NCBI RefSeq assembly: GCF_001412575.1
Contig: NZ_CP011834.1
Span: 1,488,001 to 1,552,000, forward strand
From: Limnohabitans sp. 103DPR2
Lineage (GTDB): Bacteria; Pseudomonadota; Gammaproteobacteria; Burkholderiales; Burkholderiaceae_C
DNA: 64,000 bases
Direction: 5' to 3'
Both the position numbers and the translations under genes were made by a program. The notes beneath the pieces were generated by a model that made no database searches, was not told the origin of the DNA, and worked only from the letters and a program-made list of their open reading frames with translations. Numbering within the stretch: position 1 is the stretch's first letter; each line of letters begins with the position of its first letter. Positions 1 to 64,000 of the stretch are shown here, one piece after another.

Positions 1-1500
1 GGCGCGGATTTGCGCACGACCACCTACCAGCATTTGTTGAAGCTGTCCCTTGAATATTTTGGCGGACGTCGCACGGGCGATTTGATTGCCCGCATCGGCA
101 GTGAAACTGACCGGATCAATGTGTTTTTGTCATTGCACTTGCTGGACTTTGCCACCGATGTGTTGATGATCATGATGACCGCCATCATCTTGTTTTCCAT
201 CAACCCCACCTTGGCGCTGGTGACTTTGCTGCCCTTGCCGTTCATTGGTTGGTTGATTCATGTGGTGCGCGAAAAACTTCGAACCGGTTTTGAAAAAATC
301 GACCGCGTGTGGTCTGAAGTCACCAACGTGTTGGCCGATACCATCCCTGGCATTCGCGTGGTCAAAGCCTTTGCACAAGAGGACCGCGAAGCTCAGCGTT
401 TCATCGACGCCAACAAACACAACTTGGCAGTGAACGATCGGCTGAACCGCGTGTGGTCGGTGTTCTCGCCCACGGTCACGCTGATGACCGAAATTGGTTT
501 GCTGGTGGTCTGGGGCTTTGGCATTTGGTTGGTTTCCAAAGACCAGATCACGGTGGGTGTGCTCACAGCATTTTTGGCTTACATCGGGCGCTTTTACACC
601 CGCTTGGATTCCATGAGTCGGATTGTGTCGACCACGCAAAAAGCCGCATCAGGTGCCAAACGCATTTTTGAAATTTTGGATCACGTGTCCAGTGTGCCAG
701 AGCCTGTCAATCCAGTTGCCTTGCCCAAAGTCGAAGGGCGCATCACCCTCACGGATGCGAGCTTCCGCTATGGCAATCGTGCTGTGATCAAACAATTGAA
801 TTTAGACATTCAACCTGGCGAAATGATTGGCTTGGTGGGGCACAGTGGTTCCGGCAAAAGCACCTTGGTCAATTTGATGTGCCGCTTTTACGATTTGTCT
901 GAGGGCAGCATCGCCCTCGATGGTGTGGACATCAAGCAGCTGAAAGTGGCCGATTACCGCAGGCACATTGGCTTGGTGTTGCAAGAGCCTTTCTTGTTCT
1001 TTGGCACCATAGCCGACAACATTGCTTATGGTCTGCCCGACGCCACACGTGAGGACATCGTGGCTGCGGCGCGGGCAGCGCATGCCCATGAATTTATCTT
1101 GCGCATGCCGCAGGGTTACGACTCCTTAGTGGGTGAGCGAGGCCAAGGTTTATCGGGCGGTGAGCGTCAACGCATTTCGATTGCCCGAGCTTTGCTGATC
1201 AATCCGCGTATTTTGATTTTGGACGAAGCCACTTCGGCCGTGGACACTGAGACCGAAAAAGAAATTCAAAATGCGCTGGACAATTTGGTTCGCGGTCGCA
1301 CCACCATTGCCATCGCCCACCGTTTGTCCACCTTGCGAAAAGCAGATCGCTTGGTGGTCATGGACAAAGGACTCATTGTGGAAGAAGGCACACACGATGT
1401 GCTGATCGAAAGCAAAGGCGCTTACTGGCGCTTGTACGAAGCCCAGCAACGACAGGCCGAATCGGAAGGCGCTGTGTTGAGAGAGACGGTTACACCATGA
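1..1500 (+). CDS. ABC exporter, fused permease and ATPase (5' truncated)
   Basis: An exporter-type ABC half-transporter whose start lies before the window; the frame is open from base 1, giving 499 visible residues. The visible part has the end of the six-helix membrane domain (hydrophobic segments around residues 50-90 and 155-200) and a complete nucleotide-binding domain: Walker A GHSGSGKST near residue 282, signature LSGGERQR near 388 and Walker B ILILDEATS. Its stop overlaps the start of the DUF1854 gene (ATGA), so the two are translationally coupled. In Burkholderiales this ABC/DUF1854 pair usually sits beside cyanophycin synthetase genes, which would be off the left edge; that link is family knowledge, not visible here. 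The exported substrate is unknown. Confidence 0.9.
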   Translation, partial: GADLRTTTYQHLLKLSLEYFGGRRTGDLIARIGSETDRINVFLSLHLLDFATDVLMIMMTAIILFSINPTLALVTLLPLPFIGWLIHVVREKLRTGFEKIDRVWSEVTNVLADTIPGIRVVKAFAQEDREAQRFIDANKHNLAVNDRLNRVWSVFSPTVTLMTEIGLLVVWGFGIWLVSKDQITVGVLTAFLAYIGRFYTRLDSMSRIVSTTQKAASGAKRIFEILDHVSSVPEPVNPVALPKVEGRITLTDASFRYGNRAVIKQLNLDIQPGEMIGLVGHSGSGKSTLVNLMCRFYDLSEGSIALDGVDIKQLKVADYRRHIGLVLQEPFLFFGTIADNIAYGLPDATREDIVAAARAAHAHEFILRMPQGYDSLVGERGQGLSGGERQRISIARALLINPRILILDEATSAVDTETEKEIQNALDNLVRGRTTIAIAHRLSTLRKADRLVVMDKGLIVEEGTHDVLIESKGAYWRLYEAQQRQAESEGAVLRETVTP

Positions 1501-1973
1501 GCGACATGCTGAAGAACATTCAATTTGACCAAGGCCCTTCAGGTCGTTGGTTCTATGTCAGCGCCGAAGGCGTAAAGCACGACCATGTGATGGCGGTGCG
1601 TTCTTTCCCTGTGGCGGCACCTGAAGAGGGGGTTGCTTTGGTGGATGTGGATGGCAAAGAATTGCTGTGGATACCGCACCTGAATCAATTGTCAGAAGGT
1701 GTGCGTGCCAAGGTGTTGATGGCCATGACGCAACGCGAGTTCATGCCGCGAATTTTGAAATTGCATGGTGTGAGCAGTTTTGTGACACCCAGCACGTGGG
1801 ACATTGAAACTGATCGCGGCCCCACCACTTTGTTGTTAAAGGGTGAGGAAGACATTCGCCGACTGTCAGCCAGCGTATTGCTTGTAACCGATGGTCATGG
1901 CGTACAGTTTTTAATTCGAGACTTGGCCCAGATGGACCGGTTTTCTCGCAAACTGCTTGACCGATTCTTATGA
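1497..1973 (+). CDS. DUF1854 family protein (cyanophycin-associated)
   Basis: A 158-residue soluble protein with no signal peptide or membrane helix. Recognisable DUF1854 features are the ELLWIPHLNQL segment in the middle and a C-terminal half with the RRLSASVLLVTDGHG and FLIRDLAQMDRFSR stretches. It starts inside the stop of the upstream ABC exporter (ATGA overlap), so both are made from one message and probably work together. Members occur next to cyanophycin metabolism genes in betaproteobacteria; no biochemical function is established as far as I know. The end overlaps the convergent EptA-like gene by 6 bases. Confidence 0.82.
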   Translation: MSDMLKNIQFDQGPSGRWFYVSAEGVKHDHVMAVRSFPVAAPEEGVALVDVDGKELLWIPHLNQLSEGVRAKVLMAMTQREFMPRILKLHGVSSFVTPSTWDIETDRGPTTLLLKGEEDIRRLSASVLLVTDGHGVQFLIRDLAQMDRFSRKLLDRFL

Positions 1974-3629
1974 TCTGCTGCGGCAGTCCGCGTGCACATC
2001 CAACTTAGCCTGGTAAACCTCGGTGCTGACATTAACCAGTCCCAAAACTGAGTGGAAGTAATTGTCATGTGTCAGCGGCATTTGCACCTTGTTTTGTAAG
2101 CAGGTGCGCGACAAGCCCAACTGCTTTTCAAATTGTGGTGACCACCATGTGATCCAAGGCACGCGCTTTTGGACATCGGGCGCCACGCGGTAGGGCAGAC
2201 CATGCAGGTACAAATTGTTTTCACCCAAGGACTCGCCGTGGTCAGACACGTACAGCATGGCAGATGCTGCAGTGGCTTCTGATTTTTTGAGCCATTGAAT
2301 AGCTTGCCCTAAAAAGTGGTCGGTGTAGAGAATCGTGTTGTCAAATGAATTGACCACCTGCTCGCGCGTGCACTCTTGCAGGGCGTTGCTTTTGCATTCG
2401 GGTTGAAACTTTTTGAATGCATCTGGCACACGTTTGTAATAAGCGGGGCCATGGCTGCCCATTTGGTGCATCACCACCACCACACCTTTGGCGCGGCGCT
2501 CAGCAGGCAAGGCTTGGATTCGTTCATCCAGTTGGTTCAGCATGATCTCGTCAAAGCATTCGCCGTCTTTGCACAAAGTGGGGTGTTTGAGTTCTTTGGT
2601 TAGCGCTTGGGGCACTCGCTCACAAACACCTTTGCAACCCGATTGGTTGTCGATCCATAAAACCGCCAGGCCCGCATGGTGCAAGACATCGATCAGACTT
2701 TCGTAATTATTTTTGCGTGCTTCAAAATCTTCTTTGCCCAGGTGAGAAAACATGCAGGGCACTGACGTGGCTGTGCTGGTGCCGCAGGACATCACGCCCT
2801 TGAGGCTGATGATGTTTTCTTTGGCCAATGCGGGCGTCGTTTGCCGCTCGTAGCCATTGACACCAAAGTTGCCCATGCGCGCTGTTTCTCCCAGCACCAG
2901 CAACAGCAGGGGTGGTTTTTCATTGGGCTTTGGCGTGGCCATTTGGGCATCTTTGCCAATGGGCAACAAAGTTTTGTTGTCTCGCTGAAATGGCTTGGCC
3001 GCCACCATGCCAATGGCGTAGTAACTGTTCAGGGGGTTGACCAGGTAGCGCAGTTGTGTGTGGTTGCGCATGATGGAGGAGAAGTCTTGAAAGATGGCCA
3101 ATAAAGCCGCAACGATGACCACGACCGACACCACGGCCGTCAGGGTGTTGCTCCAAATTTGTTGGCGCAAGCGAAGCACTTGAAGCGGTGTTTTCCAAAG
3201 CACCCAACACGGCAGAATGCCCAGCACCAAGAGACTGATCAGCATGCGCCAATTCAGCAAATCCAAGGCTTCTTTGGTGTCTGTCTGAACCACATTGGTG
3301 ATCATGGTGCTGTCGATCACAATGCCGTAACTGACCATGAAGTAAGCGCCACTGGCCGCGCTCAAAAAGAAAACCGAGAGGACAGGTTTGAGCCAGCCAC
3401 GCCAGTTCAGAAAACTCAAAACAGCGGTGAGGGCGGAGGTGATGATGACGCCAAAGCCCAATGCAAACGCCAGGCCCCTCAAGCCGGTCACTTCTGGTAA
3501 TTGGTGCACTTGCTGCCAAAGTGCGTAGTTGCCAACACTGGCAAGCCACAAGCTGCCGAGCAAAGCAACCCAAACTGGGTGCCAAGATGGGACATGCGTT
3601 TCTGATGTGGGGGCGTGTTTCGAAGTCAT
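1968..3629 (-). CDS. EptA-like lipid A phosphoethanolamine transferase
   Basis: A 553-residue inner-membrane enzyme of the sulfatase/alkaline phosphatase superfamily that would transfer phosphoethanolamine to lipid A or core sugars on the periplasmic side. The N-terminal third has about five hydrophobic helices (residues 18-210). The periplasmic domain starts at LVLGETARMGNFG (metal-binding Glu), then SCGTSTATSVPCMFS with the probable nucleophile Thr near residue 285, and VSDHGESLGENNLYLHG as a metal-binding loop. Cysteines around CKGVCE and CKDGECF match the disulfides of EptA/MCR enzymes. Such enzymes can raise resistance to cationic peptides, but the substrate here is inferred. It is convergent with the DUF1854 gene. 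Confidence 0.9.
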   Translation of the reverse strand: MTSKHAPTSETHVPSWHPVWVALLGSLWLASVGNYALWQQVHQLPEVTGLRGLAFALGFGVIITSALTAVLSFLNWRGWLKPVLSVFFLSAASGAYFMVSYGIVIDSTMITNVVQTDTKEALDLLNWRMLISLLVLGILPCWVLWKTPLQVLRLRQQIWSNTLTAVVSVVVIVAALLAIFQDFSSIMRNHTQLRYLVNPLNSYYAIGMVAAKPFQRDNKTLLPIGKDAQMATPKPNEKPPLLLLVLGETARMGNFGVNGYERQTTPALAKENIISLKGVMSCGTSTATSVPCMFSHLGKEDFEARKNNYESLIDVLHHAGLAVLWIDNQSGCKGVCERVPQALTKELKHPTLCKDGECFDEIMLNQLDERIQALPAERRAKGVVVVMHQMGSHGPAYYKRVPDAFKKFQPECKSNALQECTREQVVNSFDNTILYTDHFLGQAIQWLKKSEATAASAMLYVSDHGESLGENNLYLHGLPYRVAPDVQKRVPWITWWSPQFEKQLGLSRTCLQNKVQMPLTHDNYFHSVLGLVNVSTEVYQAKLDVHADCRSRS

Positions 3630-3673
3630 GGGGCCAAGTTTAATGCCTCATGCCCTGAGATTGCCTTAATCCC

Positions 3674-5038
3674 CTATGCAGGCCAAATCGAAGCATGCTC
3701 GGGCACCACGGCACGCATTTTGAGCTCCCTTTCAATGCGTTGTCGCAACGCGTCGGAGGCTTCAAGTTCACCATGAACCACGTAAACCTGTGCTGGCGGC
3801 TTTGGCATTTGTTTTAGCCAAGCCAACAACTGATTGCCATCAGCATGCGCGGATGCAGAGGTGAGTTGAACAATTTCTGCTGCGACTGGCAAGTCTTTGC
3901 CATGCAAGCGAATGGTGAATGCACCGCTGGCCAAGGTGGCGCCTCGCGTTCCTGGCGATTGAAAACCTGTGAGGATGACCATGTTGCGGTGATTGCCGAC
4001 GTAGTTGGCCAGGTGATGCAAGACACGCCCTCCTGTGGCCATGCCACTGGCTGCCAAGATCACCATGGGGCCATGGCGCTTGATCAAGGCTTTGGACTGC
4101 TCGGGTGTCTCGATCATGGTGGCCACATGGTCCATGGCTTGCACCTCGTCAGCGGTGAGGCGGTGTTCACCCATGTGCCGTTTGAACAGCGCCGTGGTGT
4201 GAATCGCCATCGGGCTGTCTAGAAAAATAGGCAAGCCATGCGGAATGACGCCTTGCGCTTTGAGCTGCGAAATGCTGTGCAAAATGGCCTGCGCACGGCC
4301 TACGGCAAACACAGGAACGACGGCAACACCGCCACGCGCTGACACCTTTTTCAATGCCTCGCCCAGCTCGGCGTTGATATTTTCTTCGGGGTGCACACGG
4401 TTACCGTAGGTGGATTCGATCAACACGGTGTCGGCTTGCGGCGGGTTGTCGGGAGGGTTCATGAGGCTGTCGTCGGGTCGGCCCAAATCGCCAGAGAACA
4501 AAATGCGACGGCCTGCCACTTCCAGTAGCAAACTGGACGCACCCAAGATGTGGCCTGCTGTGCTGAACTTGGCGTTCCACCCCGGGAGGGGTTGGAACCA
4601 TGTGTTGAGTTTTTCAACATGGAACTGCTGCATGCAATATTTAGCATCTTGCTGCGTGTAAAGCGGTAATGCCGGTGCGTGTTTGGAGAAGCCATGCCGG
4701 TTGGCAAAGTAGGCATCCTCTTCTTGGATGTGGCCGCTGTCGGGCAGCAAGATAGCGCACAAGTCGCGTGTGCCTGAGGTGCTGTGAACTTTGCCTTCAA
4801 AGCCGCTGCGAGCCAACAAGGGCAAATAGCCACTGTGATCTAAATGTGCATGCGTCAAGATGACGGCATCGACATCTTTCGGCGGAATGGGGCACGCATC
4901 CCAATTGCGCAGTCGCAATTGTTTGTAGCCTTGAAACAAACCGCAATCGACCAACAGCTTGCGACCGCCGTGCTCGACGCAGTACTTGGAACCGGTGACG
5001 GTGTTGGCACCGCCTAAGAAGCGAATGTTGAGTGTCAT
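3674..5038 (-). CDS. MBL-fold beta-CASP ribonuclease-like hydrolase
   Basis: A 454-residue metallo-beta-lactamase-fold protein of the CPSF73/YSH1-like group. The zinc-site motif HAHLDHSG is near residue 63, with further metal ligands at TAGHILGASS (near 163) and SGDLGRPDD (near 183). The beta-CASP insertion follows (FLDSPMAIHTT region), then an RNA-metabolising MBL C-terminal part with VHGE near residue 422. The family includes RNA endo/exonucleases, so an RNA-processing role is plausible but unproven for these proteobacterial members. It is a monocistronic minus-strand gene between the EptA-like gene and dnaJ; 49 bases separate its start from the dnaJ stop. Confidence 0.88.
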   Translation of the reverse strand: MTLNIRFLGGANTVTGSKYCVEHGGRKLLVDCGLFQGYKQLRLRNWDACPIPPKDVDAVILTHAHLDHSGYLPLLARSGFEGKVHSTSGTRDLCAILLPDSGHIQEEDAYFANRHGFSKHAPALPLYTQQDAKYCMQQFHVEKLNTWFQPLPGWNAKFSTAGHILGASSLLLEVAGRRILFSGDLGRPDDSLMNPPDNPPQADTVLIESTYGNRVHPEENINAELGEALKKVSARGGVAVVPVFAVGRAQAILHSISQLKAQGVIPHGLPIFLDSPMAIHTTALFKRHMGEHRLTADEVQAMDHVATMIETPEQSKALIKRHGPMVILAASGMATGGRVLHHLANYVGNHRNMVILTGFQSPGTRGATLASGAFTIRLHGKDLPVAAEIVQLTSASAHADGNQLLAWLKQMPKPPAQVYVVHGELEASDALRQRIERELKMRAVVPEHASIWPA

Positions 5039-5087
5039 GTGGCCATGTTAGGCGCTCGGCCCAACATGGAATTGACTTATATCAAGC

Positions 5088-6224
5088 TTAGGCGCCGAAC
5101 AAGCCTTTGAGTTTGTCGGTCCAGCTGTTGCCGGTTGGCATATGTTTGGCGCCGCCTTTTTGCAAAGACTCGTCAAACTCTTTGAGCAACTTGCGCTGAT
5201 GCTCCGTGAGCTTCACAGGTGTTTCAACCGTGATGTGACAGTAGAGGTCGCCAGGGTAACTGGCGCGAACACCCTTGATGCCTTTGCCGCGCAAACGGAA
5301 TTGCTTGCCCGTTTGGGTGCCTTCCGGAATGTCGATGGCGGCCTTGCCGTTGAGCGTAGGCACATCGATCTCACCACCCAATGCGGCCTTTGAAAAACTG
5401 ATGGGCACAGAGCAATGCAGGTCGTCGCCATCGCGCTCGAAGATGTCGTGTTTCTTGAGGCGAATTTCAATGTACAAATCGCCGGGCGGGCCGCCATTGG
5501 TACCCGGTTCACCGTTGCCGGTGCTGCGAATGCGCATGCCGTCGTCAATGCCCGCAGGGATTTTGACTTCGAGTGTTTTTTGCTTTTTGAGCTTACCTTG
5601 GCCACTGCAAGAAGGGCAGGGGTCTGAGATGATTTTGCCGGAGCCGCGGCAGTGCGGGCAGGTTTGCTGCACGCTGAAAAAGCCTTGGCGCATTTGCACG
5701 GTTCCTGAACCTTGGCAAGTGCCGCAGGTTTTTGCGCTGGTGCCTTTCTTAGCGCCGGAGCCATCGCAAGGCTCGCACTCTTCCCATCCGGGGATGCGAA
5801 TTTGGGCGTCTTTGCCAGCGGCCGCTTCCTCCAGGGTCACTTCCATGGCATAGCTCAGGTCGCCACCGCGGAACACTTGACGGCCACCACGGCCACCGCG
5901 TTGTTGACCAAAGATGTCACCAAAAATATCACCGAAGGCTTCGCCAAAACCACCAAAGCCTTCCGCACCGCCCGCGCCACCACGCATGTTGGGGTCGACA
6001 CCGGCGTGGCCGTATTGGTCGTAGGCGGCACGCTTTTGCGCATCCGACAACATCTCGTAGGCCTCTTTGACCTCTTTGAATTTGGCTTCTGCGTCTTTGG
6101 CGTCGTCGCCCTGATGACGGTCAGGGTGGAACTTCATCGCCAATTTGCGATACGCCTTTTTGATCTCTTCTTCAGAGGCGTTCTTGGCTACACCCAATAC
6201 TTCGTAAAAGTCTCTTTTGGCCAT
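5088..6224 (-). CDS. dnaJ: Chaperone DnaJ (Hsp40)
   Basis: A 378-residue type I Hsp40 that delivers unfolded clients to DnaK and stimulates its ATPase. The J-domain occupies residues 1-70 with the HPD tripeptide in KFHPDRHQG, followed by a Gly/Phe-rich linker (about 78-115). The zinc domain has the four repeats [24 protein letters not shown] and CPSCSGQG, and a C-terminal substrate-binding part follows. It lies 97 bases after dnaK on the same strand. That gap holds a small GGGC-TTTA-GCCC hairpin (6297-6308) without a U-tract and no clear sigma-32 promoter, so dnaJ is probably cotranscribed with dnaK. Confidence 0.97.
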
Positions 6225-6321
6225 CGTGTTTTGCTACTGTTTGAACAAGAACGCCGCGAAAGCGATTTCCGAAGGGATACGCTGACGCGGCGGCTTGGGC
6301 TAAAGCCCTTGAATGAAAGGC

Positions 6322-8253
6322 TTAGCCTTTTTTAACTTCTTTCACTTCTGCATCGACCACGTTGTCGTCTGCAGGTTTGGCGTCGGCACCTGGGCCGCCC
6401 GCTGCGCCACCGGCAGCTGCTTCTTTGGCTTGCATGTCGGCGTACATTTTTTCGCCCAGCTTTTGGCTGACGGTCATCAGGGCTTCGGTTTTGGCTTCGA
6501 TGGCGTCTTTGTCTTCGCCTTTCAAAGCTTCTTCCAATTCCTTCACGGCAGCTTCGATTTTGGTTTTTTCGTCGCCTTCAATCTTGTCGCCGTATTCGGT
6601 CAAGCTTTTCTTCACGCTGTGCACGGTGGCTTCGCCTGAGTTTTTCGCTTGAACGATTTCGAGTTTCTTCTTGTCGTCAGCAGCGTTCAACTCAGCGTCT
6701 TTCACCATCTGTTGAATTTCTTCTTCAGACAAACCAGAGTTGGCCTTGATGGTGATCTTGTTTTCTTTGCCAGTGCCTTTGTCTTTGGCGCCGACGTGCA
6801 AGATGCCGTTCGCGTCGATGTCAAAGGACACTTCAATTTGCGGTGTGCCGCGTGCTGCGGGTGGAATGCCTTCGAGGTTGAACTCGCCCAGCAACTTGTT
6901 GCCAGTGGCCATCTCGCGCTCGCCTTGGTAGACCTTGATGGTCACCGCAGGTTGATTGTCATCGGCCGTTGAGAAGGTCTGTGCAAACTTGGTGGGGATG
7001 GTGGTGTTCTTGGTGATCATTTTGGTCATCACGCCGCCCAGGGTTTCAATGCCCAAGGACAAAGGTGTGACGTCCAACAGCAACACGTCTTTGCGATCGC
7101 CAGACAAAACTTGACCTTGAATGGCAGCGCCCACGGCCACGGCTTCATCAGGGTTTACGTCTTTGCGTGGCTCTTTGCCAAAGAATTCTTTCACCTTGTC
7201 TTGCACTTTGGGCATGCGTGTCATGCCGCCGACCAAGATGATGTCGTCGATGTCAGACACACTCACGCCAGCGTCTTTGATGGCGGTGCGGCAGGGCGCA
7301 ATGGTGCGCTCGATCAACTCGTCGACCAGGCTTTCCAACTTGGCACGGCTGAGCTTGATGTTCAGGTGTTTAGGGCCTGTGGCATCGGCTGTGATGTAGG
7401 GCAGGTTGATGTCGGTGCCAGCAGAGCTGGACAGTTCGATCTTGGCTTTTTCAGCGGCTTCTTTCAAGCGCTGCAAGGCCAACACGTCTTTGGACAAATC
7501 AACGCCACTTTCTTTCTTGAACTCGGCAATGATGAAATCAATGATGCGTTGGTCAAAGTCTTCACCACCCAAGAAGGTGTCACCGTTGGTGGACAACACT
7601 TCGAATTGTTTTTCGCCATCAACGTCGGCAATCTCGATGATGGATACGTCAAAGGTACCGCCACCCAAGTCATACACGGCAATCTTGCGATCGCCTTTTT
7701 CAGTTTTGTCCAAACCGAAAGCCAATGCAGCAGCTGTCGGTTCGTTGATGATGCGCTTGACATCCAAACCAGCGATGCGGCCTGCATCTTTGGTGGCTTG
7801 ACGTTGTGCGTCATTGAAGTAAGCAGGCACCGTGATGACGGCTTCGGTCACTTCTTCGCCGAGATAGTCTTCGGCTGTTTTCTTCATCTTGCGCAACACT
7901 TCAGCGCTGATCTGTGGGGGCGCCAATTTGTTGCCACGCACTTCCACCCAAGCGTCGCCGTTGTCGGCTTTGGCAATGGTGTAAGGCATCAGGTCGATGT
8001 CTTTTTGAACTTCTTTTTCAGAGAACTTGCGACCGATCAAACGCTTCACGGCATACAGCGTGTTGCGAGGATTGGTAACGGCTTGACGCTTGGCGGATGC
8101 GCCGACCAAAATTTCGCCGTCTTCTTGGTACGCAATGATGGAAGGGGTGGTGCGCGCGCCTTCGGCGTTCTCAATCACCTTGGTGGTGTTGCCTTCCATG
8201 ATGGCCACACACGAGTTGGTGGTGCCCAAGTCAATGCCAATGATTCTTCCCAT
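6322..8253 (-). CDS. dnaK: Chaperone DnaK (Hsp70)
   Basis: A 643-residue Hsp70. The nucleotide-binding domain begins at [13 protein letters not shown] (residues 4-16) and includes the phosphate-2 loop [13 protein letters not shown] near residue 195; the substrate-binding domain begins after [13 protein letters not shown] near residue 392. The helical lid ends in an acidic/Lys tail ([12 protein letters not shown]), as is normal for proteobacterial DnaK. It is preceded by its own sigma-32-like promoter (8299-8323) and a good ribosome-binding site (GGAGAAG before the ATG), and is followed by dnaJ. Confidence 0.98.
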
Positions 8254-8298
8254 GTTCTTCTCCGGTAAATCTTAAAAAATGCTTGAATGAATCAGAAG

Positions 8299-8323
8299 TA
8301 GGGGCGGTTTAGGCAATTTCAAG
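8299..8323 (-). promoter_or_regulatory. Sigma-32-type heat-shock promoter of dnaK
   Basis: Read on the minus strand: a -35 element CTTGAAA (8317-8323), a 12-base spacer, then CCCCTA (8299-8304) as the -10 core. This fits the RpoH consensus (CTTGAA, spacer, CCCCATnT). The promoter is framed by an 8-base inverted repeat, CAGAAGTA (8293-8300) and TACTTCTG (8333-8340). The grpE promoter has the same -35 word and spacer length. Confidence 0.75.
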
Positions 8324-8348
8324 GCCTGTTTCTACTTCTGAAAGGGTT

Positions 8349-8954
8349 TTATTTGGGGGCCGTGACCGTGACCAAAGCGGGTCGCAACACGCGGTCGGCA
8401 ATCAGATAGCCCTTTTGCAGCACGGTCACCACGGTATTGGCTTCCTGCTGGGCAGGCACCACACTGATGGCTTGGTGGTGGTGCGGGTCAAACTTGGTAC
8501 CTGCCGAGGGGTTGATCTCAACCACTTTGTTGCGTTCAAGGGCGCTTTTGAGCTGACGAAGCGTAGCTTCTGCTCCCTCACGAATTTGTTCAGGTGTAGC
8601 CGATTGAATGGCCAAGCCTGCTTCCAAGCTGTCCAAAACGGGCAGCAAACTGTCGGCAAAGCCTTCCACCGCAAATTTGCGGGCTTTGGAAATTTCTTCG
8701 TCAGCGCGGCGACGGGCGTTTTGGACATCAGCCTGAGCGCGCAAATATTGGTCGGCTAGGGTGGCATTTTGGGCTTTGACGTTGACCAGCTCGGCTTGGG
8801 CATCGGCCAAAGGATCTTGTGAAACGGGCGCTGGCTGAGCCTGGGTGTCTGTGCCCATGGCCGCAGCAGCGGCGGCCAAGGCTTCAGCGGTTGGCATGAC
8901 GTTGGGTGTGCCGGGGTTTTGATTTGTGGGGTTTTGTGAGCTGGAATCAGACAT
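8349..8954 (-). CDS. grpE: Nucleotide exchange factor GrpE
   Basis: A 201-residue homodimeric co-chaperone that releases ADP from DnaK. The N-terminus is low-complexity Ser/Pro/Ala (about 1-55), followed by the long helix ([20 protein letters not shown]) and the C-terminal beta-domain with [10 protein letters not shown] near residue 158 and [17 protein letters not shown] chose the ATG at 8954 (MSDSSSQ); an upstream in-frame extension would add residues that do not look like GrpE. It is first in a grpE-dnaK-dnaJ array and has its own sigma-32-like promoter. Confidence 0.95.
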
Positions 8955-8990
8955 GAAATGCATCCGCAATAAATGACAACGCCCCAAACT

Positions 8991-9015
8991 TGGGGGCGTT
9001 TTGAGAGATTTCAAG
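8991..9015 (-). promoter_or_regulatory. Sigma-32-type heat-shock promoter of grpE
   Basis: On the minus strand, CTTGAAA (9009-9015), a 12-base spacer and CCCCCA (8991-8996), matching the RpoH consensus and the layout of the dnaK promoter. The -10 core lies in one arm of an inverted repeat, AACGCCCC (8979-8986) and GGGGCGTT (8993-9000), so the 5' end of the message could fold into a GC-rich hairpin. Confidence 0.75.
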
Positions 9016-9051
9016 GCCTGTTGGCGTTAGGCCAACGGGACCTGAACTAAA

Positions 9052-9402
9052 TCAAGACAGTTCGAGCAGTTCGACGTCGAACTTGAGGGTTGCGTTGGGG
9101 GGGATGACGCCGCCAGCACCACGGGGGCCATAGCCTAAGTCAGATGGAATGATCAGGGTGCGCGCGCCACCGATTTTCATGCCGGCCACGCCTTCGTCCC
9201 AACCGCGAATGACCATGCCGGCGCCCAAGATGAATTGGAAAGGGTCTCGGCGGTCTTTGCTGGAGTCAAACTTGGCGCCTTGCTCGCCGTCTTTGTATAG
9301 CCAGCCTGTGTAATGCACAGTGACCGTTTGGCCTTTGGTGGCTTCGGCGCCGTCGCCGACCACGGTGTCTTCGTATTGCAGGCCTGTGGCTGTGGTGATC
9401 AT
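9052..9402 (-). CDS. FKBP-type peptidyl-prolyl cis-trans isomerase
   Basis: A 116-residue single-domain FKBP that would catalyse proline isomerisation in the cytoplasm. Typical motifs are VTVHYTGWLYKDG (residues about 25-37), FQFILGAGMVIRGWDEGVAGM and the C-terminal GAGGVIPPNATLKFDVELL. I chose the ATG at 9402 (MITTATGLQYEDT), which matches the usual family start; the longer frame adds non-conserved residues. It is a separate minus-strand gene with a hairpin (9431-9449) between it and the upstream FAH-family gene. Confidence 0.93.
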   Translation of the reverse strand: MITTATGLQYEDTVVGDGAEATKGQTVTVHYTGWLYKDGEQGAKFDSSKDRRDPFQFILGAGMVIRGWDEGVAGMKIGGARTLIIPSDLGYGPRGAGGVIPPNATLKFDVELLELS

Positions 9403-9430
9403 GGGGTGTCCTAGAAATGGGTCATAGAAA

Positions 9431-9449
9431 GGCCGGTGCAAGACCGGCC
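9431..9449 (-). terminator. Candidate terminator after the FAH-family gene
   Basis: On the minus strand GGCCGGT-cttgc-ACCGGCC is followed by TTTCT. The 7-bp GC-rich stem with a short U-tract lies 48 bases after the FAH-family stop and before the FKBP start. It would end the long minus-strand hydroxycinnamate array. The U-tract is short, so efficiency is uncertain. Confidence 0.5.
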
Positions 9450-9496
9450 AATGGCTGAATTATGCCAGTTGATGGGGCATCGGGAAGGTCTTGTAT

Positions 9497-10672
9497 TCAG
9501 TGCTTTGAGCGCTTGGCCAAGTCTTGCATCAGGGCGCGGATGCCATAGGTCCAAGGCGGTGCCTGGTCTGAGGTGGTCACTCGGTTGAAGAGGGTGCCCA
9601 ATTGCGGGGTGGTGATGGCCACCGTATCGCCCACCACATGGGTAAAGCCTTGCCCGGGGCCATGCCGGTCTTGGGTAGGGGCAAACATGGTGCCGAGAAA
9701 CAGCACCAGACCGTCGGGGTACTGGTGGTAGGGGCCAATGGCTTGCGCCGCTAAATCCAAGGGATCTCGACTGATTTGGCTAAGAGAACTGCTGCCTTGC
9801 ATGACAAAGCCTTCGGGGCCATGGAGCGCCATGCTGAGGTCTGTGGTTCTTACGTTGTCGATGGTGTACTGGCCATCAAACAAGCGGATGAAGGGGCCGA
9901 TGGCGCAGCTGGCATTGTTGTCTTTGGCTTTGCCCAAGAGCAGGGCGCTGCGGCCCTCAAAATCTCGCAAGTTGACATCGTTGCCCATGGCGGCGCCCAC
10001 CACATGGCCTTTGGAATTGATGACCAACACAATTTCCGGCTCGGGGTTGTTCCATGAACTGCCGGGATGCAAGCCCACATCAAAACCAGAACCCACAGCA
10101 CTCATGGCTTGCGACTTGGTGAAAATTTCTGCGTCAGGACCGATGCCCACTTCAAGGTACTGAGACCAAACGCCTTGCGCTACCAGCACTTCTTTCAGTT
10201 TCATGGCTTGTGCAGAGCCAGGTTTGACATTGCGAAGGTTGTCACCCATCACATCGATCACGGCTTTGCGCACACTTTCAGCTTTGGCGGCATCGCCTCG
10301 CGCTTGTTCTTCGATGACGCGCTCCAACATGCTGGCGACAAAGGTCACACCGGCCGCTTTGATGGCCTGCAAGTCAGTGGGTGCAAGGAACCAAGGTTGT
10401 TGTTCGTTGCGCTGTTGGGTATCGGTATTGGCCCACAAAGCTTCTGTGGACCAAGTTTTGCCATGGTGGTTTTTGACACTTGCGGCGACATTCTCGAGTT
10501 CCATCAAGTCGCTGCTGGTGAGTGCCAAGCCAGACAAGTCGGTGGTTTCGCTGGCGCCTACTTTGACAAGATAGGGTCCCTCGCCGGGAACCCAAATGCG
10601 GCCAATCAAAATGGCGTTGGCGGCATCATCGGGCAGCGTCTCTGCCAATGAAGGAAAGCTGGAATGTGACAA
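9497..10672 (-). CDS. Fumarylacetoacetate hydrolase-family protein (about 390 aa)
   Basis: A 391-residue member of the FAH superfamily, longer than the usual 280-residue type. The conserved C-terminal catalytic region includes GSGFDVGLHPGSSWNNPEPE (metal-binding acidic residues), GAAMGNDVNLRDFEGRSAL and KAKDNNASCAIGPFIRLFD. Only TTG starts are available; I prefer 10672 because GGGAG lies at proper spacing upstream, with 10687 (also TTG) as the alternative. It is last in the minus-strand array, after the MarR gene. FAH enzymes cut or dehydrate 2-keto or 1,3-diketo acids; the substrate here is not evident from sequence. Confidence 0.8.
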   Translation of the reverse strand: MSHSSFPSLAETLPDDAANAILIGRIWVPGEGPYLVKVGASETTDLSGLALTSSDLMELENVAASVKNHHGKTWSTEALWANTDTQQRNEQQPWFLAPTDLQAIKAAGVTFVASMLERVIEEQARGDAAKAESVRKAVIDVMGDNLRNVKPGSAQAMKLKEVLVAQGVWSQYLEVGIGPDAEIFTKSQAMSAVGSGFDVGLHPGSSWNNPEPEIVLVINSKGHVVGAAMGNDVNLRDFEGRSALLLGKAKDNNASCAIGPFIRLFDGQYTIDNVRTTDLSMALHGPEGFVMQGSSSLSQISRDPLDLAAQAIGPYHQYPDGLVLFLGTMFAPTQDRHGPGQGFTHVVGDTVAITTPQLGTLFNRVTTSDQAPPWTYGIRALMQDLAKRSKH

Positions 10673-10722
10673 GGCCGAGTCTCCCAAAGTGGTGATCTCT
10701 TGGGCCCTGAAAGTCGGTGCCC

Positions 10723-11184
10723 TTAGAGGTAGATTTTTTGCAGCAACGTGACCAAGGTTTGAACTTGGTTAGGCGTGAGTTTAGAGCCAATGTTCATTTC
10801 TAGCTCAGACGCTGTGGCTTCAGCTTTTTCCATGAGTTCTAAACCCTTGTCCGTTGGGTGCAGTCCCATGGCGCGGCCATCATGGGGGTGGGGCAGGCGC
10901 TCTAGCAGGCCACGAGATTCCAATGACTGCACCAAGCCCACTAAGTTGGGCGGCAAGATGTTCAGCGCGGCGCAAAGTTGACGCGAAGTGACGCCGGGGT
11001 TGTGAACCACCACCGACATCACTGAAAAATCGACAGGCTTCAAGTCGTAGACCGCCATGCGTTCTAAGAATTGGCTGATCACGGCGAGGGCCGCACGGCG
11101 TGCGTTGTAACCAATCAAGGTTTCAAGGTAGCTGGTGTCGACTTTGTCGACGGCCGCGATTGGATTTTTCACGCTGCTTGGCAT
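10723..11184 (-). CDS. MarR-family transcriptional regulator
   Basis: A 153-residue winged-helix dimeric regulator. The core is recognisable from SVMSVVVHNPGVTSRQLCAALNILPPNLVGLVQSLE (recognition-helix region, split here by position: about residues 58-93), followed by the wing RGLLERLPHPHDGRAMGLHPT. Its ATG lies inside the 3' end of the acyl-CoA dehydrogenase gene (16-base overlap). Regulators of this family (FerR/CouR type) repress hydroxycinnamate genes and are released by the aryl-CoA thioester; the position inside such a cluster suggests the same role here. A candidate operator is at 22980-22994. Confidence 0.88.
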   Translation of the reverse strand: MPSSVKNPIAAVDKVDTSYLETLIGYNARRAALAVISQFLERMAVYDLKPVDFSVMSVVVHNPGVTSRQLCAALNILPPNLVGLVQSLESRGLLERLPHPHDGRAMGLHPTDKGLELMEKAEATASELEMNIGSKLTPNQVQTLVTLLQKIYL

Positions 11185-12872
11185 TGCGTCTCAATGATGT
11201 GACTGCGCATGGCGAATTCAGGAAGCACCCATTGGCGGAAGGCTTTGGAGGGGGCTTGCCAACGGGTCTTTAATTCGGGTGTTTGTGCATTGAGCGTGGT
11301 ATCGATGCGCAGCCAAGCCCATTGCAACATGACCAAGGCCATGGCGCGCAAATAGTCGTCGGCCACCCGGTGGCCCAAGCTGGGGTCTTGGGGTGCCGCG
11401 CTCACAATGCTTTGTGTCAATTTGCGAAGCTGAGTGGCTTCTGCTGTTTCCGTCTGCGATTGGGCCTTCATGTCGTCCAGCAATTGGTTCAAGCTCTGGC
11501 CTCCATCGGCCATGATTTTGCGAACCACCAAATCGATGGCCTGAATTTCGTTGGTGCCCTCGTAAATCATGGCGACGCGCGCATCGCGCACGATTTGCTC
11601 AATGCCCCATTCACGTACATAACCGTGGCCTCCCAAGACTTGAAGGCAATCGCTGCCGCCATGAAAAGCTTGATGGGTGAAGGCGGCTTTCATCACAGGC
11701 GTCACCAAAGCGCACCAGCGTTGCGATTGGGCTGCGGTGTCTTTGTCTGCGTGTTTGATTCGGTCTAATTCCACTGCAGTTTGATAAGCCAACACGCGGC
11801 CGCCATCCACCCAAGCGCGTTGTGTGTTCAAGATGCGTTGGATGGCAGGATGCTCAATGATGAAATCGGCTTCGGCAGCAGACTTGGGTTTCACTTCTTG
11901 ACCTGCTGGCGCGCGCATCTGACGGCGCTCTCGGGCGTAAGCGTCGGCTTTTTGCCAAGCCGCATCCAGTAGGCCAATGCCTTGCATGGCCACGTGCAAT
12001 CGCGCAGCGTTCATCATGACGAACATGGCGTTCAGACCTTTGCCGGGTTCGCCGATGATCTCAGACAGGGCGTCATCAAAGCGCATCACACATGTGGGAC
12101 TGCCGTGAAGGCCCATCTTTTCTTCGATGCGGTCGCAATGCACAGCGCTACGTTCGCCATTGGGGTAAAACTTGGGCACCAAAAAGAGTGACAGACCTTT
12201 AGGGCCGGGCGGTGCATCGGGCAAACGTGCCAAGACCAAATGAACGATGTTGTCGGTGAGGTCGTGCTCGCCACCTGATATGAAAATCTTGGTGCCATTC
12301 AAGGCGTAGCGGCCATCGGCTTGCGGCGTGGCTTTGGTGCGCGACAAGCCCAAGTCACTGCCTGCGTGCGGTTCAGTCAGGCACATGGTGGCCAACCATT
12401 CACCAGTACCAACTTTGCTGAGGTAAGTTTCTTGGAGTGAGGGGCTTGCATAGTGCTTGATGCATTCATATGCGCCATGCAACAAACCAGGTGCCATGGT
12501 CCAGCCATGGTTGGCGGCTGACAGCATTTCATAAAGCATGATTTCCAAGACAGAGGGCAGGCCTTGTCCGCCATCTTCTGGTGCTGCAGAAAGCGCAGGC
12601 CAACCCGCTTGCCAAAACATTTGGTAGGCCGATTGAAAACCGGGTGGCATCGTCACTTTGCCGTCTTGCCACTTCGCGCCAATTTCATCGCCATCCCGGT
12701 TGAGTGGGGCGACCACTTCACCGACAAACTTGCCAGCTTCTTCCAACACTTGCTGCATCAGATCCGCATCGACTTCATCAAAGGCGGGCAATGCTTTCAG
12801 CTGATCGGGTGCACCTAAAACATTGGACAAGACAAATTGCATGTCTTGGATACGGGGTTGGTAGTCGCTCAT
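11169..12872 (-). CDS. Acyl-CoA dehydrogenase (long, 567 aa type)
   Basis: A 567-residue FAD-dependent acyl-CoA dehydrogenase of the extended type with an extra C-terminal domain (beyond about residue 460). The substrate/FAD motif MCLTEPHAGSDLGLSRT is near residue 160, and the C-terminal signature HGGSDCLQVLGGHGYVREWGIEQIVRDARV near 400-440 precedes YEGTNEIQ. It sits between livF and the marR gene, inside the hydroxycinnamate array. By context it may desaturate saturated phenylpropanoyl-CoAs (dihydroferuloyl- or dihydrocoumaroyl-CoA) so that they enter the same pathway; this is inference. Similar proteins are often annotated DmdC-like, but no dmd genes are here. Confidence 0.9.
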   Translation of the reverse strand: MSDYQPRIQDMQFVLSNVLGAPDQLKALPAFDEVDADLMQQVLEEAGKFVGEVVAPLNRDGDEIGAKWQDGKVTMPPGFQSAYQMFWQAGWPALSAAPEDGGQGLPSVLEIMLYEMLSAANHGWTMAPGLLHGAYECIKHYASPSLQETYLSKVGTGEWLATMCLTEPHAGSDLGLSRTKATPQADGRYALNGTKIFISGGEHDLTDNIVHLVLARLPDAPPGPKGLSLFLVPKFYPNGERSAVHCDRIEEKMGLHGSPTCVMRFDDALSEIIGEPGKGLNAMFVMMNAARLHVAMQGIGLLDAAWQKADAYARERRQMRAPAGQEVKPKSAAEADFIIEHPAIQRILNTQRAWVDGGRVLAYQTAVELDRIKHADKDTAAQSQRWCALVTPVMKAAFTHQAFHGGSDCLQVLGGHGYVREWGIEQIVRDARVAMIYEGTNEIQAIDLVVRKIMADGGQSLNQLLDDMKAQSQTETAEATQLRKLTQSIVSAAPQDPSLGHRVADDYLRAMALVMLQWAWLRIDTTLNAQTPELKTRWQAPSKAFRQWVLPEFAMRSHIIETQCQAA

Positions 12873-12884
12873 GTTGTTTGTTCT

Positions 12885-13613
12885 TTATTTTTTGGCAGTA
12901 CCCAAGTAGGTGTCGATCACGCGGGGGTCTTCGGCCAAATCGGAAGCTTTGCCTTGAAGGCTCACTTCGCCCATTTCCAAAACGTAGCCATGATCGGCCA
13001 CAGCCAATGCAGCGCGTGCATTTTGTTCCACTAACACGATGGACACACCCGTTTGACGAAGTGTTTCGATGATGTTGAAAATCTCTTTCACAATGAGCGG
13101 CGCCAAACCCAAACTGGGTTCGTCCAACATCAAGAGAGAAGGGCGTGACATGAGGGCTCTGCCCACCGCCAACATTTGACGTTCACCACCAGACAAGGTG
13201 CCAGCTTCTTGCAAACGACGTTCTTTGAGTCGGGGGAACAAGTCGAAGACGTCGTCAAGTCGATTGCGCCAATCGGCATTGCCTAAACGCATTTGGCGAT
13301 AGCCGCCCAACACCAAGTTGTCTTCGACCGTCATGGTATTAAAGAGTTCACGCTTTTCAGGGACCAGAGAGATGCCCTGCATGACGCGTTCTTCCAAGGT
13401 CAACTCGTTGATCGATTGGCCATTGAATTCAATCAGGCCTTGCGCTGGCAAGATGCCCATCAGGCTGTTCAAAAAAGTTGATTTGCCAGCGCCGTTGGGA
13501 CCAATCACTGTGATCACACTGCCTTTGGCAACTTCCAAACTGATGCCGTGCAGTACTTCGGCTTTGCCGTAACCCGCATGCAATTGCTGAACTTTGAGAA
13601 TGGGTGTTGTCAT
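12885..13613 (-). CDS. Branched-chain-type ABC importer ATPase (LivF-like)
   Basis: A 242-residue ATPase subunit with Walker A GPNGAGKST (near residue 36), signature LSGGERQML and Walker B LLMLDEPSLGLAP. The length and the QQLHAGYGKAEVLHGIS start are typical of LivF. I chose the ATG at 13613 (MTTPILKVQQL); upstream residues are not LivF-like. It starts just before the stop of the LivM-LivG fusion gene, so they are cotranscribed. With livK, livH and livMG it forms an importer inside an aromatic-acid cluster, comparable to the Cou importer of Rhodopseudomonas that takes up coumarate. Confidence 0.93.
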   Translation of the reverse strand: MTTPILKVQQLHAGYGKAEVLHGISLEVAKGSVITVIGPNGAGKSTFLNSLMGILPAQGLIEFNGQSINELTLEERVMQGISLVPEKRELFNTMTVEDNLVLGGYRQMRLGNADWRNRLDDVFDLFPRLKERRLQEAGTLSGGERQMLAVGRALMSRPSLLMLDEPSLGLAPLIVKEIFNIIETLRQTGVSIVLVEQNARAALAVADHGYVLEMGEVSLQGKASDLAEDPRVIDTYLGTAKK

Positions 13614-13614
13614 G

Positions 13615-15381
13615 TCAGTGCTCCGTGCCCAAGTAAGCCGCACGCACGGCAGGACTGGCTTGAATTTCTGCAGGCGTGCCTTGCGTTAGCAGGGTGCCAA
13701 ACTCCATCACCACCAAATGATCGCAAACGTCCATGACCAAGTCCATGTCGTGCTCCACCAACAAGATGCTCATGCCTTCGCTCTGCAATTGACGAAGCAC
13801 TTTGATCAAGTCTTGTTTTTCTTTATGGCGCAAACCGGCTGCTGGCTCGTCAAGCAACAAGAGTGCAGGATCGCAGCACAGCGCACGGGCGATTTCCATC
13901 AGACGCTGGGGTCCCATGGCCAAGTTGCCTGCCAATTCGTGCAAGTAATTGCCCATGCCAATCCGTTCAAGCTGGTGCTGTGCTTCTTTCATGAAGCGTT
14001 GCTCTTCAGCTTTATTGGTGCCTAGCATGGAGGAAATGACACCAGATTCACCGCGGGTGTAAGCGCCCAAAGCCACGTTTTCTAAAACCGTCATGTCCGG
14101 AATCATCTTCACATGTTGGAAAGTGCGGGCCATGCCTTGGCGAGAAATTTCGCGCGATGGCAAAGCGGAGATGTCATGTCCGCGGTATGTCACCTTGCCC
14201 GAAGTTTTGGACAGCACGCCAGTGATCAAGTTGAAGGTGGTTGATTTGCCAGCGCCGTTAGGGCCAATCAAACCCACAATCCGCCCAGCGTGAATGTCAA
14301 AACTGATGTCGTTCACAGCAGTGAGGCCGCCAAATTGTTTGCGAATTTTGTCGACCTTAAGAACCAAATCGCCCATCGCAGGTTTGCTGCGGGCATTCAA
14401 TGGCGCTGCATCCTGCCAGTCCATTTTGCGGGGTGGACGCGGCAGTTTGCGAGCGACCAAAGACCAGATGCCATCGGGCATGTACTTGAGCACCAGGACC
14501 ATGGCGACACCAAACACAATCACTTCATAACTGCCGCTGGTGCCAATCAAGGCAGGCAAGGCGACTTGCAAATAGTCGTCGAGCAATTTGATCAAGGCGG
14601 CACCTACGATGGCGCCCCACACATAGCCAACGCCGCCAATCACGGCCATGAACAGGTATTCGATACCCATCTTCAAGCCAAAGGCGGAAGGATTGACAGT
14701 ACGTTGGAAATGCGCAAGCAGCCATCCTGCAATGGATGCAAACAAAGCCGCAATCAAAAAGATCGTGACTTTGTAGCGGAAGGTGCTGATGCCCATGGCC
14801 TCGGCCATTTGGGAACCGCCTTTGAGCGAACGAATGGCACGGCCAGGACGTGAGTCCAGCAAGTTCAACAATGCAACGGCACCTGCAATCAGGATGGCCC
14901 ATGTGAGGATGAAGAACAAACGACCTTGGCCAATGTCAAGACTGCCGATTGACAAACTCTTGAGCCCCAACAAGCCGTCGTACTTGCCCAAGGCATCCAA
15001 ATTGCCCATGAGGTAATACAAAGACAAACCCCATGCAATGGTGGCCAATGGCAAGTAGTGACCTGACATGCGAAGGGTGATGGCGCCCACCACCAAGGCG
15101 CTGATGGCCGTGATGCCCAAGCCAACAAACAATGTCAGCCAAGGCGACATGCCCGTGTTCAAAGTCAAATAGGCCGTGGTGTAGGCGCCAACACCTACAA
15201 ACGCTGCTTGGCCGAAGGAAGTTAAGCCCCCAACGCCGGTCAGCAGTACCAATCCCAGGCACACCAATGCATAAAGACCAATGTAGTTGAGTTGCGCAAT
15301 CCAGAAGTCTGGCAAGGGCAACAAGGCCACGACGGGAACAGCCGCTGCCAGCAGCCAGATGAAAAGTTTTTGCTTGTTCAT
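13615..15381 (-). CDS. LivM-LivG fusion: ABC importer permease plus ATPase
   Basis: A 588-residue fusion. Residues about 1-310 form a LivM-type permease with 8-10 hydrophobic helices (for example LLTGVGGLTSFGQAAFVGVG). Residues about 335-585 form a LivG-type ATPase with Walker A GPNGAGKSTTFNLITG, signature LAMGPQRLMEIARAL and Walker B LLLLDEPAAGLR. The reading frame runs uninterrupted between the domains and the linker is normal in length, so this is a natural fusion. I chose the ATG at 15381 (MNKQKLF), one base after the livH stop. The aromatic-acid substrate is inferred from context. Confidence 0.93.
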   Translation of the reverse strand: MNKQKLFIWLLAAAVPVVALLPLPDFWIAQLNYIGLYALVCLGLVLLTGVGGLTSFGQAAFVGVGAYTTAYLTLNTGMSPWLTLFVGLGITAISALVVGAITLRMSGHYLPLATIAWGLSLYYLMGNLDALGKYDGLLGLKSLSIGSLDIGQGRLFFILTWAILIAGAVALLNLLDSRPGRAIRSLKGGSQMAEAMGISTFRYKVTIFLIAALFASIAGWLLAHFQRTVNPSAFGLKMGIEYLFMAVIGGVGYVWGAIVGAALIKLLDDYLQVALPALIGTSGSYEVIVFGVAMVLVLKYMPDGIWSLVARKLPRPPRKMDWQDAAPLNARSKPAMGDLVLKVDKIRKQFGGLTAVNDISFDIHAGRIVGLIGPNGAGKSTTFNLITGVLSKTSGKVTYRGHDISALPSREISRQGMARTFQHVKMIPDMTVLENVALGAYTRGESGVISSMLGTNKAEEQRFMKEAQHQLERIGMGNYLHELAGNLAMGPQRLMEIARALCCDPALLLLDEPAAGLRHKEKQDLIKVLRQLQSEGMSILLVEHDMDLVMDVCDHLVVMEFGTLLTQGTPAEIQASPAVRAAYLGTEH

Positions 15382-15382
15382 G

Positions 15383-16423
15383 TCAGTGATCCTCGTCTGA
15401 ATGACCACTGCGCAAGGAGCGCACGAGGAGAATGGGTAAGACCAAAGTGAAAACAATCACTTCTTTGAAAGCGCTGGCCCAGAAGGCGCCAAAGGATTCA
15501 ACGATGCCGACGAACAGTGCACCCAACAATGCGCCAGGGTAGCTGGCCAGTCCGCCCATCACAGCTGCCACGAAACCTTTGAGGCCAATCAAAAAGCCCG
15601 AGTCGTAGAACACGGTGGTGGTGGGACCAATTAGGAGACCAGACAATGCGCCGATCAGGGCTGACATGAGAAAGGTCAGCTGACCTGAGGTATGGCTAGA
15701 GATGCCCATCAAGCGTGCACCCGTGCGATTCACCGCAGTGGCACGCAGGGCTTTGCCGCGCAGAGAGCGTTCAAAGTAAAGCCACATCATGACAATGAGT
15801 GCCAATGAGGTGACGAAAATAATCACAGTCTGACCGGTCAATGCGACGGGTCCGAGGGTAAAGCGTTCATCCCAGAACGTCGGATTGCGGAAACCTTCCG
15901 CGCCGAAAAACAACAAACCCAAACCCGTCATCGCAAAGTGAACGCCAACCGAGACGATCAACAAGACCAGCGGTGTGGCCGATTCAAGCGATTGGTATGC
16001 CACGCGGTACACCAGCGGACCAAAGGCCGTCACGATGGCCACACTTAAAACGGCTTGACTCCAGAGCGGAAACTTTTGCGGTGCAGCCCACATGGCGATA
16101 AGAGACACCAACACCGGAAAGACCAAGGTCTTCAAAGCAGCGAACAAGGCGCGTGACACGTTGCCATGATGACGCCACCGTTCAATCAGTTCCATCAATG
16201 CAGCAACGCCAGCAAGTATCAACAACAGCCAAACGGTGCCGGGTGTTTTGCCTGTTTGGAGCATGGCCAAGGTCAGCGCACCATAAGCCACAAATTCGCC
16301 TTGAGGAATAAAGATCACACGCGTGACCGTGAACACCAGCACGGTGGCCAAGCCTAAAAGGGCATACACCGCGCCATTGGTGACACCGTCTAGCAAAAGG
16401 ATGCTGGCGATGGAGAAGTCCAT
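15383..16423 (-). CDS. Branched-chain-type ABC importer permease (LivH-like)
   Basis: A 346-residue membrane permease with about eight hydrophobic segments. It begins MDFSIASILLLDGVTNGAVYALLGLATVL, the usual LivH opening, and contains the family's GISSHTSGQLTFLMSALIGALSG region and ASYPGALLGALFVGIVESF near the end. It has an insertion around residues 90-130 relative to the shortest LivH proteins. The ATG at 16423 fits the family start; the upstream extension in frame is not hydrophobic. It follows the livK-type gene by 81 bases and is immediately followed by livMG. Confidence 0.92.
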   Translation of the reverse strand: MDFSIASILLLDGVTNGAVYALLGLATVLVFTVTRVIFIPQGEFVAYGALTLAMLQTGKTPGTVWLLLILAGVAALMELIERWRHHGNVSRALFAALKTLVFPVLVSLIAMWAAPQKFPLWSQAVLSVAIVTAFGPLVYRVAYQSLESATPLVLLIVSVGVHFAMTGLGLLFFGAEGFRNPTFWDERFTLGPVALTGQTVIIFVTSLALIVMMWLYFERSLRGKALRATAVNRTGARLMGISSHTSGQLTFLMSALIGALSGLLIGPTTTVFYDSGFLIGLKGFVAAVMGGLASYPGALLGALFVGIVESFGAFWASAFKEVIVFTLVLPILLVRSLRSGHSDEDH

Positions 16424-16504
16424 GAGATTTCCGATACAAAAAACACAAGGTGCACAGGGTGACGCCTTGAAGGCATGCACACCTGTGCAAGCAAGTCAGA
16501 GGTC

Positions 16505-17638
16505 TTATTCGACCTTGAACTTGCCATCCACCACTTTGGTCATCACGCCCGTTTCCAGTGTGTAACCCCAGTGGTCAGTAGGCGTCCAGTTCATGACGCC
16601 GTGCGAAAACACGGTGCGACCCATGGTTTCGAGTGTGTCACGCATGGCTGCGCGGAACTCAGGTGTGCCTGGCTTGGCTTTTTTCAGTGCCAAAGGAATG
16701 GCTTTTTCCATGGCCACTTGGAAGTCATAAGAGTGTCCTGCAAACTGGTTGCGTGTGTTAGGGCCATGTTCTTTTTCAAACTTCTGAACGAAGTCCAAAG
16801 CCAATTTTTTGGAAGGATGGCTGTCGGGCAATTGGTCGCCCAACAAGGCAGGGCCAGACACAACGAAGGTGCCTTCAACAGCTTTGCCGCCAATGCGTGA
16901 CAAGTCGGGTGTGGCTGCTGCGTGCGTTTGGTAGACCTTGCCTTTGTAGCCGCGCTCAACCAAGCCCATCTGGGGCATGGCGGCGCCAGAACCTGAAGCC
17001 ACGACCAAGATGGCGTCTGGGTTGGCAGAAGTCAACTTCAAAGCTTGGGGTGTGACGCTGGTGTCGGTACGAGCAAAGCGCTCAACGCCGACCATTTTGA
17101 TGCCCGATTTTTCAAGTTCAGGTTGAACAGCTTCCAGCCATTGCTGACCATAAACGTCTGCATAGCCCAGGAAGCCAACCGTTTTGATGCCTTGCTTTTT
17201 CATGTGCTCGATCACAGCATGGCCCATCACTGTGTTGGATTGGGGCAAGCGGAACAACCATTTGTCTTTGCCTGGAGGAACTCCCACAGGTGAGCCTGCG
17301 ATTTGTACAGTGCCTGCTTCAGACGCAATGTCTGTCATGGCAGCTGCAACGGGTGTGAGGCATGAGCCAAAAATGATGTCAACTTTGTCTTCTGTGACAA
17401 AGCGGCGTGCGTTGGCAGAGCCCTTACCTGGATCAGAGGCATCGTCCAACAGAATCACGGTGACTTTTTCGCCACCAATGGTTTTGGGGAACAGTTGCAA
17501 TTGTTTTTGCATGGGGGTGCCCAAGCCAGAGCCTGGGCCTGTGAGTGACAAGCTCACGCCAATTTTGATGTCGGCCAGCGCAGCGGTGCTGGTGACGGCA
17601 GTGATGGCCAAAGCCAGCAGTGTTTTCTTCATTTTCAT
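16505..17638 (-). CDS. ABC importer periplasmic binding protein (LivK-like)
   Basis: A 377-residue type I periplasmic binding protein. A Sec signal peptide covers residues 1-22 (KKTLLALAITAVTSTAALA). The mature part starts DIKIGVSLSLTGPGSGLG, as in amino-acid and aromatic-acid receptors, with further family segments VTVILLDDASDPGKGSANAR and QIAGSPVGVPPGKDKWLFRL. It is upstream of livH in the same direction, so it supplies substrate to the LivHMGF complex. Similar receptors in ferulate/coumarate clusters bind hydroxycinnamates or benzoates; the ligand here is an inference. Confidence 0.92.
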   Translation of the reverse strand: MKMKKTLLALAITAVTSTAALADIKIGVSLSLTGPGSGLGTPMQKQLQLFPKTIGGEKVTVILLDDASDPGKGSANARRFVTEDKVDIIFGSCLTPVAAAMTDIASEAGTVQIAGSPVGVPPGKDKWLFRLPQSNTVMGHAVIEHMKKQGIKTVGFLGYADVYGQQWLEAVQPELEKSGIKMVGVERFARTDTSVTPQALKLTSANPDAILVVASGSGAAMPQMGLVERGYKGKVYQTHAAATPDLSRIGGKAVEGTFVVSGPALLGDQLPDSHPSKKLALDFVQKFEKEHGPNTRNQFAGHSYDFQVAMEKAIPLALKKAKPGTPEFRAAMRDTLETMGRTVFSHGVMNWTPTDHWGYTLETGVMTKVVDGKFKVE

Positions 17639-17704
17639 TTTTGTCTCCTAAGAGGTTGGGTTGGAAAAACGTTGAGTGAAAAAATGGAAATCAAAGTCTA
17701 GGCA

Positions 17705-18124
17705 TTAGCTGCAAAGCGCTTTGATGTCCGCGGGAACGGGAATGGCTTTAATTCGATCGGGGTCTTCTGGATGCTTAATGCAAAAGGCGCGCACTTCGGT
17801 GCCTTCGCACAAGACAGTGTCGCCGCGCATCACCACGTGTTTGTGGACAAATGTTTTATCGCGCCAATCTTGCACACTGGTGTGAATTTGCAGCGTTTCA
17901 CCATAGGTGGCAGGACGGCCAAACTTGGTATTGATTTCCAAGAGGGGTGTGCCAATGATGCCGGTGGTCTTCACCAACTCACGCCAAGGTTGCACACCGC
18001 ACTTCACAAAAAAGTTAAGCGATGAGGCGTCCATCCATTTGGAAAAATTGGGAAAGAACACGATGCCTGCGGGGTCGCAGTCACCAAACATCACTTGCAC
18101 TTCATAAACAACGGTTTTGCTCAT
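17705..18124 (-). CDS. Acyl-CoA thioesterase, 4-hydroxybenzoyl-CoA thioesterase family
   Basis: A 139-residue hot-dog fold thioesterase. The catalytic motif VMFGDCDPAGIVFFPNF near residues 10-26 has the Asp-Pro-Ala-Gly signature of the 4-hydroxybenzoyl-CoA thioesterase family. I chose the ATG at 18124 (MSKTVVYEVQ); the longer frame overlaps the upstream SDR gene and is not conserved-looking. In the pathway it would release free vanillate or 4-hydroxybenzoate from the aryl-CoA made by the neighbouring thiolase. It lies 17 bases after the SDR gene in the same operon. Confidence 0.88.
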   Translation of the reverse strand: MSKTVVYEVQVMFGDCDPAGIVFFPNFSKWMDASSLNFFVKCGVQPWRELVKTTGIIGTPLLEINTKFGRPATYGETLQIHTSVQDWRDKTFVHKHVVMRGDTVLCEGTEVRAFCIKHPEDPDRIKAIPVPADIKALCS

Positions 18125-18141
18125 CGCTAGCTTTCTGCCGA

Positions 18142-18906
18142 TTAACGGGGGGCCATGCGCAGTGCGCCATCCAAGCGAATCACTTCGCCGTTCAAGTGGC
18201 CATTGCTCACAATGTGTGCGGCCAATTGTGCAAACTCTTCCGGTTTGCCAAGGCGTGAAGGGAAGGGGATGCTGGCAGCCAACGAGGCTTGCACAGGCTC
18301 GGGCAGTGTTTTGAGCAACGGTGTTGCAAAGATGCCAGGGGCAATGGTGCACACGCGAATGCCGTGTTGCGCTAAATCGCGTGCCATGGGCAGTGTCATG
18401 CCTGCCACACCCGCTTTGGAGGCACTGTAGGCTTGTTGACCCACTTGGCCATCAAAGGCTGCTACAGAGGCTGTGAAGACCATGGCGCCACGCTCACCGT
18501 CTTCCATTGGGTCGAGCTTGGCGCAGGCCGCAGCAAAGACGCGTGCAGCGTTGTAGGTGCCAATCAAATTGACGTTGACCACTTTGGCGAAGTCTTCCAA
18601 GGGTGCTGGATTGCCATCTTTGCCCACAATGCGTTTGGCGGTACCGATGCCGGCAATCTGCATCAAGATGCGTGCGCCGCCGTGGGCTTTGGCTGCTTTG
18701 GCCACGGCGTTTTCCATGCTGGCGGCGTTGGTCACGTCACATTGAACAGCAATGCCACCAATGTCTGCGGCCACCTTTTGAGCGTTCTCGAGGTTCAAGT
18801 CGAGTACGGCGACCTTCGCACCCAAACGGGCCAATTCACGGGCGGTTGCTTCGCCCAAACCAGAGCCACCACCGGTGACCAATGCGCTCATGCCTTGAAT
18901 GTTCAT
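18142..18906 (-). CDS. SDR 3-hydroxyacyl-CoA dehydrogenase-like protein
   Basis: A 254-residue short-chain dehydrogenase/reductase. The NAD-binding loop is TGGGSGLGEATAREL (residues 10-24), and the catalytic tyrosine and lysine are in QQAYSASKAGVAG near residue 158. The C-terminus (GEVIRLDGALRMAPR) is typical of type-2 3-hydroxyacyl-CoA dehydrogenases. I chose the ATG at 18906 (MNIQGMSALVTGG). Between the thiolase and thioesterase genes it would oxidise the 3-hydroxy-arylpropanoyl-CoA to the 3-keto form. Confidence 0.9.
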   Translation of the reverse strand: MNIQGMSALVTGGGSGLGEATARELARLGAKVAVLDLNLENAQKVAADIGGIAVQCDVTNAASMENAVAKAAKAHGGARILMQIAGIGTAKRIVGKDGNPAPLEDFAKVVNVNLIGTYNAARVFAAACAKLDPMEDGERGAMVFTASVAAFDGQVGQQAYSASKAGVAGMTLPMARDLAQHGIRVCTIAPGIFATPLLKTLPEPVQASLAASIPFPSRLGKPEEFAQLAAHIVSNGHLNGEVIRLDGALRMAPR

Positions 18907-18947
18907 GTTGTCCTCTTGATGAATGATGTTGTCTGAATAGCGTGACT

Positions 18948-20195
18948 TCAGGCGTTGGGGTTTTCGATCAGCAATGCAATGCCTTGACCGCCGCCGACAC
19001 AAGCACTGGAAATGCCATAGCGTTTGCCACTGCGAACCAATTCGCGTGCCAAGGTGATCGTGAGGCGAACACCCGTGGCTGCCAGGGGGTGACCCAGTGC
19101 AATGGCACCGCCGTTAACGTTCAATAAGCTAAGGTCGAGTCCCAACTCGCGGCCGACCGCCAGGGTTTGGGCACCTTGGGCTTCATTGATTTCAAAGCGG
19201 CCGATATCGGACAGTTTCAAACCGGTGCGGGCCAGCAACAAACGAATGGCAGGCGCTGGGCCAATGCCCATGATCTCGGGGGGCACACCGGCCACAGCCG
19301 CAGCGACGACACGAGCGATTGGTTTTTTGCCATGAGCTTTGGCATAGGTGCCAGAGGTGACCACGCAAGCCGCTGCTGCATCGACCAAGGCTGAGCTGTT
19401 TCCCCCGGTTTGAACGCCACCCTCATAGACGGGGCGCAACTTGCCCAACACCTCAGCAGGTGAAATGCGGGGGTGTGTGTCTTGCGTCACTTCAGTGACC
19501 TTGCCTTGCAGCTTGATGCCGCGAGGCTTGTAACCGTCGAGTTCAAATTTCTCGGTGATGACGGGCACGATTTCGCCTGCCAAGAAACCAGACTGCTGTG
19601 CCGTCACGGCTTTGGCAAAAGACTCAGACGCAAACGCATCGACTTCTTCGCGCGTGATGTTGTATTTCTTGGCCAAGTTTTCGGCCGTTTGAATCATGTT
19701 GATGCCAGCCGCTGGATCTTTCAGCGCTTCCCACATGTAGTCTTTGAAACCCACGGGTGAGCCCAGTTTGAATCCAGTGCGGTGATCGAAAGCAGCGATG
19801 GGATTGCGCGTCATACTTTCAGTGCCCACCACCAAAGCGGCTTCTGCAGCGCCTGATTGGATGTGCTCACCAGCTTGGCGGAACAACTCAAAACCTGTGC
19901 CGCAAATGCGCTGTGCCATCAGCGCGGGCACTTCAACAGGGACGCCTGCATAGAGACCAATGTGACGTGGCAAGAAGAACTGATCAAAGTCGCCGGGGGC
20001 CATGTTGCCCGTGATCACAGAGCCAATGTCTGTGGCAGGAATGTCGGCGCGCTTCAGGGCTTCGCGTGCGGCTTTGATGCCCATGTCGGTAGGTGAGATG
20101 TGGCCCAAAGCGCCACAGTAATCCACCATCGGGGTGCGAACGCCTTCGTGCATCCACACGTCGTCGAATGCGTTGAAAAATCCAGCTTGGCTCAT
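18948..20195 (-). CDS. Thiolase-family acetyl-CoA acyltransferase
   Basis: A 415-residue thiolase. The nucleophilic cysteine is in AQRICGTGFELF near residue 92, the histidine in GGAIALGHPLAATGVR near 362, and the second cysteine in ISSACVGGGQGIALL near 395. By context it cleaves 3-keto-arylpropanoyl-CoA to acetyl-CoA plus vanilloyl- or 4-hydroxybenzoyl-CoA. It has an unusual N-terminus (MSQAGFFNAFDDVWMHEGVRTP), about 15 residues longer than common thiolases. It follows the feruloyl-CoA synthetase gene by 31 bases. Confidence 0.92.
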   Translation of the reverse strand: MSQAGFFNAFDDVWMHEGVRTPMVDYCGALGHISPTDMGIKAAREALKRADIPATDIGSVITGNMAPGDFDQFFLPRHIGLYAGVPVEVPALMAQRICGTGFELFRQAGEHIQSGAAEAALVVGTESMTRNPIAAFDHRTGFKLGSPVGFKDYMWEALKDPAAGINMIQTAENLAKKYNITREEVDAFASESFAKAVTAQQSGFLAGEIVPVITEKFELDGYKPRGIKLQGKVTEVTQDTHPRISPAEVLGKLRPVYEGGVQTGGNSSALVDAAAACVVTSGTYAKAHGKKPIARVVAAAVAGVPPEIMGIGPAPAIRLLLARTGLKLSDIGRFEINEAQGAQTLAVGRELGLDLSLLNVNGGAIALGHPLAATGVRLTITLARELVRSGKRYGISSACVGGGQGIALLIENPNA

Positions 20196-20226
20196 GGTGC
20201 TTCTTTCAAATTTTCAGAATTTCAAA

Positions 20227-22080
20227 TCAGATTGTGGGCTTCAAGATAAAGTGCAAGCGCTCTTCATGCAAAGCTGCAACGGTGTCGGCGCGGTGAGTCA
20301 GCACAGCGCGTTGATTAATGGAGCCTTTGTCGGTAATCTCGCCCTTGTCGATGGTGGGCGGCTCGGACAGCAAGCACATGCGCGCAATGCGATTGGCACT
20401 GCCCGTGGCAGTTTTGGCCAATTCGTTGATGACGTTTTGGAAGTGTGCCAACACAGGTGCACTGCCCAACACATCGGCCAAGGGCGCGTCGGCCGGCATG
20501 CCGCTGAGTGCACGCACAGCGGGTGTTGGGAATACCATGGCGCCAACTTCTTTCAAGTTGATGCCTGTGAGCACCACATCTTGAATGTAGGGTGCGCCGG
20601 CCGCAATGATCTTGCCGCGCAAAGGACCCACACTCACAAAGGTGCCAGTGGCCAATTTAAAGTCTTCGGCAATTCGGCCGTCGAACTTCAAACCCAAGTG
20701 CACATCGGTTTCATCAATCCATTTGACGGCATCGCCTGTACAAAAAAAGCCTTCATCGTCAAAGGCGCCTTTGGTTTCTTCGTCGTTGCGCCAGTAGCCT
20801 GGTGTGATGTTGGGGCCGCGGTAACGCACTTCGGTTTTGCCACCCATGTCGACCAGTTTCAATTCCAACCCTGGGGTGGGCACGCCCAAGTCGCCAGCGT
20901 TGACGTAAGGGTTGGTGACAAAAATACCGAAGGGGCCAGACTCGGTCATGCCAAGACCTGTGCCCATCACAATGCGCTCGCCGATTTCGCGCTCTTGCGA
21001 TTCATACAAGCTGTCCCAAATGGGTTGTGCCAGCGCTGCGCCTGCATAGAAGAACATTTGAACGCGAGACAACAAAGTCTTGCGCAGCAAATCGTCGGTC
21101 TTCATGGCATTGGCAATGGCCTCAAAACCTGTGGGCACGTTGAAATAAACGGTCGGTGCAATTTCACGCAAGTTGCGCAAGGTCTCGTGCATCAGCGCAG
21201 GCGTGGGCTTGCCATCGTCGATGTACATTGTGCCGCCATGAAAGACCACCATGCCAAAGTTGTGGTTGCCGCCAAAGGTATGGTTCCAGGGCAACCAGTC
21301 CACCAAGACCAAAGGCGCTTCGGCCAAGATGGGCATGGACTGGGCCATTTGTTGTTGGTTGGCGCACCACAAACGCTGCGTGTTGATCACCGCTTTGGGC
21401 AACTTGGTAGAGCCACTGGTGAACAAGAATTTGACAATCGTGTCGGGGCCTGTGGCTGCAATGGCGGCATCAACTTGCGCAGTGGCAGGTGTACTGCACA
21501 AGCTTTCAAAAGTGGTGACTTGTTTGCCCTCCACGCCACCTTCGTTCATCACAATTTCCATGTCATTGGAAACGGTAGCAGCGATGGCCTTTGCATAGCG
21601 CGCATCGCTGGCAAACACCAAACCTGGCGTGACGGTGCGCAACACGTGTTTGAGCTTGTCGTAGTCTTGGCTGATTAAAGAGTAGGGGGGGGAAGTGGGC
21701 ACAAATGGCACACCGGCCACCATGCAACCCAAAGCCAACAATGCATGCTCCAGGCTGTTTTCGCTCAAGATCACCACGGGACGCTCGGCATTCAAGCCAC
21801 GGTTGATCAGGCCTTGTGCAATGTTGCGCGCAGTGTTCCAAGCTTCAGCATAGGTGACATGACGCCATTCACCCAAACTGCCATCTGCCAATTTGATGCG
21901 ACGGGCAAACAGCGTTTGTGTGGGTTTGTGTTTCGCCCAGTGCTGCAAACGGTCCGTCAAGCGTTCGGGGTAGGCTTGTAATTCTTGGTCTGCTTTCAGG
22001 TAATGTGTGCCTGGTGCGCCATCTTTCAAAGTGACACGCGTCACGCCAAAACGCAGGGGTCTAAATTTAGGTGAGCTCAT
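20227..22080 (-). CDS. Feruloyl-CoA synthetase
   Basis: A 617-residue AMP-forming acyl-CoA ligase that would activate ferulate, coumarate or related acids with ATP and CoA. The P-loop-like motif LFTSGSTKLPKAVINTQ is near residue 215, GTGLGMTESGPF near 375 and the late adenylation motif TGDAVKW near 445. The opening KFRPLRFGVTRVTLKDGAPG and overall length match the feruloyl-CoA synthase family rather than the 4-coumarate ligases. I chose the ATG at 22080, which has GGAG seven bases upstream; a TTG four codons earlier is the alternative. It follows the crotonase by 42 bases. Confidence 0.92.
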   Translation of the reverse strand: MSSPKFRPLRFGVTRVTLKDGAPGTHYLKADQELQAYPERLTDRLQHWAKHKPTQTLFARRIKLADGSLGEWRHVTYAEAWNTARNIAQGLINRGLNAERPVVILSENSLEHALLALGCMVAGVPFVPTSPPYSLISQDYDKLKHVLRTVTPGLVFASDARYAKAIAATVSNDMEIVMNEGGVEGKQVTTFESLCSTPATAQVDAAIAATGPDTIVKFLFTSGSTKLPKAVINTQRLWCANQQQMAQSMPILAEAPLVLVDWLPWNHTFGGNHNFGMVVFHGGTMYIDDGKPTPALMHETLRNLREIAPTVYFNVPTGFEAIANAMKTDDLLRKTLLSRVQMFFYAGAALAQPIWDSLYESQEREIGERIVMGTGLGMTESGPFGIFVTNPYVNAGDLGVPTPGLELKLVDMGGKTEVRYRGPNITPGYWRNDEETKGAFDDEGFFCTGDAVKWIDETDVHLGLKFDGRIAEDFKLATGTFVSVGPLRGKIIAAGAPYIQDVVLTGINLKEVGAMVFPTPAVRALSGMPADAPLADVLGSAPVLAHFQNVINELAKTATGSANRIARMCLLSEPPTIDKGEITDKGSINQRAVLTHRADTVAALHEERLHFILKPTI

Positions 22081-22122
22081 GCTGGTCTCCAACTCTTTTC
22101 AAGGATGTGTAGGGCCGGGTAC

Positions 22123-22929
22123 TTAGTTCTTTTGAACTTTGGCGGCCTTGCCTTCCAAGAAAGCTTTAACGCGAGCCTTGGCTTCGGGCGCAGCTTGGGC
22201 AATAGACGCAATCAAAGCTTCGGTGAGGTAGCCGTGATCTGCGGGTTGCTCAGCGATTCGGGGCAGGGCGTGCATCAAGGCGTAATTGGTGAGCGGGGCA
22301 TTGGTGGCAATGCGTTGTGCCAAGTCCAAAGCTTTTTCCAAAGAAGTTCCTGTGGGGACGTGATATTGCGCCAAACCAATGCGCTCGCCATCTAAGGCGT
22401 TGTAAACGCGGCCCGTCAACATCATGTCGGTCATGCGTGCCACGCCAATGAGCTTGGGAATGCGAACCGAGCCCCCGCCGCCCACAAAAATACCGCGTGT
22501 GCCTTCTGGCAGTGCGAAAAAGGTGCTGTCGTCTGCCACGCGAATGTGACAAGCGCTGGCCAATTCCAAGCCACCGCCCACCACTGCGCCATGCAGCGCT
22601 GCGACGACCGGCACACGGCCCAGTTGGACGGCATCCAAAGCAACGTGCCAACTGCGTGAGTGATGCACACCTTGGCCGGCATCGCGTTCTTTGAGTTCAG
22701 ACAAATCCAAGCCGGCACAGAAATGGTCACCTTCGCCATACACCACGGCGGCTTTGGCTTCTTCGGGCAGATTTTGGAAGACATCTCGCAAAGCTTCGAT
22801 CAAGCCATCGTTCAGTGCATTGCGCTTGGTCGGGCGGCTTAAACGCACCATGGCAACAGCGCCGTTCATCTCAAAGTGAATGCCGTGGTTCTGAGCGCGT
22901 TGCAACAAAGGATGAAGATTTTGAGTCAT
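22123..22929 (-). CDS. Crotonase-family enoyl-CoA hydratase
   Basis: A 268-residue crotonase fold protein. The oxyanion-hole segments are GDHFCAGLDLSEL (near residue 70) and ALHGAVVGGGLELASACHIR (near 110-129), followed by the PEGTRGIFVGGGGSVRIP loop. It is the first gene of the minus-strand array and would hydrate feruloyl/coumaroyl-CoA to the 3-hydroxy thioester. I cannot tell from sequence whether it is a pure hydratase or a hydratase-lyase (Ech), but the SDR, thiolase and thioesterase downstream favour hydratase. Confidence 0.9.
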   Translation of the reverse strand: MTQNLHPLLQRAQNHGIHFEMNGAVAMVRLSRPTKRNALNDGLIEALRDVFQNLPEEAKAAVVYGEGDHFCAGLDLSELKERDAGQGVHHSRSWHVALDAVQLGRVPVVAALHGAVVGGGLELASACHIRVADDSTFFALPEGTRGIFVGGGGSVRIPKLIGVARMTDMMLTGRVYNALDGERIGLAQYHVPTGTSLEKALDLAQRIATNAPLTNYALMHALPRIAEQPADHGYLTEALIASIAQAAPEAKARVKAFLEGKAAKVQKN

Positions 22930-22979
22930 GATGGAGGGTCCAAATCGACCTTGCTGAAAAGCAAGGGGTTGCTAAAAAG

Positions 22980-22994
22980 GTTATTATCAATAAC
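22980..22994. promoter_or_regulatory. Candidate operator between crotonase and amidohydrolase genes
   Basis: A perfect inverted repeat GTTATT-ATC-AATAAC in the 127-base divergent intergenic region. It abuts a TATATT hexamer on the plus strand and contains a GATAAT-like hexamer on the minus strand, so a bound protein could control both directions. The MarR-family regulator at the end of the array is the natural candidate. No binding data are available. Confidence 0.5.
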
Positions 22995-23056
22995 TATATT
23001 GTCTTGCCATGTGATGGCAAAAAACACAGGGTTTTCCCGCATTTCTGAAAGTTTTT

Positions 23057-23920
23057 ATGAAACACCAAGACTTGATCGCCATCGACATTCACACCCATGC
23101 AGAGGTGAGTTGTTGGAACCCGTTCGACAATTACGGTGAAGAATACGACCGCGCTGCAGACAAGTTTTTTGGCAGTGACCGCCGTCCCACCATTGATGAA
23201 ACCGTGGCTTATTACCGTGAGCGGAAAATTGGTTTGGTGATGTTCACGGTCGACAGCGAATCACAGTTGGGCCGACGCCGCATTCCCAATGAAGAAATCG
23301 CCAAAGCTGCGCGCGACAACAGCGACATGATGATTGCTTTTGCCAGCATCGACCCACACAAAGGCAAGATGGGCGCACGCGAAGCCGAGCGACTGATCAA
23401 GGAAGAGGGCATCAAAGGCTTCAAGTTTCACCCCACGGTCCAGGGCTACCACCCTTACGACAAAATGGCTTGGCCCATTTACGAGGTGATCAACGAACAC
23501 AAAATGCCCGCCATTTTTCACACGGGTCACAGCGGCATTGGCTCTGGCATGCGATGCGGCGGTGGCTTGCGTTTGGCCTACAGCAACCCCATGCACTTAG
23601 ACGACGTGGCGATTGATTTTCCGGACATGCAAATTGTCATGGCACACCCCAGCTTCCCCTGGCAAGATGAAGCGCTGAGCGTGGCCACGCACAAGCCCAA
23701 TGTCTGGATTGACTTGTCGGGCTGGAGTCCCAAGTACTTTCCCAAGCAATTGATTCAGTACGCCAACACCTTGCTGAAAGACCGCATTTTGTTTGGCAGC
23801 GACTACCCCCTCATCACACCGGAACGGTGGATGAAGGATTTTGAAGTGGCTGGTTTCAAGCCCGAGGTGATGCCCGGGATTTTGAAAGACAACGCTGTGC
23901 GTTTGCTGGGCTTGAAATAA
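23057..23920 (+). CDS. Amidohydrolase-family protein, possible aryl beta-ketoacyl-CoA hydrolase
   Basis: A 287-residue TIM-barrel amidohydrolase of the ACMSD/LigI-like class. Metal ligands are visible at DIHTHAE (His12, His14), FHTGHSG near residue 156, MAHPSFPW near 195 and FGSDYPL near 255. It is divergent from the hydroxycinnamate array and shares the intergenic candidate operator. Relatives in Agrobacterium and Rhodopseudomonas hydroxycinnamate clusters are described as hydrolases of the 4-hydroxyphenyl-beta-ketoacyl-CoA; I assign this as a possibility from context. It ends one base before the convergent M14 peptidase gene. Confidence 0.8.
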   Translation: MKHQDLIAIDIHTHAEVSCWNPFDNYGEEYDRAADKFFGSDRRPTIDETVAYYRERKIGLVMFTVDSESQLGRRRIPNEEIAKAARDNSDMMIAFASIDPHKGKMGAREAERLIKEEGIKGFKFHPTVQGYHPYDKMAWPIYEVINEHKMPAIFHTGHSGIGSGMRCGGGLRLAYSNPMHLDDVAIDFPDMQIVMAHPSFPWQDEALSVATHKPNVWIDLSGWSPKYFPKQLIQYANTLLKDRILFGSDYPLITPERWMKDFEVAGFKPEVMPGILKDNAVRLLGLK

Positions 23921-23921
23921 G

Positions 23922-25637
23922 TTATTTCAAAGTCACAGACACTCTGACAGTGCCGGCCCTTGCGGCATGCGCTGTCAGGTTCAGCACAGTGCCTGCAGGT
24001 GCTTCCACAATCCACTCGTTCAAAGCGCGATCTCCAGTGATGGTTTTGTTGGGCAAGAACGCTTGAAGGGAATTGCTGGCAGCATGGCCTTCTAACTGAG
24101 GGCCTTCCATGCGCGGTTTGCCCATGCGCAAATGCGCGCCATCTGGCAGCTCAATTTCAAACATGCAAGGACGCGCTGTTTTGCGTTCCAGCGCCCGCTT
24201 GGTGACATAACTGGGCAAGTAGCCTGCGTTGCCTACTGCCATTTGAATGCGCCATTGGCCATTGCCTAAGCCTTCAGCTTTGGCATGCAGCAATTCGAGT
24301 TTGGGCAAAGTCAGTGCAATCTGATTCAACCAAGCAGGGAATCGAGCGGCCTCTCGCTCACGCAAATGCGCGGGTGGATTGCGCCAATAGTTCATCCGGT
24401 CCCATCCCCCCAATTCCACGGCGCCTAAATCGGGGTGCTGGTAGGGATACCAATCGACGTGCGCATTGCCGCCGCAGACCTCATCGCTCCACTTGAGCAA
24501 CTTGATGTCGTCTTCGGGCGGATGGTCTCGGTACCAATGAATCCAGTCGTATTCGGTAATGCCTGCTTCTTTGTTGGGCGCCCAAATTTCAACGGTCCAA
24601 AACAAAGCGCCTAAGTGCTCGTACACCCAGTCTTGTGTGCCCGTGATGACTTCTTTGGGGTGGTATTTGAAGTCATGAAAAATACTGACCGCTGGATAGC
24701 CGGTGAGCTTGCTGCCAATGTCGGAGATGCGTTTGATCATCCACAAGTCTTCAGGCGTCATGTCGCTGTCGCTTTGCGTGCACATGGGACGCAAAATGAC
24801 ACCGGAGTGGGTGTGGAAGCTGACCGCTGCACCAATGTTGGGGTGCTTGGCAATGAAATCCACCATGGCTCGCACTTCGGGTTCGCTGGTGGGGTAAGGG
24901 CCAGCGCCCACTTGCTCATGTTCTTGGCGCCAGAAGGCTGGAAAGTTGCGGTTCAAATCCAAACCTTCAATGTCGCGGTTGGGCTTGATGTTGACACCGT
25001 CGTAATGCTGCAAACTGCCTTCGGGCATGACGCGGTAATACTGGCCGCCAAACTCGCCAGGCAGGCGAGGCGTGAGCAGACGCGGTTCATCTGGATTGAC
25101 TTTCCAGCCGCCGTGTGGGTCCGGTATGCGCATCATCAAAATGCGGCCATCACCGTCCATGTCCTCTATCGTCAAACCTTCGACGTGCGGTTCATCCCAA
25201 GGGTAGGGGCGTGTAGAAGAGCGGATGTGGCGAGGTTTGTCTGCCATCGCCAATTCGGCGCCGTCAGGGTTAAGACGGGGCACCAAATAGACGGCGCGCG
25301 TGCTGAGCAATTCAGTCACTTGCGCATCTTCACCGTCTTTGCTGAGCAATTGGTGCAGCCAATACAAACAAGCGGTACTGGCGGTTAACTCGGCGGCGTG
25401 GATGTTGCCATCCACCCAGAAGGCAGGTTTGTCGATGTCAGCACCTGTGCTTTTACGCGTGATCACCAAAACCCAGATGGGACGGTTTTCATGGCTGCGT
25501 CCCAATTCGCGCAACTCGACCAAGTCGGGCCTGGCCTTGGCAAAATCTTGCAGCAATTGGGTGAGTTCGGGGTGCTTGTAAAAGCGATCGAATTCGGGTG
25601 TGGGAAGTGGCGCGTTGCTGTGAGCAGCTTGTGACAT
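23922..25637 (-). CDS. M14-family zinc carboxypeptidase
   Basis: A 571-residue peptidase of the M14 family. The zinc motif DGNIHAAELTAS (HxxE) is near residue 89, the second zinc histidine lies in AVSFHTHSGVILRP near residue 270, and the catalytic Glu is probably in FWTVEIWAPNKEAG near 345. I see no signal peptide, so a cytoplasmic location is likely. I chose the ATG at 25637 (MSQAAHSNAPL); the 98-residue upstream extension looks non-coding and overlaps the next gene. The C-terminal 150 residues form an extra, probably beta-sandwich domain. The physiological substrate is unknown. Confidence 0.88.
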   Translation of the reverse strand: MSQAAHSNAPLPTPEFDRFYKHPELTQLLQDFAKARPDLVELRELGRSHENRPIWVLVITRKSTGADIDKPAFWVDGNIHAAELTASTACLYWLHQLLSKDGEDAQVTELLSTRAVYLVPRLNPDGAELAMADKPRHIRSSTRPYPWDEPHVEGLTIEDMDGDGRILMMRIPDPHGGWKVNPDEPRLLTPRLPGEFGGQYYRVMPEGSLQHYDGVNIKPNRDIEGLDLNRNFPAFWRQEHEQVGAGPYPTSEPEVRAMVDFIAKHPNIGAAVSFHTHSGVILRPMCTQSDSDMTPEDLWMIKRISDIGSKLTGYPAVSIFHDFKYHPKEVITGTQDWVYEHLGALFWTVEIWAPNKEAGITEYDWIHWYRDHPPEDDIKLLKWSDEVCGGNAHVDWYPYQHPDLGAVELGGWDRMNYWRNPPAHLREREAARFPAWLNQIALTLPKLELLHAKAEGLGNGQWRIQMAVGNAGYLPSYVTKRALERKTARPCMFEIELPDGAHLRMGKPRMEGPQLEGHAASNSLQAFLPNKTITGDRALNEWIVEAPAGTVLNLTAHAARAGTVRVSVTLK

Positions 25638-25714
25638 GTTGACGTTCAGAAAAGCGTTGAACAAGGCCTCAGCATACCAAGGCTTGCGCTGCTTTTGAAC
25701 AGGTTTGTGCTTCT

Positions 25715-26332
25715 TTACTGCAAGCTGGTGAGAATCACGCCGATGGTGAACAGCGACAATGCAACCAAAGTTCTCACAGCGAACAAACTGATCAGGGGTT
25801 TCACTGGAAAGACATGCGTTTTTTCGATGGCCGCCCATTTGTGCATGAACTTGTCGGCTTGGTTGGCGCGAATGGCAAAGCGCACAAAGTCCCGGCGGCT
25901 GCGGTACCGCACCATGGCCACGTAATGCCAAGCATCAGCACCTTCGGGCCTGACAAAATCACCTGATTTTCGCCCGATGAAAATGACCACATTGCCATAG
26001 CGCAACAAATCGCCGATGATGGATTTGCCATAGCGCTTGTCGGCTTCTCGAGGGTCGTCGCTGTAATTTGTACGTTCGGGGTAGAGGGCCTTGGCGCGGT
26101 AGCGCACGAGGTTTTGCATCACAAATTCTTTGCCGTCGTCAGACGCCAAGAGCTGGCGAACATCCTCTACTTCAGCGGCGTTGTCGAGACCGGGGTCTGA
26201 GCTGCGAAGTTGATTCAAGGCCTCTTCAATCTCTTCGGGCGACATGCGCTGACCATTGCCGCCATACCAAAGCCAAAAAGCCACGTACAAGAGTACCAGT
26301 GGCAGAGCAATGGCCAGCAAGTGTTGGCTCAT
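25715..26332 (-). CDS. Uncharacterised protein with N- and C-terminal membrane helices
   Basis: A 205-residue protein I do not recognise. Hydrophobic helices lie at residues about 3-22 and 178-203, separated by a charged, soluble middle part rich in Arg, Asp and Tyr (for example NLVRYRAKALYPERTNY and WHYVAMVRYRSRRDFVRFA). The middle resembles an antibiotic-biosynthesis-monooxygenase/EthD-like ferredoxin-like fold in its aromatic-plus-RYRSRRDF pattern, but this is a weak impression. It lies 77 bases upstream of the M14 gene and 14 bases after the PF10118-type gene, so may be in an operon with both. Confidence 0.7.
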   Translation of the reverse strand: MSQHLLAIALPLVLLYVAFWLWYGGNGQRMSPEEIEEALNQLRSSDPGLDNAAEVEDVRQLLASDDGKEFVMQNLVRYRAKALYPERTNYSDDPREADKRYGKSIIGDLLRYGNVVIFIGRKSGDFVRPEGADAWHYVAMVRYRSRRDFVRFAIRANQADKFMHKWAAIEKTHVFPVKPLISLFAVRTLVALSLFTIGVILTSLQ

Positions 26333-26346
26333 GACAGTATCAAACC

Positions 26347-27171
26347 TTAGGCGCTTTGACCGACCACCGTGAAACGCTCTTGGTTGTGTTGCAACCAGTC
26401 CCTTGAAAGCCGGTCGTCTTGCTGGTTGGGATGGAACTCGGGTGATTTGTACTCACGCCAGTGAGCCACATTGCCTCGGAACAAGCCATCTTTCGATAGC
26501 AGCAACTGGTAGGCACTTTTCCACGTGCTGAGCTTGAACAATTGGCGATCATGCCAAAGGTTGCGAACCGTTTGCCACATCACATCTGACAAAAATTGCA
26601 CGGTGATGATGTGGAACAGTCGGATACGCCATTCTTCGTTGCCACCCAGCGCTTTGTAGATGTCAAAGGCCGTGCTGCGATGCTCTGATTCTTCAGCACT
26701 GTGCCAGAGCCACATGGTTTTGAGTCGTTCTTCAGTGCCATCAAACACTTCGGGATGGCGCAAGATCCACTCGGCAAAGATGGCAGTGAAGTGTTCGGTT
26801 GCGGCCGTTGCACCGACGTGCATGCGGATGTTCAGATGGGCATTTTTAACGACCCGTGCAGCAGACCTTTTGGCGATGACATTGGGGAACCCCATGGTTT
26901 CCAAGTGGTCATTGAATAAGGCATGGATGCGGCGATGCGTGGCTTCTTGGCCCACAAAACCTTGCACTTCGGTTTTGAACTTGGCTTGTTCGCTTTTGGG
27001 CAATGATTTGAAACCTGTGCGAACAGAGTCAATGAAAAATTGCTCGCCCACAGGAAAGCTCATGGAGAGCGCATTGAAAAAAGCAGACTTGAAGGCGTCG
27101 CCACCACACCAATTGGCGGGGAAGGGCGCGCTGAGATCAATCAACAGTTTGCGGACTAACAATTGCGACAT
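26347..27171 (-). CDS. Predicted metal-dependent hydrolase (PF10118-like)
   Basis: A 274-residue all-helical protein of the predicted metal-dependent hydrolase family. Probable metal ligands are in FVGQEATHRRIH (E and H near residues 74-80), ATEHFTAIFAEW near 125 and WHSAEESEHRSTAFD near 158, giving a ferritin-like di-metal arrangement. The ATG at 27171 is preceded by AGGGA at good spacing, which decides the start over the TTG at 27195. It is divergent from the acyl-CoA synthetase gene, suggesting a lipid or hydrophobic substrate, but the activity is unknown. Confidence 0.82.
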   Translation of the reverse strand: MSQLLVRKLLIDLSAPFPANWCGGDAFKSAFFNALSMSFPVGEQFFIDSVRTGFKSLPKSEQAKFKTEVQGFVGQEATHRRIHALFNDHLETMGFPNVIAKRSAARVVKNAHLNIRMHVGATAATEHFTAIFAEWILRHPEVFDGTEERLKTMWLWHSAEESEHRSTAFDIYKALGGNEEWRIRLFHIITVQFLSDVMWQTVRNLWHDRQLFKLSTWKSAYQLLLSKDGLFRGNVAHWREYKSPEFHPNQQDDRLSRDWLQHNQERFTVVGQSA

Positions 27172-27389
27172 GGTTTTCCCTGAAACGGTGCTCAAACTTT
27201 GAGCAATGGCTGCATTTGAACATAAATGGGTTCACCCAAGTCTTATCAGGGAAATACCTAGCCAAATAGATCCTTGAATGACTGGTTCTGGCGCCATTTC
27301 TCAGCACAATCCCCCCATCCACTTGGATCCCCGCAAGACACTGCACATCCCTGCAGAACTTCGCCAGTTTTTTGAATTGAAAGCAAGCC

Positions 27390-29069
27390 ATGAGCCATTC
27401 TTCCTTGATTTTGGATCACGTCTATGGACATGAGAAAACCAGGCCCGAACTTGTGTACATGACACAGCCTATTGGGCAGGGACAGGTGATCGATTACACC
27501 TGGCGCGAAACACTTCGCCAAGCCCGCTCGATGGCGGCCTACTTGAAAGCTCAAAACTTGGCGCCTGGCGCCAGGGTGGCCATCTTGTCCAAAAACTGTG
27601 CGCACTTCATCATGGCCGAGTTGGCCATTTGGATGGCAGGTGGCACCACCGTGGCCATTTTCCCGACGGAGTCTGGAGAGACCATTCGCTATGTACTGGA
27701 CCACAGCGAAGCCAGTTTCTTGTTTGTGGGCAAATTAGACACATGGCCCCTGCAAGCCCCCTTTGTGCCCAACAGCATCCCGTGCATTGCGTTTCCATTG
27801 GCGCCGGAAAACCACTACACAAAGTGGGACGATGTCGTTCGCCAAACGCCTCCTCTGGAGGGCGATATTGCAAGAGCCCCCACCGATTTGGCCATGATCA
27901 TGTACACCTCTGGCTCGACGGGACAACCCAAAGGTGTGATGCACAACTTTGAACGCATTTCTGCGGCAACCGAAGGTATTGTCAAAACGCTGAAGGAAAC
28001 TTTGGGCGATCGAGAGGACAACCGCATCTTGTCTTACTTGCCTTTGGCTCACGTTTTTGAACGGGCTTGGGTGGGCGCCAGTTCACTGGTGCATGGCAAA
28101 ACGCATGTGTTTTTTGCGGAGTCCTTGGACAGCTTTATTCAAGATTTGAACCGTGCCAAACCCACCATGTTCATTTCCGTGCCGCGCTTGTGGCTGAAGT
28201 TTCAGCAAGGCGTGTTCAGCAAAATGCCGCCTGCCAAACTCAACCTCTTGCTCAGTCTGCCCATCATCGGTGGTTTGGTGCGCAAGAAAATTTTGAAGGG
28301 CTTGGGCCTGGACCAAGTCATTGTGGCGGGCAGTGGCTCCGCGCCAATTCCTGCTGAACTGATTGTGTGGTACCGCAAGCTGGGCCTTAATCTTCTAGAA
28401 GGCTACGCCATGACGGAAGACTTTGCATATTCTCACAACTCCACTGAGGCCATCAATGCGCCTGGTTGTGTGGGCGTGCCGCTTGAAGGTGTTCAGGCTC
28501 GTATCAGCGAAGAGGGCGAAATTTTGGTGAAGTCACCAGGCCAAATGGTGGGCTATTACAAGCGCCCTGACTTGGACGCAGAAGCATTCACGGCCGATGG
28601 CTTTTTCAAAACGGGTGACCAAGGTCAACAGCGAGCCGATGGTTTGCTCAAGATCACAGGCCGTGTGAAGGAGTTGTTCAAAACTTCCAAAGGCAAGTAT
28701 GTTGCACCTGCACCCATTGAAAATAAACTCAACGTGCACCCCATGATCGAGATGAGCATTGTGTCGGGCGTGTCTCAGCCTTCTGCCTATGCCATGGTGG
28801 TCTTGTCTGAAGACATTCGACCCAAGATGCATGAGCCCGAAGTGAAGGCGCAAGTAGAAAGTGAACTGACCACCTTGCTGGCGCAGGTTAATTCAGAATT
28901 GGCAGATTATGAAAAACTGCGCATGTTGGTCATTGCCAATGAAGCATGGTCCATTGAAAACGGTTTCCTGACACCCACCATGAAAATCAAACGCAGCCGC
29001 ATTGAAGCCTCGGTCGAAAGTCAGGTGGCTTCTTGGTACGAAAAATCAGGTAGCGTGTTCTGGGCTTGA
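27390..29069 (+). CDS. Long-chain acyl-CoA synthetase (AMP-forming)
   Basis: A 559-residue AMP-binding ligase of the FadD15/ACSL type. The nucleotide motif MYTSGSTGQPKGVMHN is near residue 172, YAMTEDFAYSH near 340, TGDQGQQRADG near 415 and the ACSL-type late motif GRVKELFKTSKGKYVAP near 432. The Lys-rich hinge and YVAPAPIENKL segment distinguish it from the feruloyl-CoA synthetase in this window. It reads away from the PF10118-type gene and is followed after 36 bases by the nitronate monooxygenase-like gene. Confidence 0.9.
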   Translation: MSHSSLILDHVYGHEKTRPELVYMTQPIGQGQVIDYTWRETLRQARSMAAYLKAQNLAPGARVAILSKNCAHFIMAELAIWMAGGTTVAIFPTESGETIRYVLDHSEASFLFVGKLDTWPLQAPFVPNSIPCIAFPLAPENHYTKWDDVVRQTPPLEGDIARAPTDLAMIMYTSGSTGQPKGVMHNFERISAATEGIVKTLKETLGDREDNRILSYLPLAHVFERAWVGASSLVHGKTHVFFAESLDSFIQDLNRAKPTMFISVPRLWLKFQQGVFSKMPPAKLNLLLSLPIIGGLVRKKILKGLGLDQVIVAGSGSAPIPAELIVWYRKLGLNLLEGYAMTEDFAYSHNSTEAINAPGCVGVPLEGVQARISEEGEILVKSPGQMVGYYKRPDLDAEAFTADGFFKTGDQGQQRADGLLKITGRVKELFKTSKGKYVAPAPIENKLNVHPMIEMSIVSGVSQPSAYAMVVLSEDIRPKMHEPEVKAQVESELTTLLAQVNSELADYEKLRMLVIANEAWSIENGFLTPTMKIKRSRIEASVESQVASWYEKSGSVFWA

Positions 29070-29105
29070 TGCCATTAATGTGGGCGAAAGCCTTAAGGAA
29101 GTTTG

Positions 29106-30047
29106 ATGAATCGCGTATTGGCTCACACGGGTGCAAAGTACCCCATCTTGCAAGCCCCCATGGGCTGGATTGCCAGAACACAATTGGCCTCTGCGGTCTC
29201 GCGTGCAGGGGGCTTGGGCATCATTGAGACGTCCTCTGGCGAAACGGCCAATTGCCAAGCCGAAATTACCAAAATGCGTGAATTGAATTTGCCCTTTGGC
29301 GTCAATTTGCCTATTCGGTTTTTGAAAGACGATGCCATGCTGAAGTTTGTCTGTGCATCGGGCGTCAAGTTTGTCACCACCTCGGCAGGCAGTCCTGCCA
29401 AATTCATACAGCCTCTGAAAGATGCAGGCATCACGGTCTATCACGCCGTGCCCACAGTGGACGCTGCCATGAAGTGTGTCGATGCTGGCATCGATGGTTT
29501 GGTGGTGGAGGGCTCTGAAGGCGGTGGCTTTAAAAATCCTGAAGATGTTTCAACCCTGGTGTTGTTGCAAGCCATTCGCGCCAAAGTCGACGTGCCCCTC
29601 ATTGCTGCGGGGGGTATTTCAGACGGCCGCGGAATGGCGGCAGCTTTTGCTTTGGGTGCGGAGGGCATTCAAATGGGCACCCGCTTTGTCAGTTGCGCCG
29701 AAAGTCCAGTTCATGAGAATTTCAAGAACGCCATTGTCAATTCCAAGGAAACGGGCACTTGGATGCTCAACACCAAATCAACACCATGTATTCGAGCTTT
29801 GAAATCCGACAGAACGGCGGCCATTCACGAACAGGGCGTCATGTCCTTTGATGACATGAAAGGCATCTTGAATGTTTACTTCCAAGGGGACATGGAAGCA
29901 GCACCGGCGCTGGCAGGTCAGTCGGCAGGCTTGATCGATTCAGTCAAGACCGCCAAAGACATCATTGACAGCACGGTGGCGCAGTTTTTTGAAATCAGTG
30001 AACGCATGGGTGCCATGGCAAAGCGTCAAAGCTTTGATGCGGCCTGA
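29106..30047 (+). CDS. Nitronate monooxygenase-like FMN flavoprotein
   Basis: A 313-residue TIM-barrel flavoprotein of the 2-nitropropane dioxygenase/FabK family. It begins with YPILQAPMGWIA and has the FMN phosphate-binding GGISDGRGMAAAFALGAEGIQMGTRF region near residues 178-203. VVEGSEGGGFKNPEDVST contains the glycine-rich loop where family members usually carry a catalytic His (H-G/H-D type); here it is SEGGG, so the classical nitronate-oxidising His may be missing and the true reaction is uncertain. The ATG at 29106 follows AAGGAAG; a TTG directly before it is less likely. Confidence 0.82.
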   Translation: MNRVLAHTGAKYPILQAPMGWIARTQLASAVSRAGGLGIIETSSGETANCQAEITKMRELNLPFGVNLPIRFLKDDAMLKFVCASGVKFVTTSAGSPAKFIQPLKDAGITVYHAVPTVDAAMKCVDAGIDGLVVEGSEGGGFKNPEDVSTLVLLQAIRAKVDVPLIAAGGISDGRGMAAAFALGAEGIQMGTRFVSCAESPVHENFKNAIVNSKETGTWMLNTKSTPCIRALKSDRTAAIHEQGVMSFDDMKGILNVYFQGDMEAAPALAGQSAGLIDSVKTAKDIIDSTVAQFFEISERMGAMAKRQSFDAA

Positions 30048-30071
30048 TCACAGAGTCACTTGGAGAGTGAC

Positions 30072-30926
30072 TTAAGCAACATCGTCTTTGATGGTGTTTC
30101 GCAGGATACCCACTGCATCGACTTCAATTTCCACGACATCACCCGGCTGCATGAACACCTGGGGTGTGCGCTTGTTCCCTACGCCGCCCGGAGTTCCTGT
30201 CACAATCACATCACCTGGTTCGAGCGGCACAAAGGTAGAAATGTAGGCGATTTGGCGAGGGATGCTGTGAATCATCATGTCGGTTGTTGCGCGCTGCAAC
30301 TCCACACCATTCAAGCGAGTGCTCAAGGTGAGTGTTTGCCCCGGCTTGATTTCGTCTGCGGTCACCATCCAGGGTCCAAATCCGCCGGTACGCCAGAAAT
30401 TCTTGCCAGCTGTCCATTGTGTTGTGAAGTTTTGCCAATCGCGCACAGAGCCATCGTTGTAGCAAGAATAGCCCGCAATGTGTTGCCAAGCGTCTGCCTC
30501 TGAAATGCGGCGGCCACCCTCACCAATGATGATGGCAATTTCGCCTTCATAGTCAAGACGGTGTGATTCGGCTGGACGCATGATGTCTTGGCCATGCCCT
30601 ACTTGTGATGCACTCACGCGTGAAAAGATGGCTGGTTTTTCAGTCAGGTCGCGGCCAGTTTCTTTCACGTGATCGTGATAATTCAAACCCACACACATGA
30701 TTTTTTCTGGGTTGGGGATGACAGGCAAAAGTTGCAGATCTTCAAAAACCAGATCGGGCGCATGCTTAGCTAAAGCGGCTTCAGCTTGCGCGTACATTTT
30801 TTTGGCAATCAAAGTTTTGAGGTCAGGTGCCTCGGCGCCCAAAATCGGGGTGAGATTCAAGACTTTGTTGCCATGAACCGCGCCATAACTGGGCGTGTGA
30901 TTGAGTAAAAAGCTGATAAGTCGCAT
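30072..30926 (-). CDS. Fumarylacetoacetate hydrolase-family protein (FAHD type)
   Basis: A 284-residue FAH-superfamily enzyme. Metal-binding residues are in LDYEGEIAIIIGEGG (near residue 125) and in YNDGSVRDWQ, with the conserved GFGPWMVTADEI and TGTPGGVG motifs at about 185 and 247. Such proteins cleave or hydrolyse 2-oxo or acylpyruvate-type acids; several are annotated ureidoglycolate lyase without proof. It is divergent from the VanA-type oxygenase gene and convergent with the flavoprotein gene, so it may be part of the aromatic island. The substrate is not evident. Confidence 0.85.
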   Translation of the reverse strand: MRLISFLLNHTPSYGAVHGNKVLNLTPILGAEAPDLKTLIAKKMYAQAEAALAKHAPDLVFEDLQLLPVIPNPEKIMCVGLNYHDHVKETGRDLTEKPAIFSRVSASQVGHGQDIMRPAESHRLDYEGEIAIIIGEGGRRISEADAWQHIAGYSCYNDGSVRDWQNFTTQWTAGKNFWRTGGFGPWMVTADEIKPGQTLTLSTRLNGVELQRATTDMMIHSIPRQIAYISTFVPLEPGDVIVTGTPGGVGNKRTPQVFMQPGDVVEIEVDAVGILRNTIKDDVA

Positions 30927-31174
30927 GGGGTCTTTCTATGTTAATCATGGAGGCGCTGCACACCTTGCATCATGTTGAGTTGAATTATCAACCCAAGAGT
31001 AATTACCCTAGTCATTTCACATGCCGACATCAGCGGTAGTTTCAGTCACGACGGTCTGAGAGTCACTCACACCTGCAGATGGCGCAAGTGTTTTGGGTGA
31101 TGCCGTATAAAATGAAATGTCAACTTCCCATGAATTCATTGGAAGTACGTGGCACTGCAAGATGAGGATTTGAC
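30927..31174. other. 248-base divergent intergenic region upstream of the VanA-type gene
   Basis: No ORF of note. It carries an inverted repeat GTTGA-atta-TCAAC at 30979-30992, and a TATAAA hexamer at 31106-31111 that could serve as a -10 for the VanA-type gene although no good -35 is spaced correctly. It presumably holds promoters for the divergent FAHD-type and VanA-type genes. Confidence 0.5.
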
Positions 31175-32206
31175 ATGTTCTTGAAAAATACTTGGTATGT
31201 GGCCTGTCAGGCCCATGAGATCAGTGACAAACCCTTAGGCCGCAAAATTTGCAACGAGGCCATGGTGTTTTACAAAAATACTGAAGGCAAAGTCTCGGCT
31301 GTTCAAGACTTCTGTCCGCACCGCGGCGCGCCTTTGTCTTTGGGCCGAGTTTGCAACGGACAGTTGGTCTGTGGCTACCACGGTTTGGTGATGGGCTGTG
31401 ACGGACACACCGTCAACATGCCCGGACATCAGGTCCGCAACTTTGAGCCCGTCAAGGCCTATGCCGTCATTGAGCGTTATGGTTTTGTGTGGGTCTGGCC
31501 AGGCGATCAAACCAAAGTCGATCCTGCGCAAATGCCAGTGTTCGAATGGTTTGAGAATCCCAAGTGGGCCTATGGCGGTGGGCTGTATCACATTGCGTGC
31601 GATTACCGTTTGATGATAGACAACTTGATGGACCTCACGCACGAAACTTATGTTCACAGCACCAGCATTGGTCAACAAGAAATTGATGAAACGCCCAGCC
31701 GCACAGTGACAGAAGGCGACTGTGTTACCACCAGCCGATTCATGGAAGGCATCAAGGCGCCACCTTTTTGGAAGATGGCCATGCGTGCCAATGACCTCGA
31801 CGATGAAGCCACTGTAGACCGGTGGCAAATTTGCAAATTCACGCCCCCCAGCCATGTGCTGATTGAAGTGGGTGTGGCGTTGGCTGGCAAAGGGGGGTAC
31901 CACGCCGACCCTAAAGACAAAGCCTACAGCGTGGTGGTTGATTTCATCACGCCTGAAACCGAAACATCGATTCACTACTTCTGGGGCATGGTGCGTCAAT
32001 TCAAACCTGAAGACGCAACACTGACAGCGCAAATTCGCGAAGGGCAGGGCAAAATTTTCAGTGAAGATTTGGACATGCTTGAGCGTCAGCAAAAAAACTT
32101 GCTGGCATTTCCAGAACGCAAACTCAAAATATTGTCGATCGATGCGGGTGGTGTGATGTCGCGCCGTGTGATTGACCGACTGTTAGCCATTGAAAAGGCC
32201 GCTTGA
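31175..32206 (+). CDS. vanA: Rieske oxygenase, vanillate O-demethylase oxygenase subunit (VanA-like)
   Basis: A 343-residue Rieske non-heme iron oxygenase. The [2Fe-2S] site is CPHRGAPL-x-CGYHG at residues 47-70, and the mononuclear iron site is DLTHETYVHSTS near residues 150-161 with Asp in the C-terminal part. The opening MFLKNTWYVACQAHEIS matches VanA-type enzymes. It would demethylate vanillate to protocatechuate, linking the ferulate array to the 4,5-cleavage genes. No reductase (vanB) gene is adjacent. The Bug receptor gene follows after one base. Confidence 0.88.
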   Translation: MFLKNTWYVACQAHEISDKPLGRKICNEAMVFYKNTEGKVSAVQDFCPHRGAPLSLGRVCNGQLVCGYHGLVMGCDGHTVNMPGHQVRNFEPVKAYAVIERYGFVWVWPGDQTKVDPAQMPVFEWFENPKWAYGGGLYHIACDYRLMIDNLMDLTHETYVHSTSIGQQEIDETPSRTVTEGDCVTTSRFMEGIKAPPFWKMAMRANDLDDEATVDRWQICKFTPPSHVLIEVGVALAGKGGYHADPKDKAYSVVVDFITPETETSIHYFWGMVRQFKPEDATLTAQIREGQGKIFSEDLDMLERQQKNLLAFPERKLKILSIDAGGVMSRRVIDRLLAIEKAA

Positions 32207-32207
32207 T

Positions 32208-33185
32208 ATGTTTCGCACAACCACCCCATTCAAAACTGTTATATGGGCACTTTGCCTCGCTTGCTGCACTTGGGCCTCTGGTCAGCAAGCCTACCCCAGT
32301 AAAGCGCTCAAAATTGTGGTGCCTTTCGGCGCTGGCGGTGTCGCCGATTTAACTGCCCGCACCGTCGCGCAAAAGATGGGTGAGAACATGGGTCAAAGCA
32401 TCGTGATCGAAAACAAGCCAGGCGCTGGCGGTGTGGTGGCCACCGATGCTGTAGCCAAATCAGCGCCCGATGGCTACACCTTGCTCTTGATGTCCAATGC
32501 CACTGCGGTCAGTGCTGGCTTGTTCAAAAGCTTGCCCTATGACGCTGAAAAAGACCTCATCCCTTTGTCAGTCTTAGGCACCTTTGACATTGCGATTGTG
32601 GTGCCCCAAGAGTCTAAGTTTGCCAGCTTGGCCGATTTGCTTGCTTTTGCCAAGGCCAACCCCGGCAAGCTCAACATTGGCAGCATCAACGTGGGCAGCA
32701 CGCAGCATTTGGCAGCAGAACTGTTCAAATCAACTGCAGGCATTGATGCACAAGTGGTGCCTTTCAATGGCACCCCCGCAGTCTTAACGGCTTTGCGCGG
32801 TGGCCAAATTGATGTGGGCGTCGAAATTCTGGCACCTGTGTTGCCGCAAATCAAAGGCCAAGCATTGCGCGCCTTGGCCGTGACAGGCGACAAACGTGCG
32901 GCTGCATTGCCACAAGTACCCACGGCCAAAGAAGCGGGTGTTAAAACTTTGTACGCTGCATCCTGGAATGCGTTGGCCGCACCTGCCAAAACACCCCGCG
33001 ACATCGTTCAGCGTTTGAACCAAGAAATTCAATCTGCCCTGAACAACCCCGACGTTCGAAAAAAATTAATCGACATGAATGTCGATCCTCAGCCTGGCAC
33101 CTTGCAACAGGCGGCCGATCTGCTCAGCAGTGAAACCAAACGTTGGGGCGATGTGATTCAACGTGCTGGCATCGCCAAACAATAA
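32208..33185 (+). CDS. Bug/TctC-type periplasmic solute receptor
   Basis: A 325-residue tripartite tricarboxylate transporter-type receptor. A Sec signal lies at residues about 1-27 (LCLACCTWASGQ), followed by AYPSKALKIVVPFGAGGVADLTAR, the family opening, and IENKPGAGGVVATDAV. The ATG at 32208 overlaps the TGA of the VanA-type gene by spacing of one base, so the two are coupled. No TctA/TctB membrane genes are in the window, so it is an orphan receptor as is common in Burkholderiales. The ligand may be an aromatic acid such as vanillate or protocatechuate; this is inference. Confidence 0.9.
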   Translation: MFRTTTPFKTVIWALCLACCTWASGQQAYPSKALKIVVPFGAGGVADLTARTVAQKMGENMGQSIVIENKPGAGGVVATDAVAKSAPDGYTLLLMSNATAVSAGLFKSLPYDAEKDLIPLSVLGTFDIAIVVPQESKFASLADLLAFAKANPGKLNIGSINVGSTQHLAAELFKSTAGIDAQVVPFNGTPAVLTALRGGQIDVGVEILAPVLPQIKGQALRALAVTGDKRAAALPQVPTAKEAGVKTLYAASWNALAAPAKTPRDIVQRLNQEIQSALNNPDVRKKLIDMNVDPQPGTLQQAADLLSSETKRWGDVIQRAGIAKQ

Positions 33186-33230
33186 ACCTGATTCAATCCA
33201 CACACTTCACCTCTCACAGAAAACATCGAC

Positions 33231-34145
33231 ATGCAGCTCACACAAATTGGTTTGATTGGTTACGGTGAAGTGGGCAAAACATTTGCCTTGGGTCTCAAAG
33301 AAAAGCCTGGAGTGACATCGGTGTCAGCGTGGGATTTGAAGTTTGCTGCGCCAACACCTCTAAGCCTACAAGCCGCCGAGCAAGCCCATGCTGCGCAGCA
33401 CAGCATTCAGGTCGTCGGCGCCATGGCAGAGCTTTGCGCGCAAAGCCAATTCATCATCTCTGCGGTGACCGCTTCCAATACTTTGTCGGTGGCCCAGCAA
33501 GCTTCGCAAAGTATTCGGCCAGGCACGGTATATCTGGATTTGAATTCTGCCTCGCCTGGCACCAAGCAAGCCTGCGCGGCACTCATCGATGCCGCTGGCG
33601 GCATCTATGTTGAAGCCGGCGTGATGACGTCTGTTCCACCTTACGGCATCAAGGTGCCGATGCTGTTGGGCGGCGCGCAATCTCAAAGCTTGGCGGCATC
33701 GCTGCAGGCCTGGGGCCTGGATGCCAAATCAGTGAGTGACAAATTGGGCGTGGCCAGCGCCATCAAAATGAGTCGCAGCGTCATGATCAAGGGCTTGGAA
33801 GCCTTGGTCATCGAAAGTTACGCCACGGCGCGTGCCTATGGTGTGGAAGCGCACGTCTTGCCCACCTTGCAAGAAACATTTCCGCAAATTGATTGGTCCT
33901 TGCAGGGGGCGTATTTTTTCAGCCGCGTGGTGCAGCATGGCAAACGCAGAGCTGAAGAAATGCGCGAAGCCGCCAATACGGTCAAAGAAGTAGGCTTTGA
34001 GCCCTTCATGGCCTTGGCCACGGCCGACAAGCAGCAATGGGTGGCCGATCAAGCCGCGCAGGGTGTGTTCCAACACTTGCCCAAAGACGCAACGTGGCAA
34101 GACTATGCCGACTGCTTGCTTGCGGCGCGTCAACAAGGTGTTTGA
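33231..34145 (+). CDS. NAD(P)-dependent 6-phosphogluconate dehydrogenase-like oxidoreductase
   Basis: A 304-residue protein of the beta-hydroxyacid dehydrogenase superfamily with a DUF1932-type C-terminal domain. The N-terminal Rossmann motif is GLIGYGEVGKTFA (residues 7-19), and the middle has YLDLNSASPGTKQ and a catalytic-Lys-like region IKMSRSVMIKGLEAL near residue 180. The substrate is unknown. It lies between the Bug receptor and an AEC transporter in the protocatechuate island, and its stop overlaps the next start (TGATG). The C-terminal domain is all-helical, as in the family. Confidence 0.82.
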   Translation: MQLTQIGLIGYGEVGKTFALGLKEKPGVTSVSAWDLKFAAPTPLSLQAAEQAHAAQHSIQVVGAMAELCAQSQFIISAVTASNTLSVAQQASQSIRPGTVYLDLNSASPGTKQACAALIDAAGGIYVEAGVMTSVPPYGIKVPMLLGGAQSQSLAASLQAWGLDAKSVSDKLGVASAIKMSRSVMIKGLEALVIESYATARAYGVEAHVLPTLQETFPQIDWSLQGAYFFSRVVQHGKRRAEEMREAANTVKEVGFEPFMALATADKQQWVADQAAQGVFQHLPKDATWQDYADCLLAARQQGV

Positions 34146-35098
34146 TGTTTGACATTCTGGCCATCACGGCCCCGATCTACATTGCCATTGCGCTGGGGTA
34201 TGGCCTCACCCGATGGGGCTTCTTTCAGAAAACCGACATGCGAGCCTTTGGCACGTTTGTGGTGAAGGTGGCCATGCCGGCATTGTTGTTCAATGCTTTG
34301 TCGCAGCGCAAAGTCAGTGACATTTTGAATGCTGAGTATGTGACGGCCTATGCCTTGGCGTCCTTGTTCACATTGAGCCTCAGCATTGCTTGGGCGCTGC
34401 GCGTGAGCAAAGTCAGTCGGAGCTTGAGCAGTTGCTTGGCCATGGGCATGAGTTGCCCTAACAGTGGGTTTGTGGGCTATCCTGTCATGCTCTTGAGTTT
34501 GGGGCCTTTGGCCTCGGTGGCCGGTGTTGCACTTGCGCTCAACATGATGGTCGAGAACCTGATCATCATTCCTTTGTTGTTGGCCTGGGCCGAAACAGGT
34601 CAGAGCAAAAGCCGTTGGCAAGGCATCATTTGGCAAACCCTGAAAGGCATGTTCTACAACCCCATGATTTGGGGCATTGTGCTGGGCTTTTTATTCTCTT
34701 GGTGTGAATGGCAGTTGCCTTCCAGTCTTGGCCGAACGGTCAGTTTGTTCGCACAAGCCAGCGGCGCTTTGTCGCTGTTTGTCATCGGTGGCAGTTTGGT
34801 GGGCTTGCCAGTGCAAGGCATGGGGCCGCGCGTGTCGCAAATTGCTGTAGGCAAGTTGGTGTTGCACCCCTTGATGATGCTCGTGGTGATGACGTTCATG
34901 CTGCCGATTCAAGATCCGGTGTTGCGCGTCGCTGCGTTACTCACCTGTGCCATGCCCATGTTTGGCATTTATCCCATCTTGACGCAAAAGCACGGCCACG
35001 ATGGCTTGAGTGCAGCAGCACTGCTGGTCACCACCATGGCCTCATTTTTCACATTGAATGCGTTGCTTTGGCAGTTGAAAAATCTCAATCTGCTTTAA
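34145..35098 (+). CDS. AEC-family auxin efflux carrier-like transporter
   Basis: A 317-residue membrane protein with about ten hydrophobic segments, beginning ILAITAPIYIAIALGYGLTRWGFF. The family motif SCPNSGFVGYPVML is near residue 100-114. The ATG at 34145 overlaps the stop of the upstream dehydrogenase (TGATG), which fixes the start. AEC carriers move small organic acids; here a dicarboxylate or aromatic acid substrate is likely but unproven. Its 3' end overlaps the convergent Bug receptor gene by 14 bases. Confidence 0.88.
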   Translation: MFDILAITAPIYIAIALGYGLTRWGFFQKTDMRAFGTFVVKVAMPALLFNALSQRKVSDILNAEYVTAYALASLFTLSLSIAWALRVSKVSRSLSSCLAMGMSCPNSGFVGYPVMLLSLGPLASVAGVALALNMMVENLIIIPLLLAWAETGQSKSRWQGIIWQTLKGMFYNPMIWGIVLGFLFSWCEWQLPSSLGRTVSLFAQASGALSLFVIGGSLVGLPVQGMGPRVSQIAVGKLVLHPLMMLVVMTFMLPIQDPVLRVAALLTCAMPMFGIYPILTQKHGHDGLSAAALLVTTMASFFTLNALLWQLKNLNLL

Positions 35099-36074
35099 CG
35101 CGTCCTGACGTGATCACAGGACGCCAGCGTTCAATTTCTTGGGCAATCAATTTGCCAAAAGCTTCTGGTGTTTCGGGTGTGGCCACTGCGCCTTCTGTGG
35201 TCAAACGTTTTTTCAACTCTGCTGAGTTCAGTGCCACATTGATCTGTTGATTGAGTTTCAACACAATGTCACGCGGCGTGCCCGCAGGTGCCACCACGCC
35301 GTACCACTGATCGGCTTCGAAATTTTTATAGCCGGCTTCGGCCACAGTGGGCAAGTCGGGCAGGGCATCGAGTCGTTTGGGGCTGGACACGGCCAATGCG
35401 CGCAATTGACCGTTCTTCACTTGGCCCATCACGGCGGGCGCGCCTGTGAACAGCATTTGAATTTGACCGCCCATCAAATCGGTCACAGCGGGTGCCGTGC
35501 CGCGATAAGGGATGTGCAAAATAGCCGTTTCCGTTTGCATCTTGAAATACTCGGTGGCCAAGTTGGCCGCACTGCCGTTGCCACCCGAGCCGTAACTCAA
35601 TTGGCCCGGTTTGGATTTGGCCAAAGCAACCAATTCTTGAACGCTTTTGGCGGGCACATTGGGATTCACCACCAGCACATTGGGCACACGCGCAACCCAT
35701 GCCACAGGTGCAAAGTCTTTGATTGGGTTGTAAGGCAGTTTGGGGTACAGGCTGGGGTTGACGGCCAAAGTGCCAATGTGTCCCATCAGCAGGGTGTAGC
35801 CATCTGCGGGTGCTTTGGCTGCTTTGTCGGCGCCAATGCTGCCACCGGCACCGGCGATGTTCTCAATGATCACGCTTTGGCCCCAGGCTTTGCTTAATTC
35901 TTGACCGATAGAGCGCGCCAAGATGTCAGTGCTACCGCCCGGTGTAAAAGGGACAATCATGCGAATTGGCTTTTGCGGATAGTTCTGCGCAGCCGTTTGC
36001 GCCGTGCTGAGTGATGCAGTGAGTGAAGCGGTGAGTGCCAAAAGGGCATGGGCAGTCCAAGTCAATTTTTTCAT
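35085..36074 (-). CDS. Bug/TctC-type periplasmic solute receptor
   Basis: A 329-residue orphan tripartite-tricarboxylate-type receptor, the second of three in this window. A Sec signal covers residues about 1-26, then NYPQKPIRMIVPFTPGGSTDILARSI and IIENIAGAGGSIGADKAAK, both family landmarks. I chose ATG at 36074 (MKKLTWT); a GTG five codons upstream is the alternative and neither has a clear ribosome-binding site. It is transcribed after the LysR gene on the same strand (27 bases apart) and overlaps the AEC gene 3' end. Confidence 0.88.
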   Translation of the reverse strand: MKKLTWTAHALLALTASLTASLSTAQTAAQNYPQKPIRMIVPFTPGGSTDILARSIGQELSKAWGQSVIIENIAGAGGSIGADKAAKAPADGYTLLMGHIGTLAVNPSLYPKLPYNPIKDFAPVAWVARVPNVLVVNPNVPAKSVQELVALAKSKPGQLSYGSGGNGSAANLATEYFKMQTETAILHIPYRGTAPAVTDLMGGQIQMLFTGAPAVMGQVKNGQLRALAVSSPKRLDALPDLPTVAEAGYKNFEADQWYGVVAPAGTPRDIVLKLNQQINVALNSAELKKRLTTEGAVATPETPEAFGKLIAQEIERWRPVITSGRVKAD

Positions 36075-36101
36075 GATCAATGATTTCACAATTTCAAAGT
36101 T

Positions 36102-37004
36102 TTAAAGCAATTGTTGTGCGGTGTCGCGAATTAGATTCAGTGTAGCCTGCTGTGTCAATGTGCTGGGTCTTTGTGAGCTGACGGCACTGCTCAGTTGAAT
36201 GCTCATGCGTGGCTCTGAAATAGGCCTTGTCACAAAGGCGGATGGTTTGATGGAGCGCGTGACAGCATTGCGCGACAAGATGGCGTTGCCAGCGCCGTCG
36301 GCCACCAATTCTAAGATGGCAGTCACGCCGTCAATTTCGAGTGCAACTTCTGGGCGACAACCGATGTTGGCCATTTCAGCTTCGACGTGCATGCGAATGG
36401 CGTTGGGCCGGCTGGGAATGACCAAAGGCAAACGAGAAACTTCTTTGAGTGGGATGGCGGGCGGTGGTGGGTCCTCTTGAAGTCCTGGCGGTCTGGGTTG
36501 AATCAGCCAGAGTTCTTCTTGCACCAACGCCGACAACTCTAAGCCTGTGGTGCTGGTAGCGTTGTAGAGCAGGGCAATGTCCAATCGTCCCGACAGCAGG
36601 CTTTCTTGCATGCCTGCCGACAAGCCCTCGCTGATCGACAAATGGGCATCTGGCATTTTTTCGCGAAAGGCGCGGGTGAGGGGCACCGTCAGGACGCGCG
36701 CAACGCTGGGCGGAAGTCCCAAGGCAACACGTCCTGTGAGGCCGCTGCGGGCCCGGGCCAATTCCTCTCGCGCTCTTTCAACCTGATGCAAAATCCCGCG
36801 GCCATGTTCCAGCAACAACTGACCAGCCTCCGTGGGACTTGCACCTCGGCCATTGCGCTTCAAAAGGTTTTGCCTCAACTCAACCTCCAGCAAGCGAATT
36901 TGCCGGCTCAAAGCAGGCTGGGCCACGTTCAAGGCCAGGGCTGCGCGGGTAAAGCTGCCCAGTTCTGCCACTCTGACGAAGTATTCAAGTTGCTTGAGGT
37001 CCAT
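36102..37004 (-). CDS. LysR-family regulator of the protocatechuate island
   Basis: A 300-residue LysR-type regulator. The helix-turn-helix is ALNVAQPALSRQIRLLEVELRQNLLKRNGRG (residues about 20-50, given by position), and the C-terminal effector-binding domain starts near residue 90. I chose ATG at 37004 (MDLKQLEYFVRVAELGSF), the standard LysR start; the in-frame upstream extension is not conserved. It is divergent from the 4-oxalomesaconate tautomerase gene, with a LysR-type inverted repeat (37019-37037) between them, so it is the likely LigR/PmdR activator. Effectors in relatives are protocatechuate or downstream pyrone/oxalomesaconate intermediates. Confidence 0.9.
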   Translation of the reverse strand: MDLKQLEYFVRVAELGSFTRAALALNVAQPALSRQIRLLEVELRQNLLKRNGRGASPTEAGQLLLEHGRGILHQVERAREELARARSGLTGRVALGLPPSVARVLTVPLTRAFREKMPDAHLSISEGLSAGMQESLLSGRLDIALLYNATSTTGLELSALVQEELWLIQPRPPGLQEDPPPPAIPLKEVSRLPLVIPSRPNAIRMHVEAEMANIGCRPEVALEIDGVTAILELVADGAGNAILSRNAVTRSIKPSAFVTRPISEPRMSIQLSSAVSSQRPSTLTQQATLNLIRDTAQQLL

Positions 37005-37018
37005 GAGGCTATTTTGCC

Positions 37019-37037
37019 ATAACCGGTGGTTGGTTAT
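37019..37037. promoter_or_regulatory. Candidate LysR-regulator operator
   Basis: A perfect inverted repeat ATAACC-ggtggtt-GGTTAT fifteen bases upstream of the LysR start codon and about 108 bases upstream of the tautomerase start. The position in the divergent intergenic region is where LysR-type regulators bind to autorepress and to activate the divergent gene. Confidence 0.6.
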
Positions 37038-37144
37038 ATCGGTTTGTTCTAGCTGATAGTGCCTTAGAAGCCTAGGCATTGACGCTCTCAAGTTGGAGAA
37101 TTCAGTCTTCAATTTGGCCCCTGTTGGGCTATCGAGCTAGGACC

Positions 37145-38287
37145 ATGAAACCTTCCGCACAAACCGCGATCCCTTGCCTGATGATGCGAGGCGGCACCTC
37201 TAAAGGGCCGTTTTTCAATGAGGCCGATTTGCCCGCTGACATCCCATTGCGTGACAAAGTCTTGTTGGCCGCCTTGGGCTCACCAGACAAACGTCAGATC
37301 GATGGTTTGGGCGGCGCACATCCCTTAACGAGCAAGGTGGGCATTGTTCGCAAGAGTTCCGTTCCCGGCGTGGCATTGGACTTTTTGTTTGCTCAACTGC
37401 AACCCGATAAAGAGACTGTCGACACCACGCCCAATTGCGGCAACATGTTGGCCGCTGTGGTGCCATTCGCCATCGAAACAGGCATGGTGGACGTGCAGGG
37501 TGATCAAAGCACTTTCCGTGTATTGACATTGAACACCGACATGCAATGTGACATCACCGTGGACACGCGCGGCGGCATGGTTCAGTACGAGGGAACAGCT
37601 CGCATCGATGGATCACCTGGCACTTCTGCACCCGTGACCATCAACTTTCTAGACACGGCGGGCTCTGTCTGTTCTGGCTTGTTGCCCACAGGCCGCGTGA
37701 AAGACACCTTGACCGTGAGTGGTGCAGGCTTTGAGCCATTCACCATTGACGTCACTTGCATCGACAACGGCATGCCCTTGGTGATGTTCAAAGCAAATGA
37801 CGTGGGCCGCACGGGGTACGAATCCGTGGCGGACATGAATGCCGACACCGAACTCAAAACCAAAATTGAGGCGCTGCGTTTGCAAGTATCTTTGTTGATG
37901 GGTTTGGGTGATGTGAGTCAAAAAAATTACCCCAAGATGACCCTCATTGCGCCGCCCCAAAAGGGTGGTGCTTTGAGCACACGCAGTTTCATTCCGCATG
38001 TGTGCCACGATGCCATCGGTGTGTTGGCAGCCGTCACTGTGGGTACGGCTTGCGTGTTGGAGGGTTCTGTGTGTGATGGCATCGCTGTCATGCCCACTGG
38101 TGCTGCCAAAAATGTGTCGGTTGAACATCCGACAGGCGAGTTCAGCGTGGCTTTGCAAACCGAGCCTGCACCCCATTTACCAGGTGGCCAAAATGTCACA
38201 CAGGCGGCTTTGTTGAGAACGGCCAGACTGCTGATGCGAGGCGAGGCCATGGTGCCAAGGTCCTTGTGGTCGGGTCATTCTGCTTAA
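37145..38287 (+). CDS. 4-oxalomesaconate tautomerase (PrpF family)
   Basis: A 380-residue PrpF/diaminopimelate-epimerase-fold isomerase (GalD/LigU type). It opens with IPCLMMRGGTSKGPFF, the family signature, and includes TPNCGNMLAAVVPFAIETG near residue 97 with the conserved Cys. It would convert keto to enol 4-oxalomesaconate in protocatechuate 4,5-cleavage, just before the hydratase LigJ encoded next. I chose ATG at 37145; the frame continues upstream without a better start. It is the first gene of the plus-strand pathway run 37145-45231. Confidence 0.88.
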   Translation: MKPSAQTAIPCLMMRGGTSKGPFFNEADLPADIPLRDKVLLAALGSPDKRQIDGLGGAHPLTSKVGIVRKSSVPGVALDFLFAQLQPDKETVDTTPNCGNMLAAVVPFAIETGMVDVQGDQSTFRVLTLNTDMQCDITVDTRGGMVQYEGTARIDGSPGTSAPVTINFLDTAGSVCSGLLPTGRVKDTLTVSGAGFEPFTIDVTCIDNGMPLVMFKANDVGRTGYESVADMNADTELKTKIEALRLQVSLLMGLGDVSQKNYPKMTLIAPPQKGGALSTRSFIPHVCHDAIGVLAAVTVGTACVLEGSVCDGIAVMPTGAAKNVSVEHPTGEFSVALQTEPAPHLPGGQNVTQAALLRTARLLMRGEAMVPRSLWSGHSA

Positions 38288-38320
38288 TTTCTTTTTTCAT
38301 TTTTTCGATTGGATCGCTTC

Positions 38321-39367
38321 ATGAGTCACAAACAACCTTTGATCATCGACTGCCACGGTCACTACACCACGGCGCCCAAAGCTTTGGAAAATTGGCGCAA
38401 TGCGCAAATTGCCAACTTGAACACACCCGAGCTGGGTCCCAAAGTGGCGGATCTCAAAATCAGCGACGATGAGTTGCGTGAGTCCATTGAGACCAACCAA
38501 TTGCGTTTGATGAAAGAGCGCGGCTCTGACCTGACCTTGTTCAGTCCTCGCGCCAGTTTCATGGCTCACCACATTGGCGACTTCAATGTGTCGTCAACGT
38601 GGGCTGCCATTTGCAATGAGTTGTGCTATCGGGTCAGCCAATTGTTCCCCGACAATTTTGTGCCTGTGGCCATGTTGCCCCAGTCACCTGGCGTTGACCC
38701 TGCAACTTGCATTCCCGAGTTGGAGCGCTGCGTGAAAGAGTACGGCAATGTGGGCATCAACTTGAATCCCGATCCCTCAGGCGGCCACTGGACTTCGCCG
38801 CCCTTGAGCGACAAGCACTGGTACCCCATTTACGAAAAAATGGTGGAGTACGACATTCCAGCCATGATTCACGTGAGCACCAGCTGCAACAGCTGCTTCC
38901 ACACCACCGGCGCGCATTATTTGAATGCTGACACTACGGCCTTCATGCAGTGCCTCACCTCCGATTTGTTCAAAGACTTTCCGACCTTGAAGTTCCTCAT
39001 TCCGCATGGCGGCGGTGCGGTGCCTTACCACTGGGGTCGTTTCCGCGGCTTGGCCCAAGAATTGAAGAAGCCATTGCTGCAAGACCATTTGCTCAACAAC
39101 ATCTTCTTTGACACCTGTGTGTATCACCAGCCTGGCATTGATTTGTTGACCAAAGTGATTCCAGTTGACAACATTTTGTTTGCCTCTGAAATGATTGGTG
39201 CTGTGCGCGGCATTGACCCCGAAACAGGTCACTACTTTGACGATACCAAGCGTTACATTCAATCGTCCAACATCTTGAACGATGAGCAACGTTACAAAAT
39301 TTACGAAGGCAACACACGCCGTGTGTTCCCCCGTTTGGATGCGCACCTGAAGGCCAAAGGTCTTTAA
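38321..39367 (+). CDS. ligJ: 4-oxalomesaconate hydratase (LigJ type)
   Basis: A 348-residue amidohydrolase-family hydratase that would add water to 4-oxalomesaconate to give 4-carboxy-4-hydroxy-2-oxoadipate. The metal site is LIIDCHGHYT (His12 and His14 region) with further ligands in MIHVSTSCN and FLIPHGGGAVPYHWGR near residue 235. The ATG at 38321 (MSHKQPL) is preferred over a TTG at 38309. It lies 33 bases after the tautomerase and 45 bases before LigK, which consumes its product. Confidence 0.92.
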   Translation: MSHKQPLIIDCHGHYTTAPKALENWRNAQIANLNTPELGPKVADLKISDDELRESIETNQLRLMKERGSDLTLFSPRASFMAHHIGDFNVSSTWAAICNELCYRVSQLFPDNFVPVAMLPQSPGVDPATCIPELERCVKEYGNVGINLNPDPSGGHWTSPPLSDKHWYPIYEKMVEYDIPAMIHVSTSCNSCFHTTGAHYLNADTTAFMQCLTSDLFKDFPTLKFLIPHGGGAVPYHWGRFRGLAQELKKPLLQDHLLNNIFFDTCVYHQPGIDLLTKVIPVDNILFASEMIGAVRGIDPETGHYFDDTKRYIQSSNILNDEQRYKIYEGNTRRVFPRLDAHLKAKGL

Positions 39368-39412
39368 GCTGCAGCACATTTAAATCATTGCAAATTAACC
39401 ATTGGAATTGAC

Positions 39413-40096
39413 ATGACAGAACTTGGAATTGTGAAGCGCAACATCACGCGCGCAGACAAAGTAGCCGTCGACAAACTGGGCCGTTTTGGCGTGGCCACGG
39501 TGCACGAAGCCATGGGCCGCGTGGGTTTGATGCAAAAGTACATGCGTCCTATCTACAGCGGTGTGCCTGTATCAGGCACAGCCGTCACAGTCTTGCTGCA
39601 CCCTGGTGACAATTGGATGATGCACGTGGTGGCTGAACAAATTCAACCGGGCGACATCGTGGTTGCGGCCATCAGTGCCGACAACTGTGATGGTTTCTTT
39701 GGTGACTTGCTGGCCACTTCCTTCATGGCCCGCGGCGCCAAAGCCTTGGTCATCGATGCCGGTGTGCGTGACGTGCGCGAACTCACTGCCATGGGCTTTC
39801 CTGTTTGGAGCAAAGGCATCAGCGCCAAAGGCACCATCAAGTCCACACTGGGCTCGGTCAACATTCCGGTGGTGTGTGCCGGTATCAATGTGAACCCCGG
39901 CGATGCAGTGGTTGCCGACGACGATGGCGTGGTGGTGGTGCCCGCTGCTTGGGCGCAAAAAGTGGCCGATGCTGCTGAAGCGCGCGAAGCCAACGAAGGC
40001 GAGAAACGCGCCAAATTGGCCGCTGGTGTTTTAGGTTTGGACATGTACAACATGCGTGAACCTTTGGCCAAGGCTGGCCTGAAATACATCGACTGA
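39413..40096 (+). CDS. ligK: 4-carboxy-4-hydroxy-2-oxoadipate aldolase (LigK/ProA type)
   Basis: A 227-residue RraA-fold class II aldolase that cleaves 4-carboxy-4-hydroxy-2-oxoadipate to pyruvate and oxaloacetate, the last step of the pathway. Family landmarks are [15 protein letters not shown] near residue 24, [25 protein letters not shown] near 80 and [22 protein letters not shown] near 110, which hold the metal-binding Asp and Arg. The stop overlaps an in-frame ATG of the next gene (TGATG). Confidence 0.93.
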
Positions 40097-40143
40097 TGAA
40101 TCAAGCTTTGCTTGCTTCACCTTCACTCAAAACAGGAACTCGC

Positions 40144-40998
40144 ATGATTTCAAACCCTCATTTCCAGCTCGCATGGCGAGGCTTGAGTGTGGCCCTGCTT
40201 AGCTTGTCGCTTAGCGCTTGTTTCAACTTGACGGTTGTTCATCAAACAACCGAAAACAATGCACGCAACAAAGCGGAATCGGTTTCTACTGAAGTGCGTC
40301 AAGCCTTGGCGCCTTCGGGTGTTTTTCGTGTGGGTGTCTACCCTGGTAGCCCCACATCTTGGGTGAAAGATCCCAAGACAGGGGAGAGTGTCGGCATTGC
40401 ATTGGATTTGGGCAAAGGCATGGCCAAGCGCTTGAATGTGCCGGTGCAGGTCGTTGAATTTGACCGAGTGGCGCAAGTGTTGGATGCATTGAAAGACGGC
40501 AAGGTCGACATGACATTCACCAACGCTACAGCCGTGCGAGCCAAGGACATGGATTTCACAGAACCACTGGTTCGCTTGGAGCTGGGTTATTTGGTGATCG
40601 GCGCAAGCCCACTCACGTCGCTGAACGACATTGATCAAGCCGGTATGCGCGTCGGAGTGAGCCAAGGAAGTTCTTCTCAAGGCGTGCTCACTCAACGCTT
40701 TAAATTGGCCAAAGTCGTCCCTGCAGAATCACTGGCACAAGCCCAAATTCTGTTGAACTCAAAACAAATTGATGCATTTGCCACTAACAAAGGTATTTTG
40801 TTTGAGATGTCCGATGCCTTGCCAGGCAGTCGTGTCTTGACGGGACGATGGGGGCTTGAAAATTTGGCCATTGCCATACCCAAAGGACGCGAAGCAGGCC
40901 GCTCCTTTGTTGAAAATTTTGCCAAAGAAGTCTCGCGCAGCGGTGAGTTGGACAAAGCCGTGCAGCGTTCAGGTTTGCGCGGCACAGCCCGCGATTGA
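40144..40998 (+). CDS. Family 3 solute-binding lipoprotein
   Basis: A 284-residue amino-acid/family-3 binding protein with a lipoprotein signal (SVALLSLSLSACFN, Cys near residue 25). The mature part starts GVFRVGVYPGSPTSWVKD and includes VEFDRVAQVLDALKDGKVDMTFTNAT. The ATG at 40144 has AGGA at six bases upstream; an ATG at 40096 coupled to the ligK stop is possible and would add 16 residues. No ABC permease or ATPase genes are next to it, so it is either an orphan receptor or a sensor-type protein. The ligand is unknown. Confidence 0.82.
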   Translation: MISNPHFQLAWRGLSVALLSLSLSACFNLTVVHQTTENNARNKAESVSTEVRQALAPSGVFRVGVYPGSPTSWVKDPKTGESVGIALDLGKGMAKRLNVPVQVVEFDRVAQVLDALKDGKVDMTFTNATAVRAKDMDFTEPLVRLELGYLVIGASPLTSLNDIDQAGMRVGVSQGSSSQGVLTQRFKLAKVVPAESLAQAQILLNSKQIDAFATNKGILFEMSDALPGSRVLTGRWGLENLAIAIPKGREAGRSFVENFAKEVSRSGELDKAVQRSGLRGTARD

Positions 40999-41020
40999 AA
41001 ACTTAAGCTTGAAAGATCCT

Positions 41021-42004
41021 ATGAAACCGATTCGTTCATTGACACAAACACTTTGCGTGGTGTTGGCTGCTTTCTCTAGCAGCCTCGTGTTGGCGCAAAC
41101 AACGACCAACTATCCCAACAAACCCGTGAAGATGGTGGTGGGTTATGCGCCTGGCGGCGCGGTGGATGTGGTGGCGCGCACTTTGGGCCAGAGCTTGGCC
41201 GCGCAATTGGGTCAAAGTTTCATCGTTGAAAACAAACCCGGTGCCGGTACCAACATTGCCGTGAAGTCGGTCATCACAGCCGAGCCCGATGGCTACACTT
41301 TGATGATGGCAGCCAATGCGTTGGCGGCCAACATGGCTTTGTATCAGCCCATGCCATTTGATGCCGAAAAAGAATTAACAGCCGTGTCTTTGGTGGGCCG
41401 TGTTCCGGTTGTCATTGCGGCCAACCCCAATGTGCCCTACACAACGGTGGCCCAACTGATCGCGGCTGCCAAAGCCAAGCCAGGCCAAATTGCTTTTGCA
41501 AGTCCGGGTAATGGCTCAACCCCGCACATGGCCATTGAATTTTTTGCCAAAGCGGCAGGCATTGATTTGCAACACATTCCCTACAAGGGCGGTTCACCTG
41601 CCATTACCGATGCAATTGGCGGACAGTTGCCCTTGGTGGCCGTGAATGCCTTGGAAGTGTTGCCGCATGCTAAAAGTGGCAAGCTCAAAGTGTTGGCTGT
41701 GTTGAGCCCCACACGCAGCGCCATTTATCCGGATGTTCCCACCATTGCAGAGTCTGGCTTCCCAGGGTTTGAAGCATCCGTTTGGTACGGTGTGGTGGCG
41801 CCTGCTGCAACGCCCAAGCCGGTGGTGCAAAAGTTGCATGCCGAAATTCAAAAAGCATTGCAAACCAAAGAGGTGAAAGAGCGCATGAATGCTGTGGGTG
41901 GCGAAGTCATTCCCGGTTCTTCAGAGATGTTTGCCAACTTGATCCGAAGTGAACGTCAACGCTACGAAAAGTTGGTGCGTGAAGCCAACATCAAACCCGA
42001 TTAA
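41021..42004 (+). CDS. Bug/TctC-type periplasmic solute receptor
   Basis: A 327-residue orphan tripartite-tricarboxylate-type receptor, third in the window. Signal peptide about residues 1-26 (VVLAAFSSSLVLAQ), then NYPNKPVKMVVGYAPGGAVDVVARTLG and VENKPGAGTNIAVK. The ATG at 41021 is 22 bases after the previous stop; a longer in-frame start inside the preceding gene is unlikely. It is in the middle of the lig operon, between ligK and ligI, so it probably serves uptake of a pathway substrate or of its dicarboxylate products. Confidence 0.9.
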   Translation: MKPIRSLTQTLCVVLAAFSSSLVLAQTTTNYPNKPVKMVVGYAPGGAVDVVARTLGQSLAAQLGQSFIVENKPGAGTNIAVKSVITAEPDGYTLMMAANALAANMALYQPMPFDAEKELTAVSLVGRVPVVIAANPNVPYTTVAQLIAAAKAKPGQIAFASPGNGSTPHMAIEFFAKAAGIDLQHIPYKGGSPAITDAIGGQLPLVAVNALEVLPHAKSGKLKVLAVLSPTRSAIYPDVPTIAESGFPGFEASVWYGVVAPAATPKPVVQKLHAEIQKALQTKEVKERMNAVGGEVIPGSSEMFANLIRSERQRYEKLVREANIKPD

Positions 42005-42028
42005 TCATTGAACTGAGTGAGTATCTAA

Positions 42029-42945
42029 ATGGAATTTCAAAAGACCCCCGGCTGGCTGGATTGGTATTCTGGCCCCAGCAAACCCAAATTCAAATTACCC
42101 GCAGGTGCTGTGGATGCGCATTGCCACGTCTTCGGCCCAGGTGCTGAATTTCCTTATGCACCAGAGCGCAAGTACACACCCTGCGATGCCTCTAAGCAGC
42201 AGTTGTTTGCTTTGCGTGATCACTTGGGTTTTTCGCGCAACATTGTGGTGGGTGCCAGCTGTCACGGCTCCGACAATCGTGCAACGGTCGATGCCTTGCT
42301 TCACTCGAATGGCAAGGCGCGAGGCGTGGCCACGGTCAAACGCAGCGTCACGGACGAAGAATTGCAAGCCATGCACGAAGCCGGTGTGCGCGGCGTTCGA
42401 TTCAACTTTGTCAAAAGGTTGGTGGATTTCACACCCAAAGATGAGTTGATGGAAATTGCCGGCCGCATTGCCAAGCTGGGCTGGCATGTGGTGATTTATT
42501 TTGAAGCTGTGGACTTGCCGGAGTTGTGGGACTTTTTCACAGGTTTGCCTACTGTAGTGGTCGTGGATCACATGGGCACACCCGATGTGAAGTTGCCAGT
42601 TGAGGGGCCTCAATTTCAATTGTTCTTGAAATTCATGCGTGAGCACAGCAATGTTTGGTGCAAGGTCACTTGCCCAGAGCGATTGTCGGTGACGGGTGCG
42701 CCTGCTTTGAATGGCGAGCAAAACGCCTACCAAGATGTGGTGCCTTTTGCCAAAGCCATCGTTGATGAATTTCCCGACCGCGTGTTGTGGGGAACCGATT
42801 GGCCTCACCCCAATTTGAAAAAGCACATGCCAGACGATGGCTTGTTGGTGGACTTCATTCCGCACATTGCCACCACGCCAGAGTTACAGAAAAAATTGTT
42901 GGTCAATAACCCAATGCGTTTGTACTGGCCTGAGGAGAACGTTTG

Positions 42946-42946
<1 letters not shown>
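42029..42946 (+). CDS. ligI: 2-pyrone-4,6-dicarboxylate hydrolase (LigI)
   Basis: A 305-residue amidohydrolase-superfamily lactonase that opens 2-pyrone-4,6-dicarboxylate to 4-oxalomesaconate. Motifs are VDAHCHVFGPG near residue 29, FVKRLVDFTP near 127 and LWGTDWPHPNL near 250 with the catalytic Asp. It begins 24 bases after the Bug receptor and its stop overlaps the ligA start (TGATG). The reaction lies between LigC and the tautomerase. Confidence 0.94.
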
Positions 42947-44258
<1,312 letters not shown>

Positions 44259-44274
44259 ACTGAGGAAATTAAAC

Positions 44275-45231
44275 ATGTCTAAAACAATCAAAGTTGCACT
44301 GGCCGGAGCGGGTGCGTTTGGTATCAAGCACTTGGATGGCATCAAGAACATCGATGGCGTTGAAGTGGTGTCATTGATTGGCCGTGAATTCGCCAAAACC
44401 AAAGAGGTGGCTGACAAATATGGCATCGGCCATGTCACCACCGATTTGGCTGACAGTTTGGCTTTGCCTGAAGTGGATGCTGTGATTTTGTGCACGCCGA
44501 CGCAAATGCACGCGTCGCAGTCCATTGCTTGTTTGAAGGCGGGCAAACACGTTCAGGTCGAAATTCCATTGGCTGACAGCTGGAAAGATGCTGAAGAAGT
44601 GGTGCGTTTGGCCAAGGAGGCAGGCAAGGTGGCCATGTGCGGTCACACACGTCGCTTCAACCCCAGCCACCAATGGGTCAACAAAAAGATCAAGGCCGGT
44701 GAGTTCAATATCCAGCAGATGGATGTACAAACGTACTTCTTCCGACGCACCAACATGAATGCTTTGGGCCAAGCGCGCAGCTGGACCGATCACTTGCTGT
44801 GGCACCACGCTGCCCACACGGTTGATTTGTTTGCTTACCAAGCGGGCAGCCCCATCGTTAAAGCCAATGCGGTTCAAGGCCCCATTCATCCCACCTTGGG
44901 CATTGCCATGGACATGAGCATTCAGTTGCAAGCGGCCAATGGTGCCATCTGCACATTGAGCTTGTCTTTCAACAATGACGGTCCTTTGGGCACTTATTTC
45001 CGCTACATCGGTGACACAGGCACGTACTTGGCCCGTTACGATGATTTGTACACAGGCAAAGAAGAGCAAATTGATGTGTCGAAAGTGGACGTTTCCATGA
45101 ACGGCATTGAGCTACAGGACCGCGAGTTCTTTGCTGCCATCAAAGAGGGCAGAGAGCCCAATTCCAGCGTGGCGCAAGTCCTGCCTTGCTACAAGGTCTT
45201 GCACAACTTGGAATTGCAATTGACCGCTTGA
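44275..45231 (+). CDS. ligC: 4-carboxy-2-hydroxymuconate-6-semialdehyde dehydrogenase
   Basis: A 318-residue GFO/IDH/MocA-fold NADP-dependent dehydrogenase. The Rossmann motif is ALAGAGAFGIKHLDG (residues 8-22), and the substrate side includes LCTPTQMHASQSI near residue 77 and the EIPLADSWKDAE region. It oxidises the hemiacetal of the ring-cleavage product to 2-pyrone-4,6-dicarboxylate. It is 16 bases after ligB, with a good ribosome-binding site, and is followed by a strong hairpin (45250-45280) that probably ends the lig transcript. Confidence 0.94.
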   Translation: MSKTIKVALAGAGAFGIKHLDGIKNIDGVEVVSLIGREFAKTKEVADKYGIGHVTTDLADSLALPEVDAVILCTPTQMHASQSIACLKAGKHVQVEIPLADSWKDAEEVVRLAKEAGKVAMCGHTRRFNPSHQWVNKKIKAGEFNIQQMDVQTYFFRRTNMNALGQARSWTDHLLWHHAAHTVDLFAYQAGSPIVKANAVQGPIHPTLGIAMDMSIQLQAANGAICTLSLSFNNDGPLGTYFRYIGDTGTYLARYDDLYTGKEEQIDVSKVDVSMNGIELQDREFFAAIKEGREPNSSVAQVLPCYKVLHNLELQLTA

Positions 45232-45249
45232 TCAACGCATCACAGCATG

Positions 45250-45280
45250 CAGGCCATCCCTTGGAGCAGGGGATGGCCTG
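45250..45280 (+). terminator. Terminator-like hairpin after ligC
   Basis: An 11-bp perfect stem (CAGGCCATCCC with GGGATGGCCTG) and a 9-base loop, 18 bases after the ligC stop and 53 bases before the tetR start. The following sequence is only moderately T-rich (TTGACCTTT). It is the natural end point of the lig operon. Confidence 0.65.
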
Positions 45281-45304
45281 TTGACCTTTGGCCACTGTTC
45301 ATTT

Positions 45305-45327
45305 GATAATTAACCAAACGGTACATT
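45305..45327. promoter_or_regulatory. Candidate TetR operator before the tetR gene
   Basis: GATAATTAACCAAACGGTAC is followed by ATT just before the tetR start codon. ACC-aaac-GGT is a short inverted repeat. A related word TAAC(T)A...GTACATT occurs before the TRAP operon (46078-46095), and GATAATTAACCAA is repeated exactly in inverted orientation before paaZ (59078-59090). Confidence 0.45.
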
Positions 45328-45333
45328 GATCAA

Positions 45334-45993
45334 ATGACGACTTCAACCACTTCAGCCTCACGCAAAACCAGCACGCCAAGAACCAATGATCCCGAAAGGA
45401 CCATGGCCGAAATCTTGCGCGTCGCCACCACCGAATTTGCCGACAAAGGCCTTGCAGGCGCTCGAATTGATGAAATAGCGGCGGCCACCAGTACCAGCAA
45501 GCGCATGATCTACTACTACTTCGGTAGCAAAGAAGGCTTGTATGTGGCGGTCTTGGAGGCTGCCTATGGACGCATGCGACAAATTGAAGCCGATCTGCAT
45601 CTGAATGATTTGTCACCAGAAGCTGCGCTTCGGCGCTTGGTGGAGTTCACCTACGATCACCACCAAAGCAACGAAGAATTCATTCGTCTTGTGATGAGTG
45701 AGAACGTGCACCGTGGTGAATACCTGGCACAAAGCAAAGAAATTCAAAAGCTCAATGGCTCAGCACTCCAAACCATTCAGGACTTGTACAACCGTGGTGT
45801 GAAGAAGGGCGTCTTTAAGAAAAACCTGACGCCGCTTGAAATTCACTCTGCCATTTCTGCTTTGACATTTTTCAATGTGTCGAATCAGCACACCTTTGGT
45901 TTGATCTTTAAAAGCAAATCGCCGCAAGGTAAGGCCCAGACTTTGAAAAAAGCGCAAGTGATCGACATGATGGTCAGTTACGTTTGCGCATAA
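45334..45993 (+). CDS. TetR-family transcriptional regulator
   Basis: A 219-residue TetR/AcrR regulator. The N-terminal DNA-binding domain has MAEILRVATTEFADKGLAGARIDEIAAATSTSKRMIYYYFGSKEGLY (residues about 24-70), followed by an all-helical ligand domain. A tail of about 23 Thr/Ser/Arg-rich residues precedes it. It sits just before the DctQMP TRAP transporter and quinate/shikimate genes, so it probably controls them. Repeats resembling its upstream sequence occur before dctQ and paaZ. No Shine-Dalgarno is visible before the ATG, so leaderless or weak translation is possible. Confidence 0.87.
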   Translation: MTTSTTSASRKTSTPRTNDPERTMAEILRVATTEFADKGLAGARIDEIAAATSTSKRMIYYYFGSKEGLYVAVLEAAYGRMRQIEADLHLNDLSPEAALRRLVEFTYDHHQSNEEFIRLVMSENVHRGEYLAQSKEIQKLNGSALQTIQDLYNRGVKKGVFKKNLTPLEIHSAISALTFFNVSNQHTFGLIFKSKSPQGKAQTLKKAQVIDMMVSYVCA

Positions 45994-46077
45994 ACAGAGC
46001 GCTTACTCAAGTTCTTTGATCGCTACAGGCAAGCCCAAGTTTTTCACAAACTAAGGGTAACTACTTATCAATAAAAA

Positions 46078-46095
46078 CTAACTAGTTCGTACATT
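46078..46095. promoter_or_regulatory. TetR-like operator candidate upstream of dctQ
   Basis: CTAACTAGTTCGTACATT shares TAACxA and the GTACATT end with the sequence in front of the tetR gene, matching at 12 of 18 positions by eye. It lies about 30 bases before the dctQ ATG and just upstream of a small hairpin ATGGG-ttgag-CCCAT (46096-46110). Confidence 0.4.
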
Positions 46096-46125
46096 ATGGG
46101 TTGAGCCCATTTTAGGAATTCGCAG

Positions 46126-46653
46126 ATGACTCGTTTTATGGACATCACATGCAAGGCCATTGAATATTTGATTGCGGCATTCATGGCCGCCATGGTGGTA
46201 TTGGTTTTTGGCAATGTGTTGCTTCGCTATGGATTTAACTCCGGCATTACCTTGTCAGAAGAGTTGTCGCGTTGGTTGTTTGTGTGGATGACTTTCTTGG
46301 GCGCCGTGGTGGCGCTGCGAACGCATGAGCACTTAGGAACTGACATGCTGGTGGGGCGCCTTGGCCCATTCGGGAAAAAAATCTGCATGGGCTTGTCGCA
46401 ATTTCTCATGTTGATGTGCTGCTGGCTGTTGTTCAAAGGCGCATCTGAACAAGCCATCATCAACTGGACCAGTACCAGTGCTGTGATGGAAGTCTCGATG
46501 AGCTGGGTTTACTTCCCAGGCATCATTTTTGCGGTGTTGGGCGGCCTTTTGATTGCGCTTGATTTCATCAAATTGATCACGGGCCAGATGAAGGAAGAAG
46601 AGTTGATGATGTTCCAAGAGTCTGAAGATGCGCCACATGGCGAAACCCGCTGA
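46126..46653 (+). CDS. TRAP transporter small permease (DctQ type)
   Basis: A 175-residue small membrane subunit with four hydrophobic helices (about 13-35, 48-65, 87-107, 128-150) and the DctQ-family segment LSEELSRWLFVWMTFLGA near residue 45. The start follows AGGAA at good spacing. It would pair with DctM (46684) and DctP (48050) to import a dicarboxylate-type or hydroxylated aromatic/alicyclic acid using an ion gradient. The neighbouring quinate/shikimate genes suggest quinate or shikimate as the cargo; this is inference. Confidence 0.88.
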   Translation: MTRFMDITCKAIEYLIAAFMAAMVVLVFGNVLLRYGFNSGITLSEELSRWLFVWMTFLGAVVALRTHEHLGTDMLVGRLGPFGKKICMGLSQFLMLMCCWLLFKGASEQAIINWTSTSAVMEVSMSWVYFPGIIFAVLGGLLIALDFIKLITGQMKEEELMMFQESEDAPHGETR

Positions 46654-46683
46654 ACCAGCCCCAAAAGACAGAGAAACATTCAA

Positions 46684-47961
46684 ATGACCATTGCTGTATT
46701 TGTCCTTTCCTTGCTGGGCGCGATGGCTCTCGGCGTGCCCATTGCTTTTTCTTTGCTCATTTGCGGTGTGGCCCTGATGGTCCACCTCAACATGTTTGAT
46801 GCACAAATATTGGCGCAAAACTTGATCGAAGGCTCCAACAGCTTTCCGCTGCTAGCAGTGCCTTTCTTCATGTTGGCAGGTGAAATCATGAATGCGGGTG
46901 GTTTGTCTCGCCGCATCGTGAACTTTGCCATGGCCTGCGTAGGTCACATCAAAGGTGGCTTGGGGTACGTCACCATCATGGCCGCTGTCATCATGGCTGC
47001 CTTGTCTGGTTCTGCCGTGGCCGATGCGGCTGCGCTGGCTTCATTGCTTTTGCCCATGATGGTGGCTGCGGGTCATGACCGTGCGCGATCTGCGGGTTTG
47101 ATTGCTTCTGCCGGCATCATTGCGCCTGTCATTCCGCCAAGCATTGGCTTTGTCATTTTTGGCGTGGCAGGCAATGTGTCAATTTCCAAATTGTTCATGG
47201 CCGGTATTGTCCCGGGCGTCTTGCTGGGTGCATCTTTGTGGGTCACTTGGTGGTGGTTGGCGCGCAAAGAAGTGGTGCAAGTGCCACCCCGCAAATCCAT
47301 GGCTGAAATCAGTGTAGCCATGCGTCAAGCAACATGGGCCTTGGTCCTGCCCTTGATCGTGGTCTTTGGCTTGAAGTTTGGAGTTTTCACGCCCACTGAA
47401 GCTGCTGTGGTCGCCGCCATGTACGCCTTGTTGATTTCAGTCTTCATTTACAAAGAACTGAATTTCAAAACCATGGTGCCGCTGTTTGTGTCCGCTGCCA
47501 AAACCAGTGCCATTGTGATGTTCTTGGTGGCCGCTGCCATGGTGTCGGCTTGGTTGATCACGGTGGCCAATCTGCCCGCTGAATTGATTGCATTGTTGCA
47601 ACCTTTGCTGGACAGCCCCCGTCTGCTGATGTTCACCATCATGGTTATCACCATGGTAGTGGGCACGGCACTTGACATGACGCCAACCATTCTGTTGTTG
47701 ACACCTGTGCTGATGCCTGTTGTCAAAGCAGCAGGTATAGACCCTGTTTATTTTGGTGTGTTGTTCATCATCAACAACGCCATTGGTTTGATCACACCTC
47801 CTGTTGGGACTGTGCTGAATGCCGTTGCGGGCGTTGGCAAGGTCAGCATGGACGAAGTAACACGCGGTGTGATGCCTTTCATGGTGGCGCAATTTGCCAT
47901 CATGTTTGCCATGGTGGCTTGGCCTGCTTTGGTGATGGTGCCAGCGCGCTGGTTTTATTGA
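46684..47961 (+). CDS. TRAP transporter large permease (DctM type)
   Basis: A 425-residue membrane protein with about a dozen hydrophobic helices. Family landmarks are LGVPIAFSLLICGVAL near residue 17, NSFPLLAVPFFMLAGEIMNAGG near 56, and GLITPPVGTVLNAVAG near 365. It is the translocating subunit with DctQ, 30 bases upstream. The binding-protein gene follows after 88 bases with a structured gap. Confidence 0.93.
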   Translation: MTIAVFVLSLLGAMALGVPIAFSLLICGVALMVHLNMFDAQILAQNLIEGSNSFPLLAVPFFMLAGEIMNAGGLSRRIVNFAMACVGHIKGGLGYVTIMAAVIMAALSGSAVADAAALASLLLPMMVAAGHDRARSAGLIASAGIIAPVIPPSIGFVIFGVAGNVSISKLFMAGIVPGVLLGASLWVTWWWLARKEVVQVPPRKSMAEISVAMRQATWALVLPLIVVFGLKFGVFTPTEAAVVAAMYALLISVFIYKELNFKTMVPLFVSAAKTSAIVMFLVAAAMVSAWLITVANLPAELIALLQPLLDSPRLLMFTIMVITMVVGTALDMTPTILLLTPVLMPVVKAAGIDPVYFGVLFIINNAIGLITPPVGTVLNAVAGVGKVSMDEVTRGVMPFMVAQFAIMFAMVAWPALVMVPARWFY

Positions 47962-47975
47962 TTTTTTCTTTCCAC

Positions 47976-48020
47976 AGTCTGTTCGGGTACGCCAGACTTT
48001 GGAATCCTTGTTCGGCGTAC
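47976..48020 (+). promoter_or_regulatory. Alternative hairpins between dctM and dctP
   Basis: Two mutually exclusive stems share bases: AGTCTG (47976-47981) with CAGACT (47993-47998), and GTACGCC (47987-47993) with GGCGTAC (48014-48020). Such intercistronic structures are often used to raise receptor levels relative to permeases by RNA processing or attenuation. Function here is not shown. Confidence 0.35.
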
Positions 48021-48049
48021 GACCATTCAATTCATCAGGAGACACTGAC

Positions 48050-49045
48050 ATGAAACGTGTTTTGATCAAGACTGTCTTGGCCGCGGTGGCCTTGGCAGCC
48101 ATGGGCGTAGCCTCTGCACAAGAGAAAACCATCAAGTTTGCCAACCAAAATGCTGCGGGTCACCCCGTTGTCTTGGGCATGGAAAAATTCAAAGAAGTTG
48201 TGGAGAGCAAATCTGGCGGCAAGATCAAAGTCAATTTGTTCCCAGGTGGCACCTTGGGCAGTGACCAAGCCAACGTGTCGGCTATTCAAGGTGGCGCACT
48301 TGAAATGGTGTCTTTGAACTCTGGCATTTTGGCCAGCCAAGTGAAAGACTTTGAAGTGTTTGACTTCCCCTTCATGTTTGCCAACGCGGCTGAAGCCGAT
48401 GCAGTGGTAGACGGTCCCTTTGGTAAAAAAATGCACGCCAAATTGGCCGACAAAGGCATTATCGCTTTGGGCTATTTTGAATTGGGTTTCAGGAACCTGA
48501 CCAATGGCAAGCGCGCCATCAACAAAGTCTCTGACATCGAAGGCTTGAAACTGCGCGTGATTCCCAACGCCATCAACGTTGACTGGGTGAAAGCTTTAGG
48601 CGCTAATCCAACGCCACTGCCATTTCCTGAGTTGTACGCCGCCTTGGAGCAGGGCGCTGTGGACGGTCAAGAAAACCCAGTGGCTACGATCAACTCTGCC
48701 AAGTTGTACGAAGTGCAAAAGCACATGGTCTTGAGCAATCACCAATACAACCCACAGTCTGTGCTAATGAGCAAAAAATTCTGGGATGGTCTGACATCGG
48801 CAGAAAAGAAAATCATGGAAGATGCCATGGTCGAGGCGACCAAGCACCAGCGCACACAGTCGCGTAACTTGTCTGCCAGCATCACAGACAACCTGCGCAA
48901 AAATGGCATGCAAATCACAACGCTGCCTGCTTCTGAAATGGCCATCTTGCGCGACAAGATGAAGCCTGTCATTGCCAAGCACGGTGAGGCGATTGCCGGC
49001 ACGGTTGCTGAATTGCAAGCTGAATTGGCCAAGCTGCGCAAATAA
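48050..49045 (+). CDS. TRAP transporter periplasmic binding protein (DctP type)
   Basis: A 331-residue receptor with a Sec signal at residues 1-22 (LAAVALAAMGVASAQ). Mature landmarks are KTIKFANQNAAGHPVVLGMEKF near residue 26, the TRAP signature VSDIEGLKLRVIPN near 160 with the Arg that binds a carboxylate, and ALEQGAVDGQENPVATI near 205. The ATG at 48050 is preceded by AGGAGA. The ligand would be a carboxylate; quinate, shikimate or protocatechuate is plausible from context. Confidence 0.92.
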   Translation: MKRVLIKTVLAAVALAAMGVASAQEKTIKFANQNAAGHPVVLGMEKFKEVVESKSGGKIKVNLFPGGTLGSDQANVSAIQGGALEMVSLNSGILASQVKDFEVFDFPFMFANAAEADAVVDGPFGKKMHAKLADKGIIALGYFELGFRNLTNGKRAINKVSDIEGLKLRVIPNAINVDWVKALGANPTPLPFPELYAALEQGAVDGQENPVATINSAKLYEVQKHMVLSNHQYNPQSVLMSKKFWDGLTSAEKKIMEDAMVEATKHQRTQSRNLSASITDNLRKNGMQITTLPASEMAILRDKMKPVIAKHGEAIAGTVAELQAELAKLRK

Positions 49046-49089
49046 TTTTCAGCAGTTCAGGTCCTTCTAAGACCTTATTGGCAGTCCCC

Positions 49090-49130
49090 ATGCGAAGCCT
49101 CTTAGCGTGTCTTGAGGCTTCGCATTTTTA
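49090..49130 (+). terminator. Strong terminator after dctP
   Basis: A 12-bp stem (ATGCGAAGCCTC with GAGGCTTCGCAT), 12-base loop and ATTTTTA tail. It ends the TRAP operon, yet the next start codon lies only 10 bases after the tail, so downstream genes need readthrough or a promoter embedded in this element. Confidence 0.85.
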
Positions 49131-49140
49131 CTTCTAGATC

Positions 49141-49974
49141 ATGAACATTGACGGCAACACAGAGTTGATCGCCCACATTGGCTATCCAACGCACAGCTTC
49201 AAATCACCCCTGATTTACAACCCTTACTTTGAGAAAGAGGGCATCAACGCATTGGTGGTGCCCATGGGTTGCCAGGCTGCGCATTACCCTGCATTTTTAA
49301 AGTCGGTGTTCGAGTTGACCAACATCCGAGGTGCATTGATCACCATGCCGCACAAGGTGAGTACCGTAGACCTTCTGGACGAAGTGACGCCTACCGTCAA
49401 AGTGGCCGGCGCATGCAATGCCGTTAAACGCGATGCGCAAGGGCGCTTGGTCGGTGACATGTTTGATGGCGCAGGCTTTGTTCGCGGCATTCAACGGAAA
49501 GGATTTAAGCTGATTGGCAAAAGCGTCTTGGTGGTCGGCACGGGCGGTGTTGGCTCAGCCATTGCCGCATCACTGGCTGCTGAAAAAATTGCTGCCATCA
49601 GTTTGTTTGATGTCAATACATCCGCATGTGAGGGCTTGGCACAGCGGCTTGTGAACGAATATCCACACATCCAAGTCAAGACAGGTTCCAATGACCCTGA
49701 TGGCCATGACTTGGTTGTGAATGCAACCCCCATGGGCATGAACGAGGGCGACCCTTTGCCAATGGACGTTTCGCGCATTGCGCCTGAGACATTTGTGGGT
49801 GAGGTGGTTATGCGCACAGAGATGACGGCGTTCTTGCTGGCGGCACAACAAAGAGGCTGCCGGGTTCAAGTGGGTTCAGACATGTTGTTTGAACAAATTC
49901 CTGCTTATCTGGAATACTTCGGGTTCAAGACAAGCACCGCCAACGTCTTGCGCAGTGTGGCCCGTTTGGGCTGA
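49141..49974 (+). CDS. Shikimate/quinate dehydrogenase-like protein (AroE family)
   Basis: A 277-residue AroE-fold NAD(P) dehydrogenase. The catalytic Lys is at residue 72 in ITMPHK and the catalytic Asp at about 109 in GDMFDGAG. The NAD loop is GTGGVGSAIA near residue 134. It differs from biosynthetic AroE: the substrate loop is YPTHSFKSP (one residue longer than the usual xHSxSP), and the NTDxxG motif is MFDGAG. Together with the following dehydratase this points to a catabolic AroE-like dehydrogenase that makes 3-dehydroshikimate. There is no visible Shine-Dalgarno before the ATG. Confidence 0.85.
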   Translation: MNIDGNTELIAHIGYPTHSFKSPLIYNPYFEKEGINALVVPMGCQAAHYPAFLKSVFELTNIRGALITMPHKVSTVDLLDEVTPTVKVAGACNAVKRDAQGRLVGDMFDGAGFVRGIQRKGFKLIGKSVLVVGTGGVGSAIAASLAAEKIAAISLFDVNTSACEGLAQRLVNEYPHIQVKTGSNDPDGHDLVVNATPMGMNEGDPLPMDVSRIAPETFVGEVVMRTEMTAFLLAAQQRGCRVQVGSDMLFEQIPAYLEYFGFKTSTANVLRSVARLG

Positions 49975-49993
49975 AAGAAAAGGGGAGTGAGCC

Positions 49994-50875
49994 ATGAATT
50001 TACGCACAGCTGACCGCGAAGCCGTTCCAGAAATGCCCAACCGTTTGGGCATTCAAGGCATTGAGTTCATTGAGTACGCCACCAATCGTCCTCAAGCTTT
50101 AGGTCAGGTGTTGGAGTCGATGGGCTTCCGGCCCATTGCCCGTCACCGTTCACGTGAGGTCACTTTGTATCGCCAAGGCGGCATGAACTTGGTGGTCAAC
50201 GCCAACCCTGATGATGCGCGCGTCAGTGCCACAGCCGATGGTCAAGCCGAAATTTCTGCGGTGGCATTTCGAGTGCAAGATGCGCTGAAGGCGCACACCC
50301 GTTGCATTGATTTGGGTGCTTGGTCAGTGGCCAGCCATGCGCAGGCCATGGAACTGCACATTCCAGCCATTCATGGTCCTGGCGGCACGCGCTATTACTT
50401 TGTTGATCGTTGGCAAGAATTTTCCATTTACGACATCGATTTCAAACCTATTCCCACGGTCGATCAGCATCCCATGGCTGTGGCTGACATGAGCTACTTT
50501 GGTGTGGTGCAGTACATTGGCGCATCACGCAGTGAAGACTGGCTGGCCTACTACGAACACATGTTTGACTTCAGTGTCATTCCCGATGAGGAGCGCTTTG
50601 GCATCTTGCCTAAAGGCAAATTGATGAAGAGCCCTTGCGGCCAGTTTCTCTGGCAGCTCATTGAACCCGATCCCTGGATGGAAGTTGATGATTCGCCTGA
50701 GTCTCTCAAGCGCATTGGCTTTGGCGTGAAAGACGTGGCACAGGCTGTTAAAACGCTCAAAGCCAACGGTGTTGAATTTGTTGAGTCCAAAGAGTTGCAT
50801 CCTGAAGATCGGGGTGCCCTCACGCGCAGTGCCTTGGGCTCGGTGTCCTTTGAGCTGGTTCATCAATCGACTTAA
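49994..50875 (+). CDS. HPPD-like VOC protein (C-terminal part of QuiC1-type dehydratase)
   Basis: A 293-residue protein of the vicinal-oxygen-chelate superfamily, resembling 4-hydroxyphenylpyruvate dioxygenase and the C-terminal domain of the bimodular 3-dehydroshikimate dehydratase QuiC1. Two repeat halves begin at GIQGIEFIEYATN (about 19) and DMSYFGVVQYIG (about 160). Possible metal-ligand residues are Glu in IEFIEY, His in IPAIHGPGG and Glu in VSFELVHQ. It directly precedes the TIM-barrel dehydratase gene, whose AAGGAG overlaps its stop. A separate domain, not a frameshift, because the order is reversed relative to the fusion. The reaction on its own is unknown. Confidence 0.8.
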   Translation: MNLRTADREAVPEMPNRLGIQGIEFIEYATNRPQALGQVLESMGFRPIARHRSREVTLYRQGGMNLVVNANPDDARVSATADGQAEISAVAFRVQDALKAHTRCIDLGAWSVASHAQAMELHIPAIHGPGGTRYYFVDRWQEFSIYDIDFKPIPTVDQHPMAVADMSYFGVVQYIGASRSEDWLAYYEHMFDFSVIPDEERFGILPKGKLMKSPCGQFLWQLIEPDPWMEVDDSPESLKRIGFGVKDVAQAVKTLKANGVEFVESKELHPEDRGALTRSALGSVSFELVHQST

Positions 50876-50884
50876 GGAGTTGCC

Positions 50885-51778
50885 ATGAATATGCTGGACG
50901 GTTATGGCATGGACACCATCACGATGGCTGGCCCACTCGAGGCTAAATTAGAAGCCATGAAAAGTGTGGGTTTCTCTCAGGTCATGCTGATGGCGCGAGA
51001 TTTGGTGGGTCATCCAGGGGGTGTGAAAGCCGCAGTCAAAGCTGTTCAAGACAGTGGCTTGCGCCCCACCGGGTTTCAGGTGCTGCGAGACTTTGAAGGT
51101 CTGTCTGGCCATTTGCACAGCTACAAAGTTGACATTGCCAAATCCATGTTGGAAATGTGCGCCGCAACGGGCAGCAAAGTGTTGCTGGCTTGCTCATCAA
51201 CATCACGCCATGCCACAGACGATTTGGACCTCATTGCCAAGGATTTGAAAAAGCTCGCCATGATGGCCATTCCCTTGGGCATCAAGGTGGCCTACGAAGG
51301 TTTGTCTTGGGGGCGTACCGTCAACGAATTCACCACCAGTTGGGATGTGGTTTGCCGTGCAGACTGCCCCAACTTGGGCATTGGCATTGACTCATTTCAC
51401 ATCTTTGCAGCCAAGACTTCACTTGATGCCATTGAAGACATAGACCCTGATCGCATTTACCTTGCGCAGCTGTCCGATTTCATGTGGAACGAAACGCCTT
51501 CGTTTGAAGAGCGCATGACCACAGCCCGCACCTTCCGTGTGTTTCCGGGGGAGGGCGTGCACAGTGATCAGTTGGCCGATTTGGTTTTGCGCCTTGAGCG
51601 CATTGGCTATCGAGGCGACTACAGCTTCGAGGTCTTCAACGACGACTACCAACAATTGCCATTGGACATCGTGGCCGAGCGTGCGCGCAAAAGTGCCACT
51701 TGGTTGCACCAAGATGTCTTGCACCGCTCAGCACCCTTGCCCGCATGGGCTCAATCCTCACAAAAGGTCAGCGTATGA
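50885..51778 (+). CDS. 3-dehydroshikimate dehydratase-like TIM barrel (QuiC1 N-domain)
   Basis: A 297-residue sugar-phosphate-isomerase-like TIM barrel. Segments match the N-terminal domain of QuiC1: EAKLEAMKSVGFSQVMLMARD, GFQVLRDFEGLSG, VAYEGLSWGRTVNEF with a metal Glu, LGIGIDSFHIFAAKTS with Asp/His, and FRVFPGEG and YSFEVFNDDY near the end. It would dehydrate 3-dehydroshikimate to protocatechuate, which enters the LigAB route. Its last codons overlap the next start (ATGA). Confidence 0.86.
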   Translation: MNMLDGYGMDTITMAGPLEAKLEAMKSVGFSQVMLMARDLVGHPGGVKAAVKAVQDSGLRPTGFQVLRDFEGLSGHLHSYKVDIAKSMLEMCAATGSKVLLACSSTSRHATDDLDLIAKDLKKLAMMAIPLGIKVAYEGLSWGRTVNEFTTSWDVVCRADCPNLGIGIDSFHIFAAKTSLDAIEDIDPDRIYLAQLSDFMWNETPSFEERMTTARTFRVFPGEGVHSDQLADLVLRLERIGYRGDYSFEVFNDDYQQLPLDIVAERARKSATWLHQDVLHRSAPLPAWAQSSQKVSV

Positions 51779-52776
51779 AAAACAGAAAACTCGGTCCCTT
51801 CCAAGTCAGTGAAATTGGCTTGGGTTGTATGAACCTGAGCCATGCCTATGGCGCGCCAGTCTCGGAAGCACAAGCAGAAAAGGTGTTGTTGACGGCCTTG
51901 GATTCAGGCGTCACCTTGTTTGATACGGCTGCTTTGTATGGCTTTGGTGCCAATGAAACTTTGGTGGGCAAGGTGCTGAAATCTCACCGTCAGAAATTCA
52001 CCCTGGCCAGCAAATGTGGCATGACCGGTGTCGATGTCAACGGTGATGGCAAATTGGTGCGTGTCATTGATGGTCGTCCCGAAACCATTCGCAAGACGTG
52101 TGAAGAGGCACTCAAGCGACTTCAAACCGATGTCATTGATTTGTATTACCTGCACCGTTGGGACAAAAAAGTACCCATTGAGGACAGCGTAGGTGCCCTC
52201 AGCGATTTGGTTCGTCAAGGCAAAATTCAAAGCATTGGCTTGTCAGAAGTATCGGCCAGCACGCTACGCAAAGCCCATGCCGTGCATCCCATTGCAGCGG
52301 TACAAACAGAGTATTCCCTGTGGACACGCAACCCGGAAATAGCGGTTCTCAAAGCTTGCGAAGAGTTGGGTACAGCCTTTGTTGCCTTCAGTCCTGTGGC
52401 CAGGGGTTTCTTGTGTGGACCGCTTGACATTCAAGGCTTGGATGCCAAAGACATCCGCAAATCCATGCCGCGTTTCACGGCAGAAAATTACGCGGCCAAC
52501 TTCAAACTCTTCGCGCCCTACCAACAGTTGGCGAATGAGGTCGGTTGCTCAACAGCGCAACTGGCATTGGCTTGGTTGCTGCACAAAGCGCCGCACATCA
52601 TTCCTATTCCTGGCACTACCAGTGAGCAGCATTTACTGGACGATTTGGGTGCCGTGAACATTCAATTGGGTTCGGACATGATGGCCAAACTCGAGGCGCT
52701 CATCAATGAGAAAACTGTCCATGGCAGTCGTTACAACGCCCAAGCCAATTCAGAGGTGGACACCGAGGTGTTTTAA
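51775..52776 (+). CDS. Aldo/keto reductase
   Basis: A 333-residue AKR-fold NADPH-dependent oxidoreductase. The catalytic tetrad is visible: Asp and Tyr in FDTAALYGFGANE (about 49-61), Lys in LASKCGM (about 78-84) and His in YYLHRWD (about 120). It starts with ATGA overlap from the dehydratase gene, so it belongs to the quinate/shikimate operon. The substrate is not evident; it might reduce or oxidise an alicyclic intermediate. A strong terminator follows. Confidence 0.88.
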   Translation: MKNRKLGPFQVSEIGLGCMNLSHAYGAPVSEAQAEKVLLTALDSGVTLFDTAALYGFGANETLVGKVLKSHRQKFTLASKCGMTGVDVNGDGKLVRVIDGRPETIRKTCEEALKRLQTDVIDLYYLHRWDKKVPIEDSVGALSDLVRQGKIQSIGLSEVSASTLRKAHAVHPIAAVQTEYSLWTRNPEIAVLKACEELGTAFVAFSPVARGFLCGPLDIQGLDAKDIRKSMPRFTAENYAANFKLFAPYQQLANEVGCSTAQLALAWLLHKAPHIIPIPGTTSEQHLLDDLGAVNIQLGSDMMAKLEALINEKTVHGSRYNAQANSEVDTEVF

Positions 52777-52821
52777 GAAACTTTCATGAGTCTTGAGTTA
52801 TGAAAATGAGTACATACCCGC

Positions 52822-52847
52822 AAAGAGGCTTCGGCCTCTTTTTTTTT
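52822..52847 (+). terminator. Strong Rho-independent terminator
   Basis: AAAGAGGC-TTCG-GCCTCTTT with a run of T to 52847. A tetraloop-capped 8-bp stem plus U-tract, 45 bases after the aldo/keto reductase stop, closing the quinate operon. Confidence 0.92.
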
Positions 52848-52941
52848 GTGAAAAAAACTCAGCCCCATCAGAGAGCAGGTCAAAGCCAAGACTGCAGAAT
52901 GCAAGAATGGTCATATCACCATCCAATTTCAGGAGATGCGC

Positions 52942-53448
52942 ATGTATTCCCTTAATGTGAACGGCAAAGTCCAAAAAGTGGACGCGGAGCCAGAGATGCC
53001 CTTGTTGTGGGTCATTCGAGAAGTCCTCGGCCTCACAGGCACCAAATTTGGCTGCGGCATTGCCCAGTGTGGTGCTTGTACGGTCCACGTCGATGGCCAA
53101 GCCATTCGTTCTTGCTCAATTCCAGGCTCTGCCATGACGGGCCGAAAAATCACCACCATTGAAGGTTTGTCTGCCAACAGCAGTCACCCTGTGCAAAAGG
53201 CTTGGGCCCAAGTGGATGTGCCGCAGTGCGGCTATTGCCAATCTGGGCAAATCATGGCGGCTTCGTCATTGTTGAAACGCAAACCAAAACCCACCGACAA
53301 AGACATCGATGAGGTCATGACCAACATCTGTCGCTGCGGCACCTACCAACGCATCCGCGAGGCCATTCATGTGGCCGCCGGCACCCGCAAATTACCCAAA
53401 ATGGATGCTGATGAAGTCAGTGCCTTGGTTCAGCAAATCAAAGTTTAA
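52942..53448 (+). CDS. [2Fe-2S] subunit of a molybdenum hydroxylase (IorA type)
   Basis: A 168-residue ferredoxin-like electron-transfer subunit. The first [2Fe-2S] cysteines are in [20 protein letters not shown] (near 36-55) with the fourth in RSCSIP; the second cluster is [10 protein letters not shown] and [14 protein letters not shown] near the C-terminus. The ATG at 52942 has AGGAG six bases upstream, ruling out the ATG at 52936. It is followed after 10 bases by the large subunit gene. The family includes isoquinoline 1-oxidoreductase and various aldehyde or N-heterocycle oxidases. Confidence 0.9.
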
Positions 53449-53458
53449 GGCGAGCACC

Positions 53459-55663
53459 ATGAATTCAATTTCAAATTCAATGGCGCCATTGTCGCGCCGC
53501 CGTTTCATGCTGGGAACTTCCGCCATGGCAGGCGGTGGACTGGCCCTGGGTATGAATATTTTTGCAAACCAGGAGGCCATGGCGCAAGCCACTGACGCTT
53601 CACCTGAAGTCGGCATTTGGGTCTTGGTCAAACCCGACGACACCTGCGTCATTCGCATTGTTCGCTCCGAAATGGGGCAGGGCACACGCACGGGTTTGGC
53701 CCAGTTGGTCGCCGAAGAGCTTGAGTGCGATTGGCGCAAAGTGACCACGGAGTCCCCAACGCCTGGACAAAACTTGAAACGCAAGCGCGCATGGGGTGAC
53801 ATGAGCACTGGTGGCAGTCGCGGCATTCGCATGTCGCATGACTACGTGCGCCGCGGTGGTGCTGTGGCACGAACCATGTTGATGCAAGCCGCTGCCAATG
53901 AATGGTCTGTGGCTGTCTCAGAATTGACAGTTGCCAACAGCGTCATCACGCACGCTGCATCGGGTCGAAAAACCACTTACGGCAAAGTGGCTGCTGCTGC
54001 GGCCAAGTTGCCCGTGCCCGATGCCAAGTCGATGGTGTTGAAAGATCCTCGAACTTGGAAAATTGCAGGCAAGTCCATTCGCCGTTTGGACACCAGCGAC
54101 AAACTCAATGGCAAAAAAATCTACGGCATTGACGTCAAGCTTGACGGTATGCTGTGCGCTGCCGTCATGGACTGTCCCGTTTTTGGTGGCAAGTTGGTCA
54201 GCTTTGATGACAGCAAAGTCAAATCTTTGCGCGGCGTTAAATCCGTGGTGCGCGTGGATGCCACGACGGTGGCAGTGGTGGCCGATACATGGTGGCGCGC
54301 CAAAAATGCGCTGGCCCAGTTGCCCATTGTGTGGGATGAAGGTCCGCATGCCAAAGTCAACAGCGCATTGATTGCCGCCCATTTGAAAGAGGGCCTGACA
54401 GCACCAGGCAACTATGCAGGCCGCAAAGAAGGCGATGCCATTGCGGCGGTGGCCAATGCCGTCAAAAAAGTAGAGGCCACGTACAGCACGCCATTCTTAG
54501 CGCATGCACCGATGGAGCCGATGAACTGCACAGCGCGCGTCACAGCGGATCGCGCAGAAGTATGGGCACCTACCCAAAATGCAGAAGCCTCTTTGGCCGT
54601 GTTGGCAGAGACATCGGGTTTGCCTTTGGAGAAGTGCGATGTCTACGTCACCGATTTGGGTGGCGCATTTGGTCGCAAGGGTGGTCAACAAGATTACGTG
54701 TCGCAAGCAGTCAAAATTGCCAAACAATTTCCAGGCACGCCCATCAAAATGATTTGGAGCCGTGAGGAAGATCAAGCACATGACTTCTACCGTCCCTTGT
54801 CGCAGTGTCACATGACCGCTGGCTTGGATGACAAAGGCAATTTGGTGGGCCTGACCTTGCGTTCTTCGGGTCAATCCATCAACGCATGGGTCAATCCTTC
54901 TGCCATCAAAGATGGCAAAGACGAACGCCAATTGCAGGGCTTCTGGAAAGAACCGGGCGAAGCGCAACTGGGTTACACCATTCCCAACTTGCTCACTGAA
55001 TACGCCATTCGAAACACCCACGTCCCTGTAGGCCCTTGGCGCGGTGTGAACACCAATCAAAATGGTGTGTACATGGAGTGCTTCATTGAAGAAGTGGCCA
55101 AAGCGGCAGGCAAAGATTCACTGGCTTTCCGTCAGTCACTGATGAAAAATCACCCCAAGCATTTGCAGGTCCTGAATGCCGCTGCAGAAAAAGGCGATTG
55201 GGGCAAACCTTTGCCAAAAGGCGTATTCCGCGGTATTGCCCAGTTCATGGGCTATGGTGCTTATTCCGCTGCGGTGGCCGAGGTCACCGTCAGTCCTCGC
55301 GGTGAAGTCAAAGTTCTGCGCATGGTGCTCGCCACCAATGCGGGTCACTTTGTCAATCCGCACCAAGTGGCTGCACAAGTTGAGGGCGGTGTGGCGATGG
55401 GCCTCAGTGCCACATTCTTTGGTGAATGCACGGTTGAGAATGGCCGTATTCAGCAAACCAATTTTGACACTTACCCCTTGCTGCGCATGGGCCAAATGCC
55501 CAAGGTCGAAACGGTCTTGGTGCCCACTTACGACTTCTGGGGTGGCGTGGGCGAGCCCACCATTTGCGTGGTGGCACCTGCTGTCATGAACGCTATTTTT
55601 GCAGCAACAGGCAAACCCGTTCGTGATTTGCCGCTGAAAAATGCGGGCCTCACATTTGTCTAA
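53459..55663 (+). CDS. Molybdopterin-binding subunit of a xanthine dehydrogenase-family oxidoreductase (IorB type)
   Basis: A 734-residue large subunit with a twin-arginine signal (SRRRFMLGTSAMAGGGLALG) at the N-terminus, so the mature enzyme is exported folded. The molybdenum-cofactor region includes GGAFGRKGGQQDYVSQAVKIA near residue 400 and VGPWRGVNTNQNGVYMECFIEEVAK near 525; the catalytic Glu is expected in GGVGEPT near the end. With the small subunit it hydroxylates an aldehyde or heteroaromatic substrate, passing electrons to a periplasmic acceptor, perhaps a c-type cytochrome. No FAD subunit is encoded, typical of this two-subunit type. Confidence 0.9.
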   Translation: MNSISNSMAPLSRRRFMLGTSAMAGGGLALGMNIFANQEAMAQATDASPEVGIWVLVKPDDTCVIRIVRSEMGQGTRTGLAQLVAEELECDWRKVTTESPTPGQNLKRKRAWGDMSTGGSRGIRMSHDYVRRGGAVARTMLMQAAANEWSVAVSELTVANSVITHAASGRKTTYGKVAAAAAKLPVPDAKSMVLKDPRTWKIAGKSIRRLDTSDKLNGKKIYGIDVKLDGMLCAAVMDCPVFGGKLVSFDDSKVKSLRGVKSVVRVDATTVAVVADTWWRAKNALAQLPIVWDEGPHAKVNSALIAAHLKEGLTAPGNYAGRKEGDAIAAVANAVKKVEATYSTPFLAHAPMEPMNCTARVTADRAEVWAPTQNAEASLAVLAETSGLPLEKCDVYVTDLGGAFGRKGGQQDYVSQAVKIAKQFPGTPIKMIWSREEDQAHDFYRPLSQCHMTAGLDDKGNLVGLTLRSSGQSINAWVNPSAIKDGKDERQLQGFWKEPGEAQLGYTIPNLLTEYAIRNTHVPVGPWRGVNTNQNGVYMECFIEEVAKAAGKDSLAFRQSLMKNHPKHLQVLNAAAEKGDWGKPLPKGVFRGIAQFMGYGAYSAAVAEVTVSPRGEVKVLRMVLATNAGHFVNPHQVAAQVEGGVAMGLSATFFGECTVENGRIQQTNFDTYPLLRMGQMPKVETVLVPTYDFWGGVGEPTICVVAPAVMNAIFAATGKPVRDLPLKNAGLTFV

Positions 55664-55669
55664 GGCCTA

Positions 55670-55695
55670 GGTCGCTTCCTTCATTGGAAGCGACC
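55670..55695. terminator. Hairpin between convergent iorB-type and soxA genes
   Basis: A 10-bp stem GGTCGCTTCC with GGAAGCGACC and a 6-base loop (TTCATT), 7 bases after the iorB-type stop and just before the soxA stop on the other strand. No U-tract on either side, so it may act only as a bidirectional RNA end-point. Confidence 0.45.
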
Positions 55696-55699
55696 CTCA

Positions 55700-56485
55700 T
55701 CACCGTCTCAAGGAAGGCCCATCGACGGGCAGTCCTTGCGCGCGCATTTTGAGAAACAACTCCAGTTGACGCAGCGCTTGGCTGCCTGGCGCGGGCACGT
55801 CGGCTTGCACGCCAGAGAAGCAGGCGCGCAGGCGACGGTCAATCGAGCCCATGCTTTGCCAGCTCATTTTGAAAATGGGAAAGCCAGTGGGATGTCCGGG
55901 TGAAATCACGTCGGCGCGCATTTGTTTGCCAATGCTCAAATCATGACAATGCGTGCAGGCCAAATTCATGCGTCCCATGCGCGTGGTGAATTGCGCGGCG
56001 CCTTGGTTCAGTGCGTTTTGCCATTGCGATGCATCGCCCGGCGTTGCTGTGACTTGGTAGGGCATGCCTTGGCTGCTTTCGTGCAAGAGGGCACTCAAGG
56101 CCAAAACATCTGGATTCTCTAGACCCTTCATGGGTTTGCCACTGCGCTGCGCACAATCCAATATTTGATCTTCCAAATTGATCAACTGTTGTTTGGAGGG
56201 CGACCATTTTGGAAAGCGCGTCGCCACTGCCTTCATGTTTTGAACATCGCCATGGCATTGAAAACACGAGTTGGGCTGGTCGACTGCGCCCCATAAGGTG
56301 CGGCCTTGTTCTAACCACAATTGAACCGGGTTACGCGTTGCATCGTTTTGCATCGCCCGCAACTCAGGGCTTAAGAAGGCATTGCCACTGCGCTGTGCAG
56401 GCGGCAGCGTTTGTGCATTCAGAACGAGTGGCACCATGGCAAGAAACGCAAAGGCCATTCGCAAGCTCAAGCGACACCTCACCAT
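55700..56485 (-). CDS. soxA: SoxA, diheme cytochrome c of the thiosulfate-oxidising complex
   Basis: A 261-residue periplasmic cytochrome (signal about residues 1-24). Two CxxCH heme sites are seen: CFQCH near residue 75 and CTHCH near 177. The active-site cysteine that serves as heme ligand and thiol carrier is in RRLRACFSGVQADVP near 220. SoxAX conjugates thiosulfate to the SoxY cysteine. It is the last gene of a soxXYZA cluster with 3 bases between soxZ and soxA. Both CxxCH sites are retained, which marks it as the full diheme type. Confidence 0.92.
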   Translation of the reverse strand: MVRCRLSLRMAFAFLAMVPLVLNAQTLPPAQRSGNAFLSPELRAMQNDATRNPVQLWLEQGRTLWGAVDQPNSCFQCHGDVQNMKAVATRFPKWSPSKQQLINLEDQILDCAQRSGKPMKGLENPDVLALSALLHESSQGMPYQVTATPGDASQWQNALNQGAAQFTTRMGRMNLACTHCHDLSIGKQMRADVISPGHPTGFPIFKMSWQSMGSIDRRLRACFSGVQADVPAPGSQALRQLELFLKMRAQGLPVDGPSLRR

Positions 56486-56488
56486 GCT

Positions 56489-56818
56489 TCAGACCACCAA
56501 GCGCTGGACGGTTTCACCGGCTTGGCCTGAGTCATCGAGCCAGAGCACGCGCACCAGACCACCACCCGCAGGAACTTGCACAGGAAATGCCAAGTACACA
56601 GGCGAGGTCATGGCGGTGCCCAACTCTGCTTCCAAGATCAACTGGTCGTTGAGCAACACTTTGACGGTGTGAATGATGTTGCGCTGAATTTTGCGGCCTG
56701 AGTCGTCCACCCGAAAACCAGAGTCCATGGGGTGTGCGGCAGACCAGCGTGCCTCTAGGGTGGCGCCTGCTTTCAGAGGACCTGCAAAGGCCAATCGGGT
56801 CAGAATGGGGTTGCTCAT
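56489..56818 (-). CDS. soxZ: SoxZ thiosulfate-carrier partner
   Basis: A 109-residue immunoglobulin-like protein forming the heterodimer SoxYZ. The family segment SAAHPMDSGFRVDDSGRKI is near residues 26-44, and IIHTVKVLLN and AFPVQVPAGG follow. The ATG at 56818 overlaps the soxY stop (TGATG). It has no signal peptide, as usual, and is exported with SoxY. Confidence 0.92.
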   Translation of the reverse strand: MSNPILTRLAFAGPLKAGATLEARWSAAHPMDSGFRVDDSGRKIQRNIIHTVKVLLNDQLILEAELGTAMTSPVYLAFPVQVPAGGGLVRVLWLDDSGQAGETVQRLVV

Positions 56819-57258
56819 CAGGAGTCGTCCAAGCAAGCGGTCGACGTAATCACGGTGGGTGCGCTGTTGGCGCGCTCGAGCCCGTTGCTGAAGGTCGCCA
56901 AGACCCATACCGATTGGCTGGCGGCAAGACGCAGCCGCGTGTTGAGCAGGTAGCTTTGCGGTTCACCGTGCAGTTTCAGATGCAAGGCCAGAGGGTTGGG
57001 GTTCTCCGGCAAGATCACACGCAGTGATTTCAAGAAAGTACCTTCGGGTGCGCGGATGTTGGCTTGCAGTGGCACGGCATTGCCGGTATCGGCCAGCCGC
57101 GGAAATACCAATTCAATGCCTTCGCTTGGCAGTTCTGTCATGGGTGCAGCCGATGCCCGCTGCTGCGTCGTCAGCAGCCATGCGCCGGCGGCCCACAGCA
57201 TACCGGTTCGACGTTGCGAATTAACAGTCCCGCAAAGGGAGGGTGTGTTTATTGCCAT
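56818..57258 (-). CDS. soxY: SoxY-type carrier protein with atypical C-terminal arm
   Basis: A 146-residue periplasmic protein with an RR-containing N-terminal signal (SQRRTGMLWAAGAWLL). The mature domain follows the SoxY fold (ELVFPRLADTGNAVPLQANI and KSLRVILPENPNP). Canonical SoxY ends in GGCGG, where the cysteine carries the thiosulfate-derived sulfur. Here the protein ends TACLDDS: one cysteine is present five residues from the end but the glycines are replaced. It is coupled to soxX upstream by a 10-base overlap and to soxZ by TGATG. The function may be altered thiol chemistry; see findings. Confidence 0.88.
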   Translation of the reverse strand: MAINTPSLCGTVNSQRRTGMLWAAGAWLLTTQQRASAAPMTELPSEGIELVFPRLADTGNAVPLQANIRAPEGTFLKSLRVILPENPNPLALHLKLHGEPQSYLLNTRLRLAASQSVWVLATFSNGLERANSAPTVITSTACLDDS

Positions 57259-57620
57259 GATTGCAAAGTATCCACCACCTCGGAAATTTGCGCATCGGAC
57301 AAGATGGCACGGGGTGGGTTAGCTTTTGTCAGACCCTCCGTTGCGCCAAACGGCGGCATGAGGGTTTGCGGGTTCATCTGCCGGGCATCTTTCACCCATT
57401 GCGTCAGTTCAGCACGGTTCCACTTGCGTGCCACACCTTGGAGAGAAGGGCCGAAGGTGCTGACCAAGCCCTCTACCCCTGGCAACGCATGGCAAGCGAT
57501 GCAATTGCCTGTTTGTCGCGAGGTCATGATCTCAAAGCCAGCGGATCTGGCCGGAGAGGCCTCCGCCAAGGCCATGGCTGGGCTGAGGCTCACCGACATG
57601 CAAAGTAGAAAGCATTTCAT
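57249..57620 (-). CDS. soxX: SoxX, monoheme cytochrome c
   Basis: A 123-residue periplasmic cytochrome with a signal peptide (about residues 1-20) and a single heme site GNCIACHALPG near residue 39. The probable axial methionine is in TLMPPFGATEG near 87. It pairs with SoxA as the AX heterodimer. It is the first gene of the minus-strand soxXYZA cluster and overlaps soxY by 10 bases. No soxB, soxC or soxD is in the window. Confidence 0.9.
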   Translation of the reverse strand: MKCFLLCMSVSLSPAMALAEASPARSAGFEIMTSRQTGNCIACHALPGVEGLVSTFGPSLQGVARKWNRAELTQWVKDARQMNPQTLMPPFGATEGLTKANPPRAILSDAQISEVVDTLQSWQ

Positions 57621-57792
57621 CAGGGCATTGTGTCATGGTCATTGGCAGGTTTTAAAAAGTGGCAATCAAAGTGATACATGACATAGATCAGTTTTTGTCA
57701 GAAGGTGAACTGGTACAAACAAAAAGCTTGTCAACATGAAGCGGAAGGGCCGCATCAGTGTCTGAACTTGTGCCAGCAGAAAGGATTGAACA

Positions 57793-58128
57793 ATGGCCAT
57801 CCTAGGAACCACCCCCTTTGACGGAGAACAAGCCCAAAAGGGCTATGCGCTGAACAAAATGTGCTTTTCTTTCAATTCGGCCGACAACAGAAAAGCCTTT
57901 GTAGAAGACCCTGAAGCCTACATGCGCAGCTACGCCCTGAATGCGGAACAGGCCGAGGCCATTCGTTCAAAACAAGTCTTGAGACTCATCGCTGCAGGTG
58001 GCAATGCGTATTACTTGGCCAAGTTTGCCGGCATCTTTGGTCTGGACATGCAAGACATTGGTGCGCAACAAACGGGCATGACCAAAGAGGCGTTTCAAGC
58101 CAAATTGCGCGCAGCTGCAAACGACTAA
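57793..58128 (+). CDS. Second LigA-like extradiol dioxygenase alpha subunit
   Basis: A 111-residue small subunit related to protocatechuate 4,5-dioxygenase alpha. Segments FDGEQAQKGYALNKM, AAGGNAYYLAKFAG and GAQQTGMTKEAFQ match the LigA fold, but it is shorter than the LigA at 42946 (146 residues). It is divergent from soxX and 25 bases upstream of a LigB-like gene, so they encode one enzyme. The ring substrate could be protocatechuate, gallate or 3-O-methylgallate; sequence alone does not decide. Confidence 0.85.
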   Translation: MAILGTTPFDGEQAQKGYALNKMCFSFNSADNRKAFVEDPEAYMRSYALNAEQAEAIRSKQVLRLIAAGGNAYYLAKFAGIFGLDMQDIGAQQTGMTKEAFQAKLRAAAND

Positions 58129-58153
58129 CAGCAAATCCATTCGGAGTAACAGC

Positions 58154-58999
58154 ATGGCAAAACTCATGGGTGGCTTGGCCACATCTCACATTCCCGCCAT
58201 TGGCAGCGCTATCCACAAAGGTATTCAGCAAGAACCATATTGGAAGCCTTTTTTCGATGGCTATCCACCGGTGCAAAATTGGCTAAAAAATGCAAAGCCT
58301 GACGTGGTGGTGGTGTTCTACAACGACCATGGTTTGAATTTTTTCCTGGACAAAATGCCGACGTTCGCAGTCGGCGCAGCCGCGCAGTACAACAATGCAG
58401 ACGAAGGCTGGGGCATTCCAACCTTGCCACCATTCCAAGGCAATACGGCCCTGTCATGGCATTTGATCAATCACTTGGTGGCCCATGACTTTGATGTCAC
58501 CACCTGCCAAGAAATGCTGGTGGACCATGCGTGCACCTTGCCCTTGAAGTTGTTCTGGCCTGATGGTCCTTGCCCTGTTCAAGTGGTGCCCATTTGCATC
58601 AACACGGTTCAGTTTCCTTTGCCATCGGCCAAGCGGGTGTATGCGTTGGGCAAAGCTGTCGGTGAAGCCATTGCGCAATGGCCCTCTGATCACAAGGTGG
58701 CGGTGGTGGCCTCTGGCGGTTTAAGCCATCAGCTGGACGGCGAGCGAGCTGGCTTCATCAACAAGGCCTTTGATTTGGAGTTCATGGACAGCTTGGTCAG
58801 CAATCCCGAATGGGCCACGCAGTTCAATACCTTGCAGCTGGTTGAGAAAACGGGTACTCAGGGCGTGGAACTCTTGATGTGGCTGGCCATGCGTGCCGCG
58901 TTAAGCAGCGCTTCGGGCCGGGTTCGTGAAGTGCATCGCAACTACCACATCCCCATCTCCAATACGGCCACAGGTCTGATGGCGTTTTCTGTGGATTGA
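58154..58999 (+). CDS. Second LigB-like extradiol dioxygenase beta subunit
   Basis: A 281-residue class III extradiol dioxygenase catalytic subunit. Iron-ligand positions are preserved (His12 in TSHIPAIG, His59 in FYNDHGLNFF), as is the catalytic His in LVDHACTLPL and SGGLSHQLDGERAGF. It diverges from the LigB at 43389, for example GGLSHQLDGERAG in place of [13 protein letters not shown]. The substrate is open: gallate or 3-O-methylgallate are reasonable candidates because the organism handles lignin-type aromatics. A perfect palindrome follows as terminator. Confidence 0.88.
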   Translation: MAKLMGGLATSHIPAIGSAIHKGIQQEPYWKPFFDGYPPVQNWLKNAKPDVVVVFYNDHGLNFFLDKMPTFAVGAAAQYNNADEGWGIPTLPPFQGNTALSWHLINHLVAHDFDVTTCQEMLVDHACTLPLKLFWPDGPCPVQVVPICINTVQFPLPSAKRVYALGKAVGEAIAQWPSDHKVAVVASGGLSHQLDGERAGFINKAFDLEFMDSLVSNPEWATQFNTLQLVEKTGTQGVELLMWLAMRAALSSASGRVREVHRNYHIPISNTATGLMAFSVD

Positions 59000-59001
59000 G
59001 G

Positions 59002-59025
59002 AAAATACGGGTTAACCCGTATTTT
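59002..59025. terminator. Palindromic terminator after second ligB-like gene
   Basis: A 24-base perfect palindrome whose left half is AAAATACGGGTT, starting 2 bases after the stop codon, with a T-rich end (ATTTTT to 59026). The A and T runs on each side make it usable in both directions. Confidence 0.8.
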
Positions 59026-59077
59026 TGAGTGTCGCCTAAAAACATGGAAACATGCATAATATTTCCAGTCCGTGCGG

Positions 59078-59090
59078 TTGGTTAATTATC
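59078..59090. promoter_or_regulatory. Regulatory word upstream of paaZ shared with the tetR promoter
   Basis: TTGGTTAATTATC is the exact reverse complement of GATAATTAACCAA found at 45305-45317 in front of the tetR gene. In the paaZ upstream region it is extended by GTGCGG on the left, which partly continues the resemblance. It may mark a TetR-family operator, but the word is AT-rich. Confidence 0.4.
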
Positions 59091-59151
59091 TGACTGGTTT
59101 CCTACTGCATGTTTCCTCTCTGTTTACCCACCGCCTTTAGGCGCACCGCTT

Positions 59152-61197
59152 ATGACCACCGTTCTCCAGAGTTTTGTCGCCGGCCGCTGGGTCGGTCAAC
59201 AAGCTGCGCAAGCCTTGCACAGCGCCATCAATGGCCAAGAAGTGGCCTTCGCCCACGCCGAGCGCCTGGATTTTGCAGAGGCTCTGCACTATGGTCGTAC
59301 CACAGGCCTGCAAGGCATGTTGGCCATGGACTTCCAGCAACGCGCCGCTGCACTGCGCGCATTGGCCAAATACTTGGGCGAACGCAAAGAAGAGCTGTAT
59401 GCCATCTCGGCCCATACCGGTGCAACCCGCATTGACTCTTGGGTTGACATTGAAGGCGGTACTGGCACTTTGTTTGCCTACGCCGGCATGGCAGCCAGCG
59501 AATTGCCCAGTGGCAATTTGATTCACGAAGGCCCCGTCGCATCTTTGGGTAAGAAGAACACTTTTGCTGGCACCCATATCTTGGTGCCCCGTGGCGGCGT
59601 TGCTGTTCACATCAATGCTTTCAATTTTCCTGTGTGGGGTTTGTTGGAAAAATTCGCACCCACCTTTTTGGCAGGGATGCCCTGCATCGGCAAGCCTGCC
59701 ACCGCCACCAGCTACCTCACAGAAGCCTTGGTTCGCATGATTGACCAATCCGGCATCTTGCCCAAGGGTGCTTTGCAGTTGGTCGTTGGCAGCACGGGTG
59801 ATTTGCTCGATCGCTTGGACGTGGCAGATGTGGTGACCTTCACCGGCTCTGCGGACACGGCGGCCAAGTTGCGCGTCAATGCCAACATCGTGCGCAACAG
59901 CATTCCTTTCAACGCAGAAGCGGACTCATTGAACTGCGCCATCTTGGCTGACGACGTGTCGCCTGATGACGAAGAATTCGATTTGTTCGTCAAAGAAGTG
60001 GTGCGCGAAATGACGGTCAAAGCGGGCCAAAAATGCACCGCCATTCGCCGTGCCATCGTGCCTCGCAAACATTTGGATGCCGTGGCTGAAAAAATCAAAG
60101 CACGTTTGTCTAAAGTGGTGGTGGGCGATCCTTCTGTGGAAGGCGTGAAGATGGGCGCCTTGGCTTCCAAATCACAACAATCGGACGTCGCTGAGCGCGT
60201 GGCCATGCTGCGCCAAAGTGCAGAGCTGGTTTGTGGCGGCGACGCCCATTTCAGTTTGGTGGGTGAGGGTGTGGCCCAGGGCGCTTTCTTCCAGCCCACT
60301 TTGCTGTTGTGCCAACAACCCCTGAACACCGACAGCGTGCACGACATCGAAGCATTCGGTCCAGTCAGCACGCTCATGCCTTATGACAACATGGAAGAAG
60401 CCATGGCCTTGGCCAAGCGCGGCAAAGGCAGCTTGGTGGGTTCTTTGATCACCAAGACGCCTGCTGTTGCCGCGCAAGTGGTGCCGCGTCTGGCAGCCAA
60501 CCATGGTCGTTTGCACGTGCTCGATCGTGAATCTGCGGGCGAATCAACAGGACACGGTTCCCCCTTGCCATCCTTGAAACACGGTGGCCCTGGCCGTGCG
60601 GGCGGCGGCGAGGAGTTGGGCGGTATTCGCGCTGTGACGCACATGATGCAACGCGCTGCTGTGCAGGGTTCCCCCAGCATGTTGACGGCCATCACACGCG
60701 AATATGCGCGGGGTGCCAATGTCATTGAAACTGACACGCATCCCTTCAAGCGTTACTTTGAAGAATTGCAAATTGGCGAATCTTTGTTGACGCCTTCCAA
60801 AGTGATCGGTGAAGCCGATGTCAAAGCATTTGGTGAGCTCACCGGTGACATGTTCTACATGCACTTTGATGACGAAGCCGCCAAAGCTTCTGCCTTCGGC
60901 AAACGCATTGCGCACGGCTACTTGGTCTTGTCGGATGCGGCTGGTTTGTTCGTGGTGGCCGAGCCCGGCCCTGTCTTGGCCAATTACGGCTTGGACACAC
61001 TGCGCTTTGTGAAACCTGTGGGCTTGGGTGACAGCATTCAAGTGCGCTTGACTTGCAAGCGCAAAATTGACCGCAACAAAAAGGACGCCAATGGCCAAGG
61101 GCAGGGCGTGGTGGCTTGGGATGTTGAAGTGACCAACCAAGACAAAGAGTTGGTCGCCAGTTACGACATCCTGACCTTGGTGGCTAAAAAGGGCTGA
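59152..61197 (+). CDS. paaZ: PaaZ-type bifunctional aldehyde dehydrogenase/enoyl-CoA hydratase
   Basis: A 681-residue fusion. Residues about 1-520 form an aldehyde dehydrogenase with active-site Glu in NAEADSLNC near 256 and Cys in GQKCTAIRR near 295. Residues about 535-680 form a MaoC-like (R)-hydratase with YFEELQIGESLLTPSK and GELTGDMFYMHFDDEAAK. In phenylacetate degradation it opens the oxepin-CoA ring and oxidises the resulting aldehyde. No paaABCDE, paaF, paaJ or paaK genes are in the window, so it stands alone here. Its ATG follows a long AT-rich leader. Confidence 0.93.
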   Translation: MTTVLQSFVAGRWVGQQAAQALHSAINGQEVAFAHAERLDFAEALHYGRTTGLQGMLAMDFQQRAAALRALAKYLGERKEELYAISAHTGATRIDSWVDIEGGTGTLFAYAGMAASELPSGNLIHEGPVASLGKKNTFAGTHILVPRGGVAVHINAFNFPVWGLLEKFAPTFLAGMPCIGKPATATSYLTEALVRMIDQSGILPKGALQLVVGSTGDLLDRLDVADVVTFTGSADTAAKLRVNANIVRNSIPFNAEADSLNCAILADDVSPDDEEFDLFVKEVVREMTVKAGQKCTAIRRAIVPRKHLDAVAEKIKARLSKVVVGDPSVEGVKMGALASKSQQSDVAERVAMLRQSAELVCGGDAHFSLVGEGVAQGAFFQPTLLLCQQPLNTDSVHDIEAFGPVSTLMPYDNMEEAMALAKRGKGSLVGSLITKTPAVAAQVVPRLAANHGRLHVLDRESAGESTGHGSPLPSLKHGGPGRAGGGEELGGIRAVTHMMQRAAVQGSPSMLTAITREYARGANVIETDTHPFKRYFEELQIGESLLTPSKVIGEADVKAFGELTGDMFYMHFDDEAAKASAFGKRIAHGYLVLSDAAGLFVVAEPGPVLANYGLDTLRFVKPVGLGDSIQVRLTCKRKIDRNKKDANGQGQGVVAWDVEVTNQDKELVASYDILTLVAKKG

Positions 61198-61284
61198 TTT
61201 CAGTTCTTTCAAAATCCCTACAAGTTCTGGGCTTAATGAGGGCGTGGCTTGGCAAATCCAGGCCATTTCCTTTCTAATCTCCCA

Positions 61285-61507
61285 ATCGTTGGGGAGTAGC
61301 TCAATTCCTTTGTGTTCAGTTTCAAGTCCGAATTCACGTTCAGACAGCACGAAGGAATCAACAAATCGTCATTACGGAGTTTTTTAACTCTCGGTTTGTT
61401 GGGCATATAACTGATTCATAACAAGCAAAGCAAGACCTTCGATCTCTCGTGTTACAGGCGTCATTAAGACCTTTGTGACTTGTTCGGATCGTTATTGAAG
61501 GTCTTTC
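61285..61507 (+). promoter_or_regulatory. yybP-ykoY-like (Mn2+) riboswitch leader of the TerC gene
   Basis: The 310-base gap between paaZ and the TerC gene contains TTGGGGAGTAGC (61289-61300), AATCAACAAATCGTC (61357-61371) and AGCAAGACC (61429-61437), the hallmarks of the yybP-ykoY/Mn2+ riboswitch known to precede TerC-family genes. Flanking ATCGTTGG (61285-61292) and CCTTCGAT (61436-61443) can form the closing P1 stem with two central mismatches. The expression platform can pair AAGACCTTC (61432-61440) or AAGACCTT (61466-61473) with GAAGGTCTT (61497-61505), which contains the Shine-Dalgarno GAAGG. The remaining 5' part of the gap, 61198-61284, shows nothing else I recognise. Confidence 0.8.
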
Positions 61508-62215
61508 ATGGAATTGTTTTCAGTGCCATGGTGGTCAGCGTTGCTGGCAATCATTCTCATCGACTTAGTTTTAGCTGGCGACAACGCCATCGTGATCGCG
61601 CTTGCAGCGCGTAATCTCCCACCTGAACATCAAAATAAAGCCATCGTCTGGGGAACCGTCGGTGCCATTGTGGTTCGCTCTGCCATGACGGTTGGCGTGG
61701 TGTGGCTTCTCAAAATCCCTGGCCTCATGTTGGTTGGTGGCTTGGGCCTCTTGTGGATTGCCTACAAGCTCATTTCAGACACATCTGAAGACGAACACCA
61801 AGGTGTTGGCGCCACCACCTTCTGGGGTGCCATGAAAACCATCATCGTGGCCGATGCCTTGATGGGCGTTGACAATGTGTTGGGTGTGGCAGGCGCCGCC
61901 AACGGATCTTTCGATTTGGTGGTCATTGGTTTGCTGATCAGCATCCCTATTGTGGTGTTGGGCAGTAAGTTGGTCTTGCGCTTGGTCGAAAAATGGCCCG
62001 TGATCATTCACTTGGGTGCGGCTGTTTTGGCTTTCACCGCTGCGCAAATGATCATCAATGAAAAATTATTAGACCCCATCTTTGATGGCGGCGAAACCAT
62101 CAACAACTTGGCCCGTGCTGCAACTTACATCGTTGCAATAGCCGGTGTGTTGGTGATGGGTTGGTGGGCAACTCGAAAACAGGTGCAAGAAGAGTCAGAG
62201 ACACAAGCCATCTAA
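61508..62215 (+). CDS. TerC-family membrane protein
   Basis: A 235-residue integral membrane protein with about seven hydrophobic helices. The family motif DLVLAGDNAIVIALAARNLP lies near residues 18-37, and a matching acidic loop LMGVDNVLGVAGAANGSFD near 118-136 forms the second half of the pseudo-repeat. TerC/Alx proteins export Mn2+ or otherwise protect against metal stress. Its ATG is seven bases after GAAGG and sits behind a riboswitch-like leader, which supports a manganese link. The small hypothetical gene follows after 25 bases. Confidence 0.92.
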   Translation: MELFSVPWWSALLAIILIDLVLAGDNAIVIALAARNLPPEHQNKAIVWGTVGAIVVRSAMTVGVVWLLKIPGLMLVGGLGLLWIAYKLISDTSEDEHQGVGATTFWGAMKTIIVADALMGVDNVLGVAGAANGSFDLVVIGLLISIPIVVLGSKLVLRLVEKWPVIIHLGAAVLAFTAAQMIINEKLLDPIFDGGETINNLARAATYIVAIAGVLVMGWWATRKQVQEESETQAI

Positions 62216-62240
62216 TCAATTTTTTAACCAGGAGAAAAAA

Positions 62241-62696
62241 ATGGAAACATTCATTGTTTACATAGACGACAAGCAATATGCACTCCAACAAGTTATCCCC
62301 ATGCTGCCTGCGAATGGACAGAGACCACAAGCCGCCAATTGGGTTTTGATTGGATGTCCCCCTCGGCTCAACCGCCACACAGGTCGTTGGCTCACGTATG
62401 CGGCACAAAAAAAATGGCGCCAAGAATGGACTCAGGAAACGACCTCTGAGTTGTCACAACTGCTTCAAAGTGGTGGTAACACAGTCAACGTTCGTGTGGC
62501 CCACGGCGCTTTGTCTGAGTTGACCAAGCAGATCAGGGGCGAAGTGGGGCCTGCGCGTGTGATTGATGCACGCAGACCCAAGATGGCCGTTAATTTGGAT
62601 CCTGTGACGTCAGAGCAGCCTCAAGAAAAGTCGACTTGGGCTGTTCCCAGTGGTGTCTTGGCGATGAGTGCTGCCATTGTGATGGCCAGCGAGTAA
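62241..62696 (+). CDS. Uncharacterised protein downstream of TerC
   Basis: A 151-residue protein I do not recognise. It is soluble in its first 125 residues, with WVLIGCPPRLNRHTGRW and RVAHGALSELTKQIRG as distinctive stretches, and ends with a hydrophobic segment (WAVPSGVLAMSAAIVMASE), possibly a C-terminal membrane anchor. It starts 25 bases after the TerC gene with a strong AGGAGA, so the two form an operon under the riboswitch-like leader. A strong terminator follows. Confidence 0.75.
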   Translation: METFIVYIDDKQYALQQVIPMLPANGQRPQAANWVLIGCPPRLNRHTGRWLTYAAQKKWRQEWTQETTSELSQLLQSGGNTVNVRVAHGALSELTKQIRGEVGPARVIDARRPKMAVNLDPVTSEQPQEKSTWAVPSGVLAMSAAIVMASE

Positions 62697-62711
62697 TTCG
62701 TTTCATCCAAC

Positions 62712-62747
62712 AAAAAACCCCTCAAGCCTAGGCTTGAGGGGTTTTTT
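62712..62747. terminator. Bidirectional terminator between TerC operon and rpoD
   Basis: A 36-base perfect palindrome centred on CCTAGG: stem AAAAAACCCCTCAAGCC with a complementary GGCTTGAGGGGTTTTTT. The A and T runs on both ends make a Rho-independent terminator in both directions, for the TerC operon and for rpoD. Confidence 0.93.
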
Positions 62748-62784
62748 CATGTCGTCAAGACTGCTGAAGTGCAGCCTTGTGTCT

Positions 62785-64000
62785 TTACATCGTGTCGATG
62801 AAGCTGCGCAGTTTGTCGCTGCGGCTAGGGTGCTTCAACTTGCGTAGTGCTTTGGCTTCAATCTGACGAATACGCTCGCGCGTGACATCAAACTGCTTGC
62901 CCACTTCTTCCAAGGTGTGGTCGGTGGACATTTCAATACCAAAGCGCATGCGCAGCACCTTGGCTTCACGCGGTGTGAGGCTGTCCAAGATGTCTTTGAC
63001 CACATCGCGCAAGCCCGCTTGCATGGCTGCATCGATTGGCGCAGTGTTGGCGCTGTCCTCGATGAAATCGCCCAAGTGGCTGTCGTCGTCGTCACCGATT
63101 GGCGTTTCCATGGAGATTGGCTCTTTGGCAATCTTCATGATCTTGCGAATCTTGTCTTCCGGAATTTCCATTTTCTCGGCCAAGATGCTGGCATCGGGCT
63201 CGAAGCCAAATTCCTGCAAGTGCTGGCGCGAGATGCGGTTCATTTTGTTGATCGTCTCGATCATGTGAACTGGAATACGGATGGTGCGAGCTTGGTCCGC
63301 AATAGAGCGGGTGATGGCCTGACGAATCCACCATGTGGCGTAAGTGGAGAACTTGTAACCACGACGGTATTCGAATTTGTCCACGGCCTTCATCAAACCG
63401 ATGTTGCCTTCTTGAATCAAATCGAGGAACTGCAAACCGCGGTTGGTGTATTTTTTAGCAATCGAAATGACCAAACGCAAGTTGGCTTCGATCATTTCTT
63501 TCTTGGCGTGACGTGAGGCGCGTTCACCCGCGTTCATGCGCTTGTTGATGTCCTTGAGTTCGTCCAAAGGCACCACCACACGAGTTTGCAAGTCGGTCAG
63601 TTTTTGCTGAATGTCTTGAACGGGCGGGATGTTGCGGCCCATCACAGCACTCCAAGGCTTGCCTGCGGCAGCTTGTTTTTCGATCCATTTCAAATCGAGC
63701 AAGTGAGAGGCAATGCGCTGGTTGTTTTTGTCGCGGCCGCTGAAGTCAGCAATGAACTGGTCCTGTGGGTAGCCACATTTGTCCACGATGATGCGGCGCA
63801 ATTCACGTTCTTTTTTGCGAACGTCATCCACATGACCGCGAACCATGTCGCACAACTTTTCGATGGTCTTCGCTGTAAAGCGAATGGTCATCAACTCTTC
63901 AGACAATTCTTTTTGTGCCTTCTGGTAAGCCGGTGTACCCCAGCCTTCTTTGGCAGAAATTTTGTGCACTTTTTCGAACAGCTCTGTAATGCGGTCGAAG
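62785..64000 (-). CDS. rpoD: RNA polymerase sigma-70 factor RpoD (5' end off window)
   Basis: The C-terminal 405 or so residues of the primary sigma factor; the frame stays open to the right edge, reading [15 protein letters not shown] before the first GTG. Region 2 is seen as LGLV-type core ([39 protein letters not shown]), region 3 in [15 protein letters not shown], and region 4.2 as [32 protein letters not shown] split around residue 370-400. This is the housekeeping sigma of the cell. Its 3' end lies 38 bases from the palindromic terminator. Confidence 0.96.

What the first reader, a model, noticed from the sequence alone, without database searches (positions are those of the whole stretch)
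55700..57620. Stand-alone soxXYZA operon with a SoxY lacking the GGCGG arm
Four minus-strand genes with overlapping or near-touching ends encode SoxX, SoxY, SoxZ and a diheme SoxA. SoxA keeps its active-site cysteine (RACFSG) and SoxX its heme, yet SoxY ends TACLDDS instead of GGCGG, with a cysteine five residues from the C-terminus. No soxB, soxC or soxD is nearby. The carrier arm could therefore accept a different thiol substrate or interact with different partner enzymes. It lies between a Mo hydroxylase and a second ring-cleavage dioxygenase, an unexpected neighbourhood.
Basis: partly seen in the sequence, partly recalled or inferred. Interest (0 to 1): 0.7.

Follow-up and report, generated by a model that had tools for sequence, protein, structure and literature searches.

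The report
Sulfur-carrier genes paired with molybdenum enzyme
Next to a molybdenum enzyme, many bacteria carry a second, altered copy of four sulfur-oxidation genes whose carrier protein ends in a different cysteine tail, and its steady pairing with that enzyme suggests an unstudied periplasmic reaction that can now be tested.

Summary
The operon is real. Window SoxY ends TACLDDS, not GGCGG, and the tail is no error: same-genus relatives share it and the gene is under purifying selection. SoxY proteins with an xAC arm (mostly AAC, SAC, TAC) separate from GGCGG loci at 99/99 in a SoxY+SoxZ+SoxA tree built without the arm. NCBIfam already names part of this clade "SoxY-related AACIE arm protein" (TIGR04487); the window protein misses its cut-off (46 of 172 bits). 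"Stand-alone" is wrong twice. A conventional sox cluster lies about 336 kb away in the same genome. And the adjacent Mo hydroxylase is the regular partner: found at 37 of 37 xAC loci fetched, and conversely 68 of 71 evaluable Mo-hydroxylase loci carry an xAC-arm soxY. Many loci add a flavocytochrome-c-like gene. SoxB is missing from 8 of 48 such genomes, four of them rated 100% complete. Best reading: a Sox-type carrier module dedicated to a periplasmic xanthine-oxidase-family Mo enzyme, charged by SoxAX but not dependent on SoxB. Substrate unknown. Ten literature searches showed no description of the pairing, but most listed papers were not opened.

The parts
57249..57620 (-). soxX paralogue, monoheme c-type cytochrome (CIACH)
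   Evidence: TIGR04485 68.6 bits over cut-off 61
56818..57258 (-). soxY paralogue with xAC-type carrier arm
   Evidence: PF13501 47.3 bits; TIGR04487 46 bits, below cut-off 172; its locus falls in the xAC clade at 99/99
56821..56841 (-). arm codons TACLDDS; Cys codon at 56833-56835
   Evidence: translation; aligned with 32 other xAC-arm proteins, A and C invariant
56489..56818 (-). soxZ paralogue
   Evidence: PF08770 57.1 bits; TIGR04490 54.2 bits, below cut-off 76
55700..56485 (-). soxA paralogue, diheme, with active-site Cys (RAC)
   Evidence: TIGR04484 174.4 bits; aligned to 1h31 SoxA; Cys kept in 100 of 100 xAC-locus SoxA proteins aligned
52936..53448 (+). 2Fe-2S subunit of the Mo hydroxylase
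   Evidence: PF01799 and PF00111
53459..55663 (+). Mo hydroxylase large subunit with twin-arginine (SRRRF) export motif; the ORF opens at 53369, start inferred at 53459
   Evidence: PF02738 and PF20256; nearest solved structure by sequence 8gy3_C, aldehyde dehydrogenase large subunit, E 1.9e-70

Best explanation
The window holds one divergent copy of a conserved periplasmic module: 2Fe-2S subunit + xanthine-oxidase-family Mo hydroxylase (+ a flavocytochrome-c-like pair in many loci) + SoxX, SoxY with an xAC-type arm, SoxZ, SoxA. Shown here: gene linkage, the separate clade, the conserved arm cysteine, conserved SoxA hemes and active-site cysteine, twin-arginine motifs, purifying selection, and existence without SoxB. 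Inferred: SoxAX oxidatively joins a sulfur compound (thiosulfate, polysulfide or another anionic thiol) to the arm cysteine as a disulfide, as proposed for the ordinary Sox pathway. The altered arm then presents this adduct to the Mo enzyme rather than to SoxB/SoxCD. The Mo enzyme oxidises it and hands electrons to the 2Fe-2S subunit and c-type cytochromes. The flavocytochrome, where present, oxidises sulfide or sulfane released on the way.
For: SoxY-selected loci: Mo hydroxylase within a few kb at 37 of 37 (19 + 18), also at L014. Mo-hydroxylase-selected named loci: 67 of 80 have an xAC-arm soxY downstream on the same strand and 0 of 80 have soxB; with L109 (arm read in another frame) that is 68 of 71 with usable flank. 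Three plasmids carry the module: two with all genes annotated and overlapping or within 30 bp, one with the Mo gene found by tblastn only. GGCGG loci with at least 5 kb of flank (L005, L103, L104, L189, L190): soxB in 5 of 5, Mo hydroxylase in 0 of 5. The xAC loci are one side of a 99/99 branch with arm columns removed. SoxB absent in 8 of 48 xAC genomes, including G434, G421, G194 and G334 at 100% completeness, which show one SoxY match each. G194 and G334 have a single MoCoBD_1 match and the module. SoxA: both CxxCH and the active Cys in 100 of 100; Arg at -4 from Cys in 100 of 100; a second anion-binding position is R in 91 and K in 9. MoHydL-SoxY distance correlation 0.62 equals MoHydL-2FeS 0.62 (not corrected for phylogeny).
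Against: No biochemical data, and linkage does not prove that the arm enters the Mo enzyme. Of the named loci with usable flank, 3 of 71 (L149, L177, L181) have the Mo enzyme without sox. L048 has soxYZ without adjacent soxXA. 40 of 48 xAC genomes also have SoxB, so help in trans is possible there. In the window and its nearest relatives the two halves are convergent rather than one operon. XO-family enzymes classically hydroxylate carbon, not sulfur (established knowledge), so the chemistry on the arm is unspecified. The loci were mostly picked by best score, so weaker members may behave differently.
Confidence: 0.5

Rival explanations
1. Redundant or accessory thiosulfate carrier: the xAC-arm SoxXYZA feeds the SoxB and SoxCD of the conventional locus in trans, and the Mo hydroxylase is a linked passenger.
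For: Conventional locus in the same genome; SoxB in 40 of 48 xAC genomes; SoxA active site kept.
Against: Genomes rated 100% complete with the module and no SoxB; separate clade with a different arm; two-way linkage to the Mo enzyme in chromosomes and on plasmids.
Confidence: 0.15
2. Maturation or repair: xAC-SoxYZ carries sulfane sulfur to rebuild the sulfido ligand of the exported Mo enzyme.
For: XO-family enzymes need a terminal sulfido ligand (established knowledge); the enzyme has a twin-arginine motif (RR in 103 of 105 by a loose test); in G194 and G334 it is the only MoCoBD_1 match.
Against: XdhC/CoxI, the usual sulfuration factor, is found in 26 of 26 xAC genomes tested and lies just downstream of soxA in G434, G421, G194 and G334 (coordinates; sequence seen for G334); four to six sulfur genes seem too many for repair.
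Confidence: 0.15
3. Electron-transfer link only: SoxX/SoxA serve as c-type cytochromes for the Mo enzyme and SoxYZ is a hitch-hiker.
For: The closest structure by sequence is an aldehyde dehydrogenase of a kind that uses cytochrome c (recalled).
Against: The arm cysteine and preceding Ala are invariant in the 33-sequence alignment and the SoxA active-site Cys in 100 of 100, which electron transfer alone would not require.
Confidence: 0.08
4. Frameshift, sequencing error or decaying copy.
For: The window locus is on a long branch and SoxY is below the family cut-offs.
Against: Same tail in other same-genus genomes; dN/dS 0.04-0.16 for the four sox genes against three relatives.
Confidence: 0.01

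Closest known systems
NCBIfam TIGR04487, SoxY-related AACIE arm protein
   Same: Top NCBIfam hit of the window SoxY. The 14 loci over its cut-off all sit in the same Mo-hydroxylase plus soxXYZA module (L050, L085-L097), and the name is used inside that module in public records.
   Different: Window SoxY scores 46 bits against a cut-off of 172 and has TACLDDS. The library output gives only the name; I saw no statement of function or of a Mo partner.
Conventional Sox pathway (SoxXYZABCD, GGCGG SoxY)
   Same: SoxYZ carrier with C-terminal Cys; SoxAX with a Cys heme ligand in SoxA; twin-arginine-type SoxY.
   Different: Arm xAC-type; no soxB/soxCD in the locus; a Mo hydroxylase of another fold family as regular neighbour.
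TIGR04557, quinoprotein dehydrogenase-associated SoxYZ-like carrier (ped cluster)
   Same: A SoxYZ-like carrier attached to a periplasmic dehydrogenase rather than to SoxB (PMC12997753, passages read).
   Different: Fused YZ and PQQ enzyme; no SoxXA named in the passages seen. Window SoxY hits the model at only 35.4 bits (cut-off 140).
XO-family aldehyde dehydrogenases (8gy3)
   Same: Large and 2Fe-2S subunits; nearest solved relative by sequence, E 1.9e-70.
   Different: Linked to Sox carrier genes; substrate unknown.
soxYZ with flavocytochrome c in SAR324 bacteria (PMC4782131)
   Same: The authors propose a novel incomplete-sox mechanism from soxYZ flanking a sulfide dehydrogenase (passages read).
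   Different: No further sox subunits recovered in those bins; isoquinoline 1-oxidoreductase is mentioned for these genomes but not as a neighbour; the arm is not described in the passages.

Membership tests
Conventional SoxY (TIGR04488) | C-terminal GGCGG arm | tested here: not met
   ends TACLDDS
Conventional SoxY (TIGR04488) | score over curated cut-off 125 | tested here: not met
   44.7 bits
Conventional SoxY (TIGR04488) | soxB in the same locus | tested here: not met
   the genome's one soxB is about 340 kb away beside the GGCGG soxY
AACIE-arm SoxY (TIGR04487) | score over curated cut-off 172 | tested here: not met
   46 bits; 14 of 398 genomes pass it
xAC-arm SoxY (broad clade) | x-A-C arm, mostly followed by an aliphatic or Thr and an acidic residue | tested here: met
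   alignment of 33; tails; variants LAC (L027), GAC (L187), ASC (L182)
xAC-arm SoxY (broad clade) | groups with xAC loci, apart from GGCGG, without the arm columns | tested here: met
   99/99, 98% of 200 bootstrap trees
xAC-arm SoxY (broad clade) | neighbouring soxX, soxZ, soxA and Mo hydroxylase | tested here: met
SoxA (TIGR04484) | score over cut-off; hemes; active-site Cys | tested here: met
   174.4 bits
SoxX (TIGR04485) | score over cut-off 61 | tested here: met
   68.6 bits
SoxZ (TIGR04490) | score over cut-off 76 | tested here: not met
   54.2 bits; Pfam SoxZ passes
XO-family Mo hydroxylase | MoCoBD domains plus 2Fe-2S partner | tested here: met
XO-family Mo hydroxylase | bound Mo cofactor with sulfido ligand, hydroxylase activity | not testable with these tools
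   needs purified enzyme
Sox thiosulfate pathway | thiosulfate conjugated to the SoxY arm by SoxAX | not testable with these tools
   residues conserved, activity unknown

The most novel reading that the evidence does not exclude
The xAC-arm SoxYZ is a carrier for organic thiols: SoxAX ties an organosulfur thiol to the arm as a mixed disulfide, the Mo hydroxylase attacks the carbon next to sulfur, and a persulfide is left on the arm whose sulfur goes to the flavocytochrome. This would be carrier-bound C-S oxidation, a pathway type that none of my searches showed.
Probability: 0.15. Interest if true: 0.9.

Novelty: new variant of a known kind. Interest (0 to 1): 0.62.

Why it matters
xAC-arm soxXYZA sets can be annotated as thiosulfate oxidation genes (for example the SoxY of Roseomonas marmotae). 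If they serve a Mo hydroxylase instead, sulfur-cycle predictions from soxA/soxX/soxY counts are inflated in many Alpha- and Betaproteobacteria. It would also give the AACIE-arm family a partner and a testable function, and be a second case, after the quinoprotein-associated carrier, of a Sox-type carrier serving a dehydrogenase.

Tried and rejected
Considered and rejected: sequencing error or pseudogene. Pure redundancy with the conventional locus. Sox as the main Mo-sulfuration system (XdhC found in 26 of 26). A further constant partner: clustering ORFs of the 80 named loci gave no other gene near the frequency of the module itself. The clusters of 7-24 loci that I looked at were reverse-frame or overlapping-frame shadows of the module or generic neighbours. 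Two very large clusters were merged and not resolved.

Literature. Ten searches of the held library listed no title or abstract start on this pairing; 'AACIE arm' gave 0 papers. I read passages of nine papers. The other papers were seen in listings only, one listing was cut at 20 of 36, and only open-licence papers are held. I made no structure prediction.

Full report
Observation. The four genes are as described. SoxX and SoxA pass their NCBIfam cut-offs. SoxY and SoxZ pass Pfam but not the NCBIfam models for conventional SoxY/SoxZ. The best NCBIfam hit of SoxY is TIGR04487, 'SoxY-related AACIE arm protein', at 46 bits against a cut-off of 172.

Genome context. The window is G000:C1:1488001-1552000 of a one-contig 2.95 Mb genome; its organism was not identified. 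Two SoxY and two SoxZ genes were found. The second pair belongs to a conventional cluster with soxB, soxC, GGCGG soxY, soxZ, soxA and soxX. A cytochrome gene lies where soxD would be; its NCBIfam hits are only generic cytochromes. So the set is not the only Sox system of the cell.

The arm. Among 120 related genomes a search with the window SoxY found 49 with a match. I read the SoxY ends in the 30 loci it returned. The nearest same-genus ones end TSTACLDDS, TSTACLDES or TSTACLDGT; others end ESACVDAS, ESACLDES, TSACTEEP, ELACLEGG (L027) and similar. A scan of 398 genomes drawn from the phylum with TIGR04487 gave 112 genomes with a match and 14 over the cut-off. Of its 30 loci, 19 (L055-L073) end in xAC arms and 11 (L074-L084) in GGCGG. 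In a 33-sequence alignment the Cys and the Ala before it are invariant. In the wider set one arm reads ASC (L182), one GAC (plasmid L187) and several PAC or SAC.

Clade. A maximum-likelihood tree of SoxY+SoxZ+SoxA (50 loci: 38 chosen from 105 xAC loci on hand, and all 12 GGCGG loci; arm columns removed; L048 and L083 lacking parts) puts the xAC loci on one side of a 99/99 branch, seen in 98% of 200 bootstrap trees. Two GGCGG rows (L005, L084) have long end branches, and five (L078, L079, L080, L083, L104) have an odd letter make-up. The tree does not show which arm came first.

The partner, from SoxY. I fetched wider regions for 20 of the 57 places listed and for 20 of the places listed, mostly the best-scoring ones. 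In the 37 xAC loci among these (L036-L054, L085-L102) a MoCoBD-type Mo hydroxylase lies within a few kb in 37 of 37; in L042 its 2Fe-2S gene is cut off by the contig end. In the two GGCGG loci (L103, L104) it is absent and soxB is present. L014 (3.1 kb contig) also holds both.

The partner, in reverse. An xAC-arm soxY follows within 6 kb on the same strand in 67 of 80, and soxB is in 0 of 80. Of the other 13: L109 has an xAC arm in another frame; L162 shows soxX and the start of soxY at a contig end; eight have only 64-1009 bases after the Mo gene (L131, L135, L147, L150, L153, L157, L164, L178); three have room but no sox (L149, L177, L181). That is 68 of 71 evaluable loci. The scan favours close relatives of the query, so it measures linkage within this clade, not in all Mo hydroxylases. 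Of the 12 GGCGG loci on hand, none shows the Mo gene and 7 show soxB; nine of the 12 have flanks of only about 1.5 kb.

Plasmid sample. A SoxY search of plasmids matched 51 records. I opened six and annotated them by script. Methylobacterium sp. NMS14P and Neorhizobium galegae carry 2Fe-2S, Mo gene, FAD protein, soxX, 'AACIE arm' soxY, soxZ, soxA; in the second the Mo gene is not in the feature table and was found by tblastn in two pieces. Roseomonas marmotae has the same set with cytochrome and FAD gene after soxA and an arm LGACVETG. The Methylosinus and Indioceanicola hits are GGCGG with soxB and no Mo gene. A Sinorhizobium meliloti pSymA hit is a third type (below).

Extra genes. An FccB-like flavoprotein lies between the Mo gene and soxX in 17 of the 67 loci, after soxA on the same strand in 7 (L113, L115, L119, L127, L146, L151, L167), and nearby on the other strand in 3; 14 of the 37 SoxY-selected loci also have it. 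The four examples scanned (L086, L088, L098, L100) scored best against a sulfide:quinone reductase model, far below its cut-off; the FccB identification rests on motifs that I recall. In G334 the ORFs after soxA read as an XdhC/MobA-like fusion and TSUP-like, MoaA-like and MoaE-like proteins (XdhC by PF02625; the others by my reading of the sequences).

Independence from SoxB. Of 50 genomes tested for TIGR04486, 48 hold an xAC-type SoxY (arms) and 40 of these 48 have SoxB. Missing in eight: G008, G042 (drafts, 79 and 90% complete), G076, G083 (96, 98%), G434, G421, G194, G334 (100%). The last four show one SoxY match each. G194 and G334 show one MoCoBD_1 match each, and each holds the module.

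Catalytic parts. SoxA at 100 xAC loci (of 105; the rest lack a complete soxA) keeps two CxxCH and the active Cys in 100 of 100, with G three residues after the Cys in 98. The 11 GGCGG SoxA proteins have Q, N or D there. The Arg four residues before the Cys, which by PMC4423706 (passages read) should be the Arg invariant in TsdA and SoxA, is kept in all. A second Arg that the paper calls invariant in SoxA aligns, by my own count from 1h31, with a position that is R in 91 and K in 9 xAC proteins; the window has K. So anion-binding disulfide chemistry looks preserved. The Mo enzyme's nearest solved relative by sequence is an aldehyde dehydrogenase large subunit (8gy3_C). An RR precedes the mature part in 103 of 105 Mo proteins and 105 of 105 SoxY (a loose test).

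Selection and co-inheritance. dN/dS against L036-L038 is 0.04-0.06 for soxY, 0.04-0.08 for soxZ, 0.12-0.16 for soxX and soxA, 0.02-0.04 for the Mo gene (against L039 synonymous sites are saturated for soxX and soxY). Over 98 loci the distance matrices of MoHydL and SoxY correlate at 0.62, as high as MoHydL with its own 2Fe-2S subunit (0.62); sox genes among themselves reach 0.86-0.91. These values are not corrected for shared descent.

Mechanism. I commit to a carrier module: SoxAX loads the arm, the Mo enzyme replaces SoxB/SoxCD as the consumer, and cytochromes take the electrons. That the six genes act together I hold at about 0.85; that the loaded arm itself is the Mo enzyme's substrate at about 0.5. 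The substrate is open.

Known or new. The AACIE-arm family name is known (TIGR04487). I did not find in print the two-way linkage to a Mo hydroxylase, the SoxB-free genomes or the placement of TACLDDS-type arms in the clade, in ten library searches and in passages of the nine papers opened. The nearest remark seen is in PMC4782131: soxYZ beside a flavocytochrome c in SAR324 bins, read there as a possible novel mechanism. It may be described in papers not held or not opened.

Noticed in passing
L188 (S. meliloti KH46 pSymA) 6001-6342: A third SoxY arm type: ends ATNGCL, followed by soxZ and an FccB-like gene, with no soxB or Mo-hydroxylase hit in 12 kb; a weak soxA-like hit (26%) lies on the other strand.
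   Followed up: no
L177 (Reyranella sp. CPCC 100927) 9016-12469: The Mo hydroxylase of this clade is followed at once by an FccB-like gene and no sox genes; one motif reads NTSYS where another FccB-like protein (L086) reads NTCYS.
   Followed up: no
window 55700-57620 and 53459-55663 against L037: Mosaic divergence: synonymous distance to L037 is 0.15 for the Mo gene but 0.7-2.0 for the sox genes, suggesting recombination between the two halves.
   Followed up: no
L052 8702-13379: Rearranged same-genus version: soxX and soxA upstream of the 2Fe-2S and Mo genes, soxY and soxZ downstream, all on one strand.
   Followed up: no
L101 10430-14442: Module followed by XdhC/MobA-like fusion, TSUP-like permease, MoaA-like and MoaE-like genes in a genome without a SoxB match.
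   Followed up: partly
L150: A contig titled Candidatus Rokuibacteriota holds the Mo hydroxylase and 2Fe-2S gene; the contig ends 769 bases later, so whether the module leaves Pseudomonadota is open.
   Followed up: no
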